Origin: Mycetocola miduiensis
GTDB taxonomy: Bacteria > Actinomycetota > Actinomycetes > Actinomycetales > Microbacteriaceae
NCBI RefSeq assembly: GCF_900115155.1
Contig: NZ_FOVM01000004.1
Coordinates: 124,001 to 188,000 of the forward strand
Reading direction: 5' to 3'
DNA: 64,000 nucleotides
The translations under genes and the position numbers were made by a program. Shown here piece after piece: positions 1 through 64,000 of this stretch. Within the stretch, counting starts at the first letter, position 1. Each line of letters begins with the position of its first letter. Under the pieces are notes generated by a model, which made no database searches, was not told the origin of the DNA, and was given only the letters and a program-made list of their open reading frames with translations.

Positions 1-998
1 ATGAGCTCGTGAGGGAGGGTGTCTCGAGCTTCAAACTGTTCATGGCCTACAAGGGCGTCTTCCTGTCTGACGACGGGCAGATCGTCAAGGCGATGCAGCG
101 GGCAAGCGACAACGGCTCGATGATCATGATGCACGCCGAGAACGGCAGCGTCATCGACCTGCTCGTGCAGCAATCCCTCGCGGCCGGGAACACGACGCCG
201 TATTACCACGGGATCACCCGCCCGTGGCAGGCCGAGGCTGAGGCGACCCACCGGGCGATCATGCTCGCGAACCTCACCGGAGCTCCGCTGTACGTCGTTC
301 ACGTGAGCGCGAAGCAGGCGGTTGAACAGATCACGATCGCCCGCGACACCGGGCAGAACGTGTTCGGGGAGACCTGCCCGCAGTACCTCTACCTTTCGCT
401 CGAGGACCAGCTCGGTGCGACGAGCGAGGAGTGGGGTGACTTCGAGGGCGCCAAATGGGTGTGTTCCACGCCGCTGCGGTCGAAAGCGGAAGGCCACCAG
501 CACCACATGTGGCAGAGCCTCCGCACGAACGACATCCAGATGGTCTCCACGGACCACTGCCCGTTCTGCATGAAAGGGCAGAAGGACATGGGGGTCGGCA
601 ACTTCGCGAAGATTCCCAACGGAATCGGTGGCGTGGAGCACCGGATGGACCTGCTCTACCAGGGCGTCGTCGACAAGAAGATCTCACTCGAACGATGGGT
701 GGAGGTCACCTCGACCACTCCTGCGCGCATGTTCGGCATGTACGGCAAGAAGGGCGTGATCCAGCCAGGAGCAGACGGCGACCTCGTGATCTACGACCCG
801 AATGGCCACACCTCCATCGGCGTGGGCAAGACCCATCACATGAACATGGACTACTCCGCCTATGAGGGTTTCGAGATCGACGGACACGTCGATACCGTGC
901 TCTCGCGCGGCAAGGTCATCGTCGACGACAACCAGTACCTGGGAACCAAGGGTGACGGCGAATACGTCCACCGCGGCCTCAGCCAGTACCTGATCTGA
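1..998 (+). CDS. Dihydropyrimidinase / D-hydantoinase, 5' end missing
   Basis: Zinc amidohydrolase that opens dihydropyrimidine or hydantoin rings to N-carbamoyl amino acids in reductive pyrimidine breakdown. The reading frame is open at the left edge (it reads ELVREGVSS from base 3), so the N-terminal part lies outside the window. Visible family motifs are FMAYKG (site of the carboxylated lysine bridging the two metals), HAENG and VVHVS (metal-ligand histidines), and STDHCPF (catalytic aspartate). The C-terminal region, with VIYDPNG and a closing beta-sandwich, is complete. It starts a same-strand run with an oxidoreductase, ABC importer, aminotransferase and dehydrogenase, all fitting uracil/thymine catabolism. 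A GTG at base 9 is in frame but would cut off essential sequence, so I do not take it as the start. Confidence 0.93.
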   Translation, partial: ELVREGVSSFKLFMAYKGVFLSDDGQIVKAMQRASDNGSMIMMHAENGSVIDLLVQQSLAAGNTTPYYHGITRPWQAEAEATHRAIMLANLTGAPLYVVHVSAKQAVEQITIARDTGQNVFGETCPQYLYLSLEDQLGATSEEWGDFEGAKWVCSTPLRSKAEGHQHHMWQSLRTNDIQMVSTDHCPFCMKGQKDMGVGNFAKIPNGIGGVEHRMDLLYQGVVDKKISLERWVEVTSTTPARMFGMYGKKGVIQPGADGDLVIYDPNGHTSIGVGKTHHMNMDYSAYEGFEIDGHVDTVLSRGKVIVDDNQYLGTKGDGEYVHRGLSQYLI

Positions 999-1006
999 GG
1001 ACATCC

Positions 1007-2023
1007 ATGGATTTCGGAGCTGTACTTCAGACCAACCCGCCCGCCTCGAGAACCGTCCACCTCGCGAAGCTCGCCGAGCAGTACGGCTTCAGCCACGTCT
1101 GGACCTTCGACTCGCACCTGCTCTGGCAGGAGCCGTACGTCATCTACAGCCAGATCCTCAACGAAACGAAGAGGGTCACCGTCGGCCCGATGGTGACGAA
1201 CCCCGCCACCCGCGACTGGACGGTGACGGCATCCACCTACGCCACCCTCAACGAGATGTACGGCAACCGCACGATCTGCGGGATCGGACGCGGCGATTCA
1301 GCGGTGCGCGCAACGAACGGCGCACCGACCAACCTCAAAACCCTCCGCGAGTCGATCCACGTCATCCGCGAGCTGGCCAACTCGCGCCCCGTCGAATACA
1401 ACGGGGCGAGGGTGCAGTTCCCGTGGAGCGCCGGCTCGAAGCTCGACGTCTGGGTTGCGGCGTATGGTCCGCTCGCCCTCAAACTCACCGGGGAAGTGGG
1501 CGACGGGTTCATCCTGCAGCTGGCCGACATCGACATCGCGAAATGGATGATCAAAACGGTCCGGGATGCCGCGGAGCAGGCCGGCCGCGACCCGATGTCG
1601 ATCAAGTTCTGTGTCGCCGCACCGATGTATATCGGCGACGACGTGGAGCACATGCGCGACCAGTGCCGCTGGTTCGGTGGAATGGTCGGCAACCACGTCG
1701 CCGACATCGTCGCCAAATATGGGACGGGCGGCGCGGTTCCGAAGGCACTCACCGACTACATCAAGGGCCGCGAATCGTACGACTACAACGAACACGGAAA
1801 AGCGGGGAACACCCACACCACGTTTGTGCCCGACGAGATCGTCGACCGGTTCTGCCTGCTCGGCAGCGCGAGCGACCACATCGCAAAACTGGAAGAGCTG
1901 AAGAGCATCGGAGTCGACCAGTTCGCCGGCTACCTGCAACACGACAATAAGGAAGAAACCCTGCGGGTCTACGGCGAGAGGGTCATCCCCGCGTTGAAGG
2001 AAAAGATCGTGGCAACGGCATGA
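1007..2023 (+). CDS. LLM-class F420-dependent oxidoreductase (TIGR03842-like)
   Basis: A 338-residue luciferase-like TIM-barrel flavin/F420 oxidoreductase. The N-terminus (MDFGAVLQTNPPASR), the GFSHVWTFDSH segment, GIGRGDSA and VWVAAYGPLAL match the subfamily that regularly sits next to dihydropyrimidinase in actinobacteria. The ATG lies 8 bases after the hydantoinase stop, with GAGG upstream. The stop overlaps the next gene by 4 bases (ATGA), so it is translationally coupled to the permease. Its substrate in the pathway is not known to me; a role on a pyrimidine or hydantoin intermediate is inferred from position only. Confidence 0.9.
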   Translation: MDFGAVLQTNPPASRTVHLAKLAEQYGFSHVWTFDSHLLWQEPYVIYSQILNETKRVTVGPMVTNPATRDWTVTASTYATLNEMYGNRTICGIGRGDSAVRATNGAPTNLKTLRESIHVIRELANSRPVEYNGARVQFPWSAGSKLDVWVAAYGPLALKLTGEVGDGFILQLADIDIAKWMIKTVRDAAEQAGRDPMSIKFCVAAPMYIGDDVEHMRDQCRWFGGMVGNHVADIVAKYGTGGAVPKALTDYIKGRESYDYNEHGKAGNTHTTFVPDEIVDRFCLLGSASDHIAKLEELKSIGVDQFAGYLQHDNKEETLRVYGERVIPALKEKIVATA

Positions 2024-2901
2024 CGGCGGGCTCGAGCTGGTGGCGGCGTTTCGGCTTCGGCCTGCTCGGCGTCGTGCTCCTCGCGTGCGTCTGGGAACTG
2101 TACAAGTTCCGCGGCCCGGCAGAAGGCGTCGTGATCGGCGGAGTCACGGTGCTTCCCCGCACCACCGACCTCGCCATGCCGCACATCTGGGTGATGTTCC
2201 AGCGGCTGTTCGAGCCGGTCACCTCGGCTGCCGGTTCACCGCCGATGTGGCTGGCCGTGCTCCAGGCGTCGGCGTTCACGCTCGGGGTCGCGGGGGTCGG
2301 CTGGCTCGTTGCCGTCGTCGTCGGGATACTCCTCGCGCTGCTGATGCAGCGGTTCCGCACCGCTGAGCAGGCGGTCCTGCCGTGGATCATCCTCAGCCAG
2401 ACCGTGCCACTGATCGCCATTGCGCCGCTCGTCAGGCGGTGGGGATCGGCTCTCGAAATCGGGGAGTTCTCCTGGGAGAACTGGATGTCCGTTGCGCTGA
2501 TCGCCTCCTATCTCGCGTTCTTCCCGATCTCCGTCGGCGCACTCCGAGGGCTTGAATCCCCGGACACCAACCACGTGGAACTGATGCACAGCTACGCAGC
2601 CGGCTGGTGGAAGATCCTCCTTCGGCTGCGGCTTCCGGCCAGCGTCCCGTATCTGCTTCCCGCCCTCCGGCTCGCCGCTGCCAGTGCCGTGATCGGCACC
2701 GTCGTCGCCGAAGTGTCGATCGGTCTGCGTGGCGGACTCGGCCGGATGGTCGTCGAGTTCGCCGCGGCAGCCGGCGGCGACCCCGGCAAACCCTGGGCCC
2801 CGATCTTCGGCGCCGTCCTCGTCGGCCTCCTGGCCGCCGGGCTGGTCTCCCTGATCGGCCTCACCCTCCGCCGCTTCCGCCGAGCAGAGGTTCCCGCATG
2901 A
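2020..2901 (+). CDS. ABC transporter permease (SsuC/ThiX-type), pyrimidine-importer component
   Basis: A 293-residue inner-membrane permease with about six hydrophobic helices. It has the BPD_transp_1 EAA-type loop near SYAAGWWKILLRLRLPASVPYLLPALR, which contacts the ATPase. It overlaps the upstream oxidoreductase and the downstream ATPase gene by ATGA junctions. With the second permease (3734-4504), the ATPase and the NMT1/THI5-like lipoprotein it forms a complete importer. The gene neighbourhood suggests uptake of pyrimidines or their reduced derivatives; the substrate is inferred. Confidence 0.9.
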   Translation: MTAGSSWWRRFGFGLLGVVLLACVWELYKFRGPAEGVVIGGVTVLPRTTDLAMPHIWVMFQRLFEPVTSAAGSPPMWLAVLQASAFTLGVAGVGWLVAVVVGILLALLMQRFRTAEQAVLPWIILSQTVPLIAIAPLVRRWGSALEIGEFSWENWMSVALIASYLAFFPISVGALRGLESPDTNHVELMHSYAAGWWKILLRLRLPASVPYLLPALRLAAASAVIGTVVAEVSIGLRGGLGRMVVEFAAAAGGDPGKPWAPIFGAVLVGLLAAGLVSLIGLTLRRFRRAEVPA

Positions 2902-3737
2902 CCCGGAAGGACTCCCTCCCCGTGACCGATGCCCACGCAGTGAAGGTGACCGGGGTCAGCCGGATCTTCTCGATCAAGAAGAAGCCGCCGGTGACGGCGC
3001 TTGAGTCGGTCGACCTCACCGTCGCGCCTGGCGAGTTCGTCTCGCTGATCGGGCCCTCCGGGTGCGGCAAGTCGACACTGCTGCGGCTCATCGCAGACCT
3101 CGACCAACCCACCGCAGGCACCATCGAGGTCTTCGGCAAGACGGCCAGGAAGGCCCGGATCGACCAGGACTACGGCATCGCGTTCCAGCAGGCGGGACTC
3201 CTGCCGTGGCGGACGGTGCGGGCGAACATCGAGCTGCCGCTCGAACTACACAAGGTCGGCACCGCCGAGCGCAGGTCCCGGTCGACCGAACTGCTCGAAC
3301 TCGTCGGCCTCGGAGACTTCGGCGACAGCTACCCCGACCAGCTCTCCGGCGGTATGCAGCAGCGCGTGGCCATCGCCCGCGCCCTCGCCGAGAGCCCCAA
3401 CCTCCTGCTCATGGACGAACCGTTCGGCGCGCTCGACGAGATGACGAGGGAACGCATGCAGAACGAGCTCATCCGGATCTGCGCCGAAACCCGGGCCGCC
3501 GTCGTCTTCGTCACACACTCGATCCCCGAAGCGGTATTCCTCTCCGACCGCGTGGTCGTGATGTCGCCGCGACCCGGGCGCATCCGCTCGGTCCTGCCGA
3601 TCCGGTTGGGCGGGCCGGACGACCGCAGCGAACACATTCGAGAGGACGCCGCGTTCTTCGACGGGGTCAGCGCGGTGCGCGAGAGCCTGCACGGCACACC
3701 GGACACGGGCAACGCGCGGGGGGTGGATACCCGATGA
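2898..3737 (+). CDS. ABC transporter ATP-binding protein (SsuB/TauB-type)
   Basis: A 279-residue cytoplasmic ATPase of the importer. Walker A is GPSGCGKST at residues 52-60, the signature is LSGGMQQR, Walker B is LLMDEPFGALD, and the switch histidine is in FVTHSIPEA. I chose the ATG at 2898, which overlaps the permease stop (ATGA); the frame is open upstream only as a shadow of the permease gene. The stop overlaps the next permease in the same way. The gene order permease-ATPase-permease-binding protein is typical of nitrate/taurine/NMT1-family importers. Confidence 0.95.
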   Translation: MTRKDSLPVTDAHAVKVTGVSRIFSIKKKPPVTALESVDLTVAPGEFVSLIGPSGCGKSTLLRLIADLDQPTAGTIEVFGKTARKARIDQDYGIAFQQAGLLPWRTVRANIELPLELHKVGTAERRSRSTELLELVGLGDFGDSYPDQLSGGMQQRVAIARALAESPNLLLMDEPFGALDEMTRERMQNELIRICAETRAAVVFVTHSIPEAVFLSDRVVVMSPRPGRIRSVLPIRLGGPDDRSEHIREDAAFFDGVSAVRESLHGTPDTGNARGVDTR

Positions 3738-4504
3738 GACTGCATTTCACCTCGGCGAGGATGGTGGTCGCGCCGCTCCTGCTCGGCATCGCCGTTCTCG
3801 CCCTGTGGCAACTCGCGGTTGTCGCCCTTGAGATCAAGCCGTTTGTGCTGCCCGGCCCCGCGGCGATCGCCGACCAGTTCTTCGGCAACATCGACAATGT
3901 CTGGACGGCGAGCGCCGTGACCGGCTGGAACGCTCTGGTCGGGCTCGTCCTGGGCGCCATAGCCGGCGTGCTCTTCGCCACCCTGGCCGCTGTGTGGCCG
4001 GTCCTCGACGAACTCAGCGCCCCGATCGTCGCTGCTCTCGCGGTGATCCCCATCGTGGCACTGGCGCCCGTGCTGTACACGATGTACGGGGCGGGCGCCG
4101 AGACGGCACGGCAGATCATCGCTGCCATCGCGGTCTTCATCCCGGTGTACCTCAACTCGCTGCGCGGCTTCCGGCAGGTCCGGCCGGTGCACCGGGAACT
4201 CATGCACGTGTACGCGGCATCCGGGATCCAGACGGCGAGAAACGTCACCCTCCCGAGCTCACTGCCGTTCATCTTCACCGGGCTCCGGATCGCGTCGAGC
4301 CTCGCCGTCATCTCGGCGCTCATCGCCGAGTACTTCGGCGGTCCGGTCGGTGGCCTCGGCAAATCGATCACCTCGGCAGCATCGAGCAGCAACTATTCGC
4401 TCGCCTGGGCTTACGTGCTCGGATCGATTCTTGTCGGCCTCGTCTTTTACTCGATCACCCTCGGCCTCGAGAAATTCGTTTCCCGGCACAGACCGACCCC
4501 CTGA
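3734..4504 (+). CDS. ABC transporter permease, second subunit
   Basis: A 256-residue integral membrane protein with about six helices and an EAA-type loop around HVYAASGIQTARNVTLPSSLP. The ATG at 3734 overlaps the ATPase stop. Two different permease genes point to a heterodimeric channel. It is followed by a 63-base gap with a strong ribosome site for the binding protein. Confidence 0.93.
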   Translation: MRLHFTSARMVVAPLLLGIAVLALWQLAVVALEIKPFVLPGPAAIADQFFGNIDNVWTASAVTGWNALVGLVLGAIAGVLFATLAAVWPVLDELSAPIVAALAVIPIVALAPVLYTMYGAGAETARQIIAAIAVFIPVYLNSLRGFRQVRPVHRELMHVYAASGIQTARNVTLPSSLPFIFTGLRIASSLAVISALIAEYFGGPVGGLGKSITSAASSSNYSLAWAYVLGSILVGLVFYSITLGLEKFVSRHRPTP

Positions 4505-4567
4505 GCGTCCGCTCCGCGGTCGAAGTACCACCACAGCAGCACAGACAGAGAATGAGAAGGAGGAAGA

Positions 4568-5713
4568 ATGAAACACAGCAAACGGCTTGCCCTCGAGATC
4601 GGCGCGATCGCCGCGGCAAGCGCACTTGTTCTGACCGGTTGTTCGACCGGCGGTTCGTCGAACGGCGGCGACGCGGAATCGGGCGACCTGACCCCGGTCA
4701 AACTTCAACTCCAGTGGTTCGCGCAGGCCCAGTTCGCCGGGTACTACGCGGCGCTCGATCAGGGCTACTACGAGGATGAAGGCCTCGACGTCGAAATCCT
4801 CGAGGGCGGCGCAGACATCGTGCCGCAGGACGTCCTGGCCGCAGGAGACGCGGACTACGCGATCTCCTGGGTCCCCAAGGTGCTCGGTTCCATCGAACAG
4901 GGCGCGAACATCACGAATGTCGCCCAGATCTTCGAACGGTCAGCCACAACGCAGATCTCGTTCAAGGACAAGAACATCACGTCGCCGGCAGACCTCGCCG
5001 GCAAGAACGTGGGCAGCTGGGGCTACGGCAATGAATGGGAACTCTTCGCCGGCATGCAGAAAGAGGGTGTCGGCCTCGAAGACATCAACCTCGTCCAGCA
5101 GGCGTTCGACATGAACGGATTCCTGGCCGGCGACATCGACGCAGCGCAGGCGATGACCTACAACGAGTACGCGCAGGTCCTGGAGACCATGAACCCGGAG
5201 ACTGGCAAGCTGTACCAGCCCGACGAGCTGAACGTCATCAACTGGAACGACGTCGGAACGGCGATGCTCCAGGACGCCATCTGGGCTGACACCGGGAAGC
5301 TTGACGACGAGGACTACGCCGACACCACGGTGAAGTTCATCAAGGCATCGATCAAGGGCTGGGTCTACGCGAAGGACAACCCGGAGGAAGCGGCGGCGAT
5401 CGTCACGGCGTCCGGGTCCACCCTCGGCGAGAGCCACCAGCTCTGGATGACCAATGAGGTCAACAAGCTGATCTGGCCGTCGACGAACGGGGTAGGCCTG
5501 ATCGACGAGGACTCGTGGGCAAGGACCGTCGCGATCGCCCTCGGAACTAAGAACGAGACAGGCGCGACCATCATCACCACGGAGCCGCCGGAGACGGCGT
5601 ACTCGAACGAGTACGTCCAGAAGGCGCTCGATGAGCTCAAGGAAGACGGCGTCGACACCTCCGGCGACGACTTCGAACCCATCGAGGTCACCCTCAAGGA
5701 GGGCGGCAACTAG
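4568..5713 (+). CDS. NMT1/THI5-like substrate-binding lipoprotein
   Basis: A 381-residue extracytoplasmic binding protein. It has a lipoprotein signal with lipobox LTGC (lipidated Cys at residue 25), then a Gly/Ser linker and the NMT1/THI5 fold: LQLQWFAQAQFAGYYAALDQGYY, GGADIVPQDVLAAGDADYAI, and KNVGSWGYGNEWE. A very strong GAAGGAGGA site sits 4 bases before the ATG, suggesting higher expression than the membrane subunits. Proteins of this family bind pyrimidine-like ligands (thiamine-precursor HMP, riboflavin, formylaminopyrimidine); a pyrimidine or hydantoin ligand is inferred here from the gene cluster. Confidence 0.93.
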   Translation: MKHSKRLALEIGAIAAASALVLTGCSTGGSSNGGDAESGDLTPVKLQLQWFAQAQFAGYYAALDQGYYEDEGLDVEILEGGADIVPQDVLAAGDADYAISWVPKVLGSIEQGANITNVAQIFERSATTQISFKDKNITSPADLAGKNVGSWGYGNEWELFAGMQKEGVGLEDINLVQQAFDMNGFLAGDIDAAQAMTYNEYAQVLETMNPETGKLYQPDELNVINWNDVGTAMLQDAIWADTGKLDDEDYADTTVKFIKASIKGWVYAKDNPEEAAAIVTASGSTLGESHQLWMTNEVNKLIWPSTNGVGLIDEDSWARTVAIALGTKNETGATIITTEPPETAYSNEYVQKALDELKEDGVDTSGDDFEPIEVTLKEGGN

Positions 5714-5719
5714 CATTCC

Positions 5720-5753
5720 AGGCCCAGGGCGGCCCGACGGCCGCCCTGGGCCT
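5720..5753 (+). terminator. Intercistronic hairpin after binding-protein gene
   Basis: A perfect 15-bp GC-rich stem (5720-5734 with 5739-5753) with loop CGAC, directly after the binding-protein stop. There is no T-tract, so it more likely attenuates or protects the 3' end of the upstream mRNA than fully terminates. This would help make the binding protein in excess. Confidence 0.65.
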
Positions 5754-5798
5754 CCACCAGCAATACCCGCAACAGATTCACGCAACAAGGGAGATGCC

Positions 5799-7127
5799 GT
5801 GACACTCACGCTCACATCCGACACCAACCAGCAGACGCTCGACCTCGATCGCGCCCACGTCTTTCACTCCTGGTCGGCCCAGGGAACGCTCAAGCCTCTG
5901 GTCTTGGCCGGAGGGCTCGGAACCCGCGTCTGGGATTTCGAGGGGACCGAATATCTGGACTTCTCCAGCCAGCTCGTCAACGTGAACATCGGCCACCAGC
6001 ATCCGGCGGTGATCGCCGCCATCAAGGCCCAGGCCGACCAGCTCACCACCATTGCACCGTCGACGGCGAACCTCACCCGCGGGGAGGCAGCCAGGCGCAT
6101 CACAAACCTGGCGCCCGACGGTTTCAATAAAGTCTTCTTCACCAACGGCGGGGCGGATGCCAACGAGAACGCGATCCGGATGGCCCGCCTCCACACCGGC
6201 CGGGACAAGGTGCTGTCGACCTACCGCTCGTACCACGGCAACACTGGCAGCGCGATCGTCGCCACGGGGGACTGGCGGCGGGTACCGAACGAATTCGCGC
6301 GGGGACACGTGCATTTCTTCGGACCGTACCTCTACCGTTCCGACTTCTGGGCGACGACGCCCGCTGAGGAGGCGGAACGCGGCTTGCACCACCTCGAGCG
6401 AGTGATCCAGGCCGAGGGGCCGGCGAGCATTGCGGCGATCCTGCTCGAGTCGGTTCCCGGTACCGCCGGGATCCTCGTGCCGCCGCCCGGATACCTGGCC
6501 GGCGTTCGCGCGCTCTGCGACCGCTACGGAATCCTGCTCATCTTCGACGAGGTGATGGCCGGGTTCGGCCGCACCGGACGCTGGTTCGCCTTCGAGGGGT
6601 ACGACGTCGTGCCCGACCTGATCACCTTCGCTAAGGGCGTGAACTCTGGGTACGTGCCCGCCGGTGGCGTGATCATCCCCGACGCGATCGCCGCCGACTT
6701 CGATGAGACGGTGTTCCCTGGTGGACTGACGTACTCCGGGCATCCGCTCGCCATGGCCTCCATCGTCGGAGCGCTCGACGCGATGGCCGATGAGGGCATC
6801 GTCGAGAACGCCGCCCGGATCGGGCGCGAGGCGATCGGCCCCGGCCTCGCAGAACTGGCGGAGAAGCATTCCCTGATCGGCGAGGTGCGCGGGGAGGGTG
6901 TGTTCTGGGCAATGGAACTCGTCGCCGACCGCGCGACCCGGGAGCCGCTCCCGGCCAGCGCGATGGGGCAGATCAAGGCAGCGCTCGTCGGGCGCGGCCT
7001 GCTGCCGTTCGTGCAGGACAACCGGATCCACGTCGTGCCACCGTGCACCGTCACGAGCGACGAGGTCGCCGAGGCTTTGGCGGCGTATGACGCCGTTTTC
7101 ACAACCGTCCAGGGAGGACACGCATGA
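5799..7127 (+). CDS. Class III aminotransferase (beta-alanine/omega-amino-acid type)
   Basis: A 442-residue PLP enzyme of the class III (omega) family. In order it shows the small N-terminal domain, FFTNGGADANENAIRMAR (PLP phosphate loop), YRSYHGNT, LLIFDEVMAGFGRTG (Asp that contacts the PLP nitrogen), and ITFAKGVNSGYVP, whose Lys forms the Schiff base. The GTG start is preceded by AAGGGAGA, and the frame is open further upstream without a ribosome site. In this cluster it would convert beta-alanine or 3-aminoisobutyrate from pyrimidine breakdown to malonate semialdehyde or its methyl form, the substrate of the overlapping downstream dehydrogenase. Confidence 0.9.
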   Translation: MTLTLTSDTNQQTLDLDRAHVFHSWSAQGTLKPLVLAGGLGTRVWDFEGTEYLDFSSQLVNVNIGHQHPAVIAAIKAQADQLTTIAPSTANLTRGEAARRITNLAPDGFNKVFFTNGGADANENAIRMARLHTGRDKVLSTYRSYHGNTGSAIVATGDWRRVPNEFARGHVHFFGPYLYRSDFWATTPAEEAERGLHHLERVIQAEGPASIAAILLESVPGTAGILVPPPGYLAGVRALCDRYGILLIFDEVMAGFGRTGRWFAFEGYDVVPDLITFAKGVNSGYVPAGGVIIPDAIAADFDETVFPGGLTYSGHPLAMASIVGALDAMADEGIVENAARIGREAIGPGLAELAEKHSLIGEVRGEGVFWAMELVADRATREPLPASAMGQIKAALVGRGLLPFVQDNRIHVVPPCTVTSDEVAEALAAYDAVFTTVQGGHA

Positions 7128-8617
7128 CCACATACATCAACCACTTCATCGGCGGCTCGACCGCAGAGGGCAGTTCCACCCGCACCGCACCCGTTTTCAA
7201 CCCCGCCACCGGGGTCATCCAGAAAGAGGTCCGCCTCGGCAGTGCCGCCGACATCGACACCGCCGTCAAGGCCGCAGCGGCCGCCTTTCCCGGCTGGGCG
7301 GACAGTTCGCTGGCGAAACGGCAGGCGATTCTCTTCGCGTTCCGAGAACTGCTCAACGCCCGCAAGGGAGAGCTGGCCGAGATCCTCACCTCCGAACACG
7401 GCAAAGTGCTGTCGGATGCCGGCGGCGAGATCGCGCGCGGTCTCGAAGTCGTCGACTTCGCGACCGGTATCCCGCAGCTACTGAAGGGGGAGTACTCCGA
7501 GAACGTCTCGACCGGGGTCGATGTGTACACCCTCAAGCAGCCGCTCGGCGTCGTCGGCATCATCAGCCCGTTCAACTTCCCGGCCATGGTGCCGCTGTGG
7601 TTCTTCCCGCTGGCGCTCGCCGCGGGCAACACCGTCGTGCTCAAACCGAGCGAGAAGGACCCGTCCGCCGCCGTCTGGATGGCCGAACTGCTCAAGGAAG
7701 CCGGGCTGCCCGACGGGGTCTTCAACGTCGTGCACGGCGACAAGGAAGCTGTCGACGCCATCCTCGAGCATCCCGTCATCCAGTCGGTGTCTTTCGTCGG
7801 CTCGACGCCGATCGCGCGCTACATCTACGAGACGGCGTCGAAGAACGGCAAACGGGTGCAGGCTCTCGGCGGCGCCAAGAACCACATGCTCGTGCTGCCC
7901 GATGCCGACCTCGACCTCGCCGCCGACGCCGCGGTGAACGCCGGCTTCGGATCGGCCGGTGAGCGCTGCATGGCGATCAGCGTCCTCCTCGCCGTCGACA
8001 CGATCGCCGACGACCTCGTCTCTCGCATCGCCTCACGGATGTCGTCGCTCACCACCGGCGACGGCCGTCGGGGCTGCGACATGGGGCCGCTCATCACCGA
8101 GGTCCACCGCGACAAAGTGGCCGGGTACGTCGAGGTCGCCAGCACCGACGGGGCGACCGTCGTCGTCGACGGGCGGAACCCGGAGGTCAACGGTGACGAC
8201 GGCGGGTTCTGGTTCGGTCCCACCCTGCTCGACCACGTGCCGACCTCATCGACCGTGTACAGCGACGAGATCTTCGGGCCGGTGCTCTCGGTCGTCCGGG
8301 TATCGAGCTATGCCGAGGGGCTGGAACTCATCAATAACAGCCCGTACGGCAACGGCACGGCGATCTTCACCAACGACGGCGGTGCCGCGCGCCGGTTCCA
8401 GCGCGAAGTGAGCGTCGGCATGGTCGGCATCAACGTGCCCATCCCGGTGCCGGTCGCCTACCACTCGTTCGGCGGCTGGAAGCACTCGATGTTCGGCGAC
8501 GCGAAGGCGTACGGTCCGCAGGGGGTGGAGTTCTTCACCCGCGAGAAGGCGATCACGAGCCGCTGGCTCGACCCGAGCCATGGCGGCCTGAACCTCGGGT
8601 TCCCTGAGCACGACTGA
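7124..8617 (+). CDS. mmsA: CoA-acylating (methyl)malonate-semialdehyde dehydrogenase
   Basis: A 497-residue aldehyde dehydrogenase of the MmsA/IolA type. It shows the NAD-binding segment [45 protein letters not shown], and GSAGERCMAIS with the catalytic Cys. LGGAKNH replaces the LGG(K/N)-catalytic-Glu segment of ordinary ALDHs, which is diagnostic of the CoA-dependent subfamily. It overlaps the aminotransferase gene by ATGA. The expected reaction turns malonate or methylmalonate semialdehyde into acetyl- or propionyl-CoA, NADH and CO2, the last step of the cluster. Confidence 0.93.
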   Translation: MTTYINHFIGGSTAEGSSTRTAPVFNPATGVIQKEVRLGSAADIDTAVKAAAAAFPGWADSSLAKRQAILFAFRELLNARKGELAEILTSEHGKVLSDAGGEIARGLEVVDFATGIPQLLKGEYSENVSTGVDVYTLKQPLGVVGIISPFNFPAMVPLWFFPLALAAGNTVVLKPSEKDPSAAVWMAELLKEAGLPDGVFNVVHGDKEAVDAILEHPVIQSVSFVGSTPIARYIYETASKNGKRVQALGGAKNHMLVLPDADLDLAADAAVNAGFGSAGERCMAISVLLAVDTIADDLVSRIASRMSSLTTGDGRRGCDMGPLITEVHRDKVAGYVEVASTDGATVVVDGRNPEVNGDDGGFWFGPTLLDHVPTSSTVYSDEIFGPVLSVVRVSSYAEGLELINNSPYGNGTAIFTNDGGAARRFQREVSVGMVGINVPIPVPVAYHSFGGWKHSMFGDAKAYGPQGVEFFTREKAITSRWLDPSHGGLNLGFPEHD

Positions 8618-8636
8618 ACCGCGCATAACTCAGCCC

Positions 8637-8678
8637 AAACGAGCAAAACCGGCCCTGCGGGGCCGGTTTTGCCCGTTT
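8637..8678. terminator. Bidirectional terminator
   Basis: A 13-bp perfect stem (8643-8655 with 8660-8672, loop TGCG), extended after one mismatch by 5 more pairs (8637-8641 with 8674-8678). The A-rich left arm and T-rich right arm make it usable in both directions. It lies between the convergent pyrimidine operon and the LysR gene. Confidence 0.88.
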
Positions 8679-8711
8679 CGGCGGCAGGCAGACCGAATTA
8701 TGCGCGGCCGG

Positions 8712-9665
8712 CTACACCCAGCGCGGGGACGTGAACGGAGCGGGGTCCTCAACCGGTGCGTGCGCCTGCTGCACCGCAGCCGCCTCCCGCTGCAATGCGT
8801 CGGCGACCGTCCGGACCGAGAGGCGTTCGGCCTTGTCCGGCCGCATGAGCGCGACGATGTGCCGGGACATGTCCACGCCCGTGAGCGGGCGGGTCAGGAT
8901 GCCCCGTTCAGGGCCGGATGCCGTGAAACGCGGAATCATGCTGATCCCGATCCCCGCGGCGACGAGGGCCTCCGTGATACTGCTGTCTGTCACCCGTTGC
9001 ACGACTTTCAGTGACGCACCGGTGACTGCCTCGATCTCATGCAGCAGGCGGTCGAACGGGTAGCCCTCCGGAACCCCGATCCACGGTTCGTCGACGAGGT
9101 GTTCCGGCGTCAACGCACTCACACCGGCCAGGCGGTGCCCGAGGGGAAGCGCGATGTCGAGGGGTTCGCTGAGCAGGTACAGGTTCCGCAGTCCGCGGCC
9201 ACTCCAGGAGCGGCCGCCGGGGACCGAGTGCGCGAGGACGATGTCGAAGTCGGCGGTCAACGCCGGAAAGTCCTCGGTTTCAGGGTCACGATCGACCATC
9301 GTCACCTCCAGTCCGGCGACGGACTTGAGAAAGGCGAGCACCGGCGGCAGGAGCATCTGCCCTGCCGTCGGGAAGGTGGCGACCGAGACCGTCCCGGTCG
9401 CGTCGTTGCGGTATTCGTCCCACACGGCGTTCGCGCGCTCCAGGGCGACCGCGATGTCGCCGGCGCTTCGGGCGAGCGCGCGCCCGGCATCCGTCAGCAA
9501 AATGCCCCGACCGCTCCGCTCGGTGAGGGGAACGCCCGCTTCTCTTTCGAGCACCTTCAACTGCTGCGACACGGCAGACGGGGTGCGGTGAGTGGCGGCG
9601 GCAACCGCAGCGATACTCCCGCGCTCCGCGAGTTCGCGGAGCAGGTCGAGGCGGCGTACGTCCAT
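8712..9665 (-). CDS. LysR-family transcriptional regulator
   Basis: A 317-residue LysR-type regulator. The N-terminal winged helix-turn-helix (about residues 1-60) contains RGSIAAVAAATHRTPSAVSQQLKVLEREAGVPL, and an effector-binding domain follows to about residue 290. It is convergent with the pyrimidine catabolic operon and separated from it only by a shared terminator. It is a plausible but unproven regulator of that operon, whose promoter lies outside the window. The start is supported by a leaderless-type promoter 6 bases upstream. Confidence 0.92.
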   Translation of the reverse strand: MDVRRLDLLRELAERGSIAAVAAATHRTPSAVSQQLKVLEREAGVPLTERSGRGILLTDAGRALARSAGDIAVALERANAVWDEYRNDATGTVSVATFPTAGQMLLPPVLAFLKSVAGLEVTMVDRDPETEDFPALTADFDIVLAHSVPGGRSWSGRGLRNLYLLSEPLDIALPLGHRLAGVSALTPEHLVDEPWIGVPEGYPFDRLLHEIEAVTGASLKVVQRVTDSSITEALVAAGIGISMIPRFTASGPERGILTRPLTGVDMSRHIVALMRPDKAERLSVRTVADALQREAAAVQQAHAPVEDPAPFTSPRWV

Positions 9666-9671
9666 GTAGCT

Positions 9672-9677
9672 ATGCTA
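9672..9677 (-). promoter_or_regulatory. Leaderless-type -10 box for the LysR gene
   Basis: TAGCAT on the minus strand, 6 bases before the ATG. This spacing puts the transcription start at or next to the start codon. Confidence 0.6.
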
Positions 9678-9776
9678 CTGAGTGAGCTAAGAAAGCATCG
9701 CTTGTCCTGAATAGTTGAAGGGTCCAGTATTGGAGCGTGTCCAGCGGCATCCCGTCGCCTCCCTGATTGGAATCTC

Positions 9777-9899
9777 ATGTTCGTGTTCTTTGCAGGAATC
9801 GCCGTCCTGAGTGCTGCCGCTGTTGCCGGCAGCGTCCTCGTGGTGAAGCGCGACGGATACCGCCAGGTGCCTGCGCGCACCTACATCACGCTGCCGTAA
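9777..9899 (+). CDS. Tiny single-pass membrane protein (40 aa)
   Basis: A 40-residue reading frame: MFVFFAGIAVLSAAAVAG and further hydrophobic sequence (one membrane helix, about residues 3-24), then a basic tail KRDGYRQVPARTYITLP. Tiny one-helix proteins ending in a DGYxRVP-like tail are something I recognise from other actinobacteria, without a known function. It sits alone in the 405-base gap between the LysR gene and pyrE. There is no strong ribosome site, which lowers confidence. The rest of that gap holds nothing I can name. Confidence 0.5.
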   Translation: MFVFFAGIAVLSAAAVAGSVLVVKRDGYRQVPARTYITLP

Positions 9900-10058
9900 G
9901 GCATCGCGAAACGAATTCGCGTCTTCCCCGGTCGACCCCGCAGCGCCAGATGCGGTGTGTCCCAGGGTGGGCGCGAATTCGTGCGTTAAGCCCCGTGCCA
10001 AGAGAAGAGCGGATGCCAGCCACGCGCGCTGGCATTCGCCGCCGGGAACCCGCATCGC

Positions 10059-10064
10059 TAAACT
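10059..10064 (+). promoter_or_regulatory. Leaderless-type -10 box for pyrE
   Basis: TAAACT, 7 bases before the pyrE GTG. No Shine-Dalgarno sequence is present, so a leaderless mRNA is likely. No clear -35 is visible. Confidence 0.6.
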
Positions 10065-10071
10065 TGCCTCT

Positions 10072-10620
10072 GTGACCAACGCGCGCAAGCAACTCATCGA
10101 ATACATCACAGCGGATGCCGTGTTCCACGGGGACTTCACGCTGACCAGCGGCAAGAAGGCGACGTACTACGTCGACCTCCGCCGGGTCAGCCTCGACCAC
10201 CGCGTTGCACCACTCATCGGACAGGTCATGATCGACCTGATCGCGGACGTGCCCGATGTCGCCGCCGTCGGCGGAATGACCATGGGGGCGGATCCCGTCG
10301 CTGCCGCGGTCCTGCACCAGGGGGCCGCTCGCGGCCTCGCGTACGACGCGTTCGTTGTGCGCAAGGAGCCCAAGGACCACGGCCGCGGCAAGCAGGTCGA
10401 AGGACCCGAGCTCGCCGGAAAGCGCGTCATCGTTCTCGAAGACACCTCGACAACCGGTGGTTCGCCGCTCGCGGCCATCGAGGCGCTCAAGAAGGTCGGC
10501 GCCGAGATCGCCGGTGTCGCCGTCGTCGTCGACCGCAACACCGGTGCACGCGAGATCATCGAAGCAGCCGGGTACCCCTACTTCGCCGCCATCGGACTCG
10601 CCGACCTGGGGCTGGAGTAG
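10072..10620 (+). CDS. pyrE: Orotate phosphoribosyltransferase
   Basis: A 182-residue type I PRTase that makes OMP from orotate and PRPP in de novo pyrimidine synthesis. Visible are VFHGDFTLTSGKKATYYVDLR at the N-terminus, VVRKEPKDHGRGKQVEG (flexible catalytic loop) and VIVLEDTSTTGGS (PRPP-binding motif). The length is typical. I chose the GTG at 10072 because family members start here and a TAAACT box lies 7 bases upstream; the longer open frame has no support. Its stop overlaps the next gene's GTG. Confidence 0.95.
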   Translation: MTNARKQLIEYITADAVFHGDFTLTSGKKATYYVDLRRVSLDHRVAPLIGQVMIDLIADVPDVAAVGGMTMGADPVAAAVLHQGAARGLAYDAFVVRKEPKDHGRGKQVEGPELAGKRVIVLEDTSTTGGSPLAAIEALKKVGAEIAGVAVVVDRNTGAREIIEAAGYPYFAAIGLADLGLE

Positions 10621-12467
10621 TGGCTGACAACACCCGCCGGCCGCCGGGGGACGACGACGAGGCACCGGTCGACCCGCCCACCGGTGAGAACGACGTCGCG
10701 GGGGCCGATTGGCTGATCTCTCAACTCGACGCCGCCCCGACGGGGCAGTTCGACACGCGACAGGCGCCACGGGAGAACGCTGACGGCGGGGACAGCCCCG
10801 TACTCGCGTGGTGGCGTGAGAAGCTCGTCGCCGCAGACGCCCTCGTGAATCCTGAGCCACGCCCGGTCGTCGAGGACGCCGCCGGGACGGATCCCGCGGA
10901 CACCGATGCCATCGACAAAGATCTCACCGACACAGGTGCCACCGACTCGGCGGACGTCGACGACGTGACATCCCCGCTCGCCGAACCCGCACAGTTCGAA
11001 CCGAGGGGTGCCGAGACGGCGGAACCCGATTCGTTGACTGGGCCGGAGCCCGCATTTCTTCCGGAACCTGCCTGGACACCCGAACCCACCCGGGCCCCCG
11101 AACGCACCCGGGCCCCCGGCGATGTCGACGCCACCACGTCCTTCGATCGCCAGCCGGAGGCTGAGCTTGAAGACGAGGCTGAGCTTGAAGACGAGGCTGA
11201 GACCGGGCTGATTCCCTCGTTCGAATCGCCGATGTTCACACCGCGATCCGCACGAGACGTCGTCGACGACGAGACGTCAGAATCTGACCAGTCCGATAGT
11301 GAGGAGCCCGAGGGATCGGACGCTCCGGCCGACGACGCACACGAGCCCCTTCCGGCCCCGGTGTTCACTCCGCCGGCACAAGACCTCGACTTCGGTTCGA
11401 ACCCAGAGTCGAACCCAGAGTCGAACCCAGAGTCGAACCCAGAGTCGAACCCAGAGTCGAACCCAGAGTCGAACCCAGAGGCCGTCGGGGTTGCACGGAC
11501 GCCCGAGGGCGACGCACCGTACGAGACCGAAGACCTCGACAACTTCAGCTGGGGGCTCACCGCAAACGACCAGCTCGATCCCCGGGTCCACGCCCCGGTG
11601 ACCGGAAGGGATGCCGCGGGGGCGACGCCTCCCGACACCGCCATTTTCCCGGTCGGAGAGCCCGGTACCGAGGCCCAGACCCGCCGCAAGGCACCAGTCG
11701 CTCGTGAGGATGCAGAGCCGGTTTCGGTTCTGCCCGAACCGGCCGACGTCACCACGCCGGCGCAGTCCGCTCCGCGCAGGCGAACGTTCACCGACATGGA
11801 GTCGCCGAGCGTACCGCCGCCTTCGGTCGAGCCCCCTGGGCGCCCGCTCCGGGCAGCACGACCGTCCGAGCGTTCGTCCGTGCGTTCGGCCGTTGCCCGG
11901 GCACCGCGCCCGGTGATCCTTGCGGCAATCGGCGTCGTCGCACTCCTCGTCTTCGTCGGACTGTTCTTCCTCGGTTCCCGGCTCCCGGCTCTGCTCGCCG
12001 GACCCGCGGCATCCTCCTCACCCGCCCCCACTGAGACACCCGCACCGACGAGCCCAGCGGCGCCGGCAGCACCCGTCGGACCCGCTGCCCTGGGCGAACA
12101 GCATTGGACGGCACTCGGCGGCGGCGAATGTGTCGACCCATACTCGACGCCGTGGGCCGAGACGTTCACTGTCGTCGACTGCGGCGCCCCGCACGCCGCG
12201 CAGATGGTCTTCACCGCACCGGTGGCCGAGGATCCGGCGGCCGAATACCCGGGCGAGGACGAGATCCTCTCGCAGATCTCTCTCTGGTGCAGCGCGCCCG
12301 GCGTCCTCGACCCGGCCGCGGCAGAGAACTACTCCGACCTCCAGGTGCAGGGAACGTATCCAGTATCCGCTGAGCAGTGGGCCGCGGGGCAGCGCAATTA
12401 CTACTGCTTCGTCGACCGTTCGAGCGGTGAGCCGCTGAACGGATCGGTCGCCGCACCCCAGGGCTAA
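10620..12467 (+). CDS. Single-pass membrane protein with acidic linker and C-terminal septum-formation-like domain
   Basis: A 615-residue protein whose first ~420 residues are low-complexity, rich in Asp, Glu, Pro and Thr. One transmembrane helix follows (VILAAIGVVALLVFVGLFF, about residue 435), then a Pro/Ala linker. The ~120-residue extracytoplasmic domain has four Cys (GGECVDP, VVDCGAPH, LWCSAPG, YYCFVD), resembling the actinobacterial 'septum formation' domain. Topology is type II, with the acidic part inside. GTG overlaps the pyrE stop (TAGTG). Inside the linker, SNPE is repeated seven times and EAELEDEA is duplicated. Exact function is unknown. Confidence 0.85.
   Translation: MADNTRRPPGDDDEAPVDPPTGENDVAGADWLISQLDAAPTGQFDTRQAPRENADGGDSPVLAWWREKLVAADALVNPEPRPVVEDAAGTDPADTDAIDKDLTDTGATDSADVDDVTSPLAEPAQFEPRGAETAEPDSLTGPEPAFLPEPAWTPEPTRAPERTRAPGDVDATTSFDRQPEAELEDEAELEDEAETGLIPSFESPMFTPRSARDVVDDETSESDQSDSEEPEGSDAPADDAHEPLPAPVFTPPAQDLDFGSNPESNPESNPESNPESNPESNPESNPEAVGVARTPEGDAPYETEDLDNFSWGLTANDQLDPRVHAPVTGRDAAGATPPDTAIFPVGEPGTEAQTRRKAPVAREDAEPVSVLPEPADVTTPAQSAPRRRTFTDMESPSVPPPSVEPPGRPLRAARPSERSSVRSAVARAPRPVILAAIGVVALLVFVGLFFLGSRLPALLAGPAASSSPAPTETPAPTSPAAPAAPVGPAALGEQHWTALGGGECVDPYSTPWAETFTVVDCGAPHAAQMVFTAPVAEDPAAEYPGEDEILSQISLWCSAPGVLDPAAAENYSDLQVQGTYPVSAEQWAAGQRNYYCFVDRSSGEPLNGSVAAPQG
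11397..11480 (+). repeat. 7 x 12-bp tandem repeat (encodes SNPE)
   Basis: Seven consecutive perfect copies of TCGAACCCAGAG within the acidic linker gene. The unit is a multiple of three, so copy-number change would only lengthen or shorten the SNPE array. The perfect identity, including third positions, indicates recent expansion. Confidence 0.95.
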
Positions 12468-12506
12468 ACGCGTCCGCCTGAACCCGGTCGGGTGGTCAGC
12501 GGCGGG

Positions 12507-13307
12507 TCAGACGATCTCGGACTCGACCGGGTGGGGTTCGAGCAGATCGACGACACCGCCGAGGATTTCCGACGGCCGGAACGGGTACTTCTTGATCTCG
12601 GCCTCATCGCTGATGCCGGTGAGCACGAGGATGGTGTGCAGGCCGGCTTCGATTCCGGCGACGACATCGGTGTCCATCCGGTCACCGATCATGCCCGTGT
12701 TCTCAGAGTGGGCGCCGATCTTGTTGAGCGCGGAGCGGAACATCATCGGATTCGGTTTGCCGACGATGTACGGCTCCTTGCCGGTCGCCTTCGTGATGAG
12801 AGCGGCGATCGCGCCCGTTGCGGGCATCGGGCCGTCCGCACTCGGGCCGGTGGCATCCGGGTTCGTCGCGATGAACCGGGCGCCGTCGTTGATCAACCGG
12901 ATGGCCTTGGTGATCGCCTCGAACGAGTAGTTGCGGGTCTCGCCGACGACGACGTAGTCCGGTGCCGTCTCGGTCATGATGAAGCCGGCCTCGTGCAGCG
13001 CGGTGGTGATGCCGGCTTCGCCGATGACGAAGGCGGAGCCGCCGGGCATCTGGTCTTTGAGGAAAGCGGCGGTGGCGAGTGCTGAGGTCCAGATGAACTC
13101 TTCAGGCACTTCGAGACCGGATGCCCGCAGCCGCGCACTGAGGTCGCGCGGGGTGAAAATCGAGTTGTTGGTGAGCACGAGGTAGGGCTTGCCCTGGTCG
13201 CGCCACTGCTGCAGGAGCTCGGCAGCGCCGGGAAGCGGCCTGTTCTCGTGCACGAGCACGCCGTCCATGTCGGTCAGCCAGCATTCAACTTCATCGCGTC
13301 TAGTCAT
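12507..13307 (-). CDS. HAD-IIA family phosphatase (NagD-like)
   Basis: A 266-residue haloacid-dehalogenase-family hydrolase. Motif I is LTDMDGVLVHE (nucleophile and acid Asp), motif II is LVLTNNS, and the C2-type cap lies between. Motif III Lys is in IVGKPNPMMF and motif IV is MIGDRMDTDV. This is the pattern of NagD and phosphoglycolate/p-nitrophenyl phosphatases. An AAGGAG site lies 8 bases before the ATG. Substrate not predictable. Convergent with the preceding gene across 39 bases with no clear terminator. Confidence 0.93.
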   Translation of the reverse strand: MTRRDEVECWLTDMDGVLVHENRPLPGAAELLQQWRDQGKPYLVLTNNSIFTPRDLSARLRASGLEVPEEFIWTSALATAAFLKDQMPGGSAFVIGEAGITTALHEAGFIMTETAPDYVVVGETRNYSFEAITKAIRLINDGARFIATNPDATGPSADGPMPATGAIAALITKATGKEPYIVGKPNPMMFRSALNKIGAHSENTGMIGDRMDTDVVAGIEAGLHTILVLTGISDEAEIKKYPFRPSEILGGVVDLLEPHPVESEIV

Positions 13308-13348
13308 GCCGCAACTCCTTCGCTCAGCCCCAGTTTAGGGTGATGGCC

Positions 13349-13987
13349 TCAGATGCTGAGCCAGATCGCCGTCCCCGCCGGTGCGGGGAGCGGAACGAGT
13401 GTCGACCCGACGAGCAACGCACCCGGGCGAACCGACACGGTCGTGCCGACATCGATTCCGGATGCCTCGAGGTCGCGAAGCAGGGAGGGGTCGCGGTCGC
13501 TGATCCGCAGCACCGCCCCGGTGTGCCCGTCACGCGCGGCCTCCAGCAGCACGGCACGTTCACGCCGAACCGAACCGTCAGCGGCCGGGATCGGGTCACC
13601 GTGCGGGTCCCGGTCCGGGTGCCCGAGCCGTTCGTCGATGCTCGCCAGGAGCCGGTCGCTGATCGCGTGTTCGAGTACCTCGGCTTCGTCGTGGACGGCG
13701 TCCCAGCCGTACCCCATCTCCTGCACGAGCCAGGTTTCAACGAGCCGGTGCCGCCGCACGACGGCGACGGCCGCCGTGGTTCCTTCGTCGGTGAGCGTGA
13801 TCGCGCCGTAGCGCACATGGGTGACGAGGCCCTGCGCGGCAAGCTTCTTCACCATCTCGGTCACCGTCGACGGTGCCAGAGAGAGCCGCGCCGCCAGCGC
13901 GGACGGGGTGATGGCATCCGACTGCCATTCGGTGTGGGCGTAGATGGTCTTGAGGTAGTCCTCGATCACCGGTTTCGACTGCTTCAT
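13349..13987 (-). CDS. mntR: MntR/DtxR-family metal-dependent repressor
   Basis: A 212-residue regulator. The N-terminal winged helix (about 5-65) includes ITPSALAARLSLAPSTVTEMVKKLAAQGLV. The metal-binding dimerisation domain has VVRRHRLVETWLVQEMGY and VHDEAEVLEHAISDRLL (typical His/Glu ligands), and a C-terminal FeoA/SH3-like domain follows. It lies immediately downstream of an Nramp transporter in the same orientation. TAGTCT is 10 bases before the ATG, so its 5' leader would be very short. Mn2+ is inferred from the partner; Fe2+ is the alternative. Confidence 0.9.
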   Translation of the reverse strand: MKQSKPVIEDYLKTIYAHTEWQSDAITPSALAARLSLAPSTVTEMVKKLAAQGLVTHVRYGAITLTDEGTTAAVAVVRRHRLVETWLVQEMGYGWDAVHDEAEVLEHAISDRLLASIDERLGHPDRDPHGDPIPAADGSVRRERAVLLEAARDGHTGAVLRISDRDPSLLRDLEASGIDVGTTVSVRPGALLVGSTLVPLPAPAGTAIWLSI

Positions 13988-14015
13988 GCTGTTGCCCAGA
14001 CTACCGGGAGGGTCG

Positions 14016-15275
14016 TTAGGCGCCCGTCAACACAAGGAAAAGGAGTACAGCGTTGAGCGTCACCAGCAGGACGGATGCCACCGCGCCCGCCGCGGTGGTC
14101 AGCCACCGGTTCGCGAAACTCCCGAGGATGCTCGACTTGGCGGTGAGCACGACGAGGGGAATGAGCGCGAACGGGATGCCGAATGAGAGCACCACCTGGC
14201 TGAGCACGAGCGACATGGTCGGGTCCAATCCCAGCCCGAGGATGGCCAGCGCAGGAATGAGCGAGATGATGCGCCGGGTGAGCAGCGGGATGCGCACGTG
14301 CAGAAGGCCATGCATGATCTCGGCACCCGCATAGGCCCCGACCGACGTTGAGGCGAGACCGGATGCCAGGAGGCCGACGGCGAAGAGCGTCGCGACGACG
14401 GTGCCGAGTGACGACTCGAGGGCGGCGTGTGCGCCCTCGAGACTGTCGGTCCCCGGGACTCCCGCGAGGTTGGCCGCTGCGAGGAGCAAAATGGCGAGGT
14501 TGACGCTTCCGGCGATCACCATGGCGATGGAGACATCCCACCGCGTCACCGTCAGGAGGCGTTTCGTGGTGAGGCCCGACGCCCGCACCGCGAAGCGATC
14601 CCGACTCAGCGCCGAGTGCGCATAGATGGCGTGCGGCATGATCGTCGCTCCGAGAATGGATGCCGCCAGCAGGACTGAGTTGGCGTCCTCGAACCGGGGC
14701 ACCAGGCCGGACGCGACACCTGCGGCGTCCGGCGGCGCGAGGAACACCCCAGCGCTGAAGCCGACCGCGATGATGACGAGAAGGCCCATGATGACGAACT
14801 CGAAGGCGCGCGGGCCGCGCCGGGACTGGATGGCGAGCAAAATCATCGAGACCGTCCCGGTGATGAGTCCGCCGACGAGGAGGGGGAGGTCGAAGAGGAG
14901 GTAGAGGGCGACGGCGCCGCCGATCACCTCGGCGATGTCGGTGGCCATGGCGACGAGCTCGGCCTGCAGCCAGTACGCGAGCCGGCCCGGCCGCGAGCGC
15001 AGACGCTCGCCGAGGATCTCGGGGAGGCTCTTACCGGTGACGATGCCGAGTTTGGCGGAGAGGTACTGGATCAGCCACGCCATGGTGTTGCCGGCGACGA
15101 CCACCCAGACGAGGAGGTAGCCGTATTGCGCGCCAGCCGTCATGTTGCTGGCGACGTTGCCTGGGTCGAGGTAGGCGACTCCGGCGACCAGTGCGGGGCC
15201 GAGCAGCCAGAGCAGTCGAGGCGGTCTCGCGACCCGCGCGGGAGGAGTATCGACGACAGACAGCGATTTCGGCAT
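14016..15275 (-). CDS. mntH: Nramp-family Mn2+/divalent metal transporter
   Basis: A 419-residue proton-coupled divalent-metal importer with about 11 hydrophobic helices. Helix 1 carries the metal-binding DPGN (AYLDPGNVASNMTAGAQYGY) and helix 6 carries ATIMPHAIYAHSA; both are defining. I chose the ATG at 15275 (MPKSLSVV), although the frame is open ~80 codons further, because the upstream part is non-conserved, a -10 box TACGAT lies 6 bases before this ATG, and a metal-regulator-type operator overlaps it. The mntR gene follows 28 bases downstream. Confidence 0.94.
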   Translation of the reverse strand: MPKSLSVVDTPPARVARPPRLLWLLGPALVAGVAYLDPGNVASNMTAGAQYGYLLVWVVVAGNTMAWLIQYLSAKLGIVTGKSLPEILGERLRSRPGRLAYWLQAELVAMATDIAEVIGGAVALYLLFDLPLLVGGLITGTVSMILLAIQSRRGPRAFEFVIMGLLVIIAVGFSAGVFLAPPDAAGVASGLVPRFEDANSVLLAASILGATIMPHAIYAHSALSRDRFAVRASGLTTKRLLTVTRWDVSIAMVIAGSVNLAILLLAAANLAGVPGTDSLEGAHAALESSLGTVVATLFAVGLLASGLASTSVGAYAGAEIMHGLLHVRIPLLTRRIISLIPALAILGLGLDPTMSLVLSQVVLSFGIPFALIPLVVLTAKSSILGSFANRWLTTAAGAVASVLLVTLNAVLLFLVLTGA

Positions 15276-15284
15276 GCCGAAATC
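15265..15284. promoter_or_regulatory. Probable MntR operator 1, centred on mntH start codon
   Basis: A perfect 20-bp palindrome, GATTTCGGCATGCCGAAATC. Its centre is the mntH start codon, and it overlaps the transcription start of the inferred leaderless promoter. DtxR/MntR-family proteins bind palindromes of this size; assignment to the adjacent mntR product is inference. Confidence 0.7.
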
Positions 15285-15287
15285 GTA
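15282..15287 (-). promoter_or_regulatory. Leaderless-type -10 box for mntH
   Basis: TACGAT on the minus strand, 6 bases before the ATG at 15275. It is flanked and partly covered by the two operator palindromes. Confidence 0.6.
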
Positions 15288-15293
15288 GCAAGA

Positions 15294-15309
15294 TTTCGGT
15301 GTACCGAAA
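15294..15309. promoter_or_regulatory. Probable MntR operator 2
   Basis: TTTCGGTGTACCGAAA shares the arms TTTCGG/CCGAAA with operator 1. The centres are 27 bp apart. It covers the region just upstream of the mntH -10 box and lies 66 bases before the divergent PEP-synthase-like gene. Confidence 0.65.
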
Positions 15310-15375
15310 AGAGGCGGCTGGAAAGATGCCGGTGATAGGACTGAGGGACAGCCGGGAACCGAGGAAGGTGTCGCG

Positions 15376-17856
15376 ATGAAGGCACGGCCGCTCATTGTGC
15401 CGCTGGCCGACGTTGGCCGCGGTGACGTCGCCCGGGCCGGGGGAAAGGGCGCGAACCTCGGCGAGCTCGTGCGGGCGGGCTTCCCCGTTCCACCCGGCTT
15501 CGTCATCACCACGGATGCCTATGCCCTGGTCGCTGGTGCCCTCGACATCGCCGGGTGGTATTCGGCCGGGGACGCCGCCTCGATCCGCGCTGCACTGGCA
15601 TCCGTTCCCATACCCTCCGACCTGCGGTCGCAGATCGTGAGCGCGTACGAGCATCTCGGCCGGGGTCAGGTCGCCGTCCGGTCGAGTGCCACCGCCGAGG
15701 ACCTCCCCGGGGCTGCCTTCGCCGGCCAGCAGGACACCTACCTCGGCGTCGACGGAGACGAAGCGGTGGTCGACGCCGTTCGTCGCTGCTGGGCATCGCT
15801 GTGGACAGACCGAGCCATCGCCTACCGGCGGCGGCTCGGCATAGGACCAGCCGAGGTGCGGATCGCGGTGGTCGTCCAGTCGCTTATCGATGCGGATGCC
15901 GCTGGGGTCATGTTCACCGCAGACCCGGTCACCGGCGATCGCAGCAGAACGGTCGTCGACGCAAGCGCCGGCCTGGGCGAGTCCGTCGTCTCCGGTCTCG
16001 TGACCCCCGATCACTTCATCGTCAGCGAGCACGGCGAGATCCTGAGCTGGACGGCCGGTCTCCGGGAGGTCGTGATCCGCCCCTCCGACGGCGGGGTCCG
16101 GCGTGAGACTGGAATGGCGACGGCGAAGCCGATCCTCGATCCCGCCCAGGTGACCGCACTGGCGCAGCTGGGAGCGGAGGTGCAGGCGCATTTCGGCCGG
16201 CCACAGGACATCGAATGGGTCCTCGCCGGCGGCATCCTGTCCATCGTCCAGGCCCGGCCGATGACAGCGCTGCCCCCGCCCCCGATCCGGCTGAATCCGA
16301 TCCAGAAGCGAGCCGCGACCGTGCTCCTCGACTACCTCTCTGTTCGCCCGTACCCGCTCGACATCACAACCTGGTGGAGGTTTGGCCCGGCTGGCCTCAT
16401 GCTGACCATCGCGAAGGGACTGGGCATCCGGATCGACGAAGCCGGCCTCCTTCCTGAAGTCGACGGCGTGGTCACCCGGTTCGTGCCTCCGTCGCCCCGG
16501 CCCACGCCCAGAACCCTCACCGCGCCGATCCGAATCGTCTGGCGCGCACGCAGATTCGACCCGGCCAGGTGGAGAGCCGATCCCCGGTACGCCCAGTTCG
16601 ACACCGCGGTACGGATGCTGCGTGCGGCGCAGCCCGAGCGCATGCGATGGGGTTCGCTTCTGCGCGTGCCCCGCTCCGTGGCCGCCGCAATTACGCCCAT
16701 AACCGGCCTGCGTGCCGACTATCTTCCCGGTTCAGCACTCGCCATCGGGCGGCTGCTCCTGCTGCTCAGCGTGCTCGGCAAACGACGGCTCCTCGGGGAT
16801 CTCCTCATCGGCGCGCGCACCCGCACGACCGACGGCAACGACGCCCTCGTCCGCCTGGCCGCCCAGGTGAAGGAGGGGCCCGCCCTCCAGGCGGTCTTCG
16901 CTGCGAACGACGCCGCCGACATCGAGGGCAAGCTCGCAACCGTCGAGGGTGCCGACCGTTTCCGGGCCGATTTTGCCGGGTTCCTCGACGAGTTCGGGCA
17001 CCGGGAGACGGTGAGCCCCGTGCTTGCGTCGTCGCCGACCTGGTCCGAGCGCCCCGACGTGCCCCTCGGCCTCATCGCCCTTCTCGCCTCGACCGACGAC
17101 CCGGATCGGGAATCTCCCGGAGGCGACGCGGAACGCGAGCTGCTGCGGCATCCGCTGCTGGCAGGAGCGATACGAAGGCGCGGTGTTCAGCGGATGCTCG
17201 CGCGGGCGAGGGAAGGCATCCGCTTCCGCGAAGACTCCCACTTCGAATTCATGCGCCTGCTCCCACCGCTTCGAACCGCTTTGCTCGAAATGGGCAGGCG
17301 GCTTGCCGAGGCCGGACTGCTCGGAACACCGGAGGACGTCTTCCACCTGAGACTCGAAGAACTCGAGACGATCGCGGACCCGCGACGGATACCGGCGGGG
17401 CAAGCGGCACGATTGCGTTCAGCGGTCCGTGTCCGCGCAGCCCGGAGGGAGGAACTCGCCTCGGTGAAGCTCCTCGACTACTCACAGATCTACCCGTCGC
17501 CCACCGGTGACGTGCTCGTCTCGGGCAACGCGGCGAGCCAGGGCGTCGCCACCGGGCGGGTGCGCGTCATCGTCGACGCCTCCGAATTCGGCACCCTGCA
17601 CTCGGGTGAGATCCTCGTCTGCCCGTACACGAATCCGTCCTGGACGCCCTTGTTCTCCCGCGCAGCCGCTGTCGTCGTCGACAGCGGAGGCGTCGGTTCG
17701 CACGCCGCGATCGTCGCGAGGGAGTACGGGCTGCCGGCGGTGATGGGAACAGGAGCGGCCACCAGCGTTCTGGCGACCGGGCAGCTGGTCACGGTCGACG
17801 GGAACACCGGCCGGGTGACCGCGGCCGGGGACAGTGAGGGCGGGCGCCGCGGTTAG
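15376..17856 (+). CDS. PEP synthase-like / rifampin phosphotransferase-like enzyme
   Basis: An 826-residue phosphotransferase with the PEP synthase/Rph layout. The N-terminal ATP-grasp domain (about 1-310) has GGKGANLGELVRAGFPVPPGF, VRSSATAEDLPGAAFAGQQDTY and QARPMT. A ~400-residue middle domain ends in LGTPEDVFHLRLEEL. The C-terminal swivelling domain has DSGGVGSHAAIVAREYG with the phospho-carrier His. It lacks the C-terminal PEP-binding TIM barrel of true PpsA, which matches rifampin phosphotransferases in size and order. GAGGAAGG precedes the ATG. It may phosphorylate rifamycins or an unknown small molecule. Divergent from mntH. Confidence 0.85.
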   Translation: MKARPLIVPLADVGRGDVARAGGKGANLGELVRAGFPVPPGFVITTDAYALVAGALDIAGWYSAGDAASIRAALASVPIPSDLRSQIVSAYEHLGRGQVAVRSSATAEDLPGAAFAGQQDTYLGVDGDEAVVDAVRRCWASLWTDRAIAYRRRLGIGPAEVRIAVVVQSLIDADAAGVMFTADPVTGDRSRTVVDASAGLGESVVSGLVTPDHFIVSEHGEILSWTAGLREVVIRPSDGGVRRETGMATAKPILDPAQVTALAQLGAEVQAHFGRPQDIEWVLAGGILSIVQARPMTALPPPPIRLNPIQKRAATVLLDYLSVRPYPLDITTWWRFGPAGLMLTIAKGLGIRIDEAGLLPEVDGVVTRFVPPSPRPTPRTLTAPIRIVWRARRFDPARWRADPRYAQFDTAVRMLRAAQPERMRWGSLLRVPRSVAAAITPITGLRADYLPGSALAIGRLLLLLSVLGKRRLLGDLLIGARTRTTDGNDALVRLAAQVKEGPALQAVFAANDAADIEGKLATVEGADRFRADFAGFLDEFGHRETVSPVLASSPTWSERPDVPLGLIALLASTDDPDRESPGGDAERELLRHPLLAGAIRRRGVQRMLARAREGIRFREDSHFEFMRLLPPLRTALLEMGRRLAEAGLLGTPEDVFHLRLEELETIADPRRIPAGQAARLRSAVRVRAARREELASVKLLDYSQIYPSPTGDVLVSGNAASQGVATGRVRVIVDASEFGTLHSGEILVCPYTNPSWTPLFSRAAAVVVDSGGVGSHAAIVAREYGLPAVMGTGAATSVLATGQLVTVDGNTGRVTAAGDSEGGRRG

Positions 17857-17859
17857 GGT
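17854..17859 (+). promoter_or_regulatory. Leaderless-type -10 box for the SpoU gene
   Basis: TAGGGT, 6 bases before the GTG at 17866. It overlaps the stop codon of the preceding gene. Confidence 0.6.
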
Positions 17860-17865
17860 TGGAGG

Positions 17866-18525
17866 GTGCCAGATCTCCCTCCCAATCTCAGCCACGAGCT
17901 GTCCACGAACGGCGTCGGCCCGTGGCAAGGCGACTGGCCGGACGAGGAATACTTCGACCGGGACCTGCTCGCCCACGGCGACACCCGCAACGTCATCGAC
18001 CGGTACCGCTACTGGAAGCTCGACGCGATCGTCGCCGATCTCGATGAGCACAGGCATCCGTTCCATGTCGCTATCGAGAACTGGCAGCACGACATGAACA
18101 TCGGTTCCATCGTGCGCACCGCAAACGCGTTCGGCGCCGACACGGTGCACATCGTCGGTCGCCGCCGCTGGAACAAACGCGGCGCGATGGTCACCGACCG
18201 CTACCAGCACGTCGTGCACCATCCGGATGTGGCGGGGCTGGTCGAATGGGCGCGCGCTGAGAACCTCCCGATCCTCGGAATCGACAACGTTCCCGGCTCT
18301 GTGCTGATCGAGACCTTCACCCTTCCTGAGCGCTGCCTCATGCTCTTCGGGCAGGAAGGGCCAGGACTCTCACCTGAAGCGATCGCCGCATCGGACGCGG
18401 TGCTCGAGATCAGCCAGTTCGGTTCAACAAGGTCGATCAACGCGTCAGCAGCGGCGGCCGTCGCGATGCACGCCTGGGTGATGCAGCACGTGAGCTTTCC
18501 CCGCTCGACAGCTGATCGAGAGTGA
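17866..18525 (+). CDS. TrmH/SpoU-family RNA 2'-O-methyltransferase
   Basis: A 219-residue SPOUT methyltransferase that would methylate a ribose in tRNA or rRNA using SAM. The three knot motifs are visible: NIGSIVRTANAFGADTVHIVG (motif 1, catalytic Arg), LMLFGQEGPGLSPEAI (motif 2) and QFGSTRSINASAAAAVAMHAW (motif 3, SAM loop). The N-terminal ~60 residues are charged and poorly conserved. The target nucleotide cannot be told from sequence. The GTG is supported by TAGGGT 6 bases upstream. Confidence 0.92.
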   Translation: MPDLPPNLSHELSTNGVGPWQGDWPDEEYFDRDLLAHGDTRNVIDRYRYWKLDAIVADLDEHRHPFHVAIENWQHDMNIGSIVRTANAFGADTVHIVGRRRWNKRGAMVTDRYQHVVHHPDVAGLVEWARAENLPILGIDNVPGSVLIETFTLPERCLMLFGQEGPGLSPEAIAASDAVLEISQFGSTRSINASAAAAVAMHAWVMQHVSFPRSTADRE

Positions 18526-18541
18526 ACGGCCCCTGAGGGGG

Positions 18542-18547
18542 TAGCGT
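18542..18547 (+). promoter_or_regulatory. Leaderless-type -10 box for the NTF2-like gene
   Basis: TAGCGT, 6 bases before the ATG at 18554. Confidence 0.6.
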
Positions 18548-18553
18548 GAGCCC

Positions 18554-18922
18554 ATGACTGAGATCACCGATGATCTACCCGCAATCCTCCTCCGCGAGGA
18601 ACACGCCGGCTGGAAAGCCATTCTCCAGGGCCGCGGCGGTGAGCACTACGCGAGGGCGATGACCCGCGACCCCCTGATGATCGTCCCCGGCGGGGCGATC
18701 GGCCGCGACGACATCGTGTCGTCCTTCGCCGGCACGGTCCCGTGGGATGCGTATGAAATCCACGAGCCCGCGATCGTCCGGCTGGGTGAGCGGGCCGGAA
18801 TCGTCGCCTATCGGGCGGTCGCCACCCGCGGAAATGAGACGGTCGAACTCCGCATGTCGACGACGTACCTGTACGGCGGCGGCAGCTGGCACGTCGCTCT
18901 ACACCAGCAGAGTCCCGCGTAG
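18554..18922 (+). CDS. NTF2-like (SnoaL/DUF4440-type) small protein
   Basis: A 122-residue protein with the alpha-helix then curved-sheet pattern of NTF2-like folds: an N-terminal helix (ILLREEHAGWKAILQGRGGEHYA), GRDDIVSSFAG, then alternating strands ending in STTYLYGGGSWHVALHQQSPA. Such proteins are small-ligand binders or enzymes of varied function, so no specific role can be assigned. It has its own leaderless-type promoter. Confidence 0.85.
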   Translation: MTEITDDLPAILLREEHAGWKAILQGRGGEHYARAMTRDPLMIVPGGAIGRDDIVSSFAGTVPWDAYEIHEPAIVRLGERAGIVAYRAVATRGNETVELRMSTTYLYGGGSWHVALHQQSPA

Positions 18923-19003
18923 CAACGCTGGCGCCTCCGGCATTTCGTTGTCTACGCTGAATAATGCAAAGCCACCCGACCGGCTTAGCCCGAGGGGTCC
19001 GCC

Positions 19004-19828
19004 ATGATCAGGTTTGACGCGGTATCGAAGAGGTTTCCCGACGGCACACTCGCCGTCGAGAACTTCAGCCTGACAATTCCGTCACGCACCACGACGGTCC
19101 TGGTCGGGTCGAGCGGGTCAGGCAAGACCACTCTGCTGCGCATGATCAACCGCATGGTCGATCCGACATCCGGCAGCATCCGGATCGATGACGACGACAT
19201 TTCCACCCTCGAGCCGGTCAAGCTGCGCCGCAGCATCGGTTATGTCATGCAGAACTCGGGCCTTCTGCCGCACCGCACCGTCGCAGACAACATCGCCACG
19301 GTACCGCTGCTCTCCGGCGTCAAACGCGCACAGGCGCGTGCCGAAGCGCTGACCCTCATGGATACGGTCGGGCTCGACCGTTCACTCGCCGATCGGTACC
19401 CGTCCCAGCTCTCGGGCGGGCAGCAGCAACGGGTCGGCGTCGCCAGGGGCCTTGCCATCGACCCCAACATCCTCCTGATGGACGAACCGTTCGGAGCGGT
19501 CGACCCGCTCGTTCGAAGCGAACTGCAGCAGGAGTTGCTCCGCATCCAGAAGGACCTCGCGAAAACGATTGTCTTCGTCACCCACGACATCGACGAGGCG
19601 TTCCTGCTCGGCGACCAGGTCGTGCTCCTGCGAACCGGCGGCCAGATCGCACAGGTCGGCACTCCGGCCGAGATCCTCGCCAACCCCGCCGACGACTTCG
19701 TGGACACCTTCATCGGCGCTGACCGCGGCAGACGCGCACTTCGCATCGAAGAGGTGTCAGGGCGCCAGGTCGTGATCGACGGAACCGGCCGGCTCGCCGG
19801 CATCCTCAAGGATGGCGCTCCGACATGA
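19004..19828 (+). CDS. Osmoprotectant ABC transporter ATP-binding protein (OpuCA/ProV-type)
   Basis: A 274-residue ATPase of a glycine-betaine/choline/carnitine importer. It has Walker A GSSGSGKTT (35-43), the signature LSGGQQQRVGVARGLA, Walker B LLMDEPFGAVD, and the ProV/OpuCA-type FVTHDIDEAFLLGDQVVLL. The ~35-residue C-terminal extension is too short for tandem CBS domains, so the usual ionic-strength sensor is absent. GAGG lies 9 bases upstream of the ATG. Overlaps the next gene by ATGA. Confidence 0.93.
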   Translation: MIRFDAVSKRFPDGTLAVENFSLTIPSRTTTVLVGSSGSGKTTLLRMINRMVDPTSGSIRIDDDDISTLEPVKLRRSIGYVMQNSGLLPHRTVADNIATVPLLSGVKRAQARAEALTLMDTVGLDRSLADRYPSQLSGGQQQRVGVARGLAIDPNILLMDEPFGAVDPLVRSELQQELLRIQKDLAKTIVFVTHDIDEAFLLGDQVVLLRTGGQIAQVGTPAEILANPADDFVDTFIGADRGRRALRIEEVSGRQVVIDGTGRLAGILKDGAPT

Positions 19829-20511
19829 CCTGGGTGCTGGCGAACATCGAGCAAATCTGGGACCTGACCCTCGACCACATCATGCTCAGCGTCCCGCCGA
19901 TTCTTCTCGGATTCCTCCTCGCCGTACCGATCGGGTGGGTCGCACACCGTTATCGCCTGTCACGCGGCGTTTTGCTGACGGTGTGCGGGCTGCTCTACAC
20001 GATCCCGTCACTCGCTCTCATCGTGGCTATGCCGACTGTGCTCGGGACCCAGATCCTCAACCCCGCGAACCTCATCGTCACGCTCACGATTTACGCCGTC
20101 GCGCTCATGGTGCGTACGGCGACGGATGCCTTCGACGCGGTGTCCGGCGACGTCACGCAATCGGCCACCGCCGTCGGCTTCGGCGCCTGGCGCAGGTTCT
20201 GGCAGGTTCAGCTGCCTCTCGCCGGGCCCGTTCTCCTCGCCGGTGTGCGCGTCGTCTCAACGAGTACGGTCAGTCTCGTGACGCTCGGTGCCCTCGTGGG
20301 AATGTCAGGGCTCGGCTACTTCTTCACCAACGGGTACCAACGAAACTTCGCGACGGAAATCCTCGTCGGGATCGTGGGTACGATCCTCATCGCCGTGGTC
20401 TTCGATGTACTGCTGGTCCTCGCCGGGCGGATGCTCCTGCCCTGGGCGCGCGTGGACGCCGCAGCTCGTCGCAACGCCAGGACGGCGCGCACGAAAGCCG
20501 TTGCCGCATGA
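19825..20511 (+). CDS. Osmoprotectant ABC permease 1 (OpuCB-type)
   Basis: A 228-residue membrane permease with about five to six helices. The family segments SATAVGFGAWRRFWQVQLPLAGPVLLAGVRVVS (EAA loop) and TLGALVGMSGLGYFFTNGYQ are present. Overlaps the ATPase before it and the second permease after it by 4 bases each. Pairs with the following permease to form the channel. Confidence 0.93.
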   Translation: MTWVLANIEQIWDLTLDHIMLSVPPILLGFLLAVPIGWVAHRYRLSRGVLLTVCGLLYTIPSLALIVAMPTVLGTQILNPANLIVTLTIYAVALMVRTATDAFDAVSGDVTQSATAVGFGAWRRFWQVQLPLAGPVLLAGVRVVSTSTVSLVTLGALVGMSGLGYFFTNGYQRNFATEILVGIVGTILIAVVFDVLLVLAGRMLLPWARVDAAARRNARTARTKAVAA

Positions 20512-21254
20512 ATGCTTTCGCCGAAGCTTTCGCCTGGATCGGCGACCCGTCCCACTGGAGCGGTCCAGACGGCATCCCCACCCGCCTTGCCGAGCACCTG
20601 GCCTACACCGGGCTGACGGTGGTCATCGCCATTCTCATCGCCGTGACGCTCGGCCTGTACATTGGCCACACCGGGCGATTCCGGGGCGCCTCGATCGGCG
20701 CGACAAGCGCGCTGCGGGCGCTCCCCACCCTCGGCTTGCTGACCTACCTCGCCATCGCCTTTGGATTCGGCATCCGGCTTGCCCTCATCCCCACCATTAT
20801 CGTGCTCGTCGTCCTCGCGATTCCGCCGCTGCTCGCGGGCGCGTACTCGGGGATCGAGTCGGTGGATCCCCGCACGGTGGATGCCGCACGGTCGATGGGG
20901 ATGACCGAGTGGCAAATCCTGTGGAAAGTCGAGATTCCGCTCGCGCTTCCGCTCATCATCGGGGGAGTGAGATCCGCGGTGCTGCAGGTTGTCGCGACGG
21001 CCACCGTTGCCGCGTACATCTCGCTTGGCGGGCTTGGGCGGTACATAATTGATGCCCTCCCTGTCCGCGATTACACGAAAGTGCTCGTCGGAGCGCTGCT
21101 TGTCACCCTCCTCGCCCTTGTGCTCGAGGGAATCCTCATCTCAATCCAACGACTGACCGTCCCGGCCGGAGTCCGGGCAATCCGAACGAGCCCGCCGCTC
21201 CGAAGGGTTCGCGCGACTGGCCAGAACGCTTCGGCAGCATCCCGAGCCACCTGA
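20508..21254 (+). CDS. Osmoprotectant ABC permease 2 (OpuCD-type)
   Basis: A 248-residue permease of the same family, with AARSMGMTEWQILWKVEIPLALPLIIGGVRSAVLQ (EAA loop) and YISLGGLGRYIIDAL. I chose the ATG at 20508, overlapping the preceding stop. The ~35-residue C-terminal tail is basic and cytoplasmic. Confidence 0.93.
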   Translation: MNAFAEAFAWIGDPSHWSGPDGIPTRLAEHLAYTGLTVVIAILIAVTLGLYIGHTGRFRGASIGATSALRALPTLGLLTYLAIAFGFGIRLALIPTIIVLVVLAIPPLLAGAYSGIESVDPRTVDAARSMGMTEWQILWKVEIPLALPLIIGGVRSAVLQVVATATVAAYISLGGLGRYIIDALPVRDYTKVLVGALLVTLLALVLEGILISIQRLTVPAGVRAIRTSPPLRRVRATGQNASAASRAT

Positions 21255-21290
21255 TCGGCACCGCTTCATCCCACACAGTAAGGAAATTCG

Positions 21291-22229
21291 ATGTTCTTTT
21301 CACGACACGGCCGCCTGGCCGCTGCAGTCCTCGCGGCGGGTACAGCCCTCGCCCTCGCCGGTTGCGGCGCAGGAGGCAACCCTCTCGAGTCCGGGAACGA
21401 GTCGTCGGGCGACGCAGAAACGATCATCGTCGGGTCTGCGGGCTTCGCCGAGTCCGAGATCATTGCCCAGATCTTCGCGCAGGCACTCGAGGCCAATGAC
21501 ATCACCGTCGACTTCGCCGGGCAGATCGGCCAGCGCGACGTCTACATCGAAGCCCTGCAGGACGGCTCGATCGACCTCATCCCCGATTACAGCGGTAACC
21601 TGCTCCAGTTCTTCGACGAGAACTCAGAAGCCAAGTCCAGCGAGGAGGTCTTTGCCGCACTCCCGGATGCCCTCCCCGATGGCTTCGAAGTCCTCGACCA
21701 GTCCGAGGCCGAAGACAAGGACAGCTACAACGTCACGAAGGAATTCAGCGAGCAGAACGGTGTCACGAGCCTCGCGGACCTCGCCGGGGTCGGCGTTCCG
21801 CTCATCGTCGGCGGAAACCCCGAACTCGCAGAGCGCCCCTACGGTCCGCAGGGGTTGACCGACGTCTACGGTGTCGCTGCGGCCGACATCAGCTTCGTTC
21901 CGATCAGCGACTCCGGCGGACCGCTCACCACTGCCGCCCTCCTGGACGGCACGGTGAACATCGCCGACATTTTCTCGACCACGCCGTCGATCACCGAAAA
22001 CGGCTTCGTCACCCTCGATGATCCTCTGAACATGATCCTTCCCCAGAACGTGCTTCCTCTGATCAACTCGGAGAAAGCATCCGACAAGGTGAAGGACGTT
22101 CTGAATGCCGTCTCGGCCGAGCTCACCACTGAAGATCTCATCGAACTCAACGGCAGGAACCAGGGCGACGAGAAGGCATCGCCCGAGGTCCTCGCGTCTG
22201 ACTGGCTCGCCGAAAAGGACCTCTTCTAG
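21291..22229 (+). CDS. Osmoprotectant-binding lipoprotein (OsmF/ProX/OpuCC-type)
   Basis: A 312-residue binding protein. The lipoprotein signal has lipobox LAGC (Cys 25), then an acidic linker and the OpuAC fold: IIVGSAGFAESEIIAQIFAQALEANDI, GQRDVYIEALQDGSIDLIPDYSGNLLQFF and the C-terminal GDEKASPEVLASDWLAEKDLF. Last gene of the four-gene importer operon, followed by a hairpin. The likely ligand is a quaternary amine such as glycine betaine; this is inferred from the family. Confidence 0.93.
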   Translation: MFFSRHGRLAAAVLAAGTALALAGCGAGGNPLESGNESSGDAETIIVGSAGFAESEIIAQIFAQALEANDITVDFAGQIGQRDVYIEALQDGSIDLIPDYSGNLLQFFDENSEAKSSEEVFAALPDALPDGFEVLDQSEAEDKDSYNVTKEFSEQNGVTSLADLAGVGVPLIVGGNPELAERPYGPQGLTDVYGVAAADISFVPISDSGGPLTTAALLDGTVNIADIFSTTPSITENGFVTLDDPLNMILPQNVLPLINSEKASDKVKDVLNAVSAELTTEDLIELNGRNQGDEKASPEVLASDWLAEKDLF

Positions 22230-22245
22230 GCCTGGCAACAGCCCG

Positions 22246-22269
22246 AGCGGGTGCAGGGGGGCACCCGCT
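22246..22269 (+). terminator. Terminator after osmoprotectant operon
   Basis: A perfect 9-bp stem (22246-22254 with 22261-22269), six-base loop, then a short T run. It begins 16 bases after the binding-protein stop. Confidence 0.7.
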
Positions 22270-22339
22270 TTGGGTGTGAGCGACTCACCCTTAGCCTCCA
22301 GACAGATCCTCTTTTTTCTGTCACGATGAAGAAAAGCCT

Positions 22340-23662
22340 TTGCGTTTTCGATCCCTTGTCGCTGCCGTTTCCCTCGCGGTGGTCGTTGGAGCGGTCGGGA
22401 TCGCCGTGCCGGCAACCGCCGCCGTCAGCTACCCGAGCTGGGACGATGTGACGAACGCCAGGGCGAACGAGGCGGCCAAGAAGGCGCAGATCGACACGGT
22501 AAAAGCGTTGATCACGTCACTTCGTGACGCTTCGGCCGCCGCCCAGGCCGCGGCCGCAACCGCCGCCACCGAGTATGACGATGCCTTGTTTGTCGCGCAC
22601 GAAGCCGAGCAGAAGTCCGCCGACCTGAAGACCCAGCTCGAAACCGCACAGGCCTCTGCTGCCGCATCCGCCCAGCAGGCCGGTTCCATGTTCGCCCGAA
22701 TGGGGCGCACGAACACGTTCGACGTGACCGCGAGCCTGCTCGTCGACTCCGGGAATGCCGACGACACACTCTACAAGCTCGGGGCGATCGACAAGCTCAC
22801 CGGATTGTCCTCCCAACTGCTCGACGATGCCCGGCAGGATGCGAACCAGGTCACCTCGCTCAGCGAGCAGGCGGTCGTCGCCGCGACGGTGCTTGAAGAA
22901 GCGCGGGCAGAGTCCGAAGCGAAGCTCAAGGCGGCTGAGGATGCCGCCGCCGTTGCGGCCGCAGCGGTGGCCGAACAGGAGCTGCACGAGGAAACCCTCC
23001 TCGGCCAGCTGTCGTTCCTCGAGGGTGAGACTGCGACCGTGGAGGCGGGTTACGCCGCGGGCGTTGAAGCAGCCAGGAAGGCGGAGGAAGAGCGTAAGGA
23101 ACGCGAACGCGCCGCAGCCGCCAAAGCCCTTGCCGATGCCATTGCAGCGGGCAAGAACAACGGGGGCAGTGGTGGCGGTGGCGGCGACGGGGGTGGCGGC
23201 GGTTCGAACGCCGGTGCCACCGGAACCTACTTCCAGCCGTCCGCTCAGGGCTGGTGGCGACCGCTGCCCGGCAGAGTCAGTTCGTCGTACGGTCCCCGCT
23301 CGATCATCTGCGCCGGCACCGGTTGCTCCGCACCGTTTCACAGCGGAATCGACTTCGCCAACAACTGCGGCACGCCGATGCGTGCGGTGGCCGGGGGCAG
23401 GGTCTCATACGCCAGCTACGCCGGAGGCTTCGGCTACCGCGTGATCGTCGACCACGGCGGAGGGGTGCAGTCCTATTACGGGCACATGCAGGCTGGTTCA
23501 ATACGGGTAGGTGTCGGGAGCCAGATCAGCGCTGGCACGTTTGTCGGAAACGTTGGAGCAACCGGCGTTGCCACAGGCTGCCACGCCGACGTCAAGATCT
23601 ACGTTAACGGCGCCCACACGAATCCGGCACCGTTCCTCCGGGCCCGCGGCGTTTCGGTCTAG
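22340..23662 (+). CDS. Secreted coiled-coil protein with M23 (LytM) peptidase-like domain
   Basis: A 440-residue exported protein. It has a signal peptide (about 1-28, ending ATAAVS), a long Ala/Glu/Lys-rich coiled coil (about 35-255), a Gly-rich hinge, and a C-terminal M23 domain (about 300-435) with FHSGIDFAN (first Zn ligands) and YYGHM. The usual second HxH motif reads CHADVKIY, so the third Zn-ligand His is Asp. This arrangement resembles NlpD/EnvC/RipA-type division hydrolase regulators. The start is a TTG; the in-phase signal peptide supports it. Confidence 0.88.
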   Translation: MRFRSLVAAVSLAVVVGAVGIAVPATAAVSYPSWDDVTNARANEAAKKAQIDTVKALITSLRDASAAAQAAAATAATEYDDALFVAHEAEQKSADLKTQLETAQASAAASAQQAGSMFARMGRTNTFDVTASLLVDSGNADDTLYKLGAIDKLTGLSSQLLDDARQDANQVTSLSEQAVVAATVLEEARAESEAKLKAAEDAAAVAAAAVAEQELHEETLLGQLSFLEGETATVEAGYAAGVEAARKAEEERKERERAAAAKALADAIAAGKNNGGSGGGGGDGGGGGSNAGATGTYFQPSAQGWWRPLPGRVSSSYGPRSIICAGTGCSAPFHSGIDFANNCGTPMRAVAGGRVSYASYAGGFGYRVIVDHGGGVQSYYGHMQAGSIRVGVGSQISAGTFVGNVGATGVATGCHADVKIYVNGAHTNPAPFLRARGVSV

Positions 23663-23699
23663 CAGAATCCCGGCCGCTGCCTGTGCATCCGCGACGCGG

Positions 23700-23705
23700 T
23701 AGGCT
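23700..23705 (+). promoter_or_regulatory. Leaderless-type -10 box for the DUF3151 gene
   Basis: TAGGCT, 6 bases before the GTG at 23712. Confidence 0.6.
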
Positions 23706-23711
23706 GGACGG

Positions 23712-24191
23712 GTGACTGGAGACAACCTGCTTGGAGTGCCGGAGACCCGCCTGCCCGCGGAGCCGGAGGTCGTCGACGCCATCGACCGCTCATCGACGGT
23801 CGACGACCTTGCCGCCGTCGCCGCAGCGCACCCGACGTCATCCCTGGCCTGGGCACGACTCGCCGAAGCCTCGTTCGATTCAGCACACCCCATCACGGCG
23901 TACGCCTTCGCTCGGGTCGGCTACCACCGCGGGCTCGACGCGCTCCGCAAGGCAGGCTGGCGGGGGCAGGGCCCGGTGCCGTGGTCCCATGAACCCAACC
24001 AGGGATTTCTCCGTGCCCTGTACGCGCTGCGGAATGCGGCGGATGCCATCGGCGAGGTCGCCGAGGTGAACCGGCTCACCGAATTCCTGCGTGACGCCGA
24101 CGAGACCGCGGCAGCGCGGATCGACACCGAAGGCTTGCCACTGGAGCCGCCCCCCTCGACCGAAGTGTTCTTCATCCGAGGACAGGACTAG
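23712..24191 (+). CDS. DUF3151 family protein
   Basis: A 159-residue soluble protein of an actinobacterial family of unknown function that commonly neighbours purA. Recognisable pieces are [11 protein letters not shown] at the start, [30 protein letters not shown] in the middle and [17 protein letters not shown]. The helical repeats resemble a TPR-like fold. Nothing catalytic is evident. Confidence 0.88.
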
Positions 24192-24252
24192 CTCGAGAAA
24201 GCCGCCGGCGCGCCGGCACCCACTATTTTTCCGCCAAGAAGGAGCATCCGCC

Positions 24253-25539
<1,287 letters not shown>

Positions 25540-25557
25540 CCAGTAACAACACCATTC

Positions 25558-25598
25558 CAGGAGTGGCCCGAAAGAGTCTGTCTTTCGGGCCACTCCTG
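25558..25598. terminator. Bidirectional terminator after purA
   Basis: A perfect 17-bp stem (25558-25574 with 25582-25598) with a 7-base loop, between the convergent purA gene and the AMIN-like gene. There is no long T-tract on either side. Confidence 0.8.
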
Positions 25599-25624
25599 CG
25601 TTCGGGTGATGGCCGCTGGCGTGG

Positions 25625-26167
25625 CTACCAGAAGTGCGCGACGTCGACCACCAGGCGGCTTCCGGTTCCCGGCCCGTCGAGGATGAATGCCCGGAACGGA
25701 AGGCGGGCTCGGACGCCGAGCCCGATTGTCGTCTGGCCTTCGTGGCTGCCTGCGTACGATACCTGTCTGAAGGTGGAGTATCCCGTCACGTTGACCAGTT
25801 CAGTCTCGTTGGCGGGGTTGTAGGTCTTCACCCCGTTGAGATTGTCGGGCACGAGGGCGATCACGCGCAGGTCGCCCGCGCCACGCAACGGAACGGGCGT
25901 ACCGATGCCGTCACGTACGACCGGCCCGTACTCGACGAAGTAGCCCTGCACGTCGCCGCGGACGTCGAGGACGAGTCGGTCGTAACACGGATGCTGTCCG
26001 GCGCGAACGTTCGTCAATGACGCATCCATCGACCCGATGCTCTGGGACTCCGGAAGGGAGCCCCAGGTGATGCCGCAGTACGGAGCGGCTGTCGCAGCAG
26101 GCCCTGTCGACACGAGGAAGACCGCGCCGAGGAGCATGCCAATAAGTAATGCTATTGAACGCTTCAT
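25625..26167 (-). CDS. Secreted AMIN-like domain protein
   Basis: A 180-residue exported protein with an N-terminal signal peptide (SIALLIGMLLGAVFLVSTGPAATAA). An AMIN-like beta domain follows: VRAGQHPCYDRLVLDVRG, GYFVEYGPVVRDGIG, RVIALVPDNLNGV and SRLVVDVAHFW. Two Cys (YCGITW, HPCYDR) may pair. AMIN-type domains bind peptidoglycan or help localise envelope proteins. I chose the ATG at 26167, eight bases after AGGAG, over a GTG three codons earlier that abuts the ribosome site. Confidence 0.85.
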   Translation of the reverse strand: MKRSIALLIGMLLGAVFLVSTGPAATAAPYCGITWGSLPESQSIGSMDASLTNVRAGQHPCYDRLVLDVRGDVQGYFVEYGPVVRDGIGTPVPLRGAGDLRVIALVPDNLNGVKTYNPANETELVNVTGYSTFRQVSYAGSHEGQTTIGLGVRARLPFRAFILDGPGTGSRLVVDVAHFW

Positions 26168-26290
26168 CGCGTCCACTCCTTTGAATTTCAGACCCCCGGT
26201 GTTTCAAGCCCCCGTGTGTCGAACCCGTCAGCGCACATGGTACGCCGGGTGTTACGCGCGCGGCAGGGAGGAGAAATCACGTTTAAGGTG

Positions 26291-26908
26291 TCATTCGAGC
26301 AAGGAGCCTCGTGCGGCCCTTCTGGCCATCCGTTGCTGTCTCGCTGCCTCGGCTGCGCCGCTCGCCATCATGAAGACGGCATACCCCAGGAGCAGGGCGG
26401 CGAGGACGGGGACCAGCCAGGACCGGTTCGACCCGACCACGCTGTTGACGTGTCCAAGGAGGGGCAACGAGTACCAGACCTTCCCCTGCACTTGATCCGC
26501 CTGGACTTGATCGGGGTCGGCAGAGCGGTTATTGTCGCCTTGAAACGTGAAGAAGGTCTCGCCTGCCGTCGTTGTGCCGATGGACACGATCCGGTGGGTG
26601 ATGAGATCGGGCTCGCCGGAGCGGATCTGGTAGGTGGCGACGTCGCCGATGTGAAGGTCCTCCGGGTCGACCGGGTGGACGATGATGAGGGTTCCGGCGG
26701 GCAGGCCCGGCTTCATCGAACTCGTCAGAACGGTGAGCGGCACCGACCCGGTGACTTTCGGCACGACGATGACGGCGAAGGCCACAGCGACGACGATCAG
26801 CAGGAGCCCGATGCTGGATCCGAGTCCGAGGTAGTGCCACACCCCTCGCCGTGCGCGCCGGTCTGAGGGAGGGGCCATGCTCCCTCGGCGCTCGACGGTG
26901 GTCGTCAT
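26291..26908 (-). CDS. sipW: SipW-type signal peptidase I
   Basis: A 205-residue ER/archaeal-type signal peptidase. Its N-terminal membrane helix (about 32-50) is followed by VLTSSMKPGLPAGTLIIV with the catalytic Ser 64, LITHRIV with His 105 in place of the bacterial Lys (the SipW Ser-His type), and FQGDNN. A second membrane helix lies near 165-185. Last gene of the cluster 29849-26291, all of whose upstream members carry SipW-style signal peptides, so these are its probable substrates. Overlaps the preceding gene by ATGA. Confidence 0.92.
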   Translation of the reverse strand: MTTTVERRGSMAPPSDRRARRGVWHYLGLGSSIGLLLIVVAVAFAVIVVPKVTGSVPLTVLTSSMKPGLPAGTLIIVHPVDPEDLHIGDVATYQIRSGEPDLITHRIVSIGTTTAGETFFTFQGDNNRSADPDQVQADQVQGKVWYSLPLLGHVNSVVGSNRSWLVPVLAALLLGYAVFMMASGAAEAARQQRMARRAARGSLLE

Positions 26909-27594
26909 CGCGCCGAACGCCCGCGTCGGAAACGATCGACGACGAGAAGGATGCCCGCCACCAGAAGCAAGCCGCCAGCGGTCAGCATGCCGGACGCGTC
27001 GGCGCCGGTGTGGGCAAGGGTTTCTCCGGAGGCTGTGGCCGTCGTCTCAGGGTCCTCGCACGGCGTCGACGGGAACCGGCCGGCTTCGCCGTCGCGCATC
27101 TCGACTCGGAGCACAATGGGCGCACTGTCATTCTGCCCGGCAAGACCGTTCAGATCGCCGAGGGATGCGGTGAAGTGAACCTTCACAGTGCCACGGCCCG
27201 GGAGCGTTTCGGATGCAACGATCACGTTGCATCCGGACAGTTCCCGGAGCGTCGCGGCGCGCGTCGTGCCCGAGCTCGCGACAAGCGAGGTCAGCGTCAG
27301 GTTGTCGGCAAACGCGCTGGATCCGGAATCGACCTCCTCGACGCTGATGCGCACCGATATGGGGGAGGCGGTGGGGTTTTTGATCCAGAGGTCAGACGTC
27401 GTCGACTCGGTGGGCACCAGAAGCGCGAGGTCGTCGAAGAGGCTCTTGTCCAGGGTCGTCGCGAACGTGACGCCGTCTGAGCTGACGAGAAGGCCCGGAT
27501 CGTTGGCCGGGGTTGCGGCCATTCCGAGCGACGCGCTCGCGGCGAACAGGAAAGCGCCAGCCATCAGTCGGGGACTGGAGCAGGATGTCACCAT
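26905..27594 (-). CDS. Secreted protein with LAHTG cell-wall anchor
   Basis: A 229-residue exported protein with an N-terminal signal (AGAFLFAASASLGMAATPA) and a beta-rich body containing DLWIKNPTASPISVRISVEEV, as in TasA/SipW-associated proteins. The C-terminal sorting signal has LAHTG at 193-197, a hydrophobic stretch, then RFRRGRSAR. LAxTG is recognised by class E sortases of high-GC Gram-positives; no sortase gene is in the window. The gene lies directly upstream of, and overlaps, sipW. It may be the wall anchor of the surface structure made by this cluster. Confidence 0.85.
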   Translation of the reverse strand: MVTSCSSPRLMAGAFLFAASASLGMAATPANDPGLLVSSDGVTFATTLDKSLFDDLALLVPTESTTSDLWIKNPTASPISVRISVEEVDSGSSAFADNLTLTSLVASSGTTRAATLRELSGCNVIVASETLPGRGTVKVHFTASLGDLNGLAGQNDSAPIVLRVEMRDGEAGRFPSTPCEDPETTATASGETLAHTGADASGMLTAGGLLLVAGILLVVDRFRRGRSAR

Positions 27595-27595
27595 G

Positions 27596-28654
27596 TCACC
27601 GTCCCCCAGCCGGGGTGTTCACGGGATACACCACAGTGACGGTGCCGGTCGACGTGTTGTTTGCCGGCTCGTGGTCGTAGATCGATCCCCGTACGGTCGC
27701 TGTCACCGACAGCAACGGGTCGCCGGAGTACGTCGACGGCACCGTCCCCTGAAAGATGATCGATTTCGACGCCCCGGCAGACAAAGTACCCGCGTCGCAG
27801 TCAAACGTCTGTGCCATCCCGGTGACCGCCGGGCACGAATTCGGCCCGGAAAAGGAAGGATTCGCCAGCCCGGTGGGAACCACGACGCGCACGACGGCGC
27901 CGTCGTTACTGAGGCCGTTGTTCGTCACGGTGATCGTCCAGCGCGGACCGTTCGATCCTCCCGGGGTCACCCAGGGACTCGCGACGACCTGGGTCGTCGC
28001 GAGGTCGGTTGAGTCCTGGATCGTTGAGACGACCGGGACCAACAAAAAATTGACCGTCCACTGCGGGGCACGAGTGTCGATGTAGGTGACGGTCGCCTGG
28101 GCGTAGCTGATGATCTTCTCGGCGGTGCTGTGCGCGTTGACGATGCTTCGAAGCGTGAACGTCGCCCTGCTCTCTGGCGCGATGGCCCCACCTGTCGTCG
28201 CCGTAGCGCCGTCGCCGAGCCGTGCGGTGAAGGTGCCAGACGACGCGAGGTATTCCGCATGATCATCGCCTGCGGCATCCGACTGCGACGCTCCGGTCGT
28301 TCCTAGAGATCCGGCCTCGAAGGTGAGCCCGTCAGGGATTGTGCCGCTGAGCCGGGTGAGACCGGACGGAGCGCCGCCGTTGTTCGTGACGGTGGTGGTG
28401 TACTCGAGGGTGTCACCGACGCGGGGCGGCGTGCCTGGGCTGGTGACGTTGGTGAGGGTCGTGACGGCGACAAGGCACGGCCCCGAACCAGTGGGGACGC
28501 CCCGGACGGTCGGGCAGTTGTCCGCGAGGGATGCCGCCTGGACGTTTGCCCGGCTCGTTGCGTGAGTGCTCCAGTAAGCGTGGGAGATCCCGCTTCCGGA
28601 GAGAACGAGGAACAGGATGACGGCGGCAAGCGCCGCCGCGCGATTGCGCATCAT
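27596..28654 (-). CDS. Secreted DUF11-repeat protein with SipW-type signal
   Basis: A 352-residue exported adhesin-like protein. Its signal region VILFLVLSGSGISHAYWS has the A-x-W/YWS pattern of SipW-dependent signals. Two DUF11-type beta-sandwich repeats follow: YTTTVTNNGGAPSGLTRLSG (about 85-190) and WTITVTNNGLSNDGAVVRVV (about 240-340), the second with a PANNTSTGTVTV end. Such repeats build surface stalks. No membrane anchor is seen, so it is probably secreted or assembled. Overlaps the gene before it (ATGA), with one base to the gene after it. Confidence 0.85.
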   Translation of the reverse strand: MMRNRAAALAAVILFLVLSGSGISHAYWSTHATSRANVQAASLADNCPTVRGVPTGSGPCLVAVTTLTNVTSPGTPPRVGDTLEYTTTVTNNGGAPSGLTRLSGTIPDGLTFEAGSLGTTGASQSDAAGDDHAEYLASSGTFTARLGDGATATTGGAIAPESRATFTLRSIVNAHSTAEKIISYAQATVTYIDTRAPQWTVNFLLVPVVSTIQDSTDLATTQVVASPWVTPGGSNGPRWTITVTNNGLSNDGAVVRVVVPTGLANPSFSGPNSCPAVTGMAQTFDCDAGTLSAGASKSIIFQGTVPSTYSGDPLLSVTATVRGSIYDHEPANNTSTGTVTVVYPVNTPAGGR

Positions 28655-29241
28655 GATCGCGGAACCTGGGCGCCGTCGAGCTCCACGGCGAAAGCGGCCG
28701 CTGCTCCCTGCACCGTGCTCGGAGCGTCTGCGCTGAGGTAGACCTCGAGGCAGAGCCGAACGTCGGCCCCCGGCGGAAGAAGGAGGGGGCTGCCCATGGA
28801 CGCAGGCAACGCTGTCGGCGGGGTGCCAACGGCGCCGGGCGCGCAGGCGTCAGAGGGGCGGAGAGCGACGGTGAGGTGGGGAGCAAGAACGGCGTCCGTG
28901 CTGGAAAAGACCGGGGCGGCGGCTGTCACTGAAAGCGGAACTGTTCCGGTGTTGTGCACGGTGAGGGGTGCCGCCGACACCACCGAGCCGCCGGGATACA
29001 GATGGGCCGCCGTCATGGGGATGGTCGCGTCCGTCATCCCGTTGATGGTCAGTCCCGTTGAGCCGGCCGTCAGGGTGGGCGCGTTCACCGAGGCGTTGTC
29101 GCTCCATAGCGCGTAGGTAGCTCCCGTCGCCGAGAGCGCGGTCGCGATTGCGACCCCGAAGACGCCGGCGGTGGCGAGAATCCGCCGGATGGCGGACGAC
29201 CTCGGCCTCTCGGAGGCGTGTGCCCTTCTGTGCTGTGTCAT
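28651..29241 (-). CDS. SipW-dependent-type signal peptide protein
   Basis: A 196-residue exported protein. A basic N-terminus is followed by TAGVFGVAIATALSATGATYALWSDNASV, a clear SipW-dependent signal whose ALWSD motif parallels the SFALWND of the gene upstream. The mature part is beta-rich, with two Cys (DACAPG, VRLCLEV) probably forming a disulfide. Function unknown; likely a minor subunit of the same surface structure. Confidence 0.83.
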   Translation of the reverse strand: MTQHRRAHASERPRSSAIRRILATAGVFGVAIATALSATGATYALWSDNASVNAPTLTAGSTGLTINGMTDATIPMTAAHLYPGGSVVSAAPLTVHNTGTVPLSVTAAAPVFSSTDAVLAPHLTVALRPSDACAPGAVGTPPTALPASMGSPLLLPPGADVRLCLEVYLSADAPSTVQGAAAAFAVELDGAQVPRS

Positions 29242-29299
29242 GCGGGGTCCGCGTCCTTTGCGAGTGTGGGAATCCGGATGCTCCGGCGACCGAGGAGCC

Positions 29300-29329
29300 G
29301 GGGGTGCCCGCCAGAGGGCGGGCGCCCCC
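29300..29329 (-). terminator. Attenuator-like hairpin between TasA-like gene and the rest of the cluster
   Basis: A 13-bp GC-rich stem (29300-29312 with 29317-29329, one wobble) with a 4-base loop and no T-tract. It lies 10 bases past the TasA-like stop and could give partial read-through into the four downstream genes. Confidence 0.6.
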
Positions 29330-29339
29330 GCTGAATGGG

Positions 29340-29849
29340 CTACGGAAGAAGAACCTGCTCCAGCGACACCGTTACGGGGCCTGGCGTGAATGTCTGGTTC
29401 TGGCCGGTGCGCCCGGCCGTTGTCCAGTCGAACACGACGGTGATCGTCACCTTGACTTCGTAAGTCCCCTGGTCGAAGGTGTACAGGTTCTTATTGGCCG
29501 GGTCCCGAGTGGCTCCCCCCGACACACTGAAATTCGTGGTCACCTCCGCTCCGGTGATTTTGGACGCGGGCTCGCCGACGTTGGCGATCAGTTGTGCGTG
29601 GAGGTTGTCTCCCTTGGCCTTTACCGTGAAGGTCTCTGTGTAGGTGACGGTGTCACCGGGAACGATGTGCGCGAGTTTGGGTGCCCACGACCCCTCAGCG
29701 GCGGATTCGACGATCTGCAGCTCACCGGAGTTCACCGCCCCGGCGGTCACGGTTGTGGAGTCGTTCCACAGGGCGAACGATCCGAGGCCGCCGAGCAGGA
29801 GCGTGATGCCGGCTGCACCGGCGATGGATCCCTTTACGAACTTGTTCAT
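29340..29849 (-). CDS. TasA-like protein with alternate (SipW-type) signal peptide
   Basis: A 169-residue exported protein. MNKFVKGSIAGAAGITLLLGGLGSFALWNDSTTV is the classic alternate-type signal, and VNSGELQIV then starts the beta-sandwich: GDTVTYTETFTVKAKGDNLHAQLI and YEVKVTITVVFDWTT. I chose the ATG at 29849, with AAGGAAACACC upstream; the longer frame has no ribosome site. First gene of the cluster and set off from the rest by a hairpin, as expected for an abundant major subunit. Related Bacillus proteins form extracellular fibres; a fibre here is inference. Confidence 0.88.
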   Translation of the reverse strand: MNKFVKGSIAGAAGITLLLGGLGSFALWNDSTTVTAGAVNSGELQIVESAAEGSWAPKLAHIVPGDTVTYTETFTVKAKGDNLHAQLIANVGEPASKITGAEVTTNFSVSGGATRDPANKNLYTFDQGTYEVKVTITVVFDWTTAGRTGQNQTFTPGPVTVSLEQVLLP

Positions 29850-30170
29850 GGTGTTTCCTTTCGAAGACGCCACTCCAGGCGCCGAAGCTGGGCAATACGA
29901 CCGCACCGGGATCATTGCGGTGCTTATCGCCGTTCCCCCAAAGCGTTGGGATCACTGTGGTGGGGCAGTCGCGGCAACGGCGCAAGGAGTCCTCAAGAAT
30001 CACGCAAAATTTGAGTAATTCTCAACAACAAGGGGCGCCACGTACCCCGCGTTGGGGTCGCGCTCCGGCCCGAGATTTCCGCGGCGCCAACTAGAGTGGA
30101 GCCGAAGTGAGTATCGTGCCGCTTGCACCCGACGGGAAAGTGCAAACGCTCGATGGGGGGACCGCTCAAG

Positions 30171-30992
30171 ATGGCAGAGGACACGCGCCGTACGGCTGTG
30201 GTGATCGAGGACGATGCTGACATCCGGATCCTCGTCGAGACTGTTCTGCGGCAGGCGGGTTTTGACGTCACCTCCACGGCGAGCGGTACCGAAGGGGTTG
30301 AGCTGGTTCGCGAGAAGCAGCCGAGCGTTGTCACCCTCGACATCGGTCTTCTCGACATCGACGGGCTGGAAGTGGCCCGCCGCGTGCGCCTCTTCAGCGA
30401 TTGTTACATCGTCATGCTCACGGCCCAGTCAGACGAAGCGGACCTCCTCTTCGGTCTGGAATCCGGGGCAGACGATTACGTGATCAAACCGTTCCGTCCA
30501 CGAGAGCTACGCGCCCGCATCGAAGCAATGCTCCGTCGACCACGCTCGAGCAGCACTCTGGCGCCGGACGCCGCGACGCCGCCGGTTGAGCCGGCGCGCG
30601 TCCCCGAGCCCCGGGTGACGAACGCGGACCCGCCGCGACCTGCCCTCCAACCGGCCCGGGACGAACTGGTCTACAGCCACAACGGACTCACCCTCAATGC
30701 CGACACCCGAACGGTCGAGCTTGACGCCGCCGAGCTCGAGCTCACCCGCACCGAGTTCGACCTGCTCAAGTCGATCCTGCAGAGCAAGCGTCGGGTGCGC
30801 TCCAAAGCCGACCTGGTCCGCGAGCTGCGGGACGATATTTACATCGCCAACGACTTCGTCAGCGAGTCGGAGGAACGCTCCATCGAAGTGCACGTCGCGA
30901 ACCTTCGACGAAAGCTGGCCGACGACCCCAAGCATTCGCGCTGGATCGAAACGGTCCGTGGCGTCGGGTACCGGCTGTCCGTAATGGTCTGA
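30171..30992 (+). CDS. OmpR-family response regulator
   Basis: A 273-residue two-domain regulator. The receiver domain (about 8-122) has VVIEDDADIR (acidic pocket, Asp 14/15), TLDIGLLDIDG (phospho-acceptor Asp 57) and VIKPFRPREL (conserved Lys). A Pro-rich linker (about 130-165) and a C-terminal winged helix (LELTRTEFDLLKSILQSKRRVRSKADLV ... RKLADDPKHSRWIETVRGVGYRL) follow. No partner kinase is adjacent. A -10-like TAGAGT lies at 30091-30096. Upstream in-frame starts exist, but MAEDTRR with GGGGGG upstream fits the family best. Divergent from the TasA-like cluster. Confidence 0.9.
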   Translation: MAEDTRRTAVVIEDDADIRILVETVLRQAGFDVTSTASGTEGVELVREKQPSVVTLDIGLLDIDGLEVARRVRLFSDCYIVMLTAQSDEADLLFGLESGADDYVIKPFRPRELRARIEAMLRRPRSSSTLAPDAATPPVEPARVPEPRVTNADPPRPALQPARDELVYSHNGLTLNADTRTVELDAAELELTRTEFDLLKSILQSKRRVRSKADLVRELRDDIYIANDFVSESEERSIEVHVANLRRKLADDPKHSRWIETVRGVGYRLSVMV

Positions 30993-31254
30993 CGCGGCTC
31001 CAGCTGCCGCCTGTCTGGTGCCGGGCGGCGAGAAGAGGCGACGCCCGGTGGACTTCAGGGGAATCATGGCGGCGAGGGGGGGGTCCGCCACGATTGTGCT
31101 GCTGTAGATTTCCACCGGGCATCGGCCCGAAGCGGTATTCGGGTTGCCGCTGACTTAGATTCTTCCTGTCGATTATCAGGATTTCGGGTGGTCTAACCTC
31201 AAGGTTTGTCAAAGATTCGATGCCGTCGACTGTGCGCGGAGTGAGGAATGCGAA

Positions 31255-32100
31255 TCAGCGTGACGTCACTTGCGAGAACCGGCGGATGGCCAAAGGTACG
31301 AAGATGATCAGAATCACGACGACTCCGATCAGAACGGCGAGTTCCGGGTTCTGCTGCACCCACCTGTCGCCGACCGGAGTGCCAGGAGGCACATTGCCGA
31401 AGAGCTCACGGGCAGCCTGCACGAGCCAGGTCACGGGGTTCCACTCGGCGATGAGCCGCAGCGGCGGAGGCAGGGTCTCGGCCGGGACGAATGCGTTCGA
31501 GATGAAGGTCAGTGGGAAGAGAATGAGGAATGACACGTTGTTGATCACCTCAGGGCTGCGCACCATCATGCCGAGAAAGGCCATCACCCACGACAGCCCG
31601 TAGGCGAAGAGGAGCAGTATCGCGACGCCGCCCACGGCCTCGAGAAAACTGGATCGAATCCGCCAGCCCACGACGAACCCGGTCGCCATCATCACGCCCA
31701 TCGAGATGCTGTTGATGAGCAGGTCGCCGTTCGTCCTGCCGATGAGCACAGCCGATGGGCTCATCGGCAGGGTGCGGAACCGGTCGATGATCCCGTCTTT
31801 GAGATCCTGGGCCATCGCCGATCCGGAGTACGTGGACCCGAACACGACGGTCTGCGCGAAGATCCCAGCCATGATGAACTCGGTGTACGTGCTGCCCGGG
31901 ATATCGATGACGCCGGCATAGACATAGGTGAACAGCAGCACGAACATGATCGGCTGAAGCGTGGTGAACACGAGGATGTCCGGCACTCGTTTGATCTTGA
32001 TCAGGTTCCTGCGGGTGGTGATCCAGCCGTCGTTGATCCAGCGCGAGAGCGGACCGGGTCGCGCCGTGGCATCCGTTCGGATCGCTGCCCCGACGGTCAC
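31255..32100 (-). CDS. ABC-2 type exporter permease (DrrB-like)
   Basis: A 281-residue membrane protein with six helices in the ABC-2 pattern. Visible are LVFTTLQPIMFVLLFTYVYAGVI, GIIDRFRTLPMSPSAVLIGR, and SFLILFPLTFISNAFVPAETLPPPLRLIAEWNPVTWLVQAAREL, the last a hallmark of daunorubicin-resistance-type permeases. Overlaps the ATPase gene by ATGA. Exports an unknown lipid or drug. Confidence 0.93.
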   Translation of the reverse strand: MTVGAAIRTDATARPGPLSRWINDGWITTRRNLIKIKRVPDILVFTTLQPIMFVLLFTYVYAGVIDIPGSTYTEFIMAGIFAQTVVFGSTYSGSAMAQDLKDGIIDRFRTLPMSPSAVLIGRTNGDLLINSISMGVMMATGFVVGWRIRSSFLEAVGGVAILLLFAYGLSWVMAFLGMMVRSPEVINNVSFLILFPLTFISNAFVPAETLPPPLRLIAEWNPVTWLVQAARELFGNVPPGTPVGDRWVQQNPELAVLIGVVVILIIFVPLAIRRFSQVTSR

Positions 32101-33086
32101 GGTGCTTTCTCCTTCACGGTTTCAGCCTCGGCATCGGCGGTGGTGTGCCCGGTGAGCCGCAGGAACACGTCGTCAAGCGTGGGCCGCCGCATGCCGGCGT
32201 CGAAGAGGGCGACGTTCTGCTGCTCGAGGTCTCGCAGAACGAGCTGTAGCGCCTCCGGACCGCTCGCCACGCTGACCGTGACCGTGCGCGAGTCATTCGA
32301 CACGGCGGGCTCCGAGGTGCCGTAGCGGCGCAGGACCTCCACTGTGGCGACGGTGTCATCGGGGGTGACGAGGTTCAACTCCACCCGTTGGCCACCGACG
32401 GATGCCTTCAGTTCGTCGGCGGTTCCCCTCGCGATCACCCTTCCCTCGTCGATGACGTTGATGTCGTCGGCGAGCTGGTCTGCCTCCTCCAGGTACTGGG
32501 TGGTGAGGAGAACCGTGGAGCCCTGGCTCACCAGTGAGCGGATGATGTCCCACATGCCCAGGCGGCTCCGCGGGTCGAGCCCGGTGGTCGGCTCATCGAG
32601 AAAGAGCACTTCCGGCTGGGTGACGAGGGCGCCGGCCAGGTCGATCCGCCGCCGCATGCCACCGGAGAACCCTTTCACCGGGCGGTTCTGCGCCTCGGAC
32701 AGGTCGAACAGATCGATCAGTTCCTTCGCTCGCGCCCGGGACGCCTTGGCGCCGAGGTGATAGAGCCTGCCGACCATGTCGAGGTTCTCGAAGCCGGTGA
32801 GATTCTCATCCACCGCGGCATACTGACCGGACACGCCGATGATGGGGCGGATCGCCTCAGGGCGGCGCAACACGTCGATGCCGCCGATCGTCGCGGTGCC
32901 GCTGTCTGGGACGATGAGCGTCGTCAGCACCTTTACCGCCGTGGTCTTACCGGCACCGTTCGGTCCGAGAATTGCGGTGATCGTGCCCCGTGGCACGGAG
33001 AGGTCCAGCCCGTCCAACGCGTGGACCGGCTCTGCGCCCTTGGGTGTGTATGTCTTTGTGAGGCCGACGGCCTCAACGAAATTCAT
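32097..33086 (-). CDS. ABC exporter ATP-binding protein (DrrA-like)
   Basis: A 329-residue ATPase. Walker A is GPNGAGKTT (41-49), the signature is FSGGMRRRIDLAGALV, Walker B is VLFLDEPTTGLDPRSR, and LLTTQYLEEADQLAD follows. The C-terminal ~100 residues form the regulatory domain typical of the daunorubicin-resistance family. The ATG is preceded by CGGAGG directly abutting it, and TACCGT lies 6 bases upstream. Confidence 0.94.
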   Translation of the reverse strand: MNFVEAVGLTKTYTPKGAEPVHALDGLDLSVPRGTITAILGPNGAGKTTAVKVLTTLIVPDSGTATIGGIDVLRRPEAIRPIIGVSGQYAAVDENLTGFENLDMVGRLYHLGAKASRARAKELIDLFDLSEAQNRPVKGFSGGMRRRIDLAGALVTQPEVLFLDEPTTGLDPRSRLGMWDIIRSLVSQGSTVLLTTQYLEEADQLADDINVIDEGRVIARGTADELKASVGGQRVELNLVTPDDTVATVEVLRRYGTSEPAVSNDSRTVTVSVASGPEALQLVLRDLEQQNVALFDAGMRRPTLDDVFLRLTGHTTADAEAETVKEKAP

Positions 33087-33092
33087 CCTCCG

Positions 33093-33098
33093 ACGGTA
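33093..33098 (-). promoter_or_regulatory. Leaderless-type -10 box for the DrrA-like gene
   Basis: TACCGT on the minus strand with the 6-base spacer CGGAGG before the ATG. The spacer also looks like a Shine-Dalgarno sequence but is too close to the ATG to work as one. Confidence 0.55.
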
Positions 33099-33140
33099 CT
33101 TACCCGATCCGCGCCGGTCAACAGGCTTCCCGTAAGAAGA

Positions 33141-33749
33141 TCAGACGACGCTGAACCCCTCAGGCAGCGTTTCGCGGCCGGTCAGCGCCATCAGCACCTG
33201 CTCGCCGTCGCCCTTGCGCGCGGCGATCCCGGCCGCCAGCGCCGCGGCCTCTTCGACCAGGTCCGGGTCGAAGAGGGCTTTCTGACCGGTGGCGCGAGCG
33301 ATGTCGATCGAGTGGACGACGAGTTCGAAGACGCGCGTTCGGAGGTATTCGTCGAGCGGAATCCCCATTCCGCCAAGGGACACCAGGCGTGACGGCTCCT
33401 GGGCCAGGATCAGGTTGAGTGCCTTCTCCTTCAGCTCCTCGATCCGGGCGGCCTGGTCGTCGCCGAGCGCGATGCCCGCGGCGACGCCGCGCTGGGCGAT
33501 GGCCTCCGGGTTCGTGTAAACGAGGTAGATCTGCCCGTAGTAGTCACCGGCGGTCTCCATATCGATCTGGTTCGCCGGGTCGAGTTCGAGGTAGTCGCGG
33601 ACGGTGATCAGCGCGCGGGCGGTGTGACCGACGAGCGAGCGGACGCTCCACACACCGAGCCCAAGCGATTCCCACTGGTCGGATCGGATGCCACGGACCA
33701 GGTCGACGAAGACATCGGCGGCGCGGGAGAAGCTGGAGGCAGTGCCCAT
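33141..33749 (-). CDS. Mycothiol-dependent maleylpyruvate isomerase-like (DinB-fold) protein
   Basis: About 202 residues, with a four-helix DinB-like fold: FSRAADVFVDLVRGIRSDQWESLGLGVWSVRSLVGHTARAL carries the W-x-V-x-x-L-x-x-H metal-site pattern of the maleylpyruvate-isomerase N-terminal family. TRVFELVVHSIDIARATG provides the later His. These proteins often act as mycothiol-linked enzymes of unknown substrate. The start is uncertain: ATG at 33749 or three codons earlier at 33758. Divergent from the lactonase gene with a 40-base gap. Confidence 0.85.
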   Translation of the reverse strand: MGTASSFSRAADVFVDLVRGIRSDQWESLGLGVWSVRSLVGHTARALITVRDYLELDPANQIDMETAGDYYGQIYLVYTNPEAIAQRGVAAGIALGDDQAARIEELKEKALNLILAQEPSRLVSLGGMGIPLDEYLRTRVFELVVHSIDIARATGQKALFDPDLVEEAAALAAGIAARKGDGEQVLMALTGRETLPEGFSVV

Positions 33750-33789
33750 GGTCCCCATGCTTGCACGAACTGCTGCCAGACTGAAAGGC

Positions 33790-34923
33790 ATGGCACAGCG
33801 CGAGGTCCCCAACCCCTTCTTCTGGCTCGGCTCGTACACCGAGGATGCCGGTGGGTCCGGCGCCGGAATCACCGCACTCCGGCAAGAAGACCGGGGCACG
33901 CTGCATCCGCTGTCCTCGTCGGCGCTCGACTCGCCGTCGTTCATCGCCACCCACCCCACCCTTCCCGTCGTGTATGCCGCACTCGAACACTCCGGCACGG
34001 TCGAGGCGCTCGCCCGACGGGGCGAATACGGGCTCGTGCCGCTCGGCAAACCGATCGAGGCCGGGGAAGCGGTCTGCCAGCTCACGGTGACGCCGGACGG
34101 CTCGGCTCTCATCGCGAGTTGCTACGGCGACGGACGCGTCGTTGTGTTCGCGCTGGCCGGCAACGGATCGTTCGCTGCCGACGGCATCGCCGCGGACGCC
34201 TCCAACGACCCGTACGGCAATCCGCTCGCAGCGCAGGCCGCGTCGGAGGAGCCGGTCGACTTCGGTGACGACCCGTTCGCCGAACTCGCGCTGCGCAAGG
34301 CGGTGTCCGACGCCGCCGTCGACCGCCAGTCCCGCGCGCACGCCTCCCTCGTGCTGCCGGAGGGCCGCGTCGCGACAACGGACCTCGGCCACGACACCGT
34401 CCGGATCTGGGCCCGCACCGGCACGCGACTGTCGCGCAGCCAGGAGATCGTCCTCCCGTTCGGCGTCGGTCCGCGCCACCTGGTCGCCCACCCGTCAGGC
34501 CACGTGCATGTCGTCACCGAATACTCCAACGAAGTCTTCACGCTGGGGCGGGGGGACGACGGGAGATGGCGGGTCGTGGCATCCGTTCTCGCGACGGCCG
34601 ATTCGATCGAGGACGGTGACAACGCCTCGGAAATCAGCCTCGCGGCCTCCCGCGAACAGCTCCACGTGTCGATTCGGGGCAGCAACCGGGTGTCAACCCT
34701 TGCGATCACCGGGGACGGGTCGACCGTGCGCGCGGTGGCCGACGTTGACAGTGGCGGCAACTGGCCGCGGCACCATGTCGAGTCGGGAGAGCTCCTGCAC
34801 GTCGCCAACGAACGATCCGGTGGAGTGTCGAGTTTCCGCCTTGATTCGCGCGGCGTGCCCTCCAAGCGGATCGGGACGGTTGAAGTGGGCTCCCCGACCT
34901 GCCTCGTCCGTGCGCGTCTTTAG
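33790..34923 (+). CDS. Lactonase-family beta-propeller protein (6-phosphogluconolactonase/YkgB-like)
   Basis: A 377-residue seven-bladed propeller protein. PFFWLGSYTEDAGGSGAGI, FIATHPTLPVVYAALEHSGTVEA, LTVTPDGSALIASCYGDGRVVVF, GPRHLVAHPSGHVHVVTEYSNEV and WPRHHVESGELLHVANERSGGVSSF are the repeating blade motifs of the family. I chose the ATG at 33790 (MAQREVPN), preceded by GAAAGG and a CAGACT box 7 bases upstream. Possibly a 6-phosphogluconolactonase; the substrate is unproven. Confidence 0.88.
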   Translation: MAQREVPNPFFWLGSYTEDAGGSGAGITALRQEDRGTLHPLSSSALDSPSFIATHPTLPVVYAALEHSGTVEALARRGEYGLVPLGKPIEAGEAVCQLTVTPDGSALIASCYGDGRVVVFALAGNGSFAADGIAADASNDPYGNPLAAQAASEEPVDFGDDPFAELALRKAVSDAAVDRQSRAHASLVLPEGRVATTDLGHDTVRIWARTGTRLSRSQEIVLPFGVGPRHLVAHPSGHVHVVTEYSNEVFTLGRGDDGRWRVVASVLATADSIEDGDNASEISLAASREQLHVSIRGSNRVSTLAITGDGSTVRAVADVDSGGNWPRHHVESGELLHVANERSGGVSSFRLDSRGVPSKRIGTVEVGSPTCLVRARL

Positions 34924-34926
34924 ACT
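34921..34926 (+). promoter_or_regulatory. Leaderless-type -10 box for the GNAT gene
   Basis: TAGACT, 6 bases before the GTG at 34933. Its first three bases are the stop codon of the upstream gene. Confidence 0.6.
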
Positions 34927-34932
34927 GTTCCG

Positions 34933-35571
34933 GTGATCGCAACGATTCCTGAGCCAGCGTCGCTGGTCGGCACATTCCTCCGGCTCGATCCGATGACGAG
35001 CGACGATCATCCAGGGCTGTTCAACGCCATAGCGACTCCCGACGTCTTCGCCGGCGGGTACGGTGGAGGCCCGGCGGGACTGCCGCGCGACCTCGACGCC
35101 TTCACACGATTCGCCGCCGGCTATTTCAACCAGGGAACCAACCGGTCTTTCACGATCCGTCTCATCGGCGGCGGCGACGCCGACGGCCTCATCGTCGGCA
35201 CATCCACCCTCGGTGACTTCGATGAGGCGAACGAGCATGCGCACCTTGGCTGGACCGCGTACAGTCCCACGGTGTGGGGTTCGGCTGTCAACTCTGAAGC
35301 GAAGCTGCTTCTTCTCGGCCTCGCCTTCGACTCGGGGTTCGGGCGGGTGAAGATCCAGGCCGACGAACGGAACGAACGGTCACGGGCGGCAATCGCCGGG
35401 ATCGGCGCGACCTTCGAGGGGCTCATCCGCCGGGACAAGCGGCGCGCCGATGGAACCTGGCGCACCACGGCCCAGTTCTCGGTGATTCTCGACGATTGGC
35501 CCGATGTTCGAGCCCACCTGGAAGCGCGATTGTCGAGGCAGGTTGGCCCCGTCGTGCCGCGTCCGTCCTGA
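34933..35571 (+). CDS. GNAT-family N-acetyltransferase (RimJ/RimL-like)
   Basis: A 212-residue acetyltransferase. LRLDPMTSDDHPGLFNAIA begins the fold, IGGGDADGLIVGTSTLGDFDEANEHAHLGWT holds the beta-strand 4 region, and NSEAKLLLLGLAFDSGFGRVKIQADERNERSRAAIAGIGATFEG is the acetyl-CoA-binding and C-terminal portion, matching ribosomal-protein-alanine acetyltransferase relatives. Substrate unknown. Confidence 0.9.
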   Translation: MIATIPEPASLVGTFLRLDPMTSDDHPGLFNAIATPDVFAGGYGGGPAGLPRDLDAFTRFAAGYFNQGTNRSFTIRLIGGGDADGLIVGTSTLGDFDEANEHAHLGWTAYSPTVWGSAVNSEAKLLLLGLAFDSGFGRVKIQADERNERSRAAIAGIGATFEGLIRRDKRRADGTWRTTAQFSVILDDWPDVRAHLEARLSRQVGPVVPRPS

Positions 35572-35631
35572 TCGGGCAGGATCTTGCGGTGCCGTGGCCG
35601 GAATCCGCCAGTGGCGACGCCGCGCGGTCGC

Positions 35632-35637
35632 TAGATT
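35632..35637 (+). promoter_or_regulatory. Leaderless-type -10 box for the EamA gene
   Basis: TAGATT, 6 bases before the GTG at 35644. Confidence 0.6.
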
Positions 35638-35643
35638 GACTGA

Positions 35644-36600
35644 GTGACCAGCATCCGCACCAGCCGATCCCCGCGCATGACCCCGCCATCGACCCAGACA
35701 TCCGCCCAGCCGCGGATCGTGTTGCAGTTCATCGGTATGGGGATGATCTGGGGTGCCAGCTTCCTTTTCATGAAGGTCGCGCTCGAAGGCGTCTCGTTCG
35801 GGCAGGTGGCCTGGACCCGGATCATGCTCGGTGCTCTCACCCTCGGCATCATCGCCCTTGTGACGCGCGCCCGGCTCCCGCGCCAGCCGATCATCTGGCT
35901 GCACTACGCGATCATCTCCATCACCTTCTGCGTTATCCCATATCTCCTGTTCGCCTGGGCGGAGCAATACATCTCGTCGAGTCTCGCCTCGATCCTCAAC
36001 GCCGTGACGCCGATCACGACCGCGATCATGGCCACCCTCGTCTTCCGGGTGGAGAAACTCAACTGGGGCCAGGTCCTCGGGGTGCTCGTCGGCATGGTGG
36101 GTGTCGTCGTTATCGTGGCGCCATGGCAGGTCGGTGCGCTGCTCGGCGACTGGCGTGGACAACTGGCCTGCCTCGGGGCGGTGACCTGCTACGGTTTCGC
36201 GCTCGGCTACCTGCGCAAGTTCCTCGCCCCGTACAAGGTGCCGTCGATCACGTCGGCGTTCATGTACATCGGGATGGCGGCGGTGATCATGGCGCTACTC
36301 ACTCCGGTGGTTGCCTGGCATCCCGTGCAACTGGACGTCTGGGTCGTTCTGAGCCTGATCGGCCTCGGCGCCCTCGGCACCGGCGTTGTCTACATCTGGA
36401 ACATGAACGTACTCGCAGCATGGGGGCCAACAGCCACGAGCGGGGTGACCTACGTGACCCCGGTCGTCGGCGTGATCCTCGGCGTGCTGCTCCTGCAGGA
36501 GTCGCTCGGCTGGCACGAACCCGTCGGCGCCGTCCTGGTATTCATCGGCATCCTGCTCACCCAGCAACGCATCCGGCTCAGCCGTCGCGTCGTCGCCTGA
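35644..36600 (+). CDS. EamA/DMT-family transporter
   Basis: A 318-residue inner-membrane protein with ten hydrophobic helices in two EamA repeats. The first begins IGMGMIWGASFLFMKVALEGVSFGQVAWTRIMLGALTLGII and contains LNAVTPITTAIMATLVFRVEKLNWGQVLGVLVGMVGVVVI. The second ends VTYVTPVVGVILGVLLLQESLGWHEPVGAVLVFIGILLTQ. Family members export amino acids or small metabolites; substrate not predictable. Confidence 0.93.
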   Translation: MTSIRTSRSPRMTPPSTQTSAQPRIVLQFIGMGMIWGASFLFMKVALEGVSFGQVAWTRIMLGALTLGIIALVTRARLPRQPIIWLHYAIISITFCVIPYLLFAWAEQYISSSLASILNAVTPITTAIMATLVFRVEKLNWGQVLGVLVGMVGVVVIVAPWQVGALLGDWRGQLACLGAVTCYGFALGYLRKFLAPYKVPSITSAFMYIGMAAVIMALLTPVVAWHPVQLDVWVVLSLIGLGALGTGVVYIWNMNVLAAWGPTATSGVTYVTPVVGVILGVLLLQESLGWHEPVGAVLVFIGILLTQQRIRLSRRVVA

Positions 36601-36643
36601 CGTCACACCAGAGGGCAACGTCCGGCACGACAGCCCGGCGCGG

Positions 36644-36649
36644 TAGATT
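36644..36649 (+). promoter_or_regulatory. Leaderless-type -10 box for chorismate mutase
   Basis: TAGATT, 6 bases before the ATG at 36656. The same hexamer and spacing occur upstream of the EamA gene. Confidence 0.62.
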
Positions 36650-36655
36650 GGTCGC

Positions 36656-36955
36656 ATGGTCGAGAACGCAGTCTCCGCAGAGCTCAACAGCCTTCGACGC
36701 AGCATCGACAACATCGATGCCGCGCTCATCCACATGCTCGCCGAGCGGTTCAAGGCCACCCAGCAGGTCGGCACCCTCAAAGCGGAGCACGGGCTGCCCC
36801 CCGCCGACCCCGAGAGGGAGCGGCGCCAGATCGCACGCCTCCGCGGGCTCGCCGAAGAAGCACACCTCGACCCGGCATTCGCCGAGAAATGGTTTAACTT
36901 CGTCGTCGCCGAGGTCATCCACCACCACGAGCAGATCGCCAACGGGCAACGGTGA
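36656..36955 (+). CDS. Chorismate mutase (AroQ class)
   Basis: A 99-residue all-helical chorismate mutase converting chorismate to prephenate. LNSLRRSIDNIDAALIHMLAERFKATQQVG is the long first helix with the catalytic Arg (LRRSID) and the Lys/Arg positions of helix 2 (RERRQIARLR). It is a free-standing small form, not fused to DAHP synthase or prephenate dehydratase. Overlaps the next gene (GTGA). Confidence 0.93.
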   Translation: MVENAVSAELNSLRRSIDNIDAALIHMLAERFKATQQVGTLKAEHGLPPADPERERRQIARLRGLAEEAHLDPAFAEKWFNFVVAEVIHHHEQIANGQR

Positions 36956-37869
36956 CCTGGGACCCCGTTCGGCTGCCGTCCCAGCGCGGACGGGTGGTCG
37001 CGGTTACCGGCGCGAACGCGGGGCTCGGGTTCTGGACGTCGTTCGCGCTCGCGCGCGCCGGCGCATCCGTGATCCTGGCCTGCAGGAATTCGCAGCGAGC
37101 GGATGCCGCGATGCGCGCGATCCGTGCGCGGGTACCTGACGCGGAGCTTTCGGTGCTGCAGCTGGACACGGCGGACCTCGCGTCGGTGAGATCCGCCGGC
37201 GAACACCTGGCCGGGCTCGATCGGCTCGACGCCCTGGTGAACAACGCCGGCATCGTGCACCCGCCCCTGCGGCGGACAGAAACCGTCGACGGGCTCGAAC
37301 TGATCACCGCCACCAACTTCTTCGGGGCGTTCGCGCTCACCGCTGCAGCTCTTCCCGCGCTCGAACGGACCCCGGGTTCGCGCGTCGTGTCTCTCGGAAG
37401 CCTCGCCACCTTGTTGGTGTCGTTGCGGCTCGATGACCTGCAGTTGACCCGCCGATACTCAGGATGGCAGGCGTACGCCCAGTCGAAGATTTTGCTGTCG
37501 TCGTTCGGGTTCGAACTCGACCGCCGTCTGCGCGAGCGGGGGAGCGGCATCCGGTCTCTCGTCGCCCACCCCGGGTACTCGATCTCTGGGCGCACCCCTC
37601 ACGTGCCCGGAGTGAATGAACCGAGCCGCGGCAAGCGGTTCGTCGACGGGCTGCAGGCCCCGTTCACGCAGGGTAAGAACCGCGGCGCTGAACCGGTCGT
37701 GCGGGCGGTCACCGACCCGGATGCCGGCGGCGGTGCCTTCTACGGCCCGCGCTACGGGGCGAAGGGGCCGGCGGTCCGCGCCCAGCCTGCGGCCGTCACC
37801 GTCGACGCGGGTGCCGCCCAGGCGATCTGGTCCGAAGCCGAGGTCGCGACGCGCACGCCGTTCCTCTAG
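36952..37869 (+). CDS. Short-chain dehydrogenase/reductase
   Basis: A 305-residue NAD(P)-dependent oxidoreductase with a Rossmann fold. The cofactor motif is VVAVTGANAGLGFW (TGxxxGxG), then LVNNAGI (NNAG), a catalytic Ser in VSLGSLA, and the YAQSK active-site Tyr-Lys pair. The C-terminus is extended, as in retinol-dehydrogenase/WW-oxidoreductase-like SDRs. GTG overlaps the chorismate mutase stop. Substrate unknown. Confidence 0.9.
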   Translation: MTWDPVRLPSQRGRVVAVTGANAGLGFWTSFALARAGASVILACRNSQRADAAMRAIRARVPDAELSVLQLDTADLASVRSAGEHLAGLDRLDALVNNAGIVHPPLRRTETVDGLELITATNFFGAFALTAAALPALERTPGSRVVSLGSLATLLVSLRLDDLQLTRRYSGWQAYAQSKILLSSFGFELDRRLRERGSGIRSLVAHPGYSISGRTPHVPGVNEPSRGKRFVDGLQAPFTQGKNRGAEPVVRAVTDPDAGGGAFYGPRYGAKGPAVRAQPAAVTVDAGAAQAIWSEAEVATRTPFL

Positions 37870-37883
37870 CGCGCCGGGCCGCT

Positions 37884-37947
37884 CGCGCGGGTGTTGTTGC
37901 GCTGCGCGGGTGCAATTGCACCCGCGCACCGCAGTTTCACCCGCGCG
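37884..37947. terminator. Nested palindromic terminator
   Basis: Two concentric inverted repeats: an outer pair CGCGCGGGTG (37884-37893) with CACCCGCGCG (37938-37947) around a perfect 26-bp palindrome (37903-37928) centred on CAATTG. It fills most of the 84-base gap between the convergent SDR and YhgE/Pip genes. Confidence 0.75.
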
Positions 37948-37953
37948 GGCGAG

Positions 37954-39888
37954 CTACGCCGCCCGCGGCACCAGCTGCCGCACCGTCACGGTGCGCGACC
38001 TGGCGATGGCGAGCGTTGTCGCCGCGAGGGACCCCGCCGTCCACATCAGCAGCCCGACGATGGCCGCACCGAGCCCACCGCCCGACGTGACGACGGCGTG
38101 GAGGGCGTTCACAGCCGGGTGGACCGGCATGAAACTCTGCGCCGTGTCGAGCGCGGCAGGTGCCGTGGCGATGATGCTTGTGCCGATGAGCGCGAGCGCG
38201 ACGATCATCGACAGGAACCGCCCCGCCCCACCGAAGACCGCGTTGAGGGCCTGGTTCGTTGCGGCGAACGCGACCCCGGTGAGCGCCGCGACCACGGCGA
38301 ACCCGATCCAGCCGCCGGCATCCAGCTCGACAAGCGGCTGAAGGATCGCCGCGACGAGGATGCCCTGAAGCGCGCCGACACCAGCGGCCGGCGCCCAGGC
38401 CCGGAGGGCGAGCAGAACCGATGGCCGCGTCGAGCCGAGGGTGCGCGCGGGCTTCGCTCGGAGCACGATCAGGCTGCCGAACGCCCCAAGCCAGAGGGCG
38501 AGTGCCGCGTAGAACGGAACCCCGGCGGCACCGAACGAGAGGGCCAGTTCGCCGTCGGCGACGACCGGTTCAGCGACGACCTCGGCGAGGGTGGTGCGTT
38601 CGGATTCGCTGTAGCTCGGCACAGCCGCAACCGCTTCGGAGAGCCCGCCCGCAAGGGAGTTCACCCCGTCGGCGACGCCTGCCGCGCCGGTCGAGAGTCC
38701 GGCGGCCCCTGTGCTCAACTCCGACACCCCGTCGGCAAGCTCCGATGCCCCCGCACTGATGGATGAGCCCCCGGCAGCGAGGCTCGATGCGCCTGCCGCC
38801 GTGTCGCTGATCCCAGCGGTGACGCTCGATAGCCCGGTGGCGAGGGCGCTGATCCCGCCGGACACCGAGTCGGCCCCTGTGGCGAGTTCACCTGGCGTGC
38901 CGATCGCGGCGATCGTTCCGGCCGATACAGCGGCGTTTCTTGCGGCAGTGCTGAGCGCGGCGCATTGGCTGCCCACGGGGTCCGCTGTGCAGGACTCTGT
39001 GGCGAGGGCGGCCAGGTCGGCGGCCTGTGCGTTCAGCGACACGGCCTGGCCGGCTACCGCGAGCTGAAGCTGGTCGATGCCGTCTGCGATTTCCGCGGCG
39101 CCGGTCGCGAGGGACTGCGCCTGCGTCGGCAGCGCTGCGGTCTGGTTCTCGAGCGTCGACAGACCGGATGCTAGTGACGACAGTCCTCCGGACAGCCCCG
39201 AAATTCCTGTTGCCAGTCCTGAGGCGCCGCTGGAGAGCTCGGTCGTGCCATCAGCGAGGGTCGATGCACCTGTCGCAAGTTCCGTTGCGCCTGCACCCAG
39301 TTGAGCGGCGCCGTCTGCGGCCGTTCCGAGTTGCTCGCCGAGGCCGTTGAACCCGACGTAGACGTTCTCGAGGTAGGAGGTCGTGAGTTCGTTGCCGACG
39401 AGACCGGCTGCCGTCGTGGTGATCACCTGGCTGACGGCGTCATCGACGAGGCGGCTCTGATCGCTCGTCGCCACGTCGACCGTCGCTTTCTCGGCTTCGG
39501 AGGCTTCGCCCGAGAACGAGGTGGCTGCCGACGAGAAGTTTTCGGGGATCGTGACGACAGCGGTGAACTTCCCTGAGTTGAGGCCACTGGCTGCGTCGTC
39601 TTCGTCGGTGATCACCCAGGTGTAGTTGGTGTCGGATGCCGCGTCGCCGCCGACAAGCCCTGCGGCGAGCTGGCGACCGAACGGCACCGTCTGCCCGTCG
39701 ATTTCAACGGGCGTGTCGTTGTTGACGATGGCCCCGTTCACCTGGTCAAGCCGCTCAGAAGGGTTCCAGAACGCCCAGACCAGAACTCCGGCAACGACGA
39801 GCGGTACGAGAACGATGCCGAGGATGGACAACCAGGTGACCCGCCCGGGAGCGCGAGCGGATTCGAATCGTGCCAGTGGTGTGCTCAT
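37954..39888 (-). CDS. YhgE/Pip-family membrane protein
   Basis: A 644-residue protein with one N-terminal helix (LSILGIVLVPLVVAGVLVWAFW) followed by RLDQVNGAIVNNDTPVEIDGQTVPFGRQLAAGL, the YhgE/Pip signature. A long extracytoplasmic region carries many LxxGxxxLxxG repeats (ATELATGASTLADGTTELSSG and similar, in two blocks), then about six C-terminal helices of the ABC-2-like fold. The ATG overlaps the MMPL gene stop by ATGA. Members pair with MMPL or ABC exporters or act as phage-infection proteins; here a partner of the MMPL protein is most likely. Confidence 0.9.
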   Translation of the reverse strand: MSTPLARFESARAPGRVTWLSILGIVLVPLVVAGVLVWAFWNPSERLDQVNGAIVNNDTPVEIDGQTVPFGRQLAAGLVGGDAASDTNYTWVITDEDDAASGLNSGKFTAVVTIPENFSSAATSFSGEASEAEKATVDVATSDQSRLVDDAVSQVITTTAAGLVGNELTTSYLENVYVGFNGLGEQLGTAADGAAQLGAGATELATGASTLADGTTELSSGASGLATGISGLSGGLSSLASGLSTLENQTAALPTQAQSLATGAAEIADGIDQLQLAVAGQAVSLNAQAADLAALATESCTADPVGSQCAALSTAARNAAVSAGTIAAIGTPGELATGADSVSGGISALATGLSSVTAGISDTAAGASSLAAGGSSISAGASELADGVSELSTGAAGLSTGAAGVADGVNSLAGGLSEAVAAVPSYSESERTTLAEVVAEPVVADGELALSFGAAGVPFYAALALWLGAFGSLIVLRAKPARTLGSTRPSVLLALRAWAPAAGVGALQGILVAAILQPLVELDAGGWIGFAVVAALTGVAFAATNQALNAVFGGAGRFLSMIVALALIGTSIIATAPAALDTAQSFMPVHPAVNALHAVVTSGGGLGAAIVGLLMWTAGSLAATTLAIARSRTVTVRQLVPRAA

Positions 39889-42665
39889 GCGGGTACCTCT
39901 GCTTCGTGCGACAGGTTGGAGGAGGTGAGGGCGACGCGGACAGCCGTGTCGGCGCCGGGAACGGCGTCGGCCTGCGTATCGGGGAACGCGGTGCCAACGA
40001 TGAGAGCCAGCGGGCGATCGTTCGCGTGCGCTTGGGCCTGCGCATCCGAGAGGGCGTCGCGCAGGTTGCGGCGGGTGAGTGCATCCGTCACCGTGTCGAT
40101 TCCGTCCAGGGTCAGGATCCGCGGCGACTCGCGGACAGCATCGGTGATCGCCCGAATGGGGTCCACCGCTTCGCTGATCGAGACGAATGCGACGCGGGAA
40201 CGAACGGATGCCGCCCGCACCGGCAACACATAACCGGCTACCTTGAGCTTCCCCGTGTCGGCGTGCATGCGGCCCGACATGGTCAGGAGCAACGCGGTGA
40301 CGCTGGACTCGCGCTCGCCGGAGACCAGAAGTGTTCCGCCTTCTGGCAGGTGCGCGTCGACGTTGTCGAAGAGTGCAGTCCGTGAACCGGAGAGGGTGAG
40401 ACCCTCCGCGCTGAGAACGTCGCTGGATGCCGTCGACGGCCAGTCGCGCAGTTCGATCTCGTGGTGCAGGCCTTCACCCTCGACGTCGAACGACGGGAGC
40501 GAGCGGTCGAGCCAGCGCGGTATCCACCATGCCTTCTCGCCGAGGAGGGCGAGAACGGCGGGGACGAACGTCATCCGGACGATGAACGCGTCGATGAAGA
40601 CACCGACGGCGAGACCGAGCGCGATCGGTTTGATGTTCACGTCACCTTCGGGAACGAAGGCCGCGAACACAGCGAACATGATGATGGCGGCCGCGGTCAC
40701 CACTTTCGCCGAGCCGAGGAAGCCGGTTTCGATGGAGGCGCGCGCCTTGCCGGAGTGGACGTAGTCCTCGCGCATCCGGGCGACGAGGAACACTTCGTAG
40801 TCCATGGCCAGTCCGAACAGGACGCCCATCAGGATGATCGGCATGAAGCTGATCACCGGGCCCTCTTTCGCGACGTGCAGTGCGTCGGCGAACCAGCCGT
40901 ACTCGAAGACGAGGGCGACGATGCCGAAGGACGCCGCGACGCTGAGCAGGTAGCCGACGGTGGCTTTGATCGGTACCCAGATCGACCGGAACACCATGGT
41001 CAGCAGCACGAGCGACAAGCCGACGACGATGATGCCGAACGGCAGCAGGGCGTTGCCGAGTTTGTCGGACACGTCGATGCCCACAGCGGTGAAGCCGGTA
41101 ACCGAGAGGTCCACGTCGTACTCGTCGACGAAGTAGTCGTGCATCGATCGGATCTCGGCGACGAGCGCCTTGGTCTCCTCAGAGTCCGGTGCTCCTTCGG
41201 GGATGACCTGGACGATCCCAGTGTCCGCTGTCTCGTTGGGCGTCGCAAGCGGAACGGCGGCGACGCCGTCGAGGGCTTCGATCTCGTCCTTCAGGTCGGC
41301 CATCAGCCCGAGCGGGTCGGTCGACGTGACGATCGACCCGGTCACGATGAGGGGACCGTTGAACCCTTCGCCGAAGTGTTCGGAGACGAGGTCGTATGTG
41401 ATGCGGGCCGGATCATCAGACGGCAGGCCGCCGGCATCCGGGAGGGCGAGGCGGAGTCCGAGGGCCGGGAGCGCCGCAAGGCCCAGAACGGCGACGACCG
41501 CCAGGATCGTGACGATCGGGAACCGGGTGACCGCACGCACCCAGCCGGTGAAGAACCGGTTGGGTCGGTGTTCGGCCGCGTCTACCGCATCGGATGCTGC
41601 GGCAGCGCGTGCCCGGCGCTTTCGTCTCGCGTGCTTCTTCGGCTTCGGCCGCAGGCGTTCGCCGGCGAAGCCGAGCAGCGCTGGGATGAGGGTGATCGAG
41701 ATCAGCACGGCCACGCCGACGCCGACCGCGGCGGCAGCACCCATGACGGTGAGGAACGGGATCCCGGCGACACCGAGACCGAGCAGGGCGATGATCACGG
41801 TGAGCCCGGCGAAGATCACGGCGGAACCAGCCGTTGCCGTCGCCCGCGCCGCCGATTCCTCGGCCGAGAGTGAACCCTTCAGCTGCTCCTGGTGCCGCGA
41901 GATGATGAACAGCGCGTAGTCGATGCCGACGGCGAGACCGAGCATGAGGGCGAGCATCGGCGTTGTCGAGTTGATAGAACTGAACGCCGTCGCAAGGAAG
42001 ATCAGTGCCATGGAGATGCCGACGCCGAGCAGGGCGGTGAGCAGGGGCATCCCAGCAGCGAGGAACGATCCGAAGGTGAGCAGGAGCACGATGAGGGCAA
42101 CGCCGACACCGACAAGCTCGACGATGCTCAACGCAGGCAGGTTGGTGCTGAACAGCTGCCCGCCAAGGGAGGCCACGGCTCCCTCGGGCAGCGCGTCCTG
42201 CAGTGCGGCGACTTCCTCGCCAAGCGCGTCCTTCGTCGCCGCGGTGATGTCGGCCGTTTCGCCGTCGAGCTGGATGCTGATGAGCCCGGACGAATCGTCC
42301 TCACTGACGGCTCCGGTGACGTTCTCATCGAAGGGCGACACCGCCCGCTCGACCTGGTCGAGGTCGTTGAGCGCGGTGACGGATGCCTCGATCGTGACCG
42401 ACACGTCTTCGTCGGTGACAGCATCCCCCTCTGGCGCGACGACGATGACCTGGGCGGTGGTTCCGCTCACCTGCGGGAACGTCGTCGCGAGCGAATCGAG
42501 GGCGGCCTGCGATTCGGTCCCCGGGATGGAGATCGCGTTGTCGAGGCCCTGATTGAAGAGGAGGGCGCCGCCGCCAACGAGCGCGAGGATCAGAATCCAG
42601 GCACCAACGACGATGCCACGTGCGCGAAATGCCCATCGGCCGAGCGAGTACAGCAGAGAAGACAC
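39885..42665 (-). CDS. MMPL-family RND exporter with degenerate ABC-ATPase-like C-terminal domain
   Basis: A 926-residue transporter. It has two RND halves of about six helices each, with large loops (helix 1 AFRARGIVVGAWILILALVGGGAL; GLAVGIDYALFIISRHQEQL in half 1 and GLAMDYEVFLVARMREDYVHSGKA in half 2, carrying the proton-relay motifs). Residues 749-926 form an extra domain that reads like an ABC ATPase: GGTLLVSGERESSVTALL at the Walker A position (Lys lost) and RILTLDGID at Walker B; LSGGQ is missing. I chose the GTG at 42665 with AGGAG six bases upstream. Overlaps YhgE/Pip; divergent from tetR. Confidence 0.92.
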   Translation of the reverse strand: MSSLLYSLGRWAFRARGIVVGAWILILALVGGGALLFNQGLDNAISIPGTESQAALDSLATTFPQVSGTTAQVIVVAPEGDAVTDEDVSVTIEASVTALNDLDQVERAVSPFDENVTGAVSEDDSSGLISIQLDGETADITAATKDALGEEVAALQDALPEGAVASLGGQLFSTNLPALSIVELVGVGVALIVLLLTFGSFLAAGMPLLTALLGVGISMALIFLATAFSSINSTTPMLALMLGLAVGIDYALFIISRHQEQLKGSLSAEESAARATATAGSAVIFAGLTVIIALLGLGVAGIPFLTVMGAAAAVGVGVAVLISITLIPALLGFAGERLRPKPKKHARRKRRARAAAASDAVDAAEHRPNRFFTGWVRAVTRFPIVTILAVVAVLGLAALPALGLRLALPDAGGLPSDDPARITYDLVSEHFGEGFNGPLIVTGSIVTSTDPLGLMADLKDEIEALDGVAAVPLATPNETADTGIVQVIPEGAPDSEETKALVAEIRSMHDYFVDEYDVDLSVTGFTAVGIDVSDKLGNALLPFGIIVVGLSLVLLTMVFRSIWVPIKATVGYLLSVAASFGIVALVFEYGWFADALHVAKEGPVISFMPIILMGVLFGLAMDYEVFLVARMREDYVHSGKARASIETGFLGSAKVVTAAAIIMFAVFAAFVPEGDVNIKPIALGLAVGVFIDAFIVRMTFVPAVLALLGEKAWWIPRWLDRSLPSFDVEGEGLHHEIELRDWPSTASSDVLSAEGLTLSGSRTALFDNVDAHLPEGGTLLVSGERESSVTALLLTMSGRMHADTGKLKVAGYVLPVRAASVRSRVAFVSISEAVDPIRAITDAVRESPRILTLDGIDTVTDALTRRNLRDALSDAQAQAHANDRPLALIVGTAFPDTQADAVPGADTAVRVALTSSNLSHEAEVPA

Positions 42666-42712
42666 GGTGCTCCTGGAATAGGGGACTGGGACGCGGCAGG
42701 TTTCTCCGCTCA

Positions 42713-42762
42713 GATACACGAGTGTATCCGATACAGAGTTGTATCAGATACACTGATGTATC
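42713..42762. promoter_or_regulatory. Three phased TetR-type operators
   Basis: Three 16-bp inverted repeats of the form GATACA-N4-TGTATC at 42713-42728, 42730-42745 (imperfect: central GAGT) and 42747-42762. They start exactly 17 bp apart. They lie in the promoter region between the divergent MMPL and TetR genes, and the last one abuts the tetR -10 box region. The TetR product (42787) is the probable ligand. Confidence 0.82.
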
Positions 42763-42774
42763 GCCCGTTCCCAG

Positions 42775-42780
42775 TAAGGT
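42775..42780 (+). promoter_or_regulatory. Leaderless-type -10 box for tetR
   Basis: TAAGGT, 6 bases before the ATG at 42787. The third operator occupies the expected -35 position, consistent with autorepression. Confidence 0.6.
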
Positions 42781-42786
42781 GTCAGA

Positions 42787-43455
42787 ATGCCCCTCGATAT
42801 CGCAGCCGCTGAGACGGCGCAGGTCGAAAGCGCCCGCCGGCGGAGGACCCGCGATCGGCTCACCGATGCGGCATACGAGGTGTTCGCAGAGACCGGGTTC
42901 CACGCGGCCTCCGTCGAGATGATCGCTGAACGGGCCGGATTCACCCGCGGTGCTTTCTACTCCAACTTCGACACGAAGGAAGAGCTCTTTTTCGCGCTCG
43001 CCGAGCGGGAGAACCGTATCCGACTCGAACGACTGCAGGAGGGTGTCGACGCCATTCTCCCCGAGCTCGATGGGGGATCGCTGACGGAGGCGACGCTCGG
43101 CGGGGTGGTCACGCGGTTCCTCGAACTTCAGGCAGACGATGCGCGCTGGTGCATGGTGCAGTCCGAGTTCAAGCTCCTGGCGATGAGGGACCCAGCCGTC
43201 GCTTCAAAGTTTCTCGCCTACCAGCGGGGCTTCCTCCAGCAACTCGCGGAGCGCATCGACGGCGCCGTGCGCTCGGTCGGGCTTCGATTCACCATGGACC
43301 CGATTGCCGCGATCGGCATCATCGTCAACGTCTACGAATCCGCCGTTCAGGAGGCGATCCTCGAGGGCGGCGACACCGGTGCAATCTCGGCTCCGCCCGT
43401 GGCGCGGTCCACGCTCCCGGCTCTGGTCCACGCGCTCACCGAACCTCTCGGCTGA
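42787..43455 (+). CDS. TetR/AcrR-family transcriptional regulator
   Basis: A 222-residue repressor. The N-terminal DNA-binding domain (about 15-65) has RDRLTDAAYEVFAETGFHAASVEMIAERAGFTRGAFYSNFDTKEELFFAL, the standard TetR helix-turn-helix. The rest is the helical ligand-binding domain. It probably represses both itself and the divergent MMPL/YhgE operon through the three operators at 42713-42762. An exported lipid-like or toxic compound would be the expected inducer (inference). Confidence 0.94.
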   Translation: MPLDIAAAETAQVESARRRRTRDRLTDAAYEVFAETGFHAASVEMIAERAGFTRGAFYSNFDTKEELFFALAERENRIRLERLQEGVDAILPELDGGSLTEATLGGVVTRFLELQADDARWCMVQSEFKLLAMRDPAVASKFLAYQRGFLQQLAERIDGAVRSVGLRFTMDPIAAIGIIVNVYESAVQEAILEGGDTGAISAPPVARSTLPALVHALTEPLG

Positions 43456-43463
43456 CCGTCGGG

Positions 43464-46232
43464 TCAGCGCCGTCGGCGCTCGAGCAGGCGGTATCCCGCC
43501 TTGCGAATCTCACTGAACCACAGCACGGCGGATGCCGCCACCACACACCACAGCCAGTGCGCCAGGTCGAGAGGTGTGGTTCCGAAGGCGACCTGGAGGA
43601 ATGGAACCTGGACGACGGCGACCTGCAGGAGCGCGGCGAGGGCAACTGATCCCCACAGCCACGGGTTGCTGAACAGCCCGTGGAACGCTGTGGTCGTCTC
43701 CGACCGCGCGTTGAAGGCGTTGAACAGTTGGGTGAAGACGAGGGTCGTGAACCCCGCTGTCCGCGCGACATCCAGCGAGTCGGACCCTTCGAGAAAGCCT
43801 CCGGGAAGGAACCGGTCGATCGTGGCGAGCGTCACCAGCGCCATGACCAGCCCGATGGACAGGATGCCCGCCCACATGCGCCCGTCGATGGCGCGGTCGG
43901 TGAGCTTCCGTGGCGCCCGCGCCATGACGTCATCGACCTCCGGGTCGACTCCCATGGCGAGGGCGGGGCCCGAGTCGGTCACGAGGTTGATCCACAGGAT
44001 CTGGGTCGCCAGAAGCGGAATCACGACGGTCTCGGTGCCCGCCCCGGCGAGACCCAGCGCGGCGGCGAACACGACGCCGAGGAATACGGTCAGCACCTCG
44101 CCCATGTTCGACGAGAGCAGATAACGCAGGAACTTCTTGATGTTGTCGAAGATCGCGCGACCCTGCCGGACGGCGGCGACGATGGTCGCGAAGTTGTCGT
44201 CGGCGAGGATCATCCGCGCCGCCTCTTTCGTGACCTCGGTGCCGGTGATGCCCATCGCGATGCCGATGTCTGCGGACTTCAGTGCCGGCGCGTCGTTGAC
44301 GCCGTCGCCGGTCATCGCCACGATGCGCCCGTCGGCCTGCAGCGCGTCGACGAGTCGCAGTTTGTGCAACGGGGCGACGCGCGCGAAGACGGAGACCGTC
44401 CTGGTGGCCTCGCGGAGCGCGTCGGCATCGAGGTCGTCGATCTCGGTGCCGGTGAGAGCTCGAGCTCCGCGCTTGACGATGCCCAGGTCGACGGCGATAC
44501 GCGTCGCCGTCGCCGGGTGGTCGCCGGTGATCATGACGATCCGGATGCCGGCCCGTTGCGCTTCGGCGATCGCGGCAGCCACCTCGCTGCGGGGCGGGTC
44601 GATGATACCGGCGGTGCCGGCATAGACCAGGTCGTGCTCCAGCGCCTCAGACACGTTGTCCTCGTCGTCCGAGATCGGGCGGTACGCCGCCCCCAACGTG
44701 CGGAACGCGTCGGAGGACAGGGCTTCGATGTCATCGAGGGCCTGCTGCCGACGCTCGTCCGTCAGCGGGACATCCGTCGTTCCGACCCGCAGCCGGGTGC
44801 AATTGGACAGGAGAACGTCCGGGGCTCCCTTGCTGAACAGCAGGGTCCTGCCGTCGGCGTCTGAATGCACCGTCGACATCATCTTGCGGTCGGACGTGAA
44901 CGGGATCTCCGCGCGACGCGTGAACCGGTCCATCCGGTCGGTGGTGCCGTCGAGTTTGCGTGCAGCGACGAGGAACGCCGCTTCGGTCGGGTCGCCTTCG
45001 ATCTCCCACCCGTCGTCTCGCTCGGAGAGTTGGGCGTTGTTGGCGAGCGCCCCGGCGGTCAGCAGAAGCCGTGCCTCGGTGTGGCCGTCGGCACTCAGCG
45101 AGGAACCGCCGCTGAGAACCTCGCCCAACGGCGTGTATCCGGTGCCCGTGACATCCGCCCTCCCCGACGCCGTGATCAGACGCTCGATCGTCATCTGGTT
45201 GCGTGTGAGGGTGCCCGTCTTGTCGGTGCAGATGACTGACGCGGAGCCCAGGGATTCGACGGCGCTCAGCTGTTTGACCACGGCGTTGCGGCGGGCCATC
45301 CGCTGGACCCCGATCGCGAGCACGAGGGACAGGATCGCCGGGAGTCCTTCAGGGACGGCGGCGACGGCGAGGGAGACTCCGAGCAGCAGCACCACGACGA
45401 AATCGCTGGGTGTCGATATCCCGTTGACGATGGTGATGGTTCCCATGACCACGATAGCGATGGCGATCACGGCGATCCCGAGCATCCGGCCGATGCGTGC
45501 GACCTCGAGGGAGAGCGGGGTGGGTTCCTCGGTCGTGGCGTCAAGCAGGTGGGCGATGGCGCCGACTTCGGTGTCCATCCCGGTTGCGGTGACCACCGCG
45601 CGGCCGACGCCCTGCACGACCGAGGTGCCCTTGAAGGCCATGTTCGTGCGGCCACCGAGCGGCACCGGGCCGGACAGCAGGCCTGGATGTTTCTCCACGG
45701 CTTCGCTCTCGCCTGTGAGCGACGCTTCGGCGATGCGGAGCGCACTCGCGCCGACGATGCGCGCGTCCGCTCCCACCGAGTCGCCCTCGCTGAGGGCGAG
45801 CAGGTCTCCACGCACGAGTTCCGAGGAGTGCACGGTCTCGAGTGCGCCGTCGCGGACGACGGTCGATGACGCCGCGGTCATGGTCGCCAGGGCCGCGACA
45901 GCGGAGGCGGCGCGGAACTCCTGAACGAACCCGAGTACCGCGTTGAGCACGACGATCGCGCTGATCACGATCGCGTCGATCGGCCAACCCTCAGCCCCCT
46001 CCGCCAGCCAGGCCGCCAGTGAGACGGCGACCGCGCCGAGCAGCAGGTAAATGAGGGGATCGTGGAACTGGGCCAGAAAGACGAGCCAGAGGGGCTTCGC
46101 CTTCACGCCGCGCAGTTCGTTCGGGCCGTCTTCGGTGAGGCGCTTCGCGGCTTCCGTGTGGGAGAGCCCACGCTCGAGGTCGACACCGAGCAGGTCTGCG
46201 ACCGCCTCAGCGCTTTCGAGCGACGGGTTCAT
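43464..46232 (-). CDS. P2-type cation-transporting ATPase (Ca2+-type)
   Basis: A 922-residue P-type ATPase. It has an N-terminal cation-ATPase domain (GLSHTEAAKRLTEDGPNEL), ten predicted helices, helix-4 AVPEGLPAIL (PEGL of Ca2+ pumps), the phosphorylation motif VICTDKTGTLTRNQM, TGD-region ITGDHPATA, hinge MTGDGVNDAPALK, and helix-6 ILWINLVTDSGPALAMG. This set fits the Ca2+/SERCA-like group rather than heavy-metal P1B pumps. I chose the ATG at 46232 (MNPSLESAE), 5 bases past the rnhA stop; the open frame beyond it only shadows rnhA. Confidence 0.93.
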   Translation of the reverse strand: MNPSLESAEAVADLLGVDLERGLSHTEAAKRLTEDGPNELRGVKAKPLWLVFLAQFHDPLIYLLLGAVAVSLAAWLAEGAEGWPIDAIVISAIVVLNAVLGFVQEFRAASAVAALATMTAASSTVVRDGALETVHSSELVRGDLLALSEGDSVGADARIVGASALRIAEASLTGESEAVEKHPGLLSGPVPLGGRTNMAFKGTSVVQGVGRAVVTATGMDTEVGAIAHLLDATTEEPTPLSLEVARIGRMLGIAVIAIAIVVMGTITIVNGISTPSDFVVVLLLGVSLAVAAVPEGLPAILSLVLAIGVQRMARRNAVVKQLSAVESLGSASVICTDKTGTLTRNQMTIERLITASGRADVTGTGYTPLGEVLSGGSSLSADGHTEARLLLTAGALANNAQLSERDDGWEIEGDPTEAAFLVAARKLDGTTDRMDRFTRRAEIPFTSDRKMMSTVHSDADGRTLLFSKGAPDVLLSNCTRLRVGTTDVPLTDERRQQALDDIEALSSDAFRTLGAAYRPISDDEDNVSEALEHDLVYAGTAGIIDPPRSEVAAAIAEAQRAGIRIVMITGDHPATATRIAVDLGIVKRGARALTGTEIDDLDADALREATRTVSVFARVAPLHKLRLVDALQADGRIVAMTGDGVNDAPALKSADIGIAMGITGTEVTKEAARMILADDNFATIVAAVRQGRAIFDNIKKFLRYLLSSNMGEVLTVFLGVVFAAALGLAGAGTETVVIPLLATQILWINLVTDSGPALAMGVDPEVDDVMARAPRKLTDRAIDGRMWAGILSIGLVMALVTLATIDRFLPGGFLEGSDSLDVARTAGFTTLVFTQLFNAFNARSETTTAFHGLFSNPWLWGSVALAALLQVAVVQVPFLQVAFGTTPLDLAHWLWCVVAASAVLWFSEIRKAGYRLLERRRR

Positions 46233-46237
46233 CGGGA

Positions 46238-46924
46238 TCAGATCAGGCTGCGGAGGAGTGCTTCGGCGCTGACGCCTTCCTGACGGGCTCGCTCGTGCAA
46301 ACGGATGTGCTCGTCGTCGGTCAGCCACAGCGTGACCTCGTGCAGGTCGGGATCGTCGAGGGAGAACAGGGCCAGTTCGCTGTCCGCAGCGACGGCGTCG
46401 TCGAGCGCGCCGACCGGTGCCGGCGTGGTTCCTGGCTCGGCGGCATCCGTTGCGCCGCCTTCGCGCGGCCAGCCCGGCCCGTGGGGGATCGGCCGGCCGG
46501 CCTGGAACGCCTCGGAGACAGCGCGGGCGCGGGCGTCGGCGGCTTCGTTCAACGGGTGGCCGGCGTGGCCGCGCACCCACTCGAACCGGTAGTTGCGCCC
46601 GGCCATGGCCTCGTCGAGCTCCTTGATGATCTCGAGGTTCATCACCGGTTTGCCGTCGCTCTTGCGCCAGCCCTTGGCCTTCCAGCTGCGCATCCACTTG
46701 GTGACCGTGTTGATCACGTACTGGCTGTCGCAGAGCACGAGAAGGTCGTCGTCGAGGTGTGCCGTCGCGCGGAACAGTTCGAGTACGGCCTTGAGTTCAC
46801 CCTGGTTATTCGTGGCGTGCTTCCAGCCGCCTGCCGCCCAGTGTGCGTCGTCGACGTACCACGCCCAGCCGGCCGGGCCGGGGTTGCCGAGGGCTGAGCC
46901 GTCTGCGGCAGCGGTGATCGTCAT
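46238..46924 (-). CDS. rnhA: Ribonuclease HI with C-terminal extension
   Basis: A 228-residue protein whose first ~145 residues are RNase HI: AADGSALGNPGPAGWAW (catalytic Asp), NNQGELKAVLE (Glu), LLVLCDSQYVIN (Asp), and VRGHAGHPLNEAADARAR (His and Asp). It cuts RNA in RNA-DNA hybrids. The remaining ~80 residues are an acidic linker and a segment LWLTDDEHIRLHERARQEGVSAEALLRSLI resembling a ribbon-helix-helix. I chose the ATG at 46924, with TACGAT 7 bases upstream. Confidence 0.92.
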   Translation of the reverse strand: MTITAAADGSALGNPGPAGWAWYVDDAHWAAGGWKHATNNQGELKAVLELFRATAHLDDDLLVLCDSQYVINTVTKWMRSWKAKGWRKSDGKPVMNLEIIKELDEAMAGRNYRFEWVRGHAGHPLNEAADARARAVSEAFQAGRPIPHGPGWPREGGATDAAEPGTTPAPVGALDDAVAADSELALFSLDDPDLHEVTLWLTDDEHIRLHERARQEGVSAEALLRSLI

Positions 46925-46931
46925 GGCTTCA

Positions 46932-46937
46932 ATCGTA
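46932..46937 (-). promoter_or_regulatory. Leaderless-type -10 box for rnhA
   Basis: TACGAT on the minus strand, 7 bases before the rnhA ATG at 46924. Confidence 0.6.
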
Positions 46938-46954
46938 TCGGGCGCGCGGGAGCG

Positions 46955-47046
46955 GCTTTGCTCGGTCACTAGTGGCTGTAGCGGCCGTTGCTCGGTCGCT
47001 ACTGGCTGGGTTCCGTTGCGAAACGTGACCGATAGCGACCGAGCAA
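46955..47046. repeat. Clustered GCTCGGTCRCTA repeats (two direct, one inverted); possible purL terminator
   Basis: TTGCTCGGTCACTA and TTGCTCGGTCGCTA occur as direct copies (from about 46957 and 46988), each followed by a TGGCTG. An inverted copy AGCGACCGAGCAA lies at 47034-47046 and pairs perfectly over 13 bp with 46988-47000. The hairpin lies 17 bases past the purL stop and could end that transcript; the third copy makes alternative hairpins possible. Confidence 0.65.
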
Positions 47047-47062
47047 AGGCCGGCGGGGCGAC

Positions 47063-49357
47063 CTACGCGAACGCCGTCGGCAGCGTGGCCGTGTGCGTCG
47101 CGCGCAGCTCGTCGATGCTCGCCGTGAACAGGTCCTGGATCTCGAGTGACGAACTCGCATTGTCGGTCACGCCGATGCGCAGCACCGGGTAGTCGCGCCC
47201 TTCGCACAGGCCCCGGAACTTCACGTCGTCTTCACGCGGCACCGAAACGAGCACCCGGCCGGTCGACTCGGAGAACAGTGCGGTCGCGACATCCACACCG
47301 TCGCGCTCAAGGATCTCACCGAGCCAGACGCGAGCGCCAACTCCGAACCGCATCACACTCTCGGCGAGGGCCTGCGCGAGGCCGCCGTCGGAGAGGTCGT
47401 GCGCTGAGGCGATGATGGACGACTGCGATCCCGCGTGAAGGAGGGCAGCCAGGTCCTTCTCCCGGTCGAAGTCGACAGCGGGCGGAAGTCCGCCGAGGTG
47501 GTCGTGGACGGTGCCGGCCCACGCCGATCCGGAGAGCTCTTCGCGGGTGATACCGAGGAGGTAGATGTTGTCGCCCTCGTCCTGCCAGCCGCTCGGCACG
47601 CGACGAGCGACGTCGTCGATGACACCGAGCACACCGACGACAGGCGTCGGGAAGATCGGGGTGTCGCCGGTCTGGTTGTAGAACGAGACGTTCCCGCCCG
47701 TGACGGGCACTTCGAGCGCGAGGCAGCCGTCCGACAGGCCCTCGACGGCCTGCGAGAACTGCCACATCACCTCGGGGTTCTCCGGCGAGCCGAAGTTGAG
47801 GCAGTCCGTCACCGCGGCCGGAACGGCACCGGTGCAGGCAACGTTGCGGTACGCCTCAGCGAGGGCGAGTTTCGCGCCGAGCGACGGGTCGAGCTGGCAG
47901 TAGCGGCCGTTCGCGTCGGTGGCGATGGCGAACCCGAGGCCGGACTCCTCGTCAACGCGGATCATGCCGCCGTCGTCGGGGAACGCCAGCGCCGTGTTGC
48001 CCATGACGTAGTAGTCGTACTGGTCGGTGATCCAGCTCTTGTCCGCGAGGTTGGCCGAACCGAGCAGGGAGAAGAACTGGGAACGGAGCGTTGCGGCATC
48101 CGTCGGTCGTTCGAGAGCGGATGCCGTGTCGGCCTGCAGCGCGTCAAGCCAGACCGGGTACGCGATGGGGCGTTCGTAGACCGGGCCGTCGACCGCAACG
48201 GTCGACGGGTCGACGTTGACGATCTCTTCGCCGTGCCAGTTGATGACGAGCCGGCCGGTGTCGGTGACTTCGCCGAGAACGGATGTTTCGACATCCCATT
48301 TCGCGGTGACCGCGAGGAACGCGTCGAGCTTGCCTGGTTCCACCACAGCCATCATGCGTTCCTGCGACTCGGACATGAGGATTTCCTCAGGCGTGAGCGA
48401 CGGGTCGCGGAGGAGGGTGTTCGACAGTTCGACGAACATGCCGCCGTCACCGTTCGCGGCGAGTTCGCTTGTCGCACAGGAAATGCCTGCGGCACCGAGG
48501 TCCTGGATGCCCTCGACGAGCTTCTCCTTGTACAACTCGAGGCAGCACTCGATGAGCACCTTCTCGGCGAACGGGTCGCCGACCTGGACGGCCGGGCGCT
48601 TGGTCGGGCCTGCGGCGTCGAACGAGTCGGAGGCGAGGATCGACGCGCCGCCGATCCCGTCGCCGCCGGTACGGGCACCGAACAGCACGATCTTGTTGCC
48701 GACACCGGAGGCGTTGGCGAGGTGGAGGTCCTCGTGCCGGAGAACTCCGACCGACAGCGCGTTGACGAGCGGGTTGCCCTGGTAGACCTTGTCGAAGTAG
48801 GTTTCGCCACCGATGTTCGGCAGGCCGAGACAGTTGCCGTAGAACGAGATACCGCTCGTAACGCCGTGCGCGACTCGTGCGGTGTCGGGGTCATCGATCG
48901 CGCCGAACCGCAGCTGGTCCATCACGGCCACCGGGCGGGCGCCCATCGAGATGATGTCGCGGACGATACCGCCGACGCCGGTCGCCGCGCCCTGGAACGG
49001 CTCGATGTAGGACGGGTGGTTGTGGCTCTCGACTTTGAAGGTGACGGCCCAGCCCTCACCGATGTCGACGACGCCGGCGTTCTCGCCCATTCCGACCATG
49101 AGGTTCTTCTTCATGGCAGGGGTGACCTTCTGGCCGAACTGCCGCAGGTAGATCTTGCTCGACTTGTACGAGCAGTGTTCGCTCCACATCACGGAGTACA
49201 TGGCGAGCTCGCCCGACGTGGGGCGACGACCGAGGATCTCCTTGATTTTCTCGTACTCGTCGGGCTTGAGCCCAAGTGCTGCGTACGGCTGCTCCTTCTC
49301 AGGAGTGGCGATGGCGTTCGAGACGGTGTCGGCAACAGAGGTTGCGGGGATGCTCAC
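47063..49357 (-). CDS. purL: Phosphoribosylformylglycinamidine synthase subunit PurL
   Basis: A 764-residue small-form FGAM synthase catalytic subunit that makes FGAM from FGAR, ATP and ammonia supplied by PurQ. Seen are [76 protein letters not shown] and [11 protein letters not shown]. The C-terminal glutaminase domain of long PurL is absent, and purQ and purS are encoded at 53-54 kb. GTG start with AGGAG 12 bases upstream. A single-gene unit here. Confidence 0.96.
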
Positions 49358-49440
49358 GAGGGGAAGGCTCCTAGATCGAGGGGTGCCGGATACCCCAATT
49401 CTATCCGGGCACGCGAGAGCCTCCTGCCCGGTCGTTTCCG

Positions 49441-49902
49441 CTAGCGCTCGCCGCCGGGAGGGCCGATCGTCAAGAGGGTCGCGAAGATCGCGACGACGGC
49501 AAGGACGAACAGCACGATCAGCAGGACCGGGTGGCTGAGGAACCAGCGCAGAAGGCGGTCGATCCAGCCCGTGTCGCGCGGATCATCCGTCTGGGTGCGT
49601 CGCCAGTCGCCGTCGAGGCGCCCCGAGCGGTCGGCCCAGAGGTCGAACGGGATCGTCGCGTACGGCACCACGGCTGTGACCACCCCGAGAGCGATGAGCG
49701 GGATGCTCCAGCGCTGGTTCAGGCCGACGAGAACCGAGGTTCCCGCATACGCCAGGAATATGAACCCGTGGATCGACCCCCCGACCCGCACACCGAGATC
49801 GCCGAGGTCCCACACGTATTTCATGAGCAGCCCGACAATCAGCAGCGTCCAGGTCACCGCCTCGGCGAAAGCGAGCGTGCGGTAGAACAGGCGGGGAGAC
49901 AC
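49441..49902 (-). CDS. DUF3817 family membrane protein
   Basis: A 153-residue integral membrane protein with four helices: [72 protein letters not shown], and a C-terminal [19 protein letters not shown], the last after an acidic loop. The first three match DUF3817. I chose the GTG at 49902, eight bases after GGAG. Function unknown. Confidence 0.85.
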
Positions 49903-50129
49903 AGGGAACACTCCAGGGGGGAAGGCGGCCGCTGGCGAGGAGGCGTTGTGGCCGGAAAATCGGGATGCTTTCATCCTCGCAGCCGCGTGAACTCCGCGCG
50001 TCGTCCTAAAGTCCTAATCGTCACCCGCTCTCCGGCATGGTGCGCTGATCTCCGCCGTTCGGGGGATGCAGGCCGGCTCAGTTCCCTGCCAGAGTAGGAG
50101 GACCCCCCCCAATCTACTTCAGGAGCAGA

Positions 50130-51035
50130 ATGCCCACGGGAGTCCCCATCGAATTCGCCGGCGTCACCAAACGCTTCGGCCCGGTCGCCGCCGTCTCAGA
50201 CCTCAGTTTCCGGGTCGAACCCGGGCGGGTCACCGGTTTCCTCGGCCCCAATGGCGCTGGCAAAACAACGACACTCCGGATGTTGCTCGGCCTCGTCACC
50301 CCGACCGCCGGATCGGCGACCATCGGAGGGGTGCGGTACCGCGACCTTCTGTCGCCGCTCAGTTCGGTGGGATCGGCTCTCGAAGCAGCAAGCTTCCACC
50401 CAGGCAGGACCGCTCGCGACCACCTCGGTGTGTACGCGAAGGCGGCACGCATCGACCCGAAACAGGTTCCCATCGTCCTCGACACCGTCGGACTGACCGA
50501 GCACGCCGCCCGCCGGGTCGGCGGTTACTCGCTCGGCATGCGGCAGCGGCTCGGCCTTGCGTTCGCGCTCCTCGGCGACCCGGGAGTCCTCGTTCTCGAC
50601 GAGCCGATCAACGGGCTCGACCCCGAGGGCATCAAGTGGATACGTGGTTTCCTGCGCCAGCTCGCAGTGGAGGGCCGCACCGTCCTCATCTCGTCGCACC
50701 TGCTCAGCGAAGTCCAGCAGAGCGTTGACGAGGTCGTCATCATCGCTCGGGGCACGCTGGTGCACCGCGGACCACTGTCCAGCCTCGAGATCGAAGGTGC
50801 TGCAACGAAAGTGATCGTCGACTCCCCGAATCGTGACCAGCTCGTCGCCGCTCTCGGCGCAGCATCCGCCACCTTCGAGGAAGCCCGGGCCGGCATCCTC
50901 GTCACCGGGCTTGAACCGGGGCAGGTCGGGCATATCGCCTTCGCGGCCGGAGTGGAGGTGAGTTCGCTGCATCGACAGAAATCGGGGCTCGAGGACTCAT
51001 TCCTCGCTTTGGTCGGAGAGGGAGGATCGCTGTGA
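50130..51035 (+). CDS. ABC exporter ATP-binding protein (BcrA-like)
   Basis: A 301-residue ATPase. Walker A is GPNGAGKTT (39-47), the signature is YSLGMRQRLGLAFALLGD (SLGMRQR form common in bacitracin-type exporters), Walker B is VLVLDEPINGLDPEGI, and SSHLLSEVQQSVD follows. CAGGAGCAGA precedes the ATG. Overlaps the permease start (GTGA). Substrate unknown, possibly an antimicrobial peptide or lipid. Confidence 0.93.
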   Translation: MPTGVPIEFAGVTKRFGPVAAVSDLSFRVEPGRVTGFLGPNGAGKTTTLRMLLGLVTPTAGSATIGGVRYRDLLSPLSSVGSALEAASFHPGRTARDHLGVYAKAARIDPKQVPIVLDTVGLTEHAARRVGGYSLGMRQRLGLAFALLGDPGVLVLDEPINGLDPEGIKWIRGFLRQLAVEGRTVLISSHLLSEVQQSVDEVVIIARGTLVHRGPLSSLEIEGAATKVIVDSPNRDQLVAALGAASATFEEARAGILVTGLEPGQVGHIAFAAGVEVSSLHRQKSGLEDSFLALVGEGGSL

Positions 51036-51856
51036 ACATGTTCCTTCCCGCATTGCGCGCCGAGGTCGCGAAGATCCTCACCACGAGGATCTGGTGGGTC
51101 CTCGCGATAATCCTCGTCGTCTACATCGTTTTCATTTCCGGTGGTCTCGGCGCCCTGTTCGGGTTCTTCTCCACGTCCGAGGGCCAGGCCACGGAGCAGG
51201 CGCCGCCGACGGAGTTCCTCGCGCCCATGCTCTACGGCTCGGTCAGCACGTTCGGGTATGTGTTCCCGGTGCTCCTCGGCGCACTCGCCGTCACGAGCGA
51301 GTACCGGCACCAGATGCTCACGCCGACGTTCCTCGCGACCCCGAAGCGCGGCCTCGTGCTTGGCGCGAAAAGCACCGCACTGCTGTTCTTCGGGGCGATC
51401 TACGGCGTGGTCGGTGTGATCGCGTCTGTGGGTGCTGGTGCTGGGGCTCTGACCCTGTTCGGGCTCGACACCCAGCTGGACAACAGTGAAACCTGGGCGA
51501 TGATCGGCAGGGGAGTGCTCGCGCTCGCCCTGTGGGCGGTCATCGGTGTCGGACTCGGTGCACTCATCCCGAACCAGGTCGCCGCGATCGTCGTGATCCT
51601 CGCGTTCACCCAGTTCGTCGAGCCGACGCTCCGTGCGGTGACCATGTTCGCCGACTGGGCGGCATCGCTCGGGCGGTTCCTGCCTGGCGCGGCCAGTGAC
51701 GCACTCGTCGGCGCGCCCAGCCTCTTCGGAGTCGGGGCCACCGGCCCGGGTGTCGATCCGCTGGAGTGGTGGCAGGGCGGCCTCCTGCTCGCCGCGCTCG
51801 CCCTCGTACTCACCGTGCTCGGCTACTTCGTGTCGTGGAAGCGGGATGTGACTTGA
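51032..51856 (+). CDS. ABC exporter permease subunit
   Basis: A 274-residue membrane protein with six helices of the ABC-2 type used by BcrB-like exporters: a helix near 20-40 (IWWVLAIILVVYIVFISGGL), YVFPVLLGALAVTSEYRHQMLTPTFLATPKR, and IVVILAFTQFVEPTLRAVTMF. The start is GTG 51032, overlapping the ATPase stop; ATG 51038 is an alternative two codons later. Confidence 0.9.
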   Translation: MNMFLPALRAEVAKILTTRIWWVLAIILVVYIVFISGGLGALFGFFSTSEGQATEQAPPTEFLAPMLYGSVSTFGYVFPVLLGALAVTSEYRHQMLTPTFLATPKRGLVLGAKSTALLFFGAIYGVVGVIASVGAGAGALTLFGLDTQLDNSETWAMIGRGVLALALWAVIGVGLGALIPNQVAAIVVILAFTQFVEPTLRAVTMFADWAASLGRFLPGAASDALVGAPSLFGVGATGPGVDPLEWWQGGLLLAALALVLTVLGYFVSWKRDVT

Positions 51857-51884
51857 TCCTGGCCCGACCCGAAACCCCACGAGT

Positions 51885-51921
51885 GGCTCCCTAAGCCGGC
51901 GATATCGCCCGGCGGGGGGCC
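51885..51921 (+). terminator. Terminator after ABC exporter
   Basis: A two-part stem: GGCTCCC (51885-51891) with 51915-51921, and inner GCCGGCGAT (51895-51903) with 51904-51913 (one bulge), followed by GTTTGT. It resembles the hairpin at 53024-53066 in both arms and the CGGCGATRTCGCC core. Confidence 0.7.
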
Positions 51922-52045
51922 GTTTGTGGTCTCTCGGATGCCCCGTACCGAGCCAAGCGGCGATCCGTCTCATCCTCCCGGGGCGACGCGCAGGTACCGC
52001 ACGTTTGCGAGAATCCGGGCATCACCTGCGCGAGGGGAGCCGATC

Positions 52046-52224
52046 ATGTCCGCAACCGATGGTTCGCCCAGCGCCGTCACGGCCGAATCGCTGGCTCTCG
52101 TCGCAGGGGCGGCGGGCTTCCTGGTGATGGGAGTCGTCGGCATCATCGCTGCTGGCGGAGAACCGGTGCCATTATCTGGTCGTGGATCTGCCGGGGCAAC
52201 CGCTGCGGGAGGGGCTGCGGGGCC
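52046..52224 (+). other. 5' part of a frameshifted membrane-protein gene
   Basis: A strong ribosome site (GAGGGGAG, 6 bases before ATG 52046) starts MSATDGSPSAVTAESLALVAGAAGFLVMGVVGIIAAGG and more, a good first membrane helix. The frame then leaves homology-like sequence just as the frame of the next feature begins. One extra G in the run GGGG (52219-52222) would join both parts into a continuous ~317-residue protein (GAAGAVLFPFASALIV across the joint). So the gene is either frameshifted in nature or the run was miscalled. Confidence 0.6.
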
Positions 52225-53001
52225 GTGCTGTTCCCCTTCGCGAGTGCCCTCATCGTCGGCGTGGTCGGGGCCGTCAGCGTCTACTTCGCCTACCTGTCCG
52301 CCGTGAACATGAACATCTACCGCCTTGCGGCGCTACTCGCGGTATTCCTCTCCATGGGGGTGCTCAGCAGCATGCTGACGGCTGAGGACCCCCTGTGGTG
52401 GCAAAAGAACCTCAGCGCACTCGGGATGGGCTCGACTCTCTCCGGGTTCGCTTTCAACTTCACGCTGATTATCGGGGGACTCATGGTGACCATCGTCGCG
52501 AGCTTCGCCACGAGAGAACTGGAGATCGCAGCCGCGTCGAAGTCACCGAAGTCGCGTCGCCGGGTCCGGTTGCTCCAAAGCGGCCTCGTGCTCATGGGCA
52601 TCCTGCTCGCCTGCGTCGGGCTGTTTCCCGTCGACGAGAACCTCGCCGTCCACAACACCGTCGCGTCCGGGATGGTCACCGTATTCGCTGCGCTCATCAT
52701 CAGCATGGCGTACCTCGTGCCGGCGATCTCTCGGGCGTTCGTCGTGCTCGGGTTCGTCTTTCTCGGGGTGATCGTCGGCGCGGCGGTCGCGTTTGCGCAG
52801 GGGTACTACAACCTCACCGCAACCGAACTGATCGCGGCATTCCTCATCTTCTCGTGGCTGATCATCCTGATCCGGAATCTCGGTGCTGTCGACGCCGACC
52901 ACCTCGACGAGGCCCGGGTGCCGCATCCGCGGTACCGGCGCACCGACACGGCGGGCATTCCGACCATCGCCCCGAGCAAGGGAGCACCGGTCGACCGCTG
53001 A
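52225..53001 (+). CDS. DUF998-like multi-pass membrane protein (possibly 5'-truncated by frameshift)
   Basis: A 258-residue open frame with seven hydrophobic helices. PLWWQKNLSALGMGSTLSGFAFNFTLIIGGLMVTI resembles DUF998 proteins, where N-x-x-S-x-L-G follows a conserved loop. A basic segment (SKSPKSRRRVRLL) separates the two halves, and HNTVASGMVTVFAALIISMAY continues the pattern. The GTG at 52225 has no ribosome site; the true start is probably 52046 in another frame (see preceding feature). Function unknown. Confidence 0.7.
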   Translation: MLFPFASALIVGVVGAVSVYFAYLSAVNMNIYRLAALLAVFLSMGVLSSMLTAEDPLWWQKNLSALGMGSTLSGFAFNFTLIIGGLMVTIVASFATRELEIAAASKSPKSRRRVRLLQSGLVLMGILLACVGLFPVDENLAVHNTVASGMVTVFAALIISMAYLVPAISRAFVVLGFVFLGVIVGAAVAFAQGYYNLTATELIAAFLIFSWLIILIRNLGAVDADHLDEARVPHPRYRRTDTAGIPTIAPSKGAPVDR

Positions 53002-53023
53002 CGCTGCGCTGCGGGAGACCAGA

Positions 53024-53066
53024 AAGGGCTCCCTGCGTCGGCGATGTCGCCGGGCAGGGAGCCCTT
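53024..53066. terminator. Strong nested terminator hairpin
   Basis: An outer perfect 13-bp stem (53024-53036 with 53054-53066) enclosing a second perfect 6-bp stem (CGGCGA 53039-53044 with TCGCCG 53047-53052). It lies between the convergent DUF998-like gene and purQ, usable in both directions. Confidence 0.85.
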
Positions 53067-53090
53067 GTCGGTACGTCGGGAGCGGGCGGG

Positions 53091-53786
53091 TCAGACCGCC
53101 GCGAGCGCCTGGATCGCGCTGGTGAACAGCGTGAGTCCGTCGGTGCCTGACCGCATGGCATCCGCCGTGTCCGGGCCGAAGCCGGGTTCGACAGCGTGCT
53201 CCGGGTGCGGCATGAGGCCGACGACGTTGCCGCGTTCGTTGGTGATGCCGGCGATGTCGCGGAGCGAACCGTTCGGGTTCCGGCCGAGGTAGCGGAAGAC
53301 CACTCGGCCCTCGCCCTCGAGCCGATCGAGTTCGGCTTCGGAGGCGATGAAACCGCCCTCACCGTTCTTGAGCGGGATGATGATCTCATCGTTGGCGGTG
53401 AACTCGTTCGTCCACGCGGTGTCGACGTTCTCGACCCGCAGCACCTGGTCACGGCGGATGAAGCGGCCGTGGTCGTTGCGGATCAGGCCGCCGGGCAGCA
53501 GGTGCGCCTCGGTGAGCATCTGGAAGCCGTTGCAGATACCGAGCACCGGCATCCCCTTGTTCGCGGCGTCGATGACCTCAGCCATGATCGGCGAGACGGA
53601 TGCGATCGCGCCGGCGCGCAGGTAGTCGCCGTAGCTGAACCCGCCGGGCAGGACGAGGGCGTCGACCCCGTGAAGGTCGTGCTCTCCGTGCCACAGCGCC
53701 ACGGGTTCCGCTCCGGCGATGCGGATCGCCCGCTGGGCGTCACGCTCGTCGAGAGAGCCCGGGAAGGTGATGACGCCGATGCGCAT
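53091..53786 (-). CDS. purQ: Phosphoribosylformylglycinamidine synthase subunit PurQ
   Basis: A 231-residue glutaminase (class I amidotransferase) that supplies ammonia to Pur[18 protein letters not shown] begins the domain, [15 protein letters not shown] precedes the nucleophile, GICNGFQML carries the catalytic Cys, and LMPHPEHAV carries the His-x-Glu of the triad. Two bases separate its start from the purS stop, so it is co-transcribed and coupled. Confidence 0.96.
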
Positions 53787-53788
53787 GA

Positions 53789-54043
53789 CTACTCGGCCTC
53801 CGGGTAGGTGATCGCGACAACGTCTTCGATCACGGAGTTCGACAGGATCTCGTCGGCGATGTGCTGGACATCGGCGCGGATGGCGTCGGTGATGGGGCCG
53901 TCGACGGTCAGTTCGAACCGCTTTCCGATGCGGACATCGGTGAACTCGGACTTGCCGAGCCGCGTAAGCGCCCCGGAGACCGCCTTACCCTGCGGGTCAA
54001 GCAGTTCAGCCTTGGGCATTACTTCAACGAGGATTGTGGGCAC
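53789..54043 (-). CDS. purS: Phosphoribosylformylglycinamidine synthase subunit PurS
   Basis: An 84-residue small subunit that bridges PurL and Pur[26 protein letters not shown] and [16 protein letters not shown] are diagnostic. The GTG start (54043) is preceded by CGGGAGA nine bases upstream. First gene of the purSQ operon. Confidence 0.95.
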
Positions 54044-54159
54044 CGAATGTCTCCCGGAGGGCTCGAGGTGGGGGAATCCCTCAATCCTACCGGCACCTCG
54101 AACTAACGATGGATGCCGGAGGAAACGCCACCCAACTAGGCTTTCGGCGAAGGGGAATC

Positions 54160-55398
54160 ATGAACCACTCGGCCCTCACGCCCGTCTTCGCCGGACTCCG
54201 CTGGTCGCTGCACGCGCTGCTGATAGCGCTCGTCGTCGTTATCATCGTTCTCTCCGCCATCGCCGACGATCCCGACAGCGCGCTCATTCACACCCTCGCG
54301 TCTGTCTTCCTCGCCGTTTACCTCGGTGGTTCCCTGCTGGCGCACCTCAAACCGGAGTTCGTCCTGGCGTCCCCGTGGGTGAGGTGGCTGTGGCTGGCGG
54401 CGTTGAGCCTGATCTGGCTCGGGATGTTGTGGCTCACCCCGGATGCCGCGTTCATCGTCTTCCCGCTCTTCTTCCTCTACTTGCAGTTGCTTCCATCGCG
54501 GGCGGCTGTGCTCGCGGTCGCCGCATCGACGGCCCTCTCGGTGATCGCCATCGGCGCGCACAGTGAATTCACGGTCGGCGGAGTTATCGGTCCGATGATC
54601 GGCGCCGGGGTCGCCGTGGCGATCGGGTTCGGTTACCGCGCGCTGTACCGGGAGGCCGAGGAGAGGCAGCAGCTCATCACCGAGCTGGTCGAGACCCGCG
54701 GTGAGCTGGCGCTCGCCGAACGGGCGGCGGGGGTACTCGCCGAGCGGGAGCGTCTCGCACGGGAGATCCACGACACGGTCGCGCAGGCGCTCTCGAGCAT
54801 CCAGCTTCTCCTTCACGCCGCCGAACGCCTCGATGGCAACCGCCCGGGACTTGAGCAGTTGCAGCTCGCGCGGCAGACGGCTGCCGATTCCCTCGTCGAC
54901 ACGAGGCGGATCATCGGTGAGCTCACCCCACCTGCCCTTGACGATCGCACGCTGCCAGGGGCCCTCGCCCGACTGGCTGACTCCACCGCCGAGACACTGC
55001 GGGCGGCGGGCACCCCGGCGACGGTCAACTTCCAGCTGGAAGGCGTACCGGTGGCGCTGCCGATGAGCGTGAACGCGACGCTGCTTCGGATCGCCCAGGG
55101 CGCGATCGCCAACGTCGTCCGCCACGCGCGTGCAACCCGTGCGGACCTCACCCTGACCTACCAGTCCGACAGTGTCTCGCTCGACGTCGTCGACGACGGT
55201 GTCGGCTTCGACCCGGCAACCACCGCGGCCGAAGCCGGGGAATCGTTCGGGCTGCGGGCGATTCGCCAGCGGGTCGAGTCGCTCGGAGGCCTGCTCAGCG
55301 TCGAGTCCGCCCTCGGTGAGGGTACCGCCATCGCGGTCACCATCCCCGTCCTCGATCCGGCCGCCTCCGCGGCATCCCGACCGGAGGTCTCTGCGTGA
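54160..55398 (+). CDS. Sensor histidine kinase (NarL-system, HisKA_3 type)
   Basis: A 412-residue membrane kinase. About five helices (residues 15-160) form the sensor, then a coiled-coil linker, HisKA_3 with the phospho-acceptor His 204 in REIHDTVAQALSSIQLLLHA, and the HATPase with NVVRHARATRADLTL (N box), DDGVGFDP (G1) and GESFGLRAIRQRVESLGG (G2). AAGGGGAA precedes the ATG, and a TAGGCT box lies at 54137-54142. Overlaps the response regulator gene (GTGA). Stimulus unknown. Confidence 0.92.
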   Translation: MNHSALTPVFAGLRWSLHALLIALVVVIIVLSAIADDPDSALIHTLASVFLAVYLGGSLLAHLKPEFVLASPWVRWLWLAALSLIWLGMLWLTPDAAFIVFPLFFLYLQLLPSRAAVLAVAASTALSVIAIGAHSEFTVGGVIGPMIGAGVAVAIGFGYRALYREAEERQQLITELVETRGELALAERAAGVLAERERLAREIHDTVAQALSSIQLLLHAAERLDGNRPGLEQLQLARQTAADSLVDTRRIIGELTPPALDDRTLPGALARLADSTAETLRAAGTPATVNFQLEGVPVALPMSVNATLLRIAQGAIANVVRHARATRADLTLTYQSDSVSLDVVDDGVGFDPATTAAEAGESFGLRAIRQRVESLGGLLSVESALGEGTAIAVTIPVLDPAASAASRPEVSA

Positions 55399-56018
55399 TC
55401 CGGCTGCTCATCGCCGACGACCACCCGGTGGTCCGGGCCGGCCTGCGGGCCCTGTTCGCGACCGAACCGGACCTCGACGTCGTCGCTGAGGCCGCGACCG
55501 GTGAGCAGGCGGTCGAGCAAAGCAGGGCGGGCGTCGATATCGTGCTGATGGACCTGCAGTTCGGCCACGGCATGCAGGGGGCGGAAGCCACCCGACGTAT
55601 CCGGGAGGATCCCGGCGCCCCGTACGTCCTCGTGCTCACCAATTACGACACGGATGCCGACATCCTCGGCGCGGTCGAAGCAGGAGCAGCCGGCTACCTG
55701 CTGAAGGACGCCCCTCCGGTCGAGCTGATCGCTGCGGTCCGGGCGGCGGCGCGCGGCGAGAGCGCCCTCGCGCCGACCGTTGCCGGTCGCCTCGAGGCCC
55801 GCCAGAACTCTTCGGGGGAGACCCTCACAACACGGGAAGCCGAAGTGCTCAGCCTCGTCGCTGACGGGCGTTCCAACCGTGACATCGCGAAGTCCCTTTT
55901 CCTGTCCGAGGCCACCGTGAAGAGCCACCTCGTTCACATCTTCACCAAGCTGCAGGTGTCGTCGCGAACGGCCGCCGTGGCATCCGCCCGTGACCGGGGC
56001 TACATCCGCCCGGCCTGA
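55395..56018 (+). CDS. NarL/LuxR-type response regulator
   Basis: A 207-residue regulator. The receiver domain has LLIADDHPVVRAGL (acidic pair) and VLMDLQFGHGMQGAEA (Asp 53), plus KDAPP with the conserved Lys. The C-terminal LuxR helix-turn-helix reads LTTREAEVLSLVADGRSNRDIAKSLFLSEATVKSHLVHIFTKLQVSSRTAAV. The partner kinase is encoded directly upstream. The receiver sequence is slightly unusual in having QFGHGM after the phospho-Asp where PGM-type sequence is common. Confidence 0.93.
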   Translation: MIRLLIADDHPVVRAGLRALFATEPDLDVVAEAATGEQAVEQSRAGVDIVLMDLQFGHGMQGAEATRRIREDPGAPYVLVLTNYDTDADILGAVEAGAAGYLLKDAPPVELIAAVRAAARGESALAPTVAGRLEARQNSSGETLTTREAEVLSLVADGRSNRDIAKSLFLSEATVKSHLVHIFTKLQVSSRTAAVASARDRGYIRPA

Positions 56019-56034
56019 GACCGGTGACGGGTTC

Positions 56035-57213
56035 CTAGTCGTGCAGTGTCTTCAGGGCAGTGACGACGTCGGCGTGCCAGCGCCGGGCCAGCGGCACGAC
56101 TTTCGTGTAGATCGCCGCCTCGTGGGTCGCACCCTGGTACCGGACAGCGCTCGCGTCGACTCCCGATGCGCGCAGGGTGGTCGCGTAGGCCTCTCCGTCG
56201 AGGCGGAGTGCGTCGTATTCGGCGGTGAAGATCCACGCGGGCGGAAGACCCCGGTGGGTGAGCGCCCGCGCCGGTGACGCGTACGGCTCCCTTGCCCTCG
56301 TCCGGTCGCCGAGGTACGCGTCAGCGACCTGCACGAGTTCCCGGTGGGCGAGGAAGCGGGGGATGCGCATCTCCCGGATCGGCGCCATGTCGATCGACTT
56401 GCCGGTCAGGTCGGTGACGGGTACCTCGAGCACCTGCAGTTTGAGCGGGTGCCCGGCTCGGTCCCGGTTGACGAGCGTCACGCTCGCGGCGATGTTTCCT
56501 CCGGAGGAGATGCCGGTGATTCCGATGCGGTCGGGGTCGATGCCCAGCTGGCGGGCGTTCTCGACGAGCCAGCCGAGAGCGGCGTAGCCCTGTTCGATCT
56601 GGGTGGGGTACCGGTGCTCAGGGGCGAGCGCATAGTCGACGGCGACGTGGATCACCCGGGCGTCGGCGGTGCGCGTCCGGAACGTCGCATCGATGCTCGT
56701 GTAGTCGACCCCGCCCAACTGGAACGATCCGCCGAAGAAGGCGAGCACCGCTGGCAGGGGCTGGGCGGTGCCGGTCCCGTCGAGCGGACGATAGGCGCGC
56801 ACGCGGACCGTGGGGTGGCCGGGCACGTCGACCTGGTGATCGGTGATCTCGACCTCTGGAGGTTCCAGGCCGACCCGGCCGTACAGTTTCGTGTCCCATT
56901 TCTGTGCGTTCTGTCGCTTCCACGCCGGCGTTTTGCGCTTCGCCTTCTCCTCTACCGACAGCGGCCGTTTCGCCGTGGTCGACGCGGGCGCGGCGTGGGA
57001 TGCTTCCGCGCCGGCCACGGCCGTGCCCGCAGCCTTTGTGCCGACCGTGCGGGCCGGGGATTCCACGAGGGCCCGTTTCGCGGCATCCCGACGCCAGGGG
57101 AACACACGCGTGACCGCGCTCGTCACGAAGTCAACGAGAACTTCGCGGGCTTCGGCGATCAGGTCGCGTCGCCTGGCCAGGTACATGGCCCGGAAGTACG
57201 GATCGAGTGGCAC
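56035..57213 (-). CDS. Alpha/beta hydrolase (HSL/acetyl-esterase-like)
   Basis: A 392-residue hydrolase. The N-terminal ~140 residues are variable and basic. The fold then shows VLAFFGGSFQLGGVDY at the oxyanion-hole position, HVAVDYALAPEHRYPTQIEQGYAALGWLVENARQLGID, nucleophile elbow TGISSGGNIAAS, Asp in FTAEYDALRLDGEAYA, and His in GATHEAAIY. Family members normally have HGGG where this has FFGGS. I chose the GTG at 57213 (MPLDPYFRAMYLARRRD), with GAGAGGGGAATGTC just upstream. Confidence 0.87.
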   Translation of the reverse strand: MPLDPYFRAMYLARRRDLIAEAREVLVDFVTSAVTRVFPWRRDAAKRALVESPARTVGTKAAGTAVAGAEASHAAPASTTAKRPLSVEEKAKRKTPAWKRQNAQKWDTKLYGRVGLEPPEVEITDHQVDVPGHPTVRVRAYRPLDGTGTAQPLPAVLAFFGGSFQLGGVDYTSIDATFRTRTADARVIHVAVDYALAPEHRYPTQIEQGYAALGWLVENARQLGIDPDRIGITGISSGGNIAASVTLVNRDRAGHPLKLQVLEVPVTDLTGKSIDMAPIREMRIPRFLAHRELVQVADAYLGDRTRAREPYASPARALTHRGLPPAWIFTAEYDALRLDGEAYATTLRASGVDASAVRYQGATHEAAIYTKVVPLARRWHADVVTALKTLHD

Positions 57214-57538
57214 GACATTCCCCTCTCGCGGTGGACCTTCCCAGCGGGCTTTCGGCGGACTTTTCGGTGGGCTCGACAGTACCAACTCCGACCGGGCAGC
57301 GCAGGATTCGGGTTCGGGCTTGACTGCGCCTGCCGTGCCAGAGTTTGCGGCGGCGATCGCAAGAGCCGTCGCGGCCCGTTCGCCTCCGCGTAACCGGATG
57401 AGGAGCTGCTGTTGACTTCGCCCGCCTAGCGTGACGGGCAGGCACCCGCGGATAGCACTCGACCCGCACCGAGTGGGGTAGCGCGGTACGGGTCGGGGGT
57501 TGCCCGCGTCGCAGCTCGCGCCGCCAGGGTGGGGCAGG
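57214..57538. other. Intergenic region, no gene seen
   Basis: 325 bases between two minus-strand genes. I see no supported reading frame. A likely hairpin pairs CGACCCG-C-ACC (57462-57472) with GGT-A-CGGGTCG (57487-57497), a possible terminator for the VOC gene read from the right. Confidence 0.5.
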
Positions 57539-58429
57539 TTAGGAGGCGTTCGCCTGGACGCGGATCAGGTTCGCCCACGGGTCGTCGAAGCTCAGCGTCT
57601 GGCCGTCGTCCCGGACCTGCACCTTGTGGTGGGTGAGGCGCTCGGTGAGCTCGCCGAGGGCATCCGTTTCGGGAACGACGATGTCGATGCGGCCGAGGCC
57701 GAGCGCGGGCATCCGTGGCCCTGCACCGCGTGAGTTCCACACGTTCATCGCCATGTGATGGTGATATCCGCCGGCCGAGACGAAGAGCGCCTGGTTGCCG
57801 AGCGACGTGGTCGCGTCGAAGCCGAGGGTGTTGACGTAGAACTGGCGAGCGGATGCCACGTCGCCAACCGACAGGTGGACGTGCCCGATCTGTGCGCCCC
57901 CGAAGACGGACTCATCGTCGGGGGTGGTCTGTCCCTGCACGGTGAGGTGCTGCGAGAGGAAGTCATTCGGGTCGACGTACAGCGTGGCCATCTCGACCTG
58001 GCCGTGGACCCAGCTCCATTCGGTGCGGTCGCGGTCCCAGTACAGCTCGACGCCGTTGCCCTCGGGGTCGGTGAAGTAAAACGCGATGCTCACGAGGTGG
58101 TCGGCACTGCCGGTGAAGGTTCCAGGGGCCTTGCGCGCAACCGAGTAGAGGGCAGCCGCGAGGGCGGCCTTCGATTCGAAGAGGATGGCGGTGTGGAAGA
58201 GGCCGGCGGATCCGGCGGCGGCGTGCTTGAGTTCGGGGGCGTGTTCGAGGATGACGGCCGGGACGCCTCGGCGGCCGAGCGTCACGGTGTGCTCGGTGGC
58301 CGACAGGACGCGCAGCGTGACGGCATCCGTGTAGTACGCAGTCATCGCATCGAGGTCGGCCACGAGAAGGGTGACCGGGCCCATGGCGGTGTCAGCGGCA
58401 AGTTTGTCTGTGGGTGCGAGCGAGTTCAT
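57539..58429 (-). CDS. VOC-family (glyoxalase/extradiol dioxygenase-like) protein, CatE-type
   Basis: A 296-residue two-module VOC protein. The first module starts MGPVTLLVADLDAMTAYYTDAVTLRVL and includes GLFHTAILF and YFTDPEGNGVELYWDR. The second starts IGHVHLSVGDVASARQFYVNTLGFD, with YHHHMAMNVWNSRGA and GRIDIVVPE. The His/Glu metal ligands expected for an iron-dependent catechol dioxygenase or glyoxalase are in these segments (HTAI, GVELY, HVHL). I chose the ATG at 58429. A palindromic site lies just upstream. Confidence 0.9.
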   Translation of the reverse strand: MNSLAPTDKLAADTAMGPVTLLVADLDAMTAYYTDAVTLRVLSATEHTVTLGRRGVPAVILEHAPELKHAAAGSAGLFHTAILFESKAALAAALYSVARKAPGTFTGSADHLVSIAFYFTDPEGNGVELYWDRDRTEWSWVHGQVEMATLYVDPNDFLSQHLTVQGQTTPDDESVFGGAQIGHVHLSVGDVASARQFYVNTLGFDATTSLGNQALFVSAGGYHHHMAMNVWNSRGAGPRMPALGLGRIDIVVPETDALGELTERLTHHKVQVRDDGQTLSFDDPWANLIRVQANAS

Positions 58430-58438
58430 GATCGGTAT

Positions 58439-58459
58439 AACTATAGTTGTAGCGACAAC
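58439..58459. promoter_or_regulatory. Overlapping palindromes, possible operator of the VOC gene
   Basis: AACTATAGTT (58439-58448) overlaps GTTGT-AGCG-ACAAC (58446-58459), 10-30 bases upstream of the VOC ATG. The stretch is AT-rich against its surroundings. This is the size and place expected for a MarR-type site, but no regulator gene is adjacent. Confidence 0.45.
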
Positions 58460-58475
58460 ATTCCCGCTAGTCCAC

Positions 58476-58563
58476 AAATTCAGGAAGTTCGACGAAATTC
58501 AGCAAGTTCGGCCGACCGGGTAGGCGGATGCCGCAACGGCGTGTCGCGACGGACCTCCTGAAT
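58476..58563. repeat. 19-bp direct repeats plus distal inverted copy
   Basis: AAATTCAGGAAGTTCGACG (58476-58494) is followed immediately by AAATTCAGCAAGTTCGGCC (58495-58513), 15 of 19 bases identical. An inverted ATTCAGGA copy lies at 58556-58563 and can pair with 58478-58485. The region separates the MFS and VOC genes, both on the minus strand. Confidence 0.6.
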
Positions 58564-58603
58564 GTGTAGTGGGAGTGGGGGCACGCCAGGCCGTGCCCGC
58601 GGG

Positions 58604-60061
58604 TCAGACGGCCGGTTCGGTGCGTTTGCGCAGGTCGAGCAGGCTGATGACGAGGGCGAGAACAAGAAGCGCGACGATGATCGTCGCTCCCTTCAGGTAG
58701 GCATCCCGATACATCGTCACCGGGTTTTCGAGGCCCTGCTCGGCGTAGAGGGTCGCGAAGAAGGTGCTCGAGGCGACAGCGACGCCGATGGCCGTACCGA
58801 CCCGCTGGCCGACCTGCGCCACCGAACCGGCGACACCGCCCTGGGTGACGGGCACCTCCTGCAGAGTGAGTGTCTGGTTCGGGGAGATAACAAACCCGCC
58901 GCCAGCGCCGGCGACCGTCAGGACGGCAGCGAGAAGCCACGGCATCCACTCTTCACTCGCGAACGCCGCGATGGGCAGGGTGGCGCCGATGCCGAGGCCG
59001 GCGAGGGTGACGCCAAGGACCACGACCGAGCGACCGTGGGTGTTGACGAGCCGGCCGCCGAGCCAGGAGGTCACGGCAGAGGCGAGCGCGAACGGAATAG
59101 AGACCATGCCGGCGTAGACCGCCTCGAGCCCGAGGCCCTGCTGGAGGAACAGGGTCACGATGAGGAACATGGCCGGGATAGCGGCGAAGTAGGCGGTCGC
59201 GATGAGGATGCCGTTCCGGTACGACGAGAGGCGGAGCAGTCCGAAATGGACCACCGGCGACTTTCCGATCCGGAGGTAGCGCCGCTCCCACCAGACGAAC
59301 GCGACGCCGGCGACGACGAAGCCGATGAGCCAGAACCAGCGCTTCGGGTCGTCGTTGGGGCCGCCGGTGGTGAGCACGAACGGCAGCATCAGGCTGAAGG
59401 TCGCGGCGCCGAGCAGCAGGATCCCGGTGACGTCGAGGCTCGTGACGCCTGCCTCGTGGATCTGCTTTTTCGGCAGGAGCCGCCAGGCGAACCAGATCGC
59501 AATCAGGCCGAGCGGAATGTTCATCCAGAACAGCAGGCGCCAGCCGTCCTCGTGACCTCCGATCGCGATGAGGAGCCCGCCGAGGGTCGGACCGAAGGCC
59601 GTGGACAGGCCGATCACCGCACCGAACAGGCCGAACGCCTTGCCGCGTTCGCGGCCCTGGAACAACTGCTGGATCAGCCCGAGCACCTGCGGCATCTGGA
59701 TGCCGGCGGCGACGCCCTGCAGGATCCGGCCGATCACCAGGATCTCAATGGTCGGGGCGACCGCGCAGAGCAGGCTGGCGAGGGTGAATGAGGTGAGCCC
59801 GATCAGGAACATCCGGCGGCGGGAACGGATGTCACCCAGTCGCCCCGACGGGACGAGGGCGAGTCCGAAAGCGAGCGCGTACCCGGCGACGATGAGCTGA
59901 AGTTCGGTGGCGCCGCCGTGCAGTGACTCCTCGATCGAGGGCAGTCCGACGTTGATCTTCGACAGGTCGAGGATCGTCAGGCAGGCGACGCCGACGCACA
60001 CCCAGAAGCTTTCCCATTTGACTCGGTTGGCGTGGGCGTCGTTCGGAGAGAGATCAGACAT
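58604..60061 (-). CDS. MFS transporter (DHA2, 14-helix drug:H+ antiporter type)
   Basis: A 485-residue transporter with 14 predicted helices. VGLPSIEESLHGGATELQLIVAGYALAFGLALVPSGRLGDIRSRRRMFLIGL carries motif A, and ILQGVAAGIQMPQVLGLIQQLFQGRERGKAFGLFGAVIGLSTAFGPTLGGLLI carries motifs B and C of DHA2 exporters. TAATGT lies 8 bases before the ATG, giving a very short leader. Probable drug or dye efflux; substrate unknown. Confidence 0.93.
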   Translation of the reverse strand: MSDLSPNDAHANRVKWESFWVCVGVACLTILDLSKINVGLPSIEESLHGGATELQLIVAGYALAFGLALVPSGRLGDIRSRRRMFLIGLTSFTLASLLCAVAPTIEILVIGRILQGVAAGIQMPQVLGLIQQLFQGRERGKAFGLFGAVIGLSTAFGPTLGGLLIAIGGHEDGWRLLFWMNIPLGLIAIWFAWRLLPKKQIHEAGVTSLDVTGILLLGAATFSLMLPFVLTTGGPNDDPKRWFWLIGFVVAGVAFVWWERRYLRIGKSPVVHFGLLRLSSYRNGILIATAYFAAIPAMFLIVTLFLQQGLGLEAVYAGMVSIPFALASAVTSWLGGRLVNTHGRSVVVLGVTLAGLGIGATLPIAAFASEEWMPWLLAAVLTVAGAGGGFVISPNQTLTLQEVPVTQGGVAGSVAQVGQRVGTAIGVAVASSTFFATLYAEQGLENPVTMYRDAYLKGATIIVALLVLALVISLLDLRKRTEPAV

Positions 60062-60072
60062 CTCTCAGAACA

Positions 60073-60945
60073 TTACGCTGTCAGGCGCCCGAGCAATTCC
60101 CGGTAGCGCGAGGCCGTCTCTTCCACTATCTCGGCAGGAAGTTCGGGCGGTGTCCCGCTCTGATCCCAGTTGGCCGCGAGCCAATTGCGCACGATCTGCT
60201 TGTCGAAGCTCGCCATGCGTGCCTCAGCAGTTTCGGCGCTGGCGTAGACGTCGGCGTCCCAGTACCGGGACGAGTCGGAGGTGAGGACCTCATCGCCGAG
60301 GGTCAGGGCCCCGGTTTGCGGGTCGCGGCCGAACTCGAACTTGGTGTCGGCGAGGATCACACCCCTTTGTTCAGCGATTTCGGAGGCTTGCGCGTAGATC
60401 GCGAGGGACGCATCGCGCAGCGCCGTGGCATCCGCTTCGCCGACGAGTTCGACGCTCTGCTCGAACGAGATGTTCTCGTCGTGTTCGCCCATCGGCGCTT
60501 TGTACGCCGGCGTGTAGAGGGGTTCGGGGAGACGGTCGCCGTTGTTCAGGCCTTCGGGCAGCGGGATGCCGCAAACGCTTCGCGATTCGACGTACTCCTT
60601 CCAGCCGGAGCCGGTGAGGTAGCCGCGGACGACGCATTCAACCGGGAACATGTCGAGCTTTTTGACGAGCATGGCGCGGCCGGAGACCTCGGCAGGGATG
60701 GCGTCGGCCTGGTTCTCGAGGAGATGGTTGGGGACGTCGAGCCGGTCGAACCACCACAGGCTCAGGGTCGTGAGGAGTTCCCCTTTGCCGGGGATGCCGG
60801 GGGAGAGCACGTGATCGAAAGCGCTGACCCGGTCGCTGGCGACGACGAGGAGGGCATCGGATGCCGCGCCCTCACGCTCGTAGAGGTCCCGAACCTTGCC
60901 CGAGTAGAGGTGGGTCCAGCCGGGCAGGTTCGTTGATGTGCTCAC
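60073..60945 (-). CDS. purC: SAICAR synthetase (phosphoribosylaminoimidazole-succinocarboxamide synthase)
   Basis: A 290-residue ligase joining CAIR and aspartate in purine synthesis. It shows HLYSGKVRDLYE, VVASDRVSAFDHVLSPGIPGKGELL, VVRGYLTGSGWKEY, DTKFEFG and LTSDSSRYW. I chose the GTG at 60945 (MSTSTNLPGWTHLYSGKVRD); the open frame beyond it is low-complexity and unlike the family. A GATAAT box lies 6 bases upstream of the GTG. Confidence 0.95.
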   Translation of the reverse strand: MSTSTNLPGWTHLYSGKVRDLYEREGAASDALLVVASDRVSAFDHVLSPGIPGKGELLTTLSLWWFDRLDVPNHLLENQADAIPAEVSGRAMLVKKLDMFPVECVVRGYLTGSGWKEYVESRSVCGIPLPEGLNNGDRLPEPLYTPAYKAPMGEHDENISFEQSVELVGEADATALRDASLAIYAQASEIAEQRGVILADTKFEFGRDPQTGALTLGDEVLTSDSSRYWDADVYASAETAEARMASFDKQIVRNWLAANWDQSGTPPELPAEIVEETASRYRELLGRLTA

Positions 60946-60951
60946 CCGTCC

Positions 60952-60957
60952 ATTATC
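60952..60957 (-). promoter_or_regulatory. Leaderless-type -10 box for purC
   Basis: GATAAT on the minus strand with spacer GGACGG before GTG. The same spacer and GTG follow the TAGGCT box of the DUF3151 gene. Confidence 0.55.
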
Positions 60958-61042
60958 GCGCAGGGCCGATAAGCGCCGCGAGAAACCGGAAACGGCCAGC
61001 TGGGCCTCGAAAAGTCGTCCGCGGAGGGTCGGTTGGCGTTTC

Positions 61043-61078
61043 GGTGCCGGTGCCGGTGCCGGTGCCGGTGCCGGTGAC
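61043..61078. repeat. Hexanucleotide repeat (GGTGCC)5 + GGTGAC
   Basis: Five perfect copies of GGTGCC and one changed copy, in the 142-base gap between purD and purC. Noncoding as annotated; copy number could vary by slippage. Confidence 0.9.
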
Positions 61079-61087
61079 TGTGCAGGG

Positions 61088-62377
61088 TTACTGTGCGACG
61101 CGCGCCGCGATGTCTGTGCGGAACTGGGCGCCCTCGAGCGAGATGTGCCCAAGCGCTTCGTAGACACGCGAGCGTGCCTCGGTGAAGTCGTCACCCAGCG
61201 CAACCACGCTGAGAACCCGGCCGCCCGTCGACACGAGGTCATTGCCCTGCGCTGCGGTCGCCGCATGGGCGAGGTGGACGCCAGCGACGGCATCCGCTTC
61301 GGCGAGGCCACGGATCGGACGGCCCGTGACGGGAGCAGCAGGGTAGTTCTCGCTAGCGAGTACGACGGTGACAGCGGATACCGGCGCGAACATCGGCCGG
61401 TCGTCGGCCGAGAGAGTGCCGGTGGCGGCCGCGTAGAGGAGTTCGGAGAGGGGAGTCGTCAGTCGGGGCAGGACGACCTGTGTCTCCGGGTCGCCGAATC
61501 GGGCGTTGAATTCGATCACCCGGATGCCGCGGTCATTGTCGTTCTCTCGCCGCGAGGTGAGGATCAGGCCGGCGTAGAGCAGCCCGATGAAGGGGGTCTG
61601 CTCCTTAGCGAGCTGGGCGACAACGGGGTTCGCGATCGTCTCGAGTACCTCGGCGACGAAGTCCTCTTCGCTGCCGAAGGTCTCCTCGAGCCACGGCAGC
61701 GGCGAGTACGCCCCCATGCCGCCGGTGTTCGGGCCCTCGTCGCCGTCGGCGAGGCGCTTGTAGTCCTGGGCGGGGGAGAGCGGCACGACGGTGTGGCCGT
61801 CGCTCACGAAGAACAGCGACACCTCCTGGCCGTCGAGGAACTCCTCGACGAGGACGCTGCCGGAATCGAGGTAGGTGCGCGCATGCTCGACTGCTGCTTC
61901 GCGGTCGTTCGTCACGAGGACACCCTTGCCCGCGGCGAGTCCGTCGGCCTTGACCACATATGGTGCGCCGAACAGGTCGATGGCGGTCTCGGCCTCCGAC
62001 AGGGTGCCCGCCCGGCGGGCCCGTCCGGTCGGAACCCCGGCGACGTCCATGACCCGCTTGGCGAAGGTCTTCGAACCCTCGAGCTCGGCGGCGGCGCGGC
62101 CGGGCCCGAAGACCGGAATGCCCTGCTCGCGGAGCTCATCGGCGACGCCAGCGACGAGCGGCGCTTCCGGTCCGATCACGACGAGGGCGATGGCCTCGGC
62201 GATGGCGAAGTTGGCTACGGCGACCGGGTCGTTGGGGTCGAGGTCGACGGTTTCGGCGACCTGTGCGATTCCGGCGTTGCCCGGTGCCGCGAGAACCTCG
62301 TGGTCGGCGTCCTCACTGAGGAGCGACAGGATGATGGCGTGCTCTCGCGCGCCCGAACCGAGGACAAGGATCTTCAC
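61088..62377 (-). CDS. purD: Phosphoribosylamine-glycine ligase (GAR synthetase)
   Basis: A 429-residue ATP-grasp enzyme, second step of purine synthesis. It shows VLVLGSGAREHAI at the N-terminus, VVIGPEAPLVAGVADEL, YVVKADGLAAGKGVLV (ATP-grasp), EEFLDGQEVSLFFVSDG, GPNTGGMGAYSPLP and VIEFNARFGDPETQVVLPRL. I chose the GTG at 62377; the longer open frame only shadows the divergent gene. TAGGCT lies 7 bases upstream. Confidence 0.96.
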   Translation of the reverse strand: MKILVLGSGAREHAIILSLLSEDADHEVLAAPGNAGIAQVAETVDLDPNDPVAVANFAIAEAIALVVIGPEAPLVAGVADELREQGIPVFGPGRAAAELEGSKTFAKRVMDVAGVPTGRARRAGTLSEAETAIDLFGAPYVVKADGLAAGKGVLVTNDREAAVEHARTYLDSGSVLVEEFLDGQEVSLFFVSDGHTVVPLSPAQDYKRLADGDEGPNTGGMGAYSPLPWLEETFGSEEDFVAEVLETIANPVVAQLAKEQTPFIGLLYAGLILTSRRENDNDRGIRVIEFNARFGDPETQVVLPRLTTPLSELLYAAATGTLSADDRPMFAPVSAVTVVLASENYPAAPVTGRPIRGLAEADAVAGVHLAHAATAAQGNDLVSTGGRVLSVVALGDDFTEARSRVYEALGHISLEGAQFRTDIAARVAQ

Positions 62378-62383
62378 GCGTAC

Positions 62384-62390
62384 TAGCCTA
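62384..62390. promoter_or_regulatory. Overlapping divergent -10 boxes for purD and the SCP gene
   Basis: Plus-strand TAGCCT (62384-62389) sits 7 bases before the ATG at 62397. Minus-strand TAGGCT (62390-62385) sits 7 bases before the purD GTG at 62377. Five base pairs are shared, so polymerase should be able to use only one direction at a time. Both transcripts would be leaderless. Confidence 0.65.
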
Positions 62391-62396
62391 GAGCGC

Positions 62397-62762
62397 ATGG
62401 CACGTGCCCGTATTCCGGATGACGTCGGTCGAGACGCGGTCGACCTCGCGGTGCGCGAGGCGGCGTCGCGCGACGACATCGCCACCGCGGTCCGGTACAC
62501 CCTCCAACTGCTCGCCGAGCACTCCAGCGGCAACACGCTCGAGGTCCGCGTACCTCCGTTCGGCGCCGTGCAGTGCATCGAAGGGCCCCGGCACACCCGC
62601 GGAACACCGCCGAACGTCATCGAGATGGATGCCGAAACCTGGCTCGCACTCGCGACAGGCGCCCTGTCGTGGGCGGATGCCGCGGCATCCGGAACCGTCA
62701 CAGCCTCGGGGCAGCGCGCTGACCTGACCGGGCACATCCCGGTCCTGCGCCTGCCGCACTGA
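62397..62762 (+). CDS. Sterol carrier-like (SCP) family protein
   Basis: A 121-residue small protein. VDLAVREAASRDDIATAVRYTLQLLAEHSSGNTLEVRVPPFGAVQCIEGPRHTRGTPPNVIEMDAETWLALATGALSW is the pattern of the bacterial sterol-carrier-protein family that often sits beside purD in actinobacteria. Probably binds a hydrophobic ligand; role unknown. Divergent from purD, with 19 bases between the two start codons. Confidence 0.87.
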   Translation: MARARIPDDVGRDAVDLAVREAASRDDIATAVRYTLQLLAEHSSGNTLEVRVPPFGAVQCIEGPRHTRGTPPNVIEMDAETWLALATGALSWADAAASGTVTASGQRADLTGHIPVLRLPH

Positions 62763-62775
62763 CCGGGGGTTTCAC

Positions 62776-62803
62776 GCGCACCGGGCGACAACACCCGGCG
62801 TGC
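62776..62803. terminator. Weak terminator-like hairpin
   Basis: GCGCACCGGG (62776-62785) pairs with CCCGGCGTGC (62794-62803), with one wobble and one mismatch. It lies between the convergent SCP and EI24 genes. Confidence 0.45.
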
Positions 62804-62839
62804 CGCGTCACCCGGTCCGGAGCGAGTGAGTCGGCGCTG

Positions 62840-63652
62840 CTAGCTCTGTGGGCGCTGCTGAACCGTGAGGGAGGGTAGGCGGTCGGACTCCCCGAGCGAC
62901 CGCCGCGCGAGCAGGGTCGCTCCCGCCACCGCCGCGGGCATCGTGACGACGGCGCCGAGCGGCACGAGGAAGAGCAGGAACACGGCGACCCCGAAGCCGA
63001 GCGTGGTGGAGCGTTGTGCCTTCAGGAGTCGGCGCCGATCGTCCAGCCGAAGTCCCCGGCGTTCGAAGGTCACCGTGCTGAGTTCGAGCGCGAGGAACCA
63101 CCCGCCCGTGACGGCGCCGATGACCGCGGCGCAGATCGGGCCGAGGACGGGGATGAAGCCGAGCAGCAGGAGGCCGAGTCCGACTCCGATGGTGATCGCG
63201 ACGACGCGGAGCGACTCCCCGATGCCCCGTACGACGGACGGCCAGAAGGGCACGTCGACCGCTGAGGGCACCCCACCGAGTGAGTTCTCAACGCGCTCCG
63301 CGATCCTTTCGAAGAACGGCTGGCCGATCATCAGGGTCACAGCGGCAAAGAGGTAGACGAGGATGAGGACCTCGGCGGCGATGAGCGCGACGGCGACGAG
63401 CACCCGCAGGCCGGAGCGGAACGTCTCGTCCCAGCCGTTCGCGAATGGAGTGAGGATCGTCGCGACGTTCTCGAGGTTGAGGGCAAGCAGAACCACGGCG
63501 ACCGTGAACAGCGCCAGGGTGATCAGGCCGGGGATCGCGCCGATGACCATGAGCCGGGGCGACGTGACCCAGAGCCGGAATCCCCGCCCGAGGAGTCGGA
63601 TGCCCATGCCGAATCCGCTGAAGAAGCCTGGTTTCGCCGTCTCAGTCGTCAT
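62840..63652 (-). CDS. EI24-domain (CysZ-like) membrane protein
   Basis: A 270-residue membrane protein with four to six helices. GFFSGFGMGIRLLGRGFRLWVTSPRLMVIGAIPGLITLALF, FAAVTLMIGQPFFERIAERVENSLGG, LLLGFIPVLGPICAAVIGAVTGGWFLALELS and RRGLRLDDRRRLLKAQRSTTLGFG are characteristic of the EI24/CysZ family. CysZ imports sulfate in some bacteria, but actinobacterial members are uncharacterised. I chose the ATG at 63652, with TACCCT 6 bases upstream. Confidence 0.9.
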   Translation of the reverse strand: MTTETAKPGFFSGFGMGIRLLGRGFRLWVTSPRLMVIGAIPGLITLALFTVAVVLLALNLENVATILTPFANGWDETFRSGLRVLVAVALIAAEVLILVYLFAAVTLMIGQPFFERIAERVENSLGGVPSAVDVPFWPSVVRGIGESLRVVAITIGVGLGLLLLGFIPVLGPICAAVIGAVTGGWFLALELSTVTFERRGLRLDDRRRLLKAQRSTTLGFGVAVFLLFLVPLGAVVTMPAAVAGATLLARRSLGESDRLPSLTVQQRPQS

Positions 63653-63658
63653 GCTCAC

Positions 63659-63664
63659 AGGGTA
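63659..63664 (-). promoter_or_regulatory. Leaderless-type -10 box for the EI24 gene
   Basis: TACCCT on the minus strand, 6 bases before the ATG at 63652. Confidence 0.6.
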
Positions 63665-63826
63665 GTGGCCACGTGCAGCAGAGGGCATGCCCACGCGGTT
63701 CGGACGACTTCATCCGGCGTACCGTGTGAGCGGGCCGGAACGCGTGACGCGACCGAGGCATCCGACCCCCACGGCCGGGAATGAGCCGGCGACCCCGCAC
63801 CCACGTTGATAAGCGACAATAGAACT

Positions 63827-64000
63827 ATGAACACTGAGCCAGCCCGTCCTGAGCCAGACTCCCCTCCCGTGAAGCCCGAGATGTCCGGCGAGCCCGTCAC
63901 TCGTCAGCAGGTGGCGGTGCGTCGTTCGCCAAAGTTCGGCAACTTCGCCACGGTCGGCGCTCTGCTCGGTGCGATCGCGGCGTTCGTGGCCACCGTTTCG
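63827..64000 (+). CDS. Membrane protein, 3' end outside window
   Basis: The first 58 codons of a reading frame: a Pro/Glu-rich start (MNTEPARPEPDSPPVKPE), then VRRSPKFGNFATVGALLGAIAAFVATVS, the beginning of a membrane helix. Short proteins with an RSPKFGxF segment before a first helix are common hypothetical membrane proteins in this group. GACAAT lies 6 bases before the ATG (63815-63820), a looser version of the leaderless promoter pattern seen elsewhere in the window. Confidence 0.7.
   Translation, partial: MNTEPARPEPDSPPVKPEMSGEPVTRQQVAVRRSPKFGNFATVGALLGAIAAFVATVS

Follow-up and report, generated by a model that had tools for sequence, protein, structure and literature searches.

By the textbook account, RND and ABC transporters are distinct machines, each with an energy source of its own. 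The MmpL/MMPL exporters of the RND superfamily (PF03176; TIGR00833, ActII-3 type) and the nucleotide-binding domains (NBDs) of ABC transporters (PF00005), such as CcmA, MlaF, EcfA and DrrA, are the described systems closest to the two halves of the protein considered here. Degenerate NBDs occur in asymmetric ABC transporters, including CFTR NBD1, CydC and others, where they face an active NBD. Also close is the YhgE/Pip family (TIGR03061/TIGR03062), which counts Pip, YueB and EsaA among its relatives; YhgE/Pip has long been known mainly as a phage-receptor protein.

The locus lies in a 64,000-nucleotide stretch of Mycetocola miduiensis DNA (hereafter, the window). The fusion encoded there, a probable proton-driven lipid or drug pump of soil actinobacteria, shares with the MMPL exporters a membrane part carrying both Asp-Tyr pairs; however, while near tailless MMPLs end soon after the LPxxDVEGE motif, the fusion adds a pseudo-NBD of about 190 residues that is tied to YhgE/Pip. 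Compared with ABC NBDs, this tail lacks the P-loop lysine, the catalytic glutamate and LSGGQ, its helical subdomain is deleted, and it is fused to a proton pump. The downstream gene has YhgE/Pip identity and LxxG heptad repeats in common with its family, and is here paired with a pseudo-NBD, either alone or fused to MMPL. An ABC domain with impaired catalysis is common to the tail and the degenerate NBDs of asymmetric transporters, but, unlike CFTR NBD1 or CydC, the tail belongs to a pump of another superfamily, with no known active NBD partner. Among the matches listed from the open-licence PMC literature, no title or opening of an abstract reports an MMPL-ABC fusion, a YhgE pseudo-ATPase or the pairing of YhgE/Pip with a pseudo-NBD; the part of PMC12584985 consulted places a YhgE gene and MmpL4 at distant coordinates.

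The fusion gene and its operon

The features of the locus are as follows (window coordinates):

39885..42665, minus strand: MMPL-pseudoNBD fusion protein, 926 aa, GTG start
40470..42665, minus strand: MMPL (RND) pump part, aa 1-732, with the LPSFDVEGEG junction at its end
41916..41921, minus strand: Asp249-Tyr250 of the pump part, invariant in 39 aligned fusions
40797..40802, minus strand: Asp622-Tyr623, the second invariant Asp-Tyr pair (39 aligned fusions)
39918..40427, minus strand: degenerate ABC nucleotide-binding-domain core, aa 747-916
40296..40319, minus strand: Walker A position, GERESSVT (Lys to Val)
40182..40250, minus strand: conserved segment KLKVAGYVLPVRAASVRSRVAFV, between the Walker A helix and the Q-loop position; putative YhgE-facing surface
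40122..40181, minus strand: short link replacing the LSGGQ-bearing helical subdomain, about 53 residues fewer than EcfA
40095..40118, minus strand: Walker B position, ILTLDGID (catalytic Glu to Gly)
37954..39888, minus strand: YhgE/Pip protein, 644 aa, an ABC-2-type membrane protein
42787..43455, plus strand: TetR-family regulator, 222 aa, divergent, upstream of the fusion gene
42713-42728, 42730-42745 and 42747-42762: three tandem operator-like palindromes, GATACAN4TGTATC

The pump part matches PF03176 with 290.5 bits against a cut-off of 20.5. Asp249-Tyr250 is presumably the proton-relay pair of MmpL pumps, and we take a relay role to apply to Asp622-Tyr623 as well. Near tailless MMPLs mostly stop 12-26 residues past the point matching the junction (21 of 24), the other three continuing for 43, 144 and 149 residues. 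L340 and L342, MMPLs of the tailless type, end in a different C-terminal extension, 144-149 residues long, with no match to the tail-family profile. Since the loci of the pattern-seeded alignments were found by PSFDVEG[ED], junction conservation in them is partly selected; the first, unseeded alignment is free of that effect.

A frame error, which the first-pass annotation had named as a possible refutation, or a local oddity is ruled out by 139 distinct open-frame fusions (out of 151 collected) across many genera. A defence-system reading was dropped, as the fusion found no match in PADLOC-DB at 1e-3.

YhgE/Pip lies directly downstream, with 4 bases shared between its start and the stop of the fusion gene. 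The protein scores 119.7 bits (E 9e-35) against TIGR03061, the N-terminal YhgE model with a cut-off of 96.15, and 72.4 bits against TIGR03062, the C-terminal model with a cut-off of 102.2. This is the single YhgE/Pip match in the genome, and no solved relative was found at E 0.01.

The three 16-bp palindromes upstream are the only exact copies of GATACAN4TGTATC in the 3.3 Mb genome. Of 105 loci, which overlap in part and include the window, 92 have a palindrome of that kind in a loose form between TetR and MMPL, and 59 have one in a strict form. The strict form reaches 78 copies in 43 kb of TetR-MMPL region versus 7 in 1.5 Mb elsewhere. A promoter and terminator scan of 42600-42850 returned nothing. 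Elsewhere in the window, the stretch 35644-36955 contains an EamA transporter gene and, 55 bases beyond its end and in the same orientation, a chorismate mutase gene (CM_2, 36656-36955), and the frame of a P-type cation ATPase (43464-46697) has a start that is probably overpredicted, because about 160 residues precede its first Pfam domain.

A degenerate ABC domain and its stand-alone relatives

The tail had been described as an ABC nucleotide-binding domain without the P-loop lysine and LSGGQ, and both parts of that description hold. A fold comparison assigns it the RecA-like ABC fold and, among the fold families in its 50 rows of matches, rejects an unrelated one; a structure model of high confidence and profile comparisons agree, and the catalytic glutamate proves to be gone too in the window's tail. 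The Pfam check was divided: the window's tail has no match on its own and is absent from the 95 PF00005 matches of the genome, whereas all eight relatives scanned (six stand-alone proteins and two long tails) pass the ABC_tran (PF00005) cut-off. A chance resemblance, with the tail belonging to some unrelated type of alpha/beta domain, has a negligible probability, since the missing Pfam match in its favour is contradicted by the fold comparison, the structure model, the profile-profile match given below and the relatives above the cut-off.

The loss of catalytic motifs is general among the fused tails. The P-loop lysine is retained in 12 and the helical subdomain in 24 of the 139 distinct tails (absent in 115), the Walker B aspartate is present in 104 of 120, an LSGGQ-type signature occurs in none of those 120, and the switch histidine in none of the 25 of a motif survey that included the window's tail. 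As a control, ordinary ABC domains were picked from the same genome by their full motif pattern, and 25 of 25 have the lysine, aspartate, glutamate, histidine and signature. Judged by its sequence, the window's tail is probably an inactive ATPase domain, although nucleotide binding may persist in some of the 12 tails that keep the P-loop. Four long-tailed fusions (L143, L146, L201 and L202) combine an intact GPPGTGKT or GPSGSGKT P-loop with the helical subdomain, and are candidate examples of the ancestral state.

Degenerate ABC proteins also stand alone upstream of YhgE/Pip, forming a wide family (L183-L200, L274-L313) that is possibly annotated as ATP-binding proteins. Among 46 further YhgE loci, chosen for the lack of a strong partner, 41 have such a gene directly upstream, three of these partners (L249, L250 and L252) having been in the profile that detected them. 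Four loci (L251, L253, L308 and L313) show no family partner, and L311, whose YhgE was not recovered on rereading, counts as neither. None of the 46 contains an MMPL match. The 46 loci account for 48 of 69 YhgEs listed as partnerless at 1e-12; the other 21 rank lower and were left out. In 63 distinct stand-alone members (four duplicate pieces and ten ordinary ABCs having been left out beforehand), alignment-based counts, approximate for any single column, give the lysine in 8, the Walker B aspartate in 26, the catalytic glutamate in 1, and neither the histidine nor LSGGQ in any. The tails match 12 stand-alone YhgE partners in a profile-profile comparison with E 5.6e-27, the gap between them being the helical subdomain.

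Among 81 ABC domains placed in a tree, 50 YhgE-linked rows (both fused tails and stand-alone proteins) split from 31 ordinary ABCs at 100/99; six "alone" rows had been classed as ordinary after a first tree, and eight rows were dropped (five duplicate pieces and three further ordinary ABC pieces). The window's tail therefore shows both marks by which the YhgE-linked pseudo-NBD family is defined here, namely this grouping and a YhgE/Pip gene directly after it.

The earlier suggestion of a regulatory or scaffolding relic is misleading in its last word, as the tail is under purifying selection and its stand-alone sisters are degenerate too. Across 23 close pairs, dN/dS is 0.07-0.36 for the tail versus 0.06-0.31 for the pump part, whose frames may contain some upstream codons; functionless decay is thereby disfavoured. 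The Walker A window shows roughly average conservation (rank 69 of 154), and the stretch ahead of the Q-loop position comes 15th of 139, counted from the most conserved. Taken together, the low dN/dS, the average Walker A window and the better-conserved pre-Q-loop segment suggest that the domain is probably maintained for a purpose other than ATP chemistry. In the unseeded alignment Gly75 and Gly82 are invariant, and Arg76, Lys85 and Arg99 nearly so, all of them outside the ATP site.

Linkage to YhgE/Pip and evolutionary history

The co-occurrence of tail and YhgE, put forward in the first-pass annotation as a check, was found in every locus where it could be tested. YhgE/Pip is the next gene downstream on the same strand in 80 of 80 named fused loci (the best 80 of 129 found), whose genera include Mycetocola, Leifsonia, Rathayibacter, Plantibacter, Cellulomonas, Promicromonospora, Saccharopolyspora and Planobispora; a TetR match lies within the locus in 73 of the same 80. 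YhgE was called there at the level of open frames, some of them long, so that its exact start is not fixed.

Another count comes from 149 relatives, with 81 fused matches listed (open frame of at least 850 aa) and 23 alone; 12 of the 81 are classed as fused by frame length, their MMPL part unread. YhgE pairing was found for 80 of these 81, and the last one (L235) lies at a contig end. Coordinates established 63 of the pairs, some being missed there because the best 150 YhgE matches listed were used, and two further locus readings added 9 and 8. The 23 "alone" matches comprise 18 with YhgE among the matches listed, L245, which shows YhgE, L243 at a contig start, and L244, L246 and L247, which are ordinary ABCs and were left out after inspection. 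The two linkage counts are not independent, as L033-L072 and L073-L152 share some genomes.

Tailless pumps provide the control. No YhgE was found near any of 24 tailless MMPLs in flanks of some 1.5 kb to either side, those of L335 and L338 being shorter, nor within the about 1.5 kb examined around the genome's own second MMPL, while the fused loci of the same comparison had YhgE in six of six, the window included. Pure hitch-hiking of YhgE is disfavoured by this control. In L330, a tailless MMPL locus, an upstream frame is weakly tail-like (E 6e-6), with no YhgE seen in the flanks. Of the two partners proposed earlier for the tail, YhgE/Pip appears favoured over an ABC partner, given the tail's place in a YhgE-linked family and the gene linkage.

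The YhgE sequences may carry a trace of this association. The GGx(1-2)P motif of the C-terminal membrane part occurs in 0 of 114 YhgEs with short tails (L241, with an insert of 59, scored as short), in 19 of 24 with long tails and in 62 of 65 that have no fused pump as partner, the last figure being 62 of 77 before removal of 12 fused duplicates labelled "alone". Its co-loss with short tails is a hint and not a test, as 2-3 independent changes are involved and the sign test gives a median p of 0.5.

The topology test leaves a single clade uniting all fused tails acceptable (p-AU 0.241). In the pump-part tree, from which the distant L002 was left out, one branch at 100/99 parts 30 fused from 15 tailless rows; a FastTree of the pump part, built from 88 rows with an outgroup that is very distant, needs two changes between the fused and tailless states. 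On the MMPL tree, whose root is unsure, the lysine state changed at least eight times and the long or short tail state at least three times. The simplest history would be a single fusion event bringing together a TetR-MMPL unit and a pseudo-NBD/YhgE pair, followed by repeated loss of the P-loop and the helical subdomain. Two of the nearest tailless MMPLs (L320 and L321) have a TetR relative in their locus.

In a sample of 246 genomes of the phylum, at least four match at E 1e-20 or better, a lower bound given the strict threshold and even sampling: the window's genome, two long-frame genomes of the same class, and one stand-alone match outside the class. Among the matches listed, fused copies also come from several families of the class.

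A candidate hybrid exporter

The reading we favour, and regard as fairly probable, is a TetR-controlled hybrid exporter operon, in which an MMPL pump carries the pseudo-ATPase partner of YhgE/Pip fused to it as a docking domain. The tail, keeping the RecA-like NBD core without the residues of ATP chemistry or the helical subdomain, would hold the ABC-2-type YhgE/Pip, a protein with a long heptad-repeat part, against the pump. Ordinary NBDs have their docking groove between the core and the helical subdomain; the docking mode of the tail must then differ, because most fused tails lack that subdomain. The pump, with two Asp-Tyr pairs that do not vary among the aligned fusions, would supply the energy; its proton-driven movements may be coupled to YhgE/Pip, or the cargo may be handed through it. 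The heptad-repeat part of YhgE may carry the cargo outward, in the manner of MmpS5L5, for which the part of PMC12501195 consulted proposes a coiled-coil tube in this role. The local TetR would switch on both genes when the cargo is present, and the cargo is perhaps an amphipathic lipid, a steroid or an antimicrobial. Linkage and fusion are association, not mechanism.

Expression data from Saccharopolyspora hirsuta are in line with this reading. In the part of PMC9782250 consulted, Table 2 lists the YhgE/Pip gene F1721_04135 as 3.82-fold and the MMPL gene F1721_04140 as 3.33-fold up with cholesterol at 24 h, both belonging to a set of 28 genes that cholesterol raises; the authors propose a role in lipid export for F1721_04135, and the two genes are not linked in that part. 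As the locus tags are consecutive, the pair is probably of the same operon type, the S. hirsuta tail being unread.

More tentatively, and with rather less confidence than we place in the operon itself, YhgE/Pip may form the membrane half of a transporter of ABC-like kind, its NBD partner having turned pseudo-ATPase. In one clade this pseudo-NBD would have been welded to an RND/MMPL pump, with the proton gradient replacing ATP and YhgE/Pip serving as the wall-spanning outlet.

The alternative that survives best, though it is unlikely, takes the tail for a regulatory domain that senses a nucleotide or ligand or gates the pump, its link to YhgE/Pip being mere operon inheritance from an ancestral pseudo-NBD/YhgE pair. 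Pseudo-ATPase domains are often regulatory, and the P-loops kept in 12 of 139 tails and the Walker B aspartate kept in 104 of 120 are consistent with such a role; however, conservation of the Walker A window is no more than average, its lysine changed state repeatedly, and tail and YhgE were never seen apart where this was testable. It is quite unlikely that the tail still binds ATP as half of a composite site with an ABC protein in trans, making the complex ATP-driven. Some members have GKS/GKT P-loops, the genome offers 95 other ABC matches, and an ABC-like frame lies several kb off in a few fused loci (L129, L148, L262, L266 and L268), but the lysine, catalytic glutamate and LSGGQ are gone in the window and the switch histidine was in none of the fused tails surveyed. 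Very unlikely is a decaying passenger, that is, a fusion fixed by chance with a functionless tail whose motif erosion is the sign of decay. Although the tail diverges faster than the whole protein (33-76% versus 52-86% identity to the window's fusion among relatives) and its P-loop and helical subdomain repeatedly changed, dN/dS is no higher than 0.36 in all 23 pairs, the frame is open in 139 distinct fusions from many genera, the glycines and basic residues outside the ATP site are conserved, and the structure model is of high confidence.

Returning to the hybrid exporter, a conserved fusion of an RND pump with an ABC pseudo-ATPase, beside an ABC-2-type protein, would be a natural hybrid of the two kinds of machine. 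With it, YhgE/Pip gains a testable partner and a possible export role, and attention is drawn to a larger, YhgE-linked family of degenerate ABC proteins whose members might be mistaken for functional ATPases.
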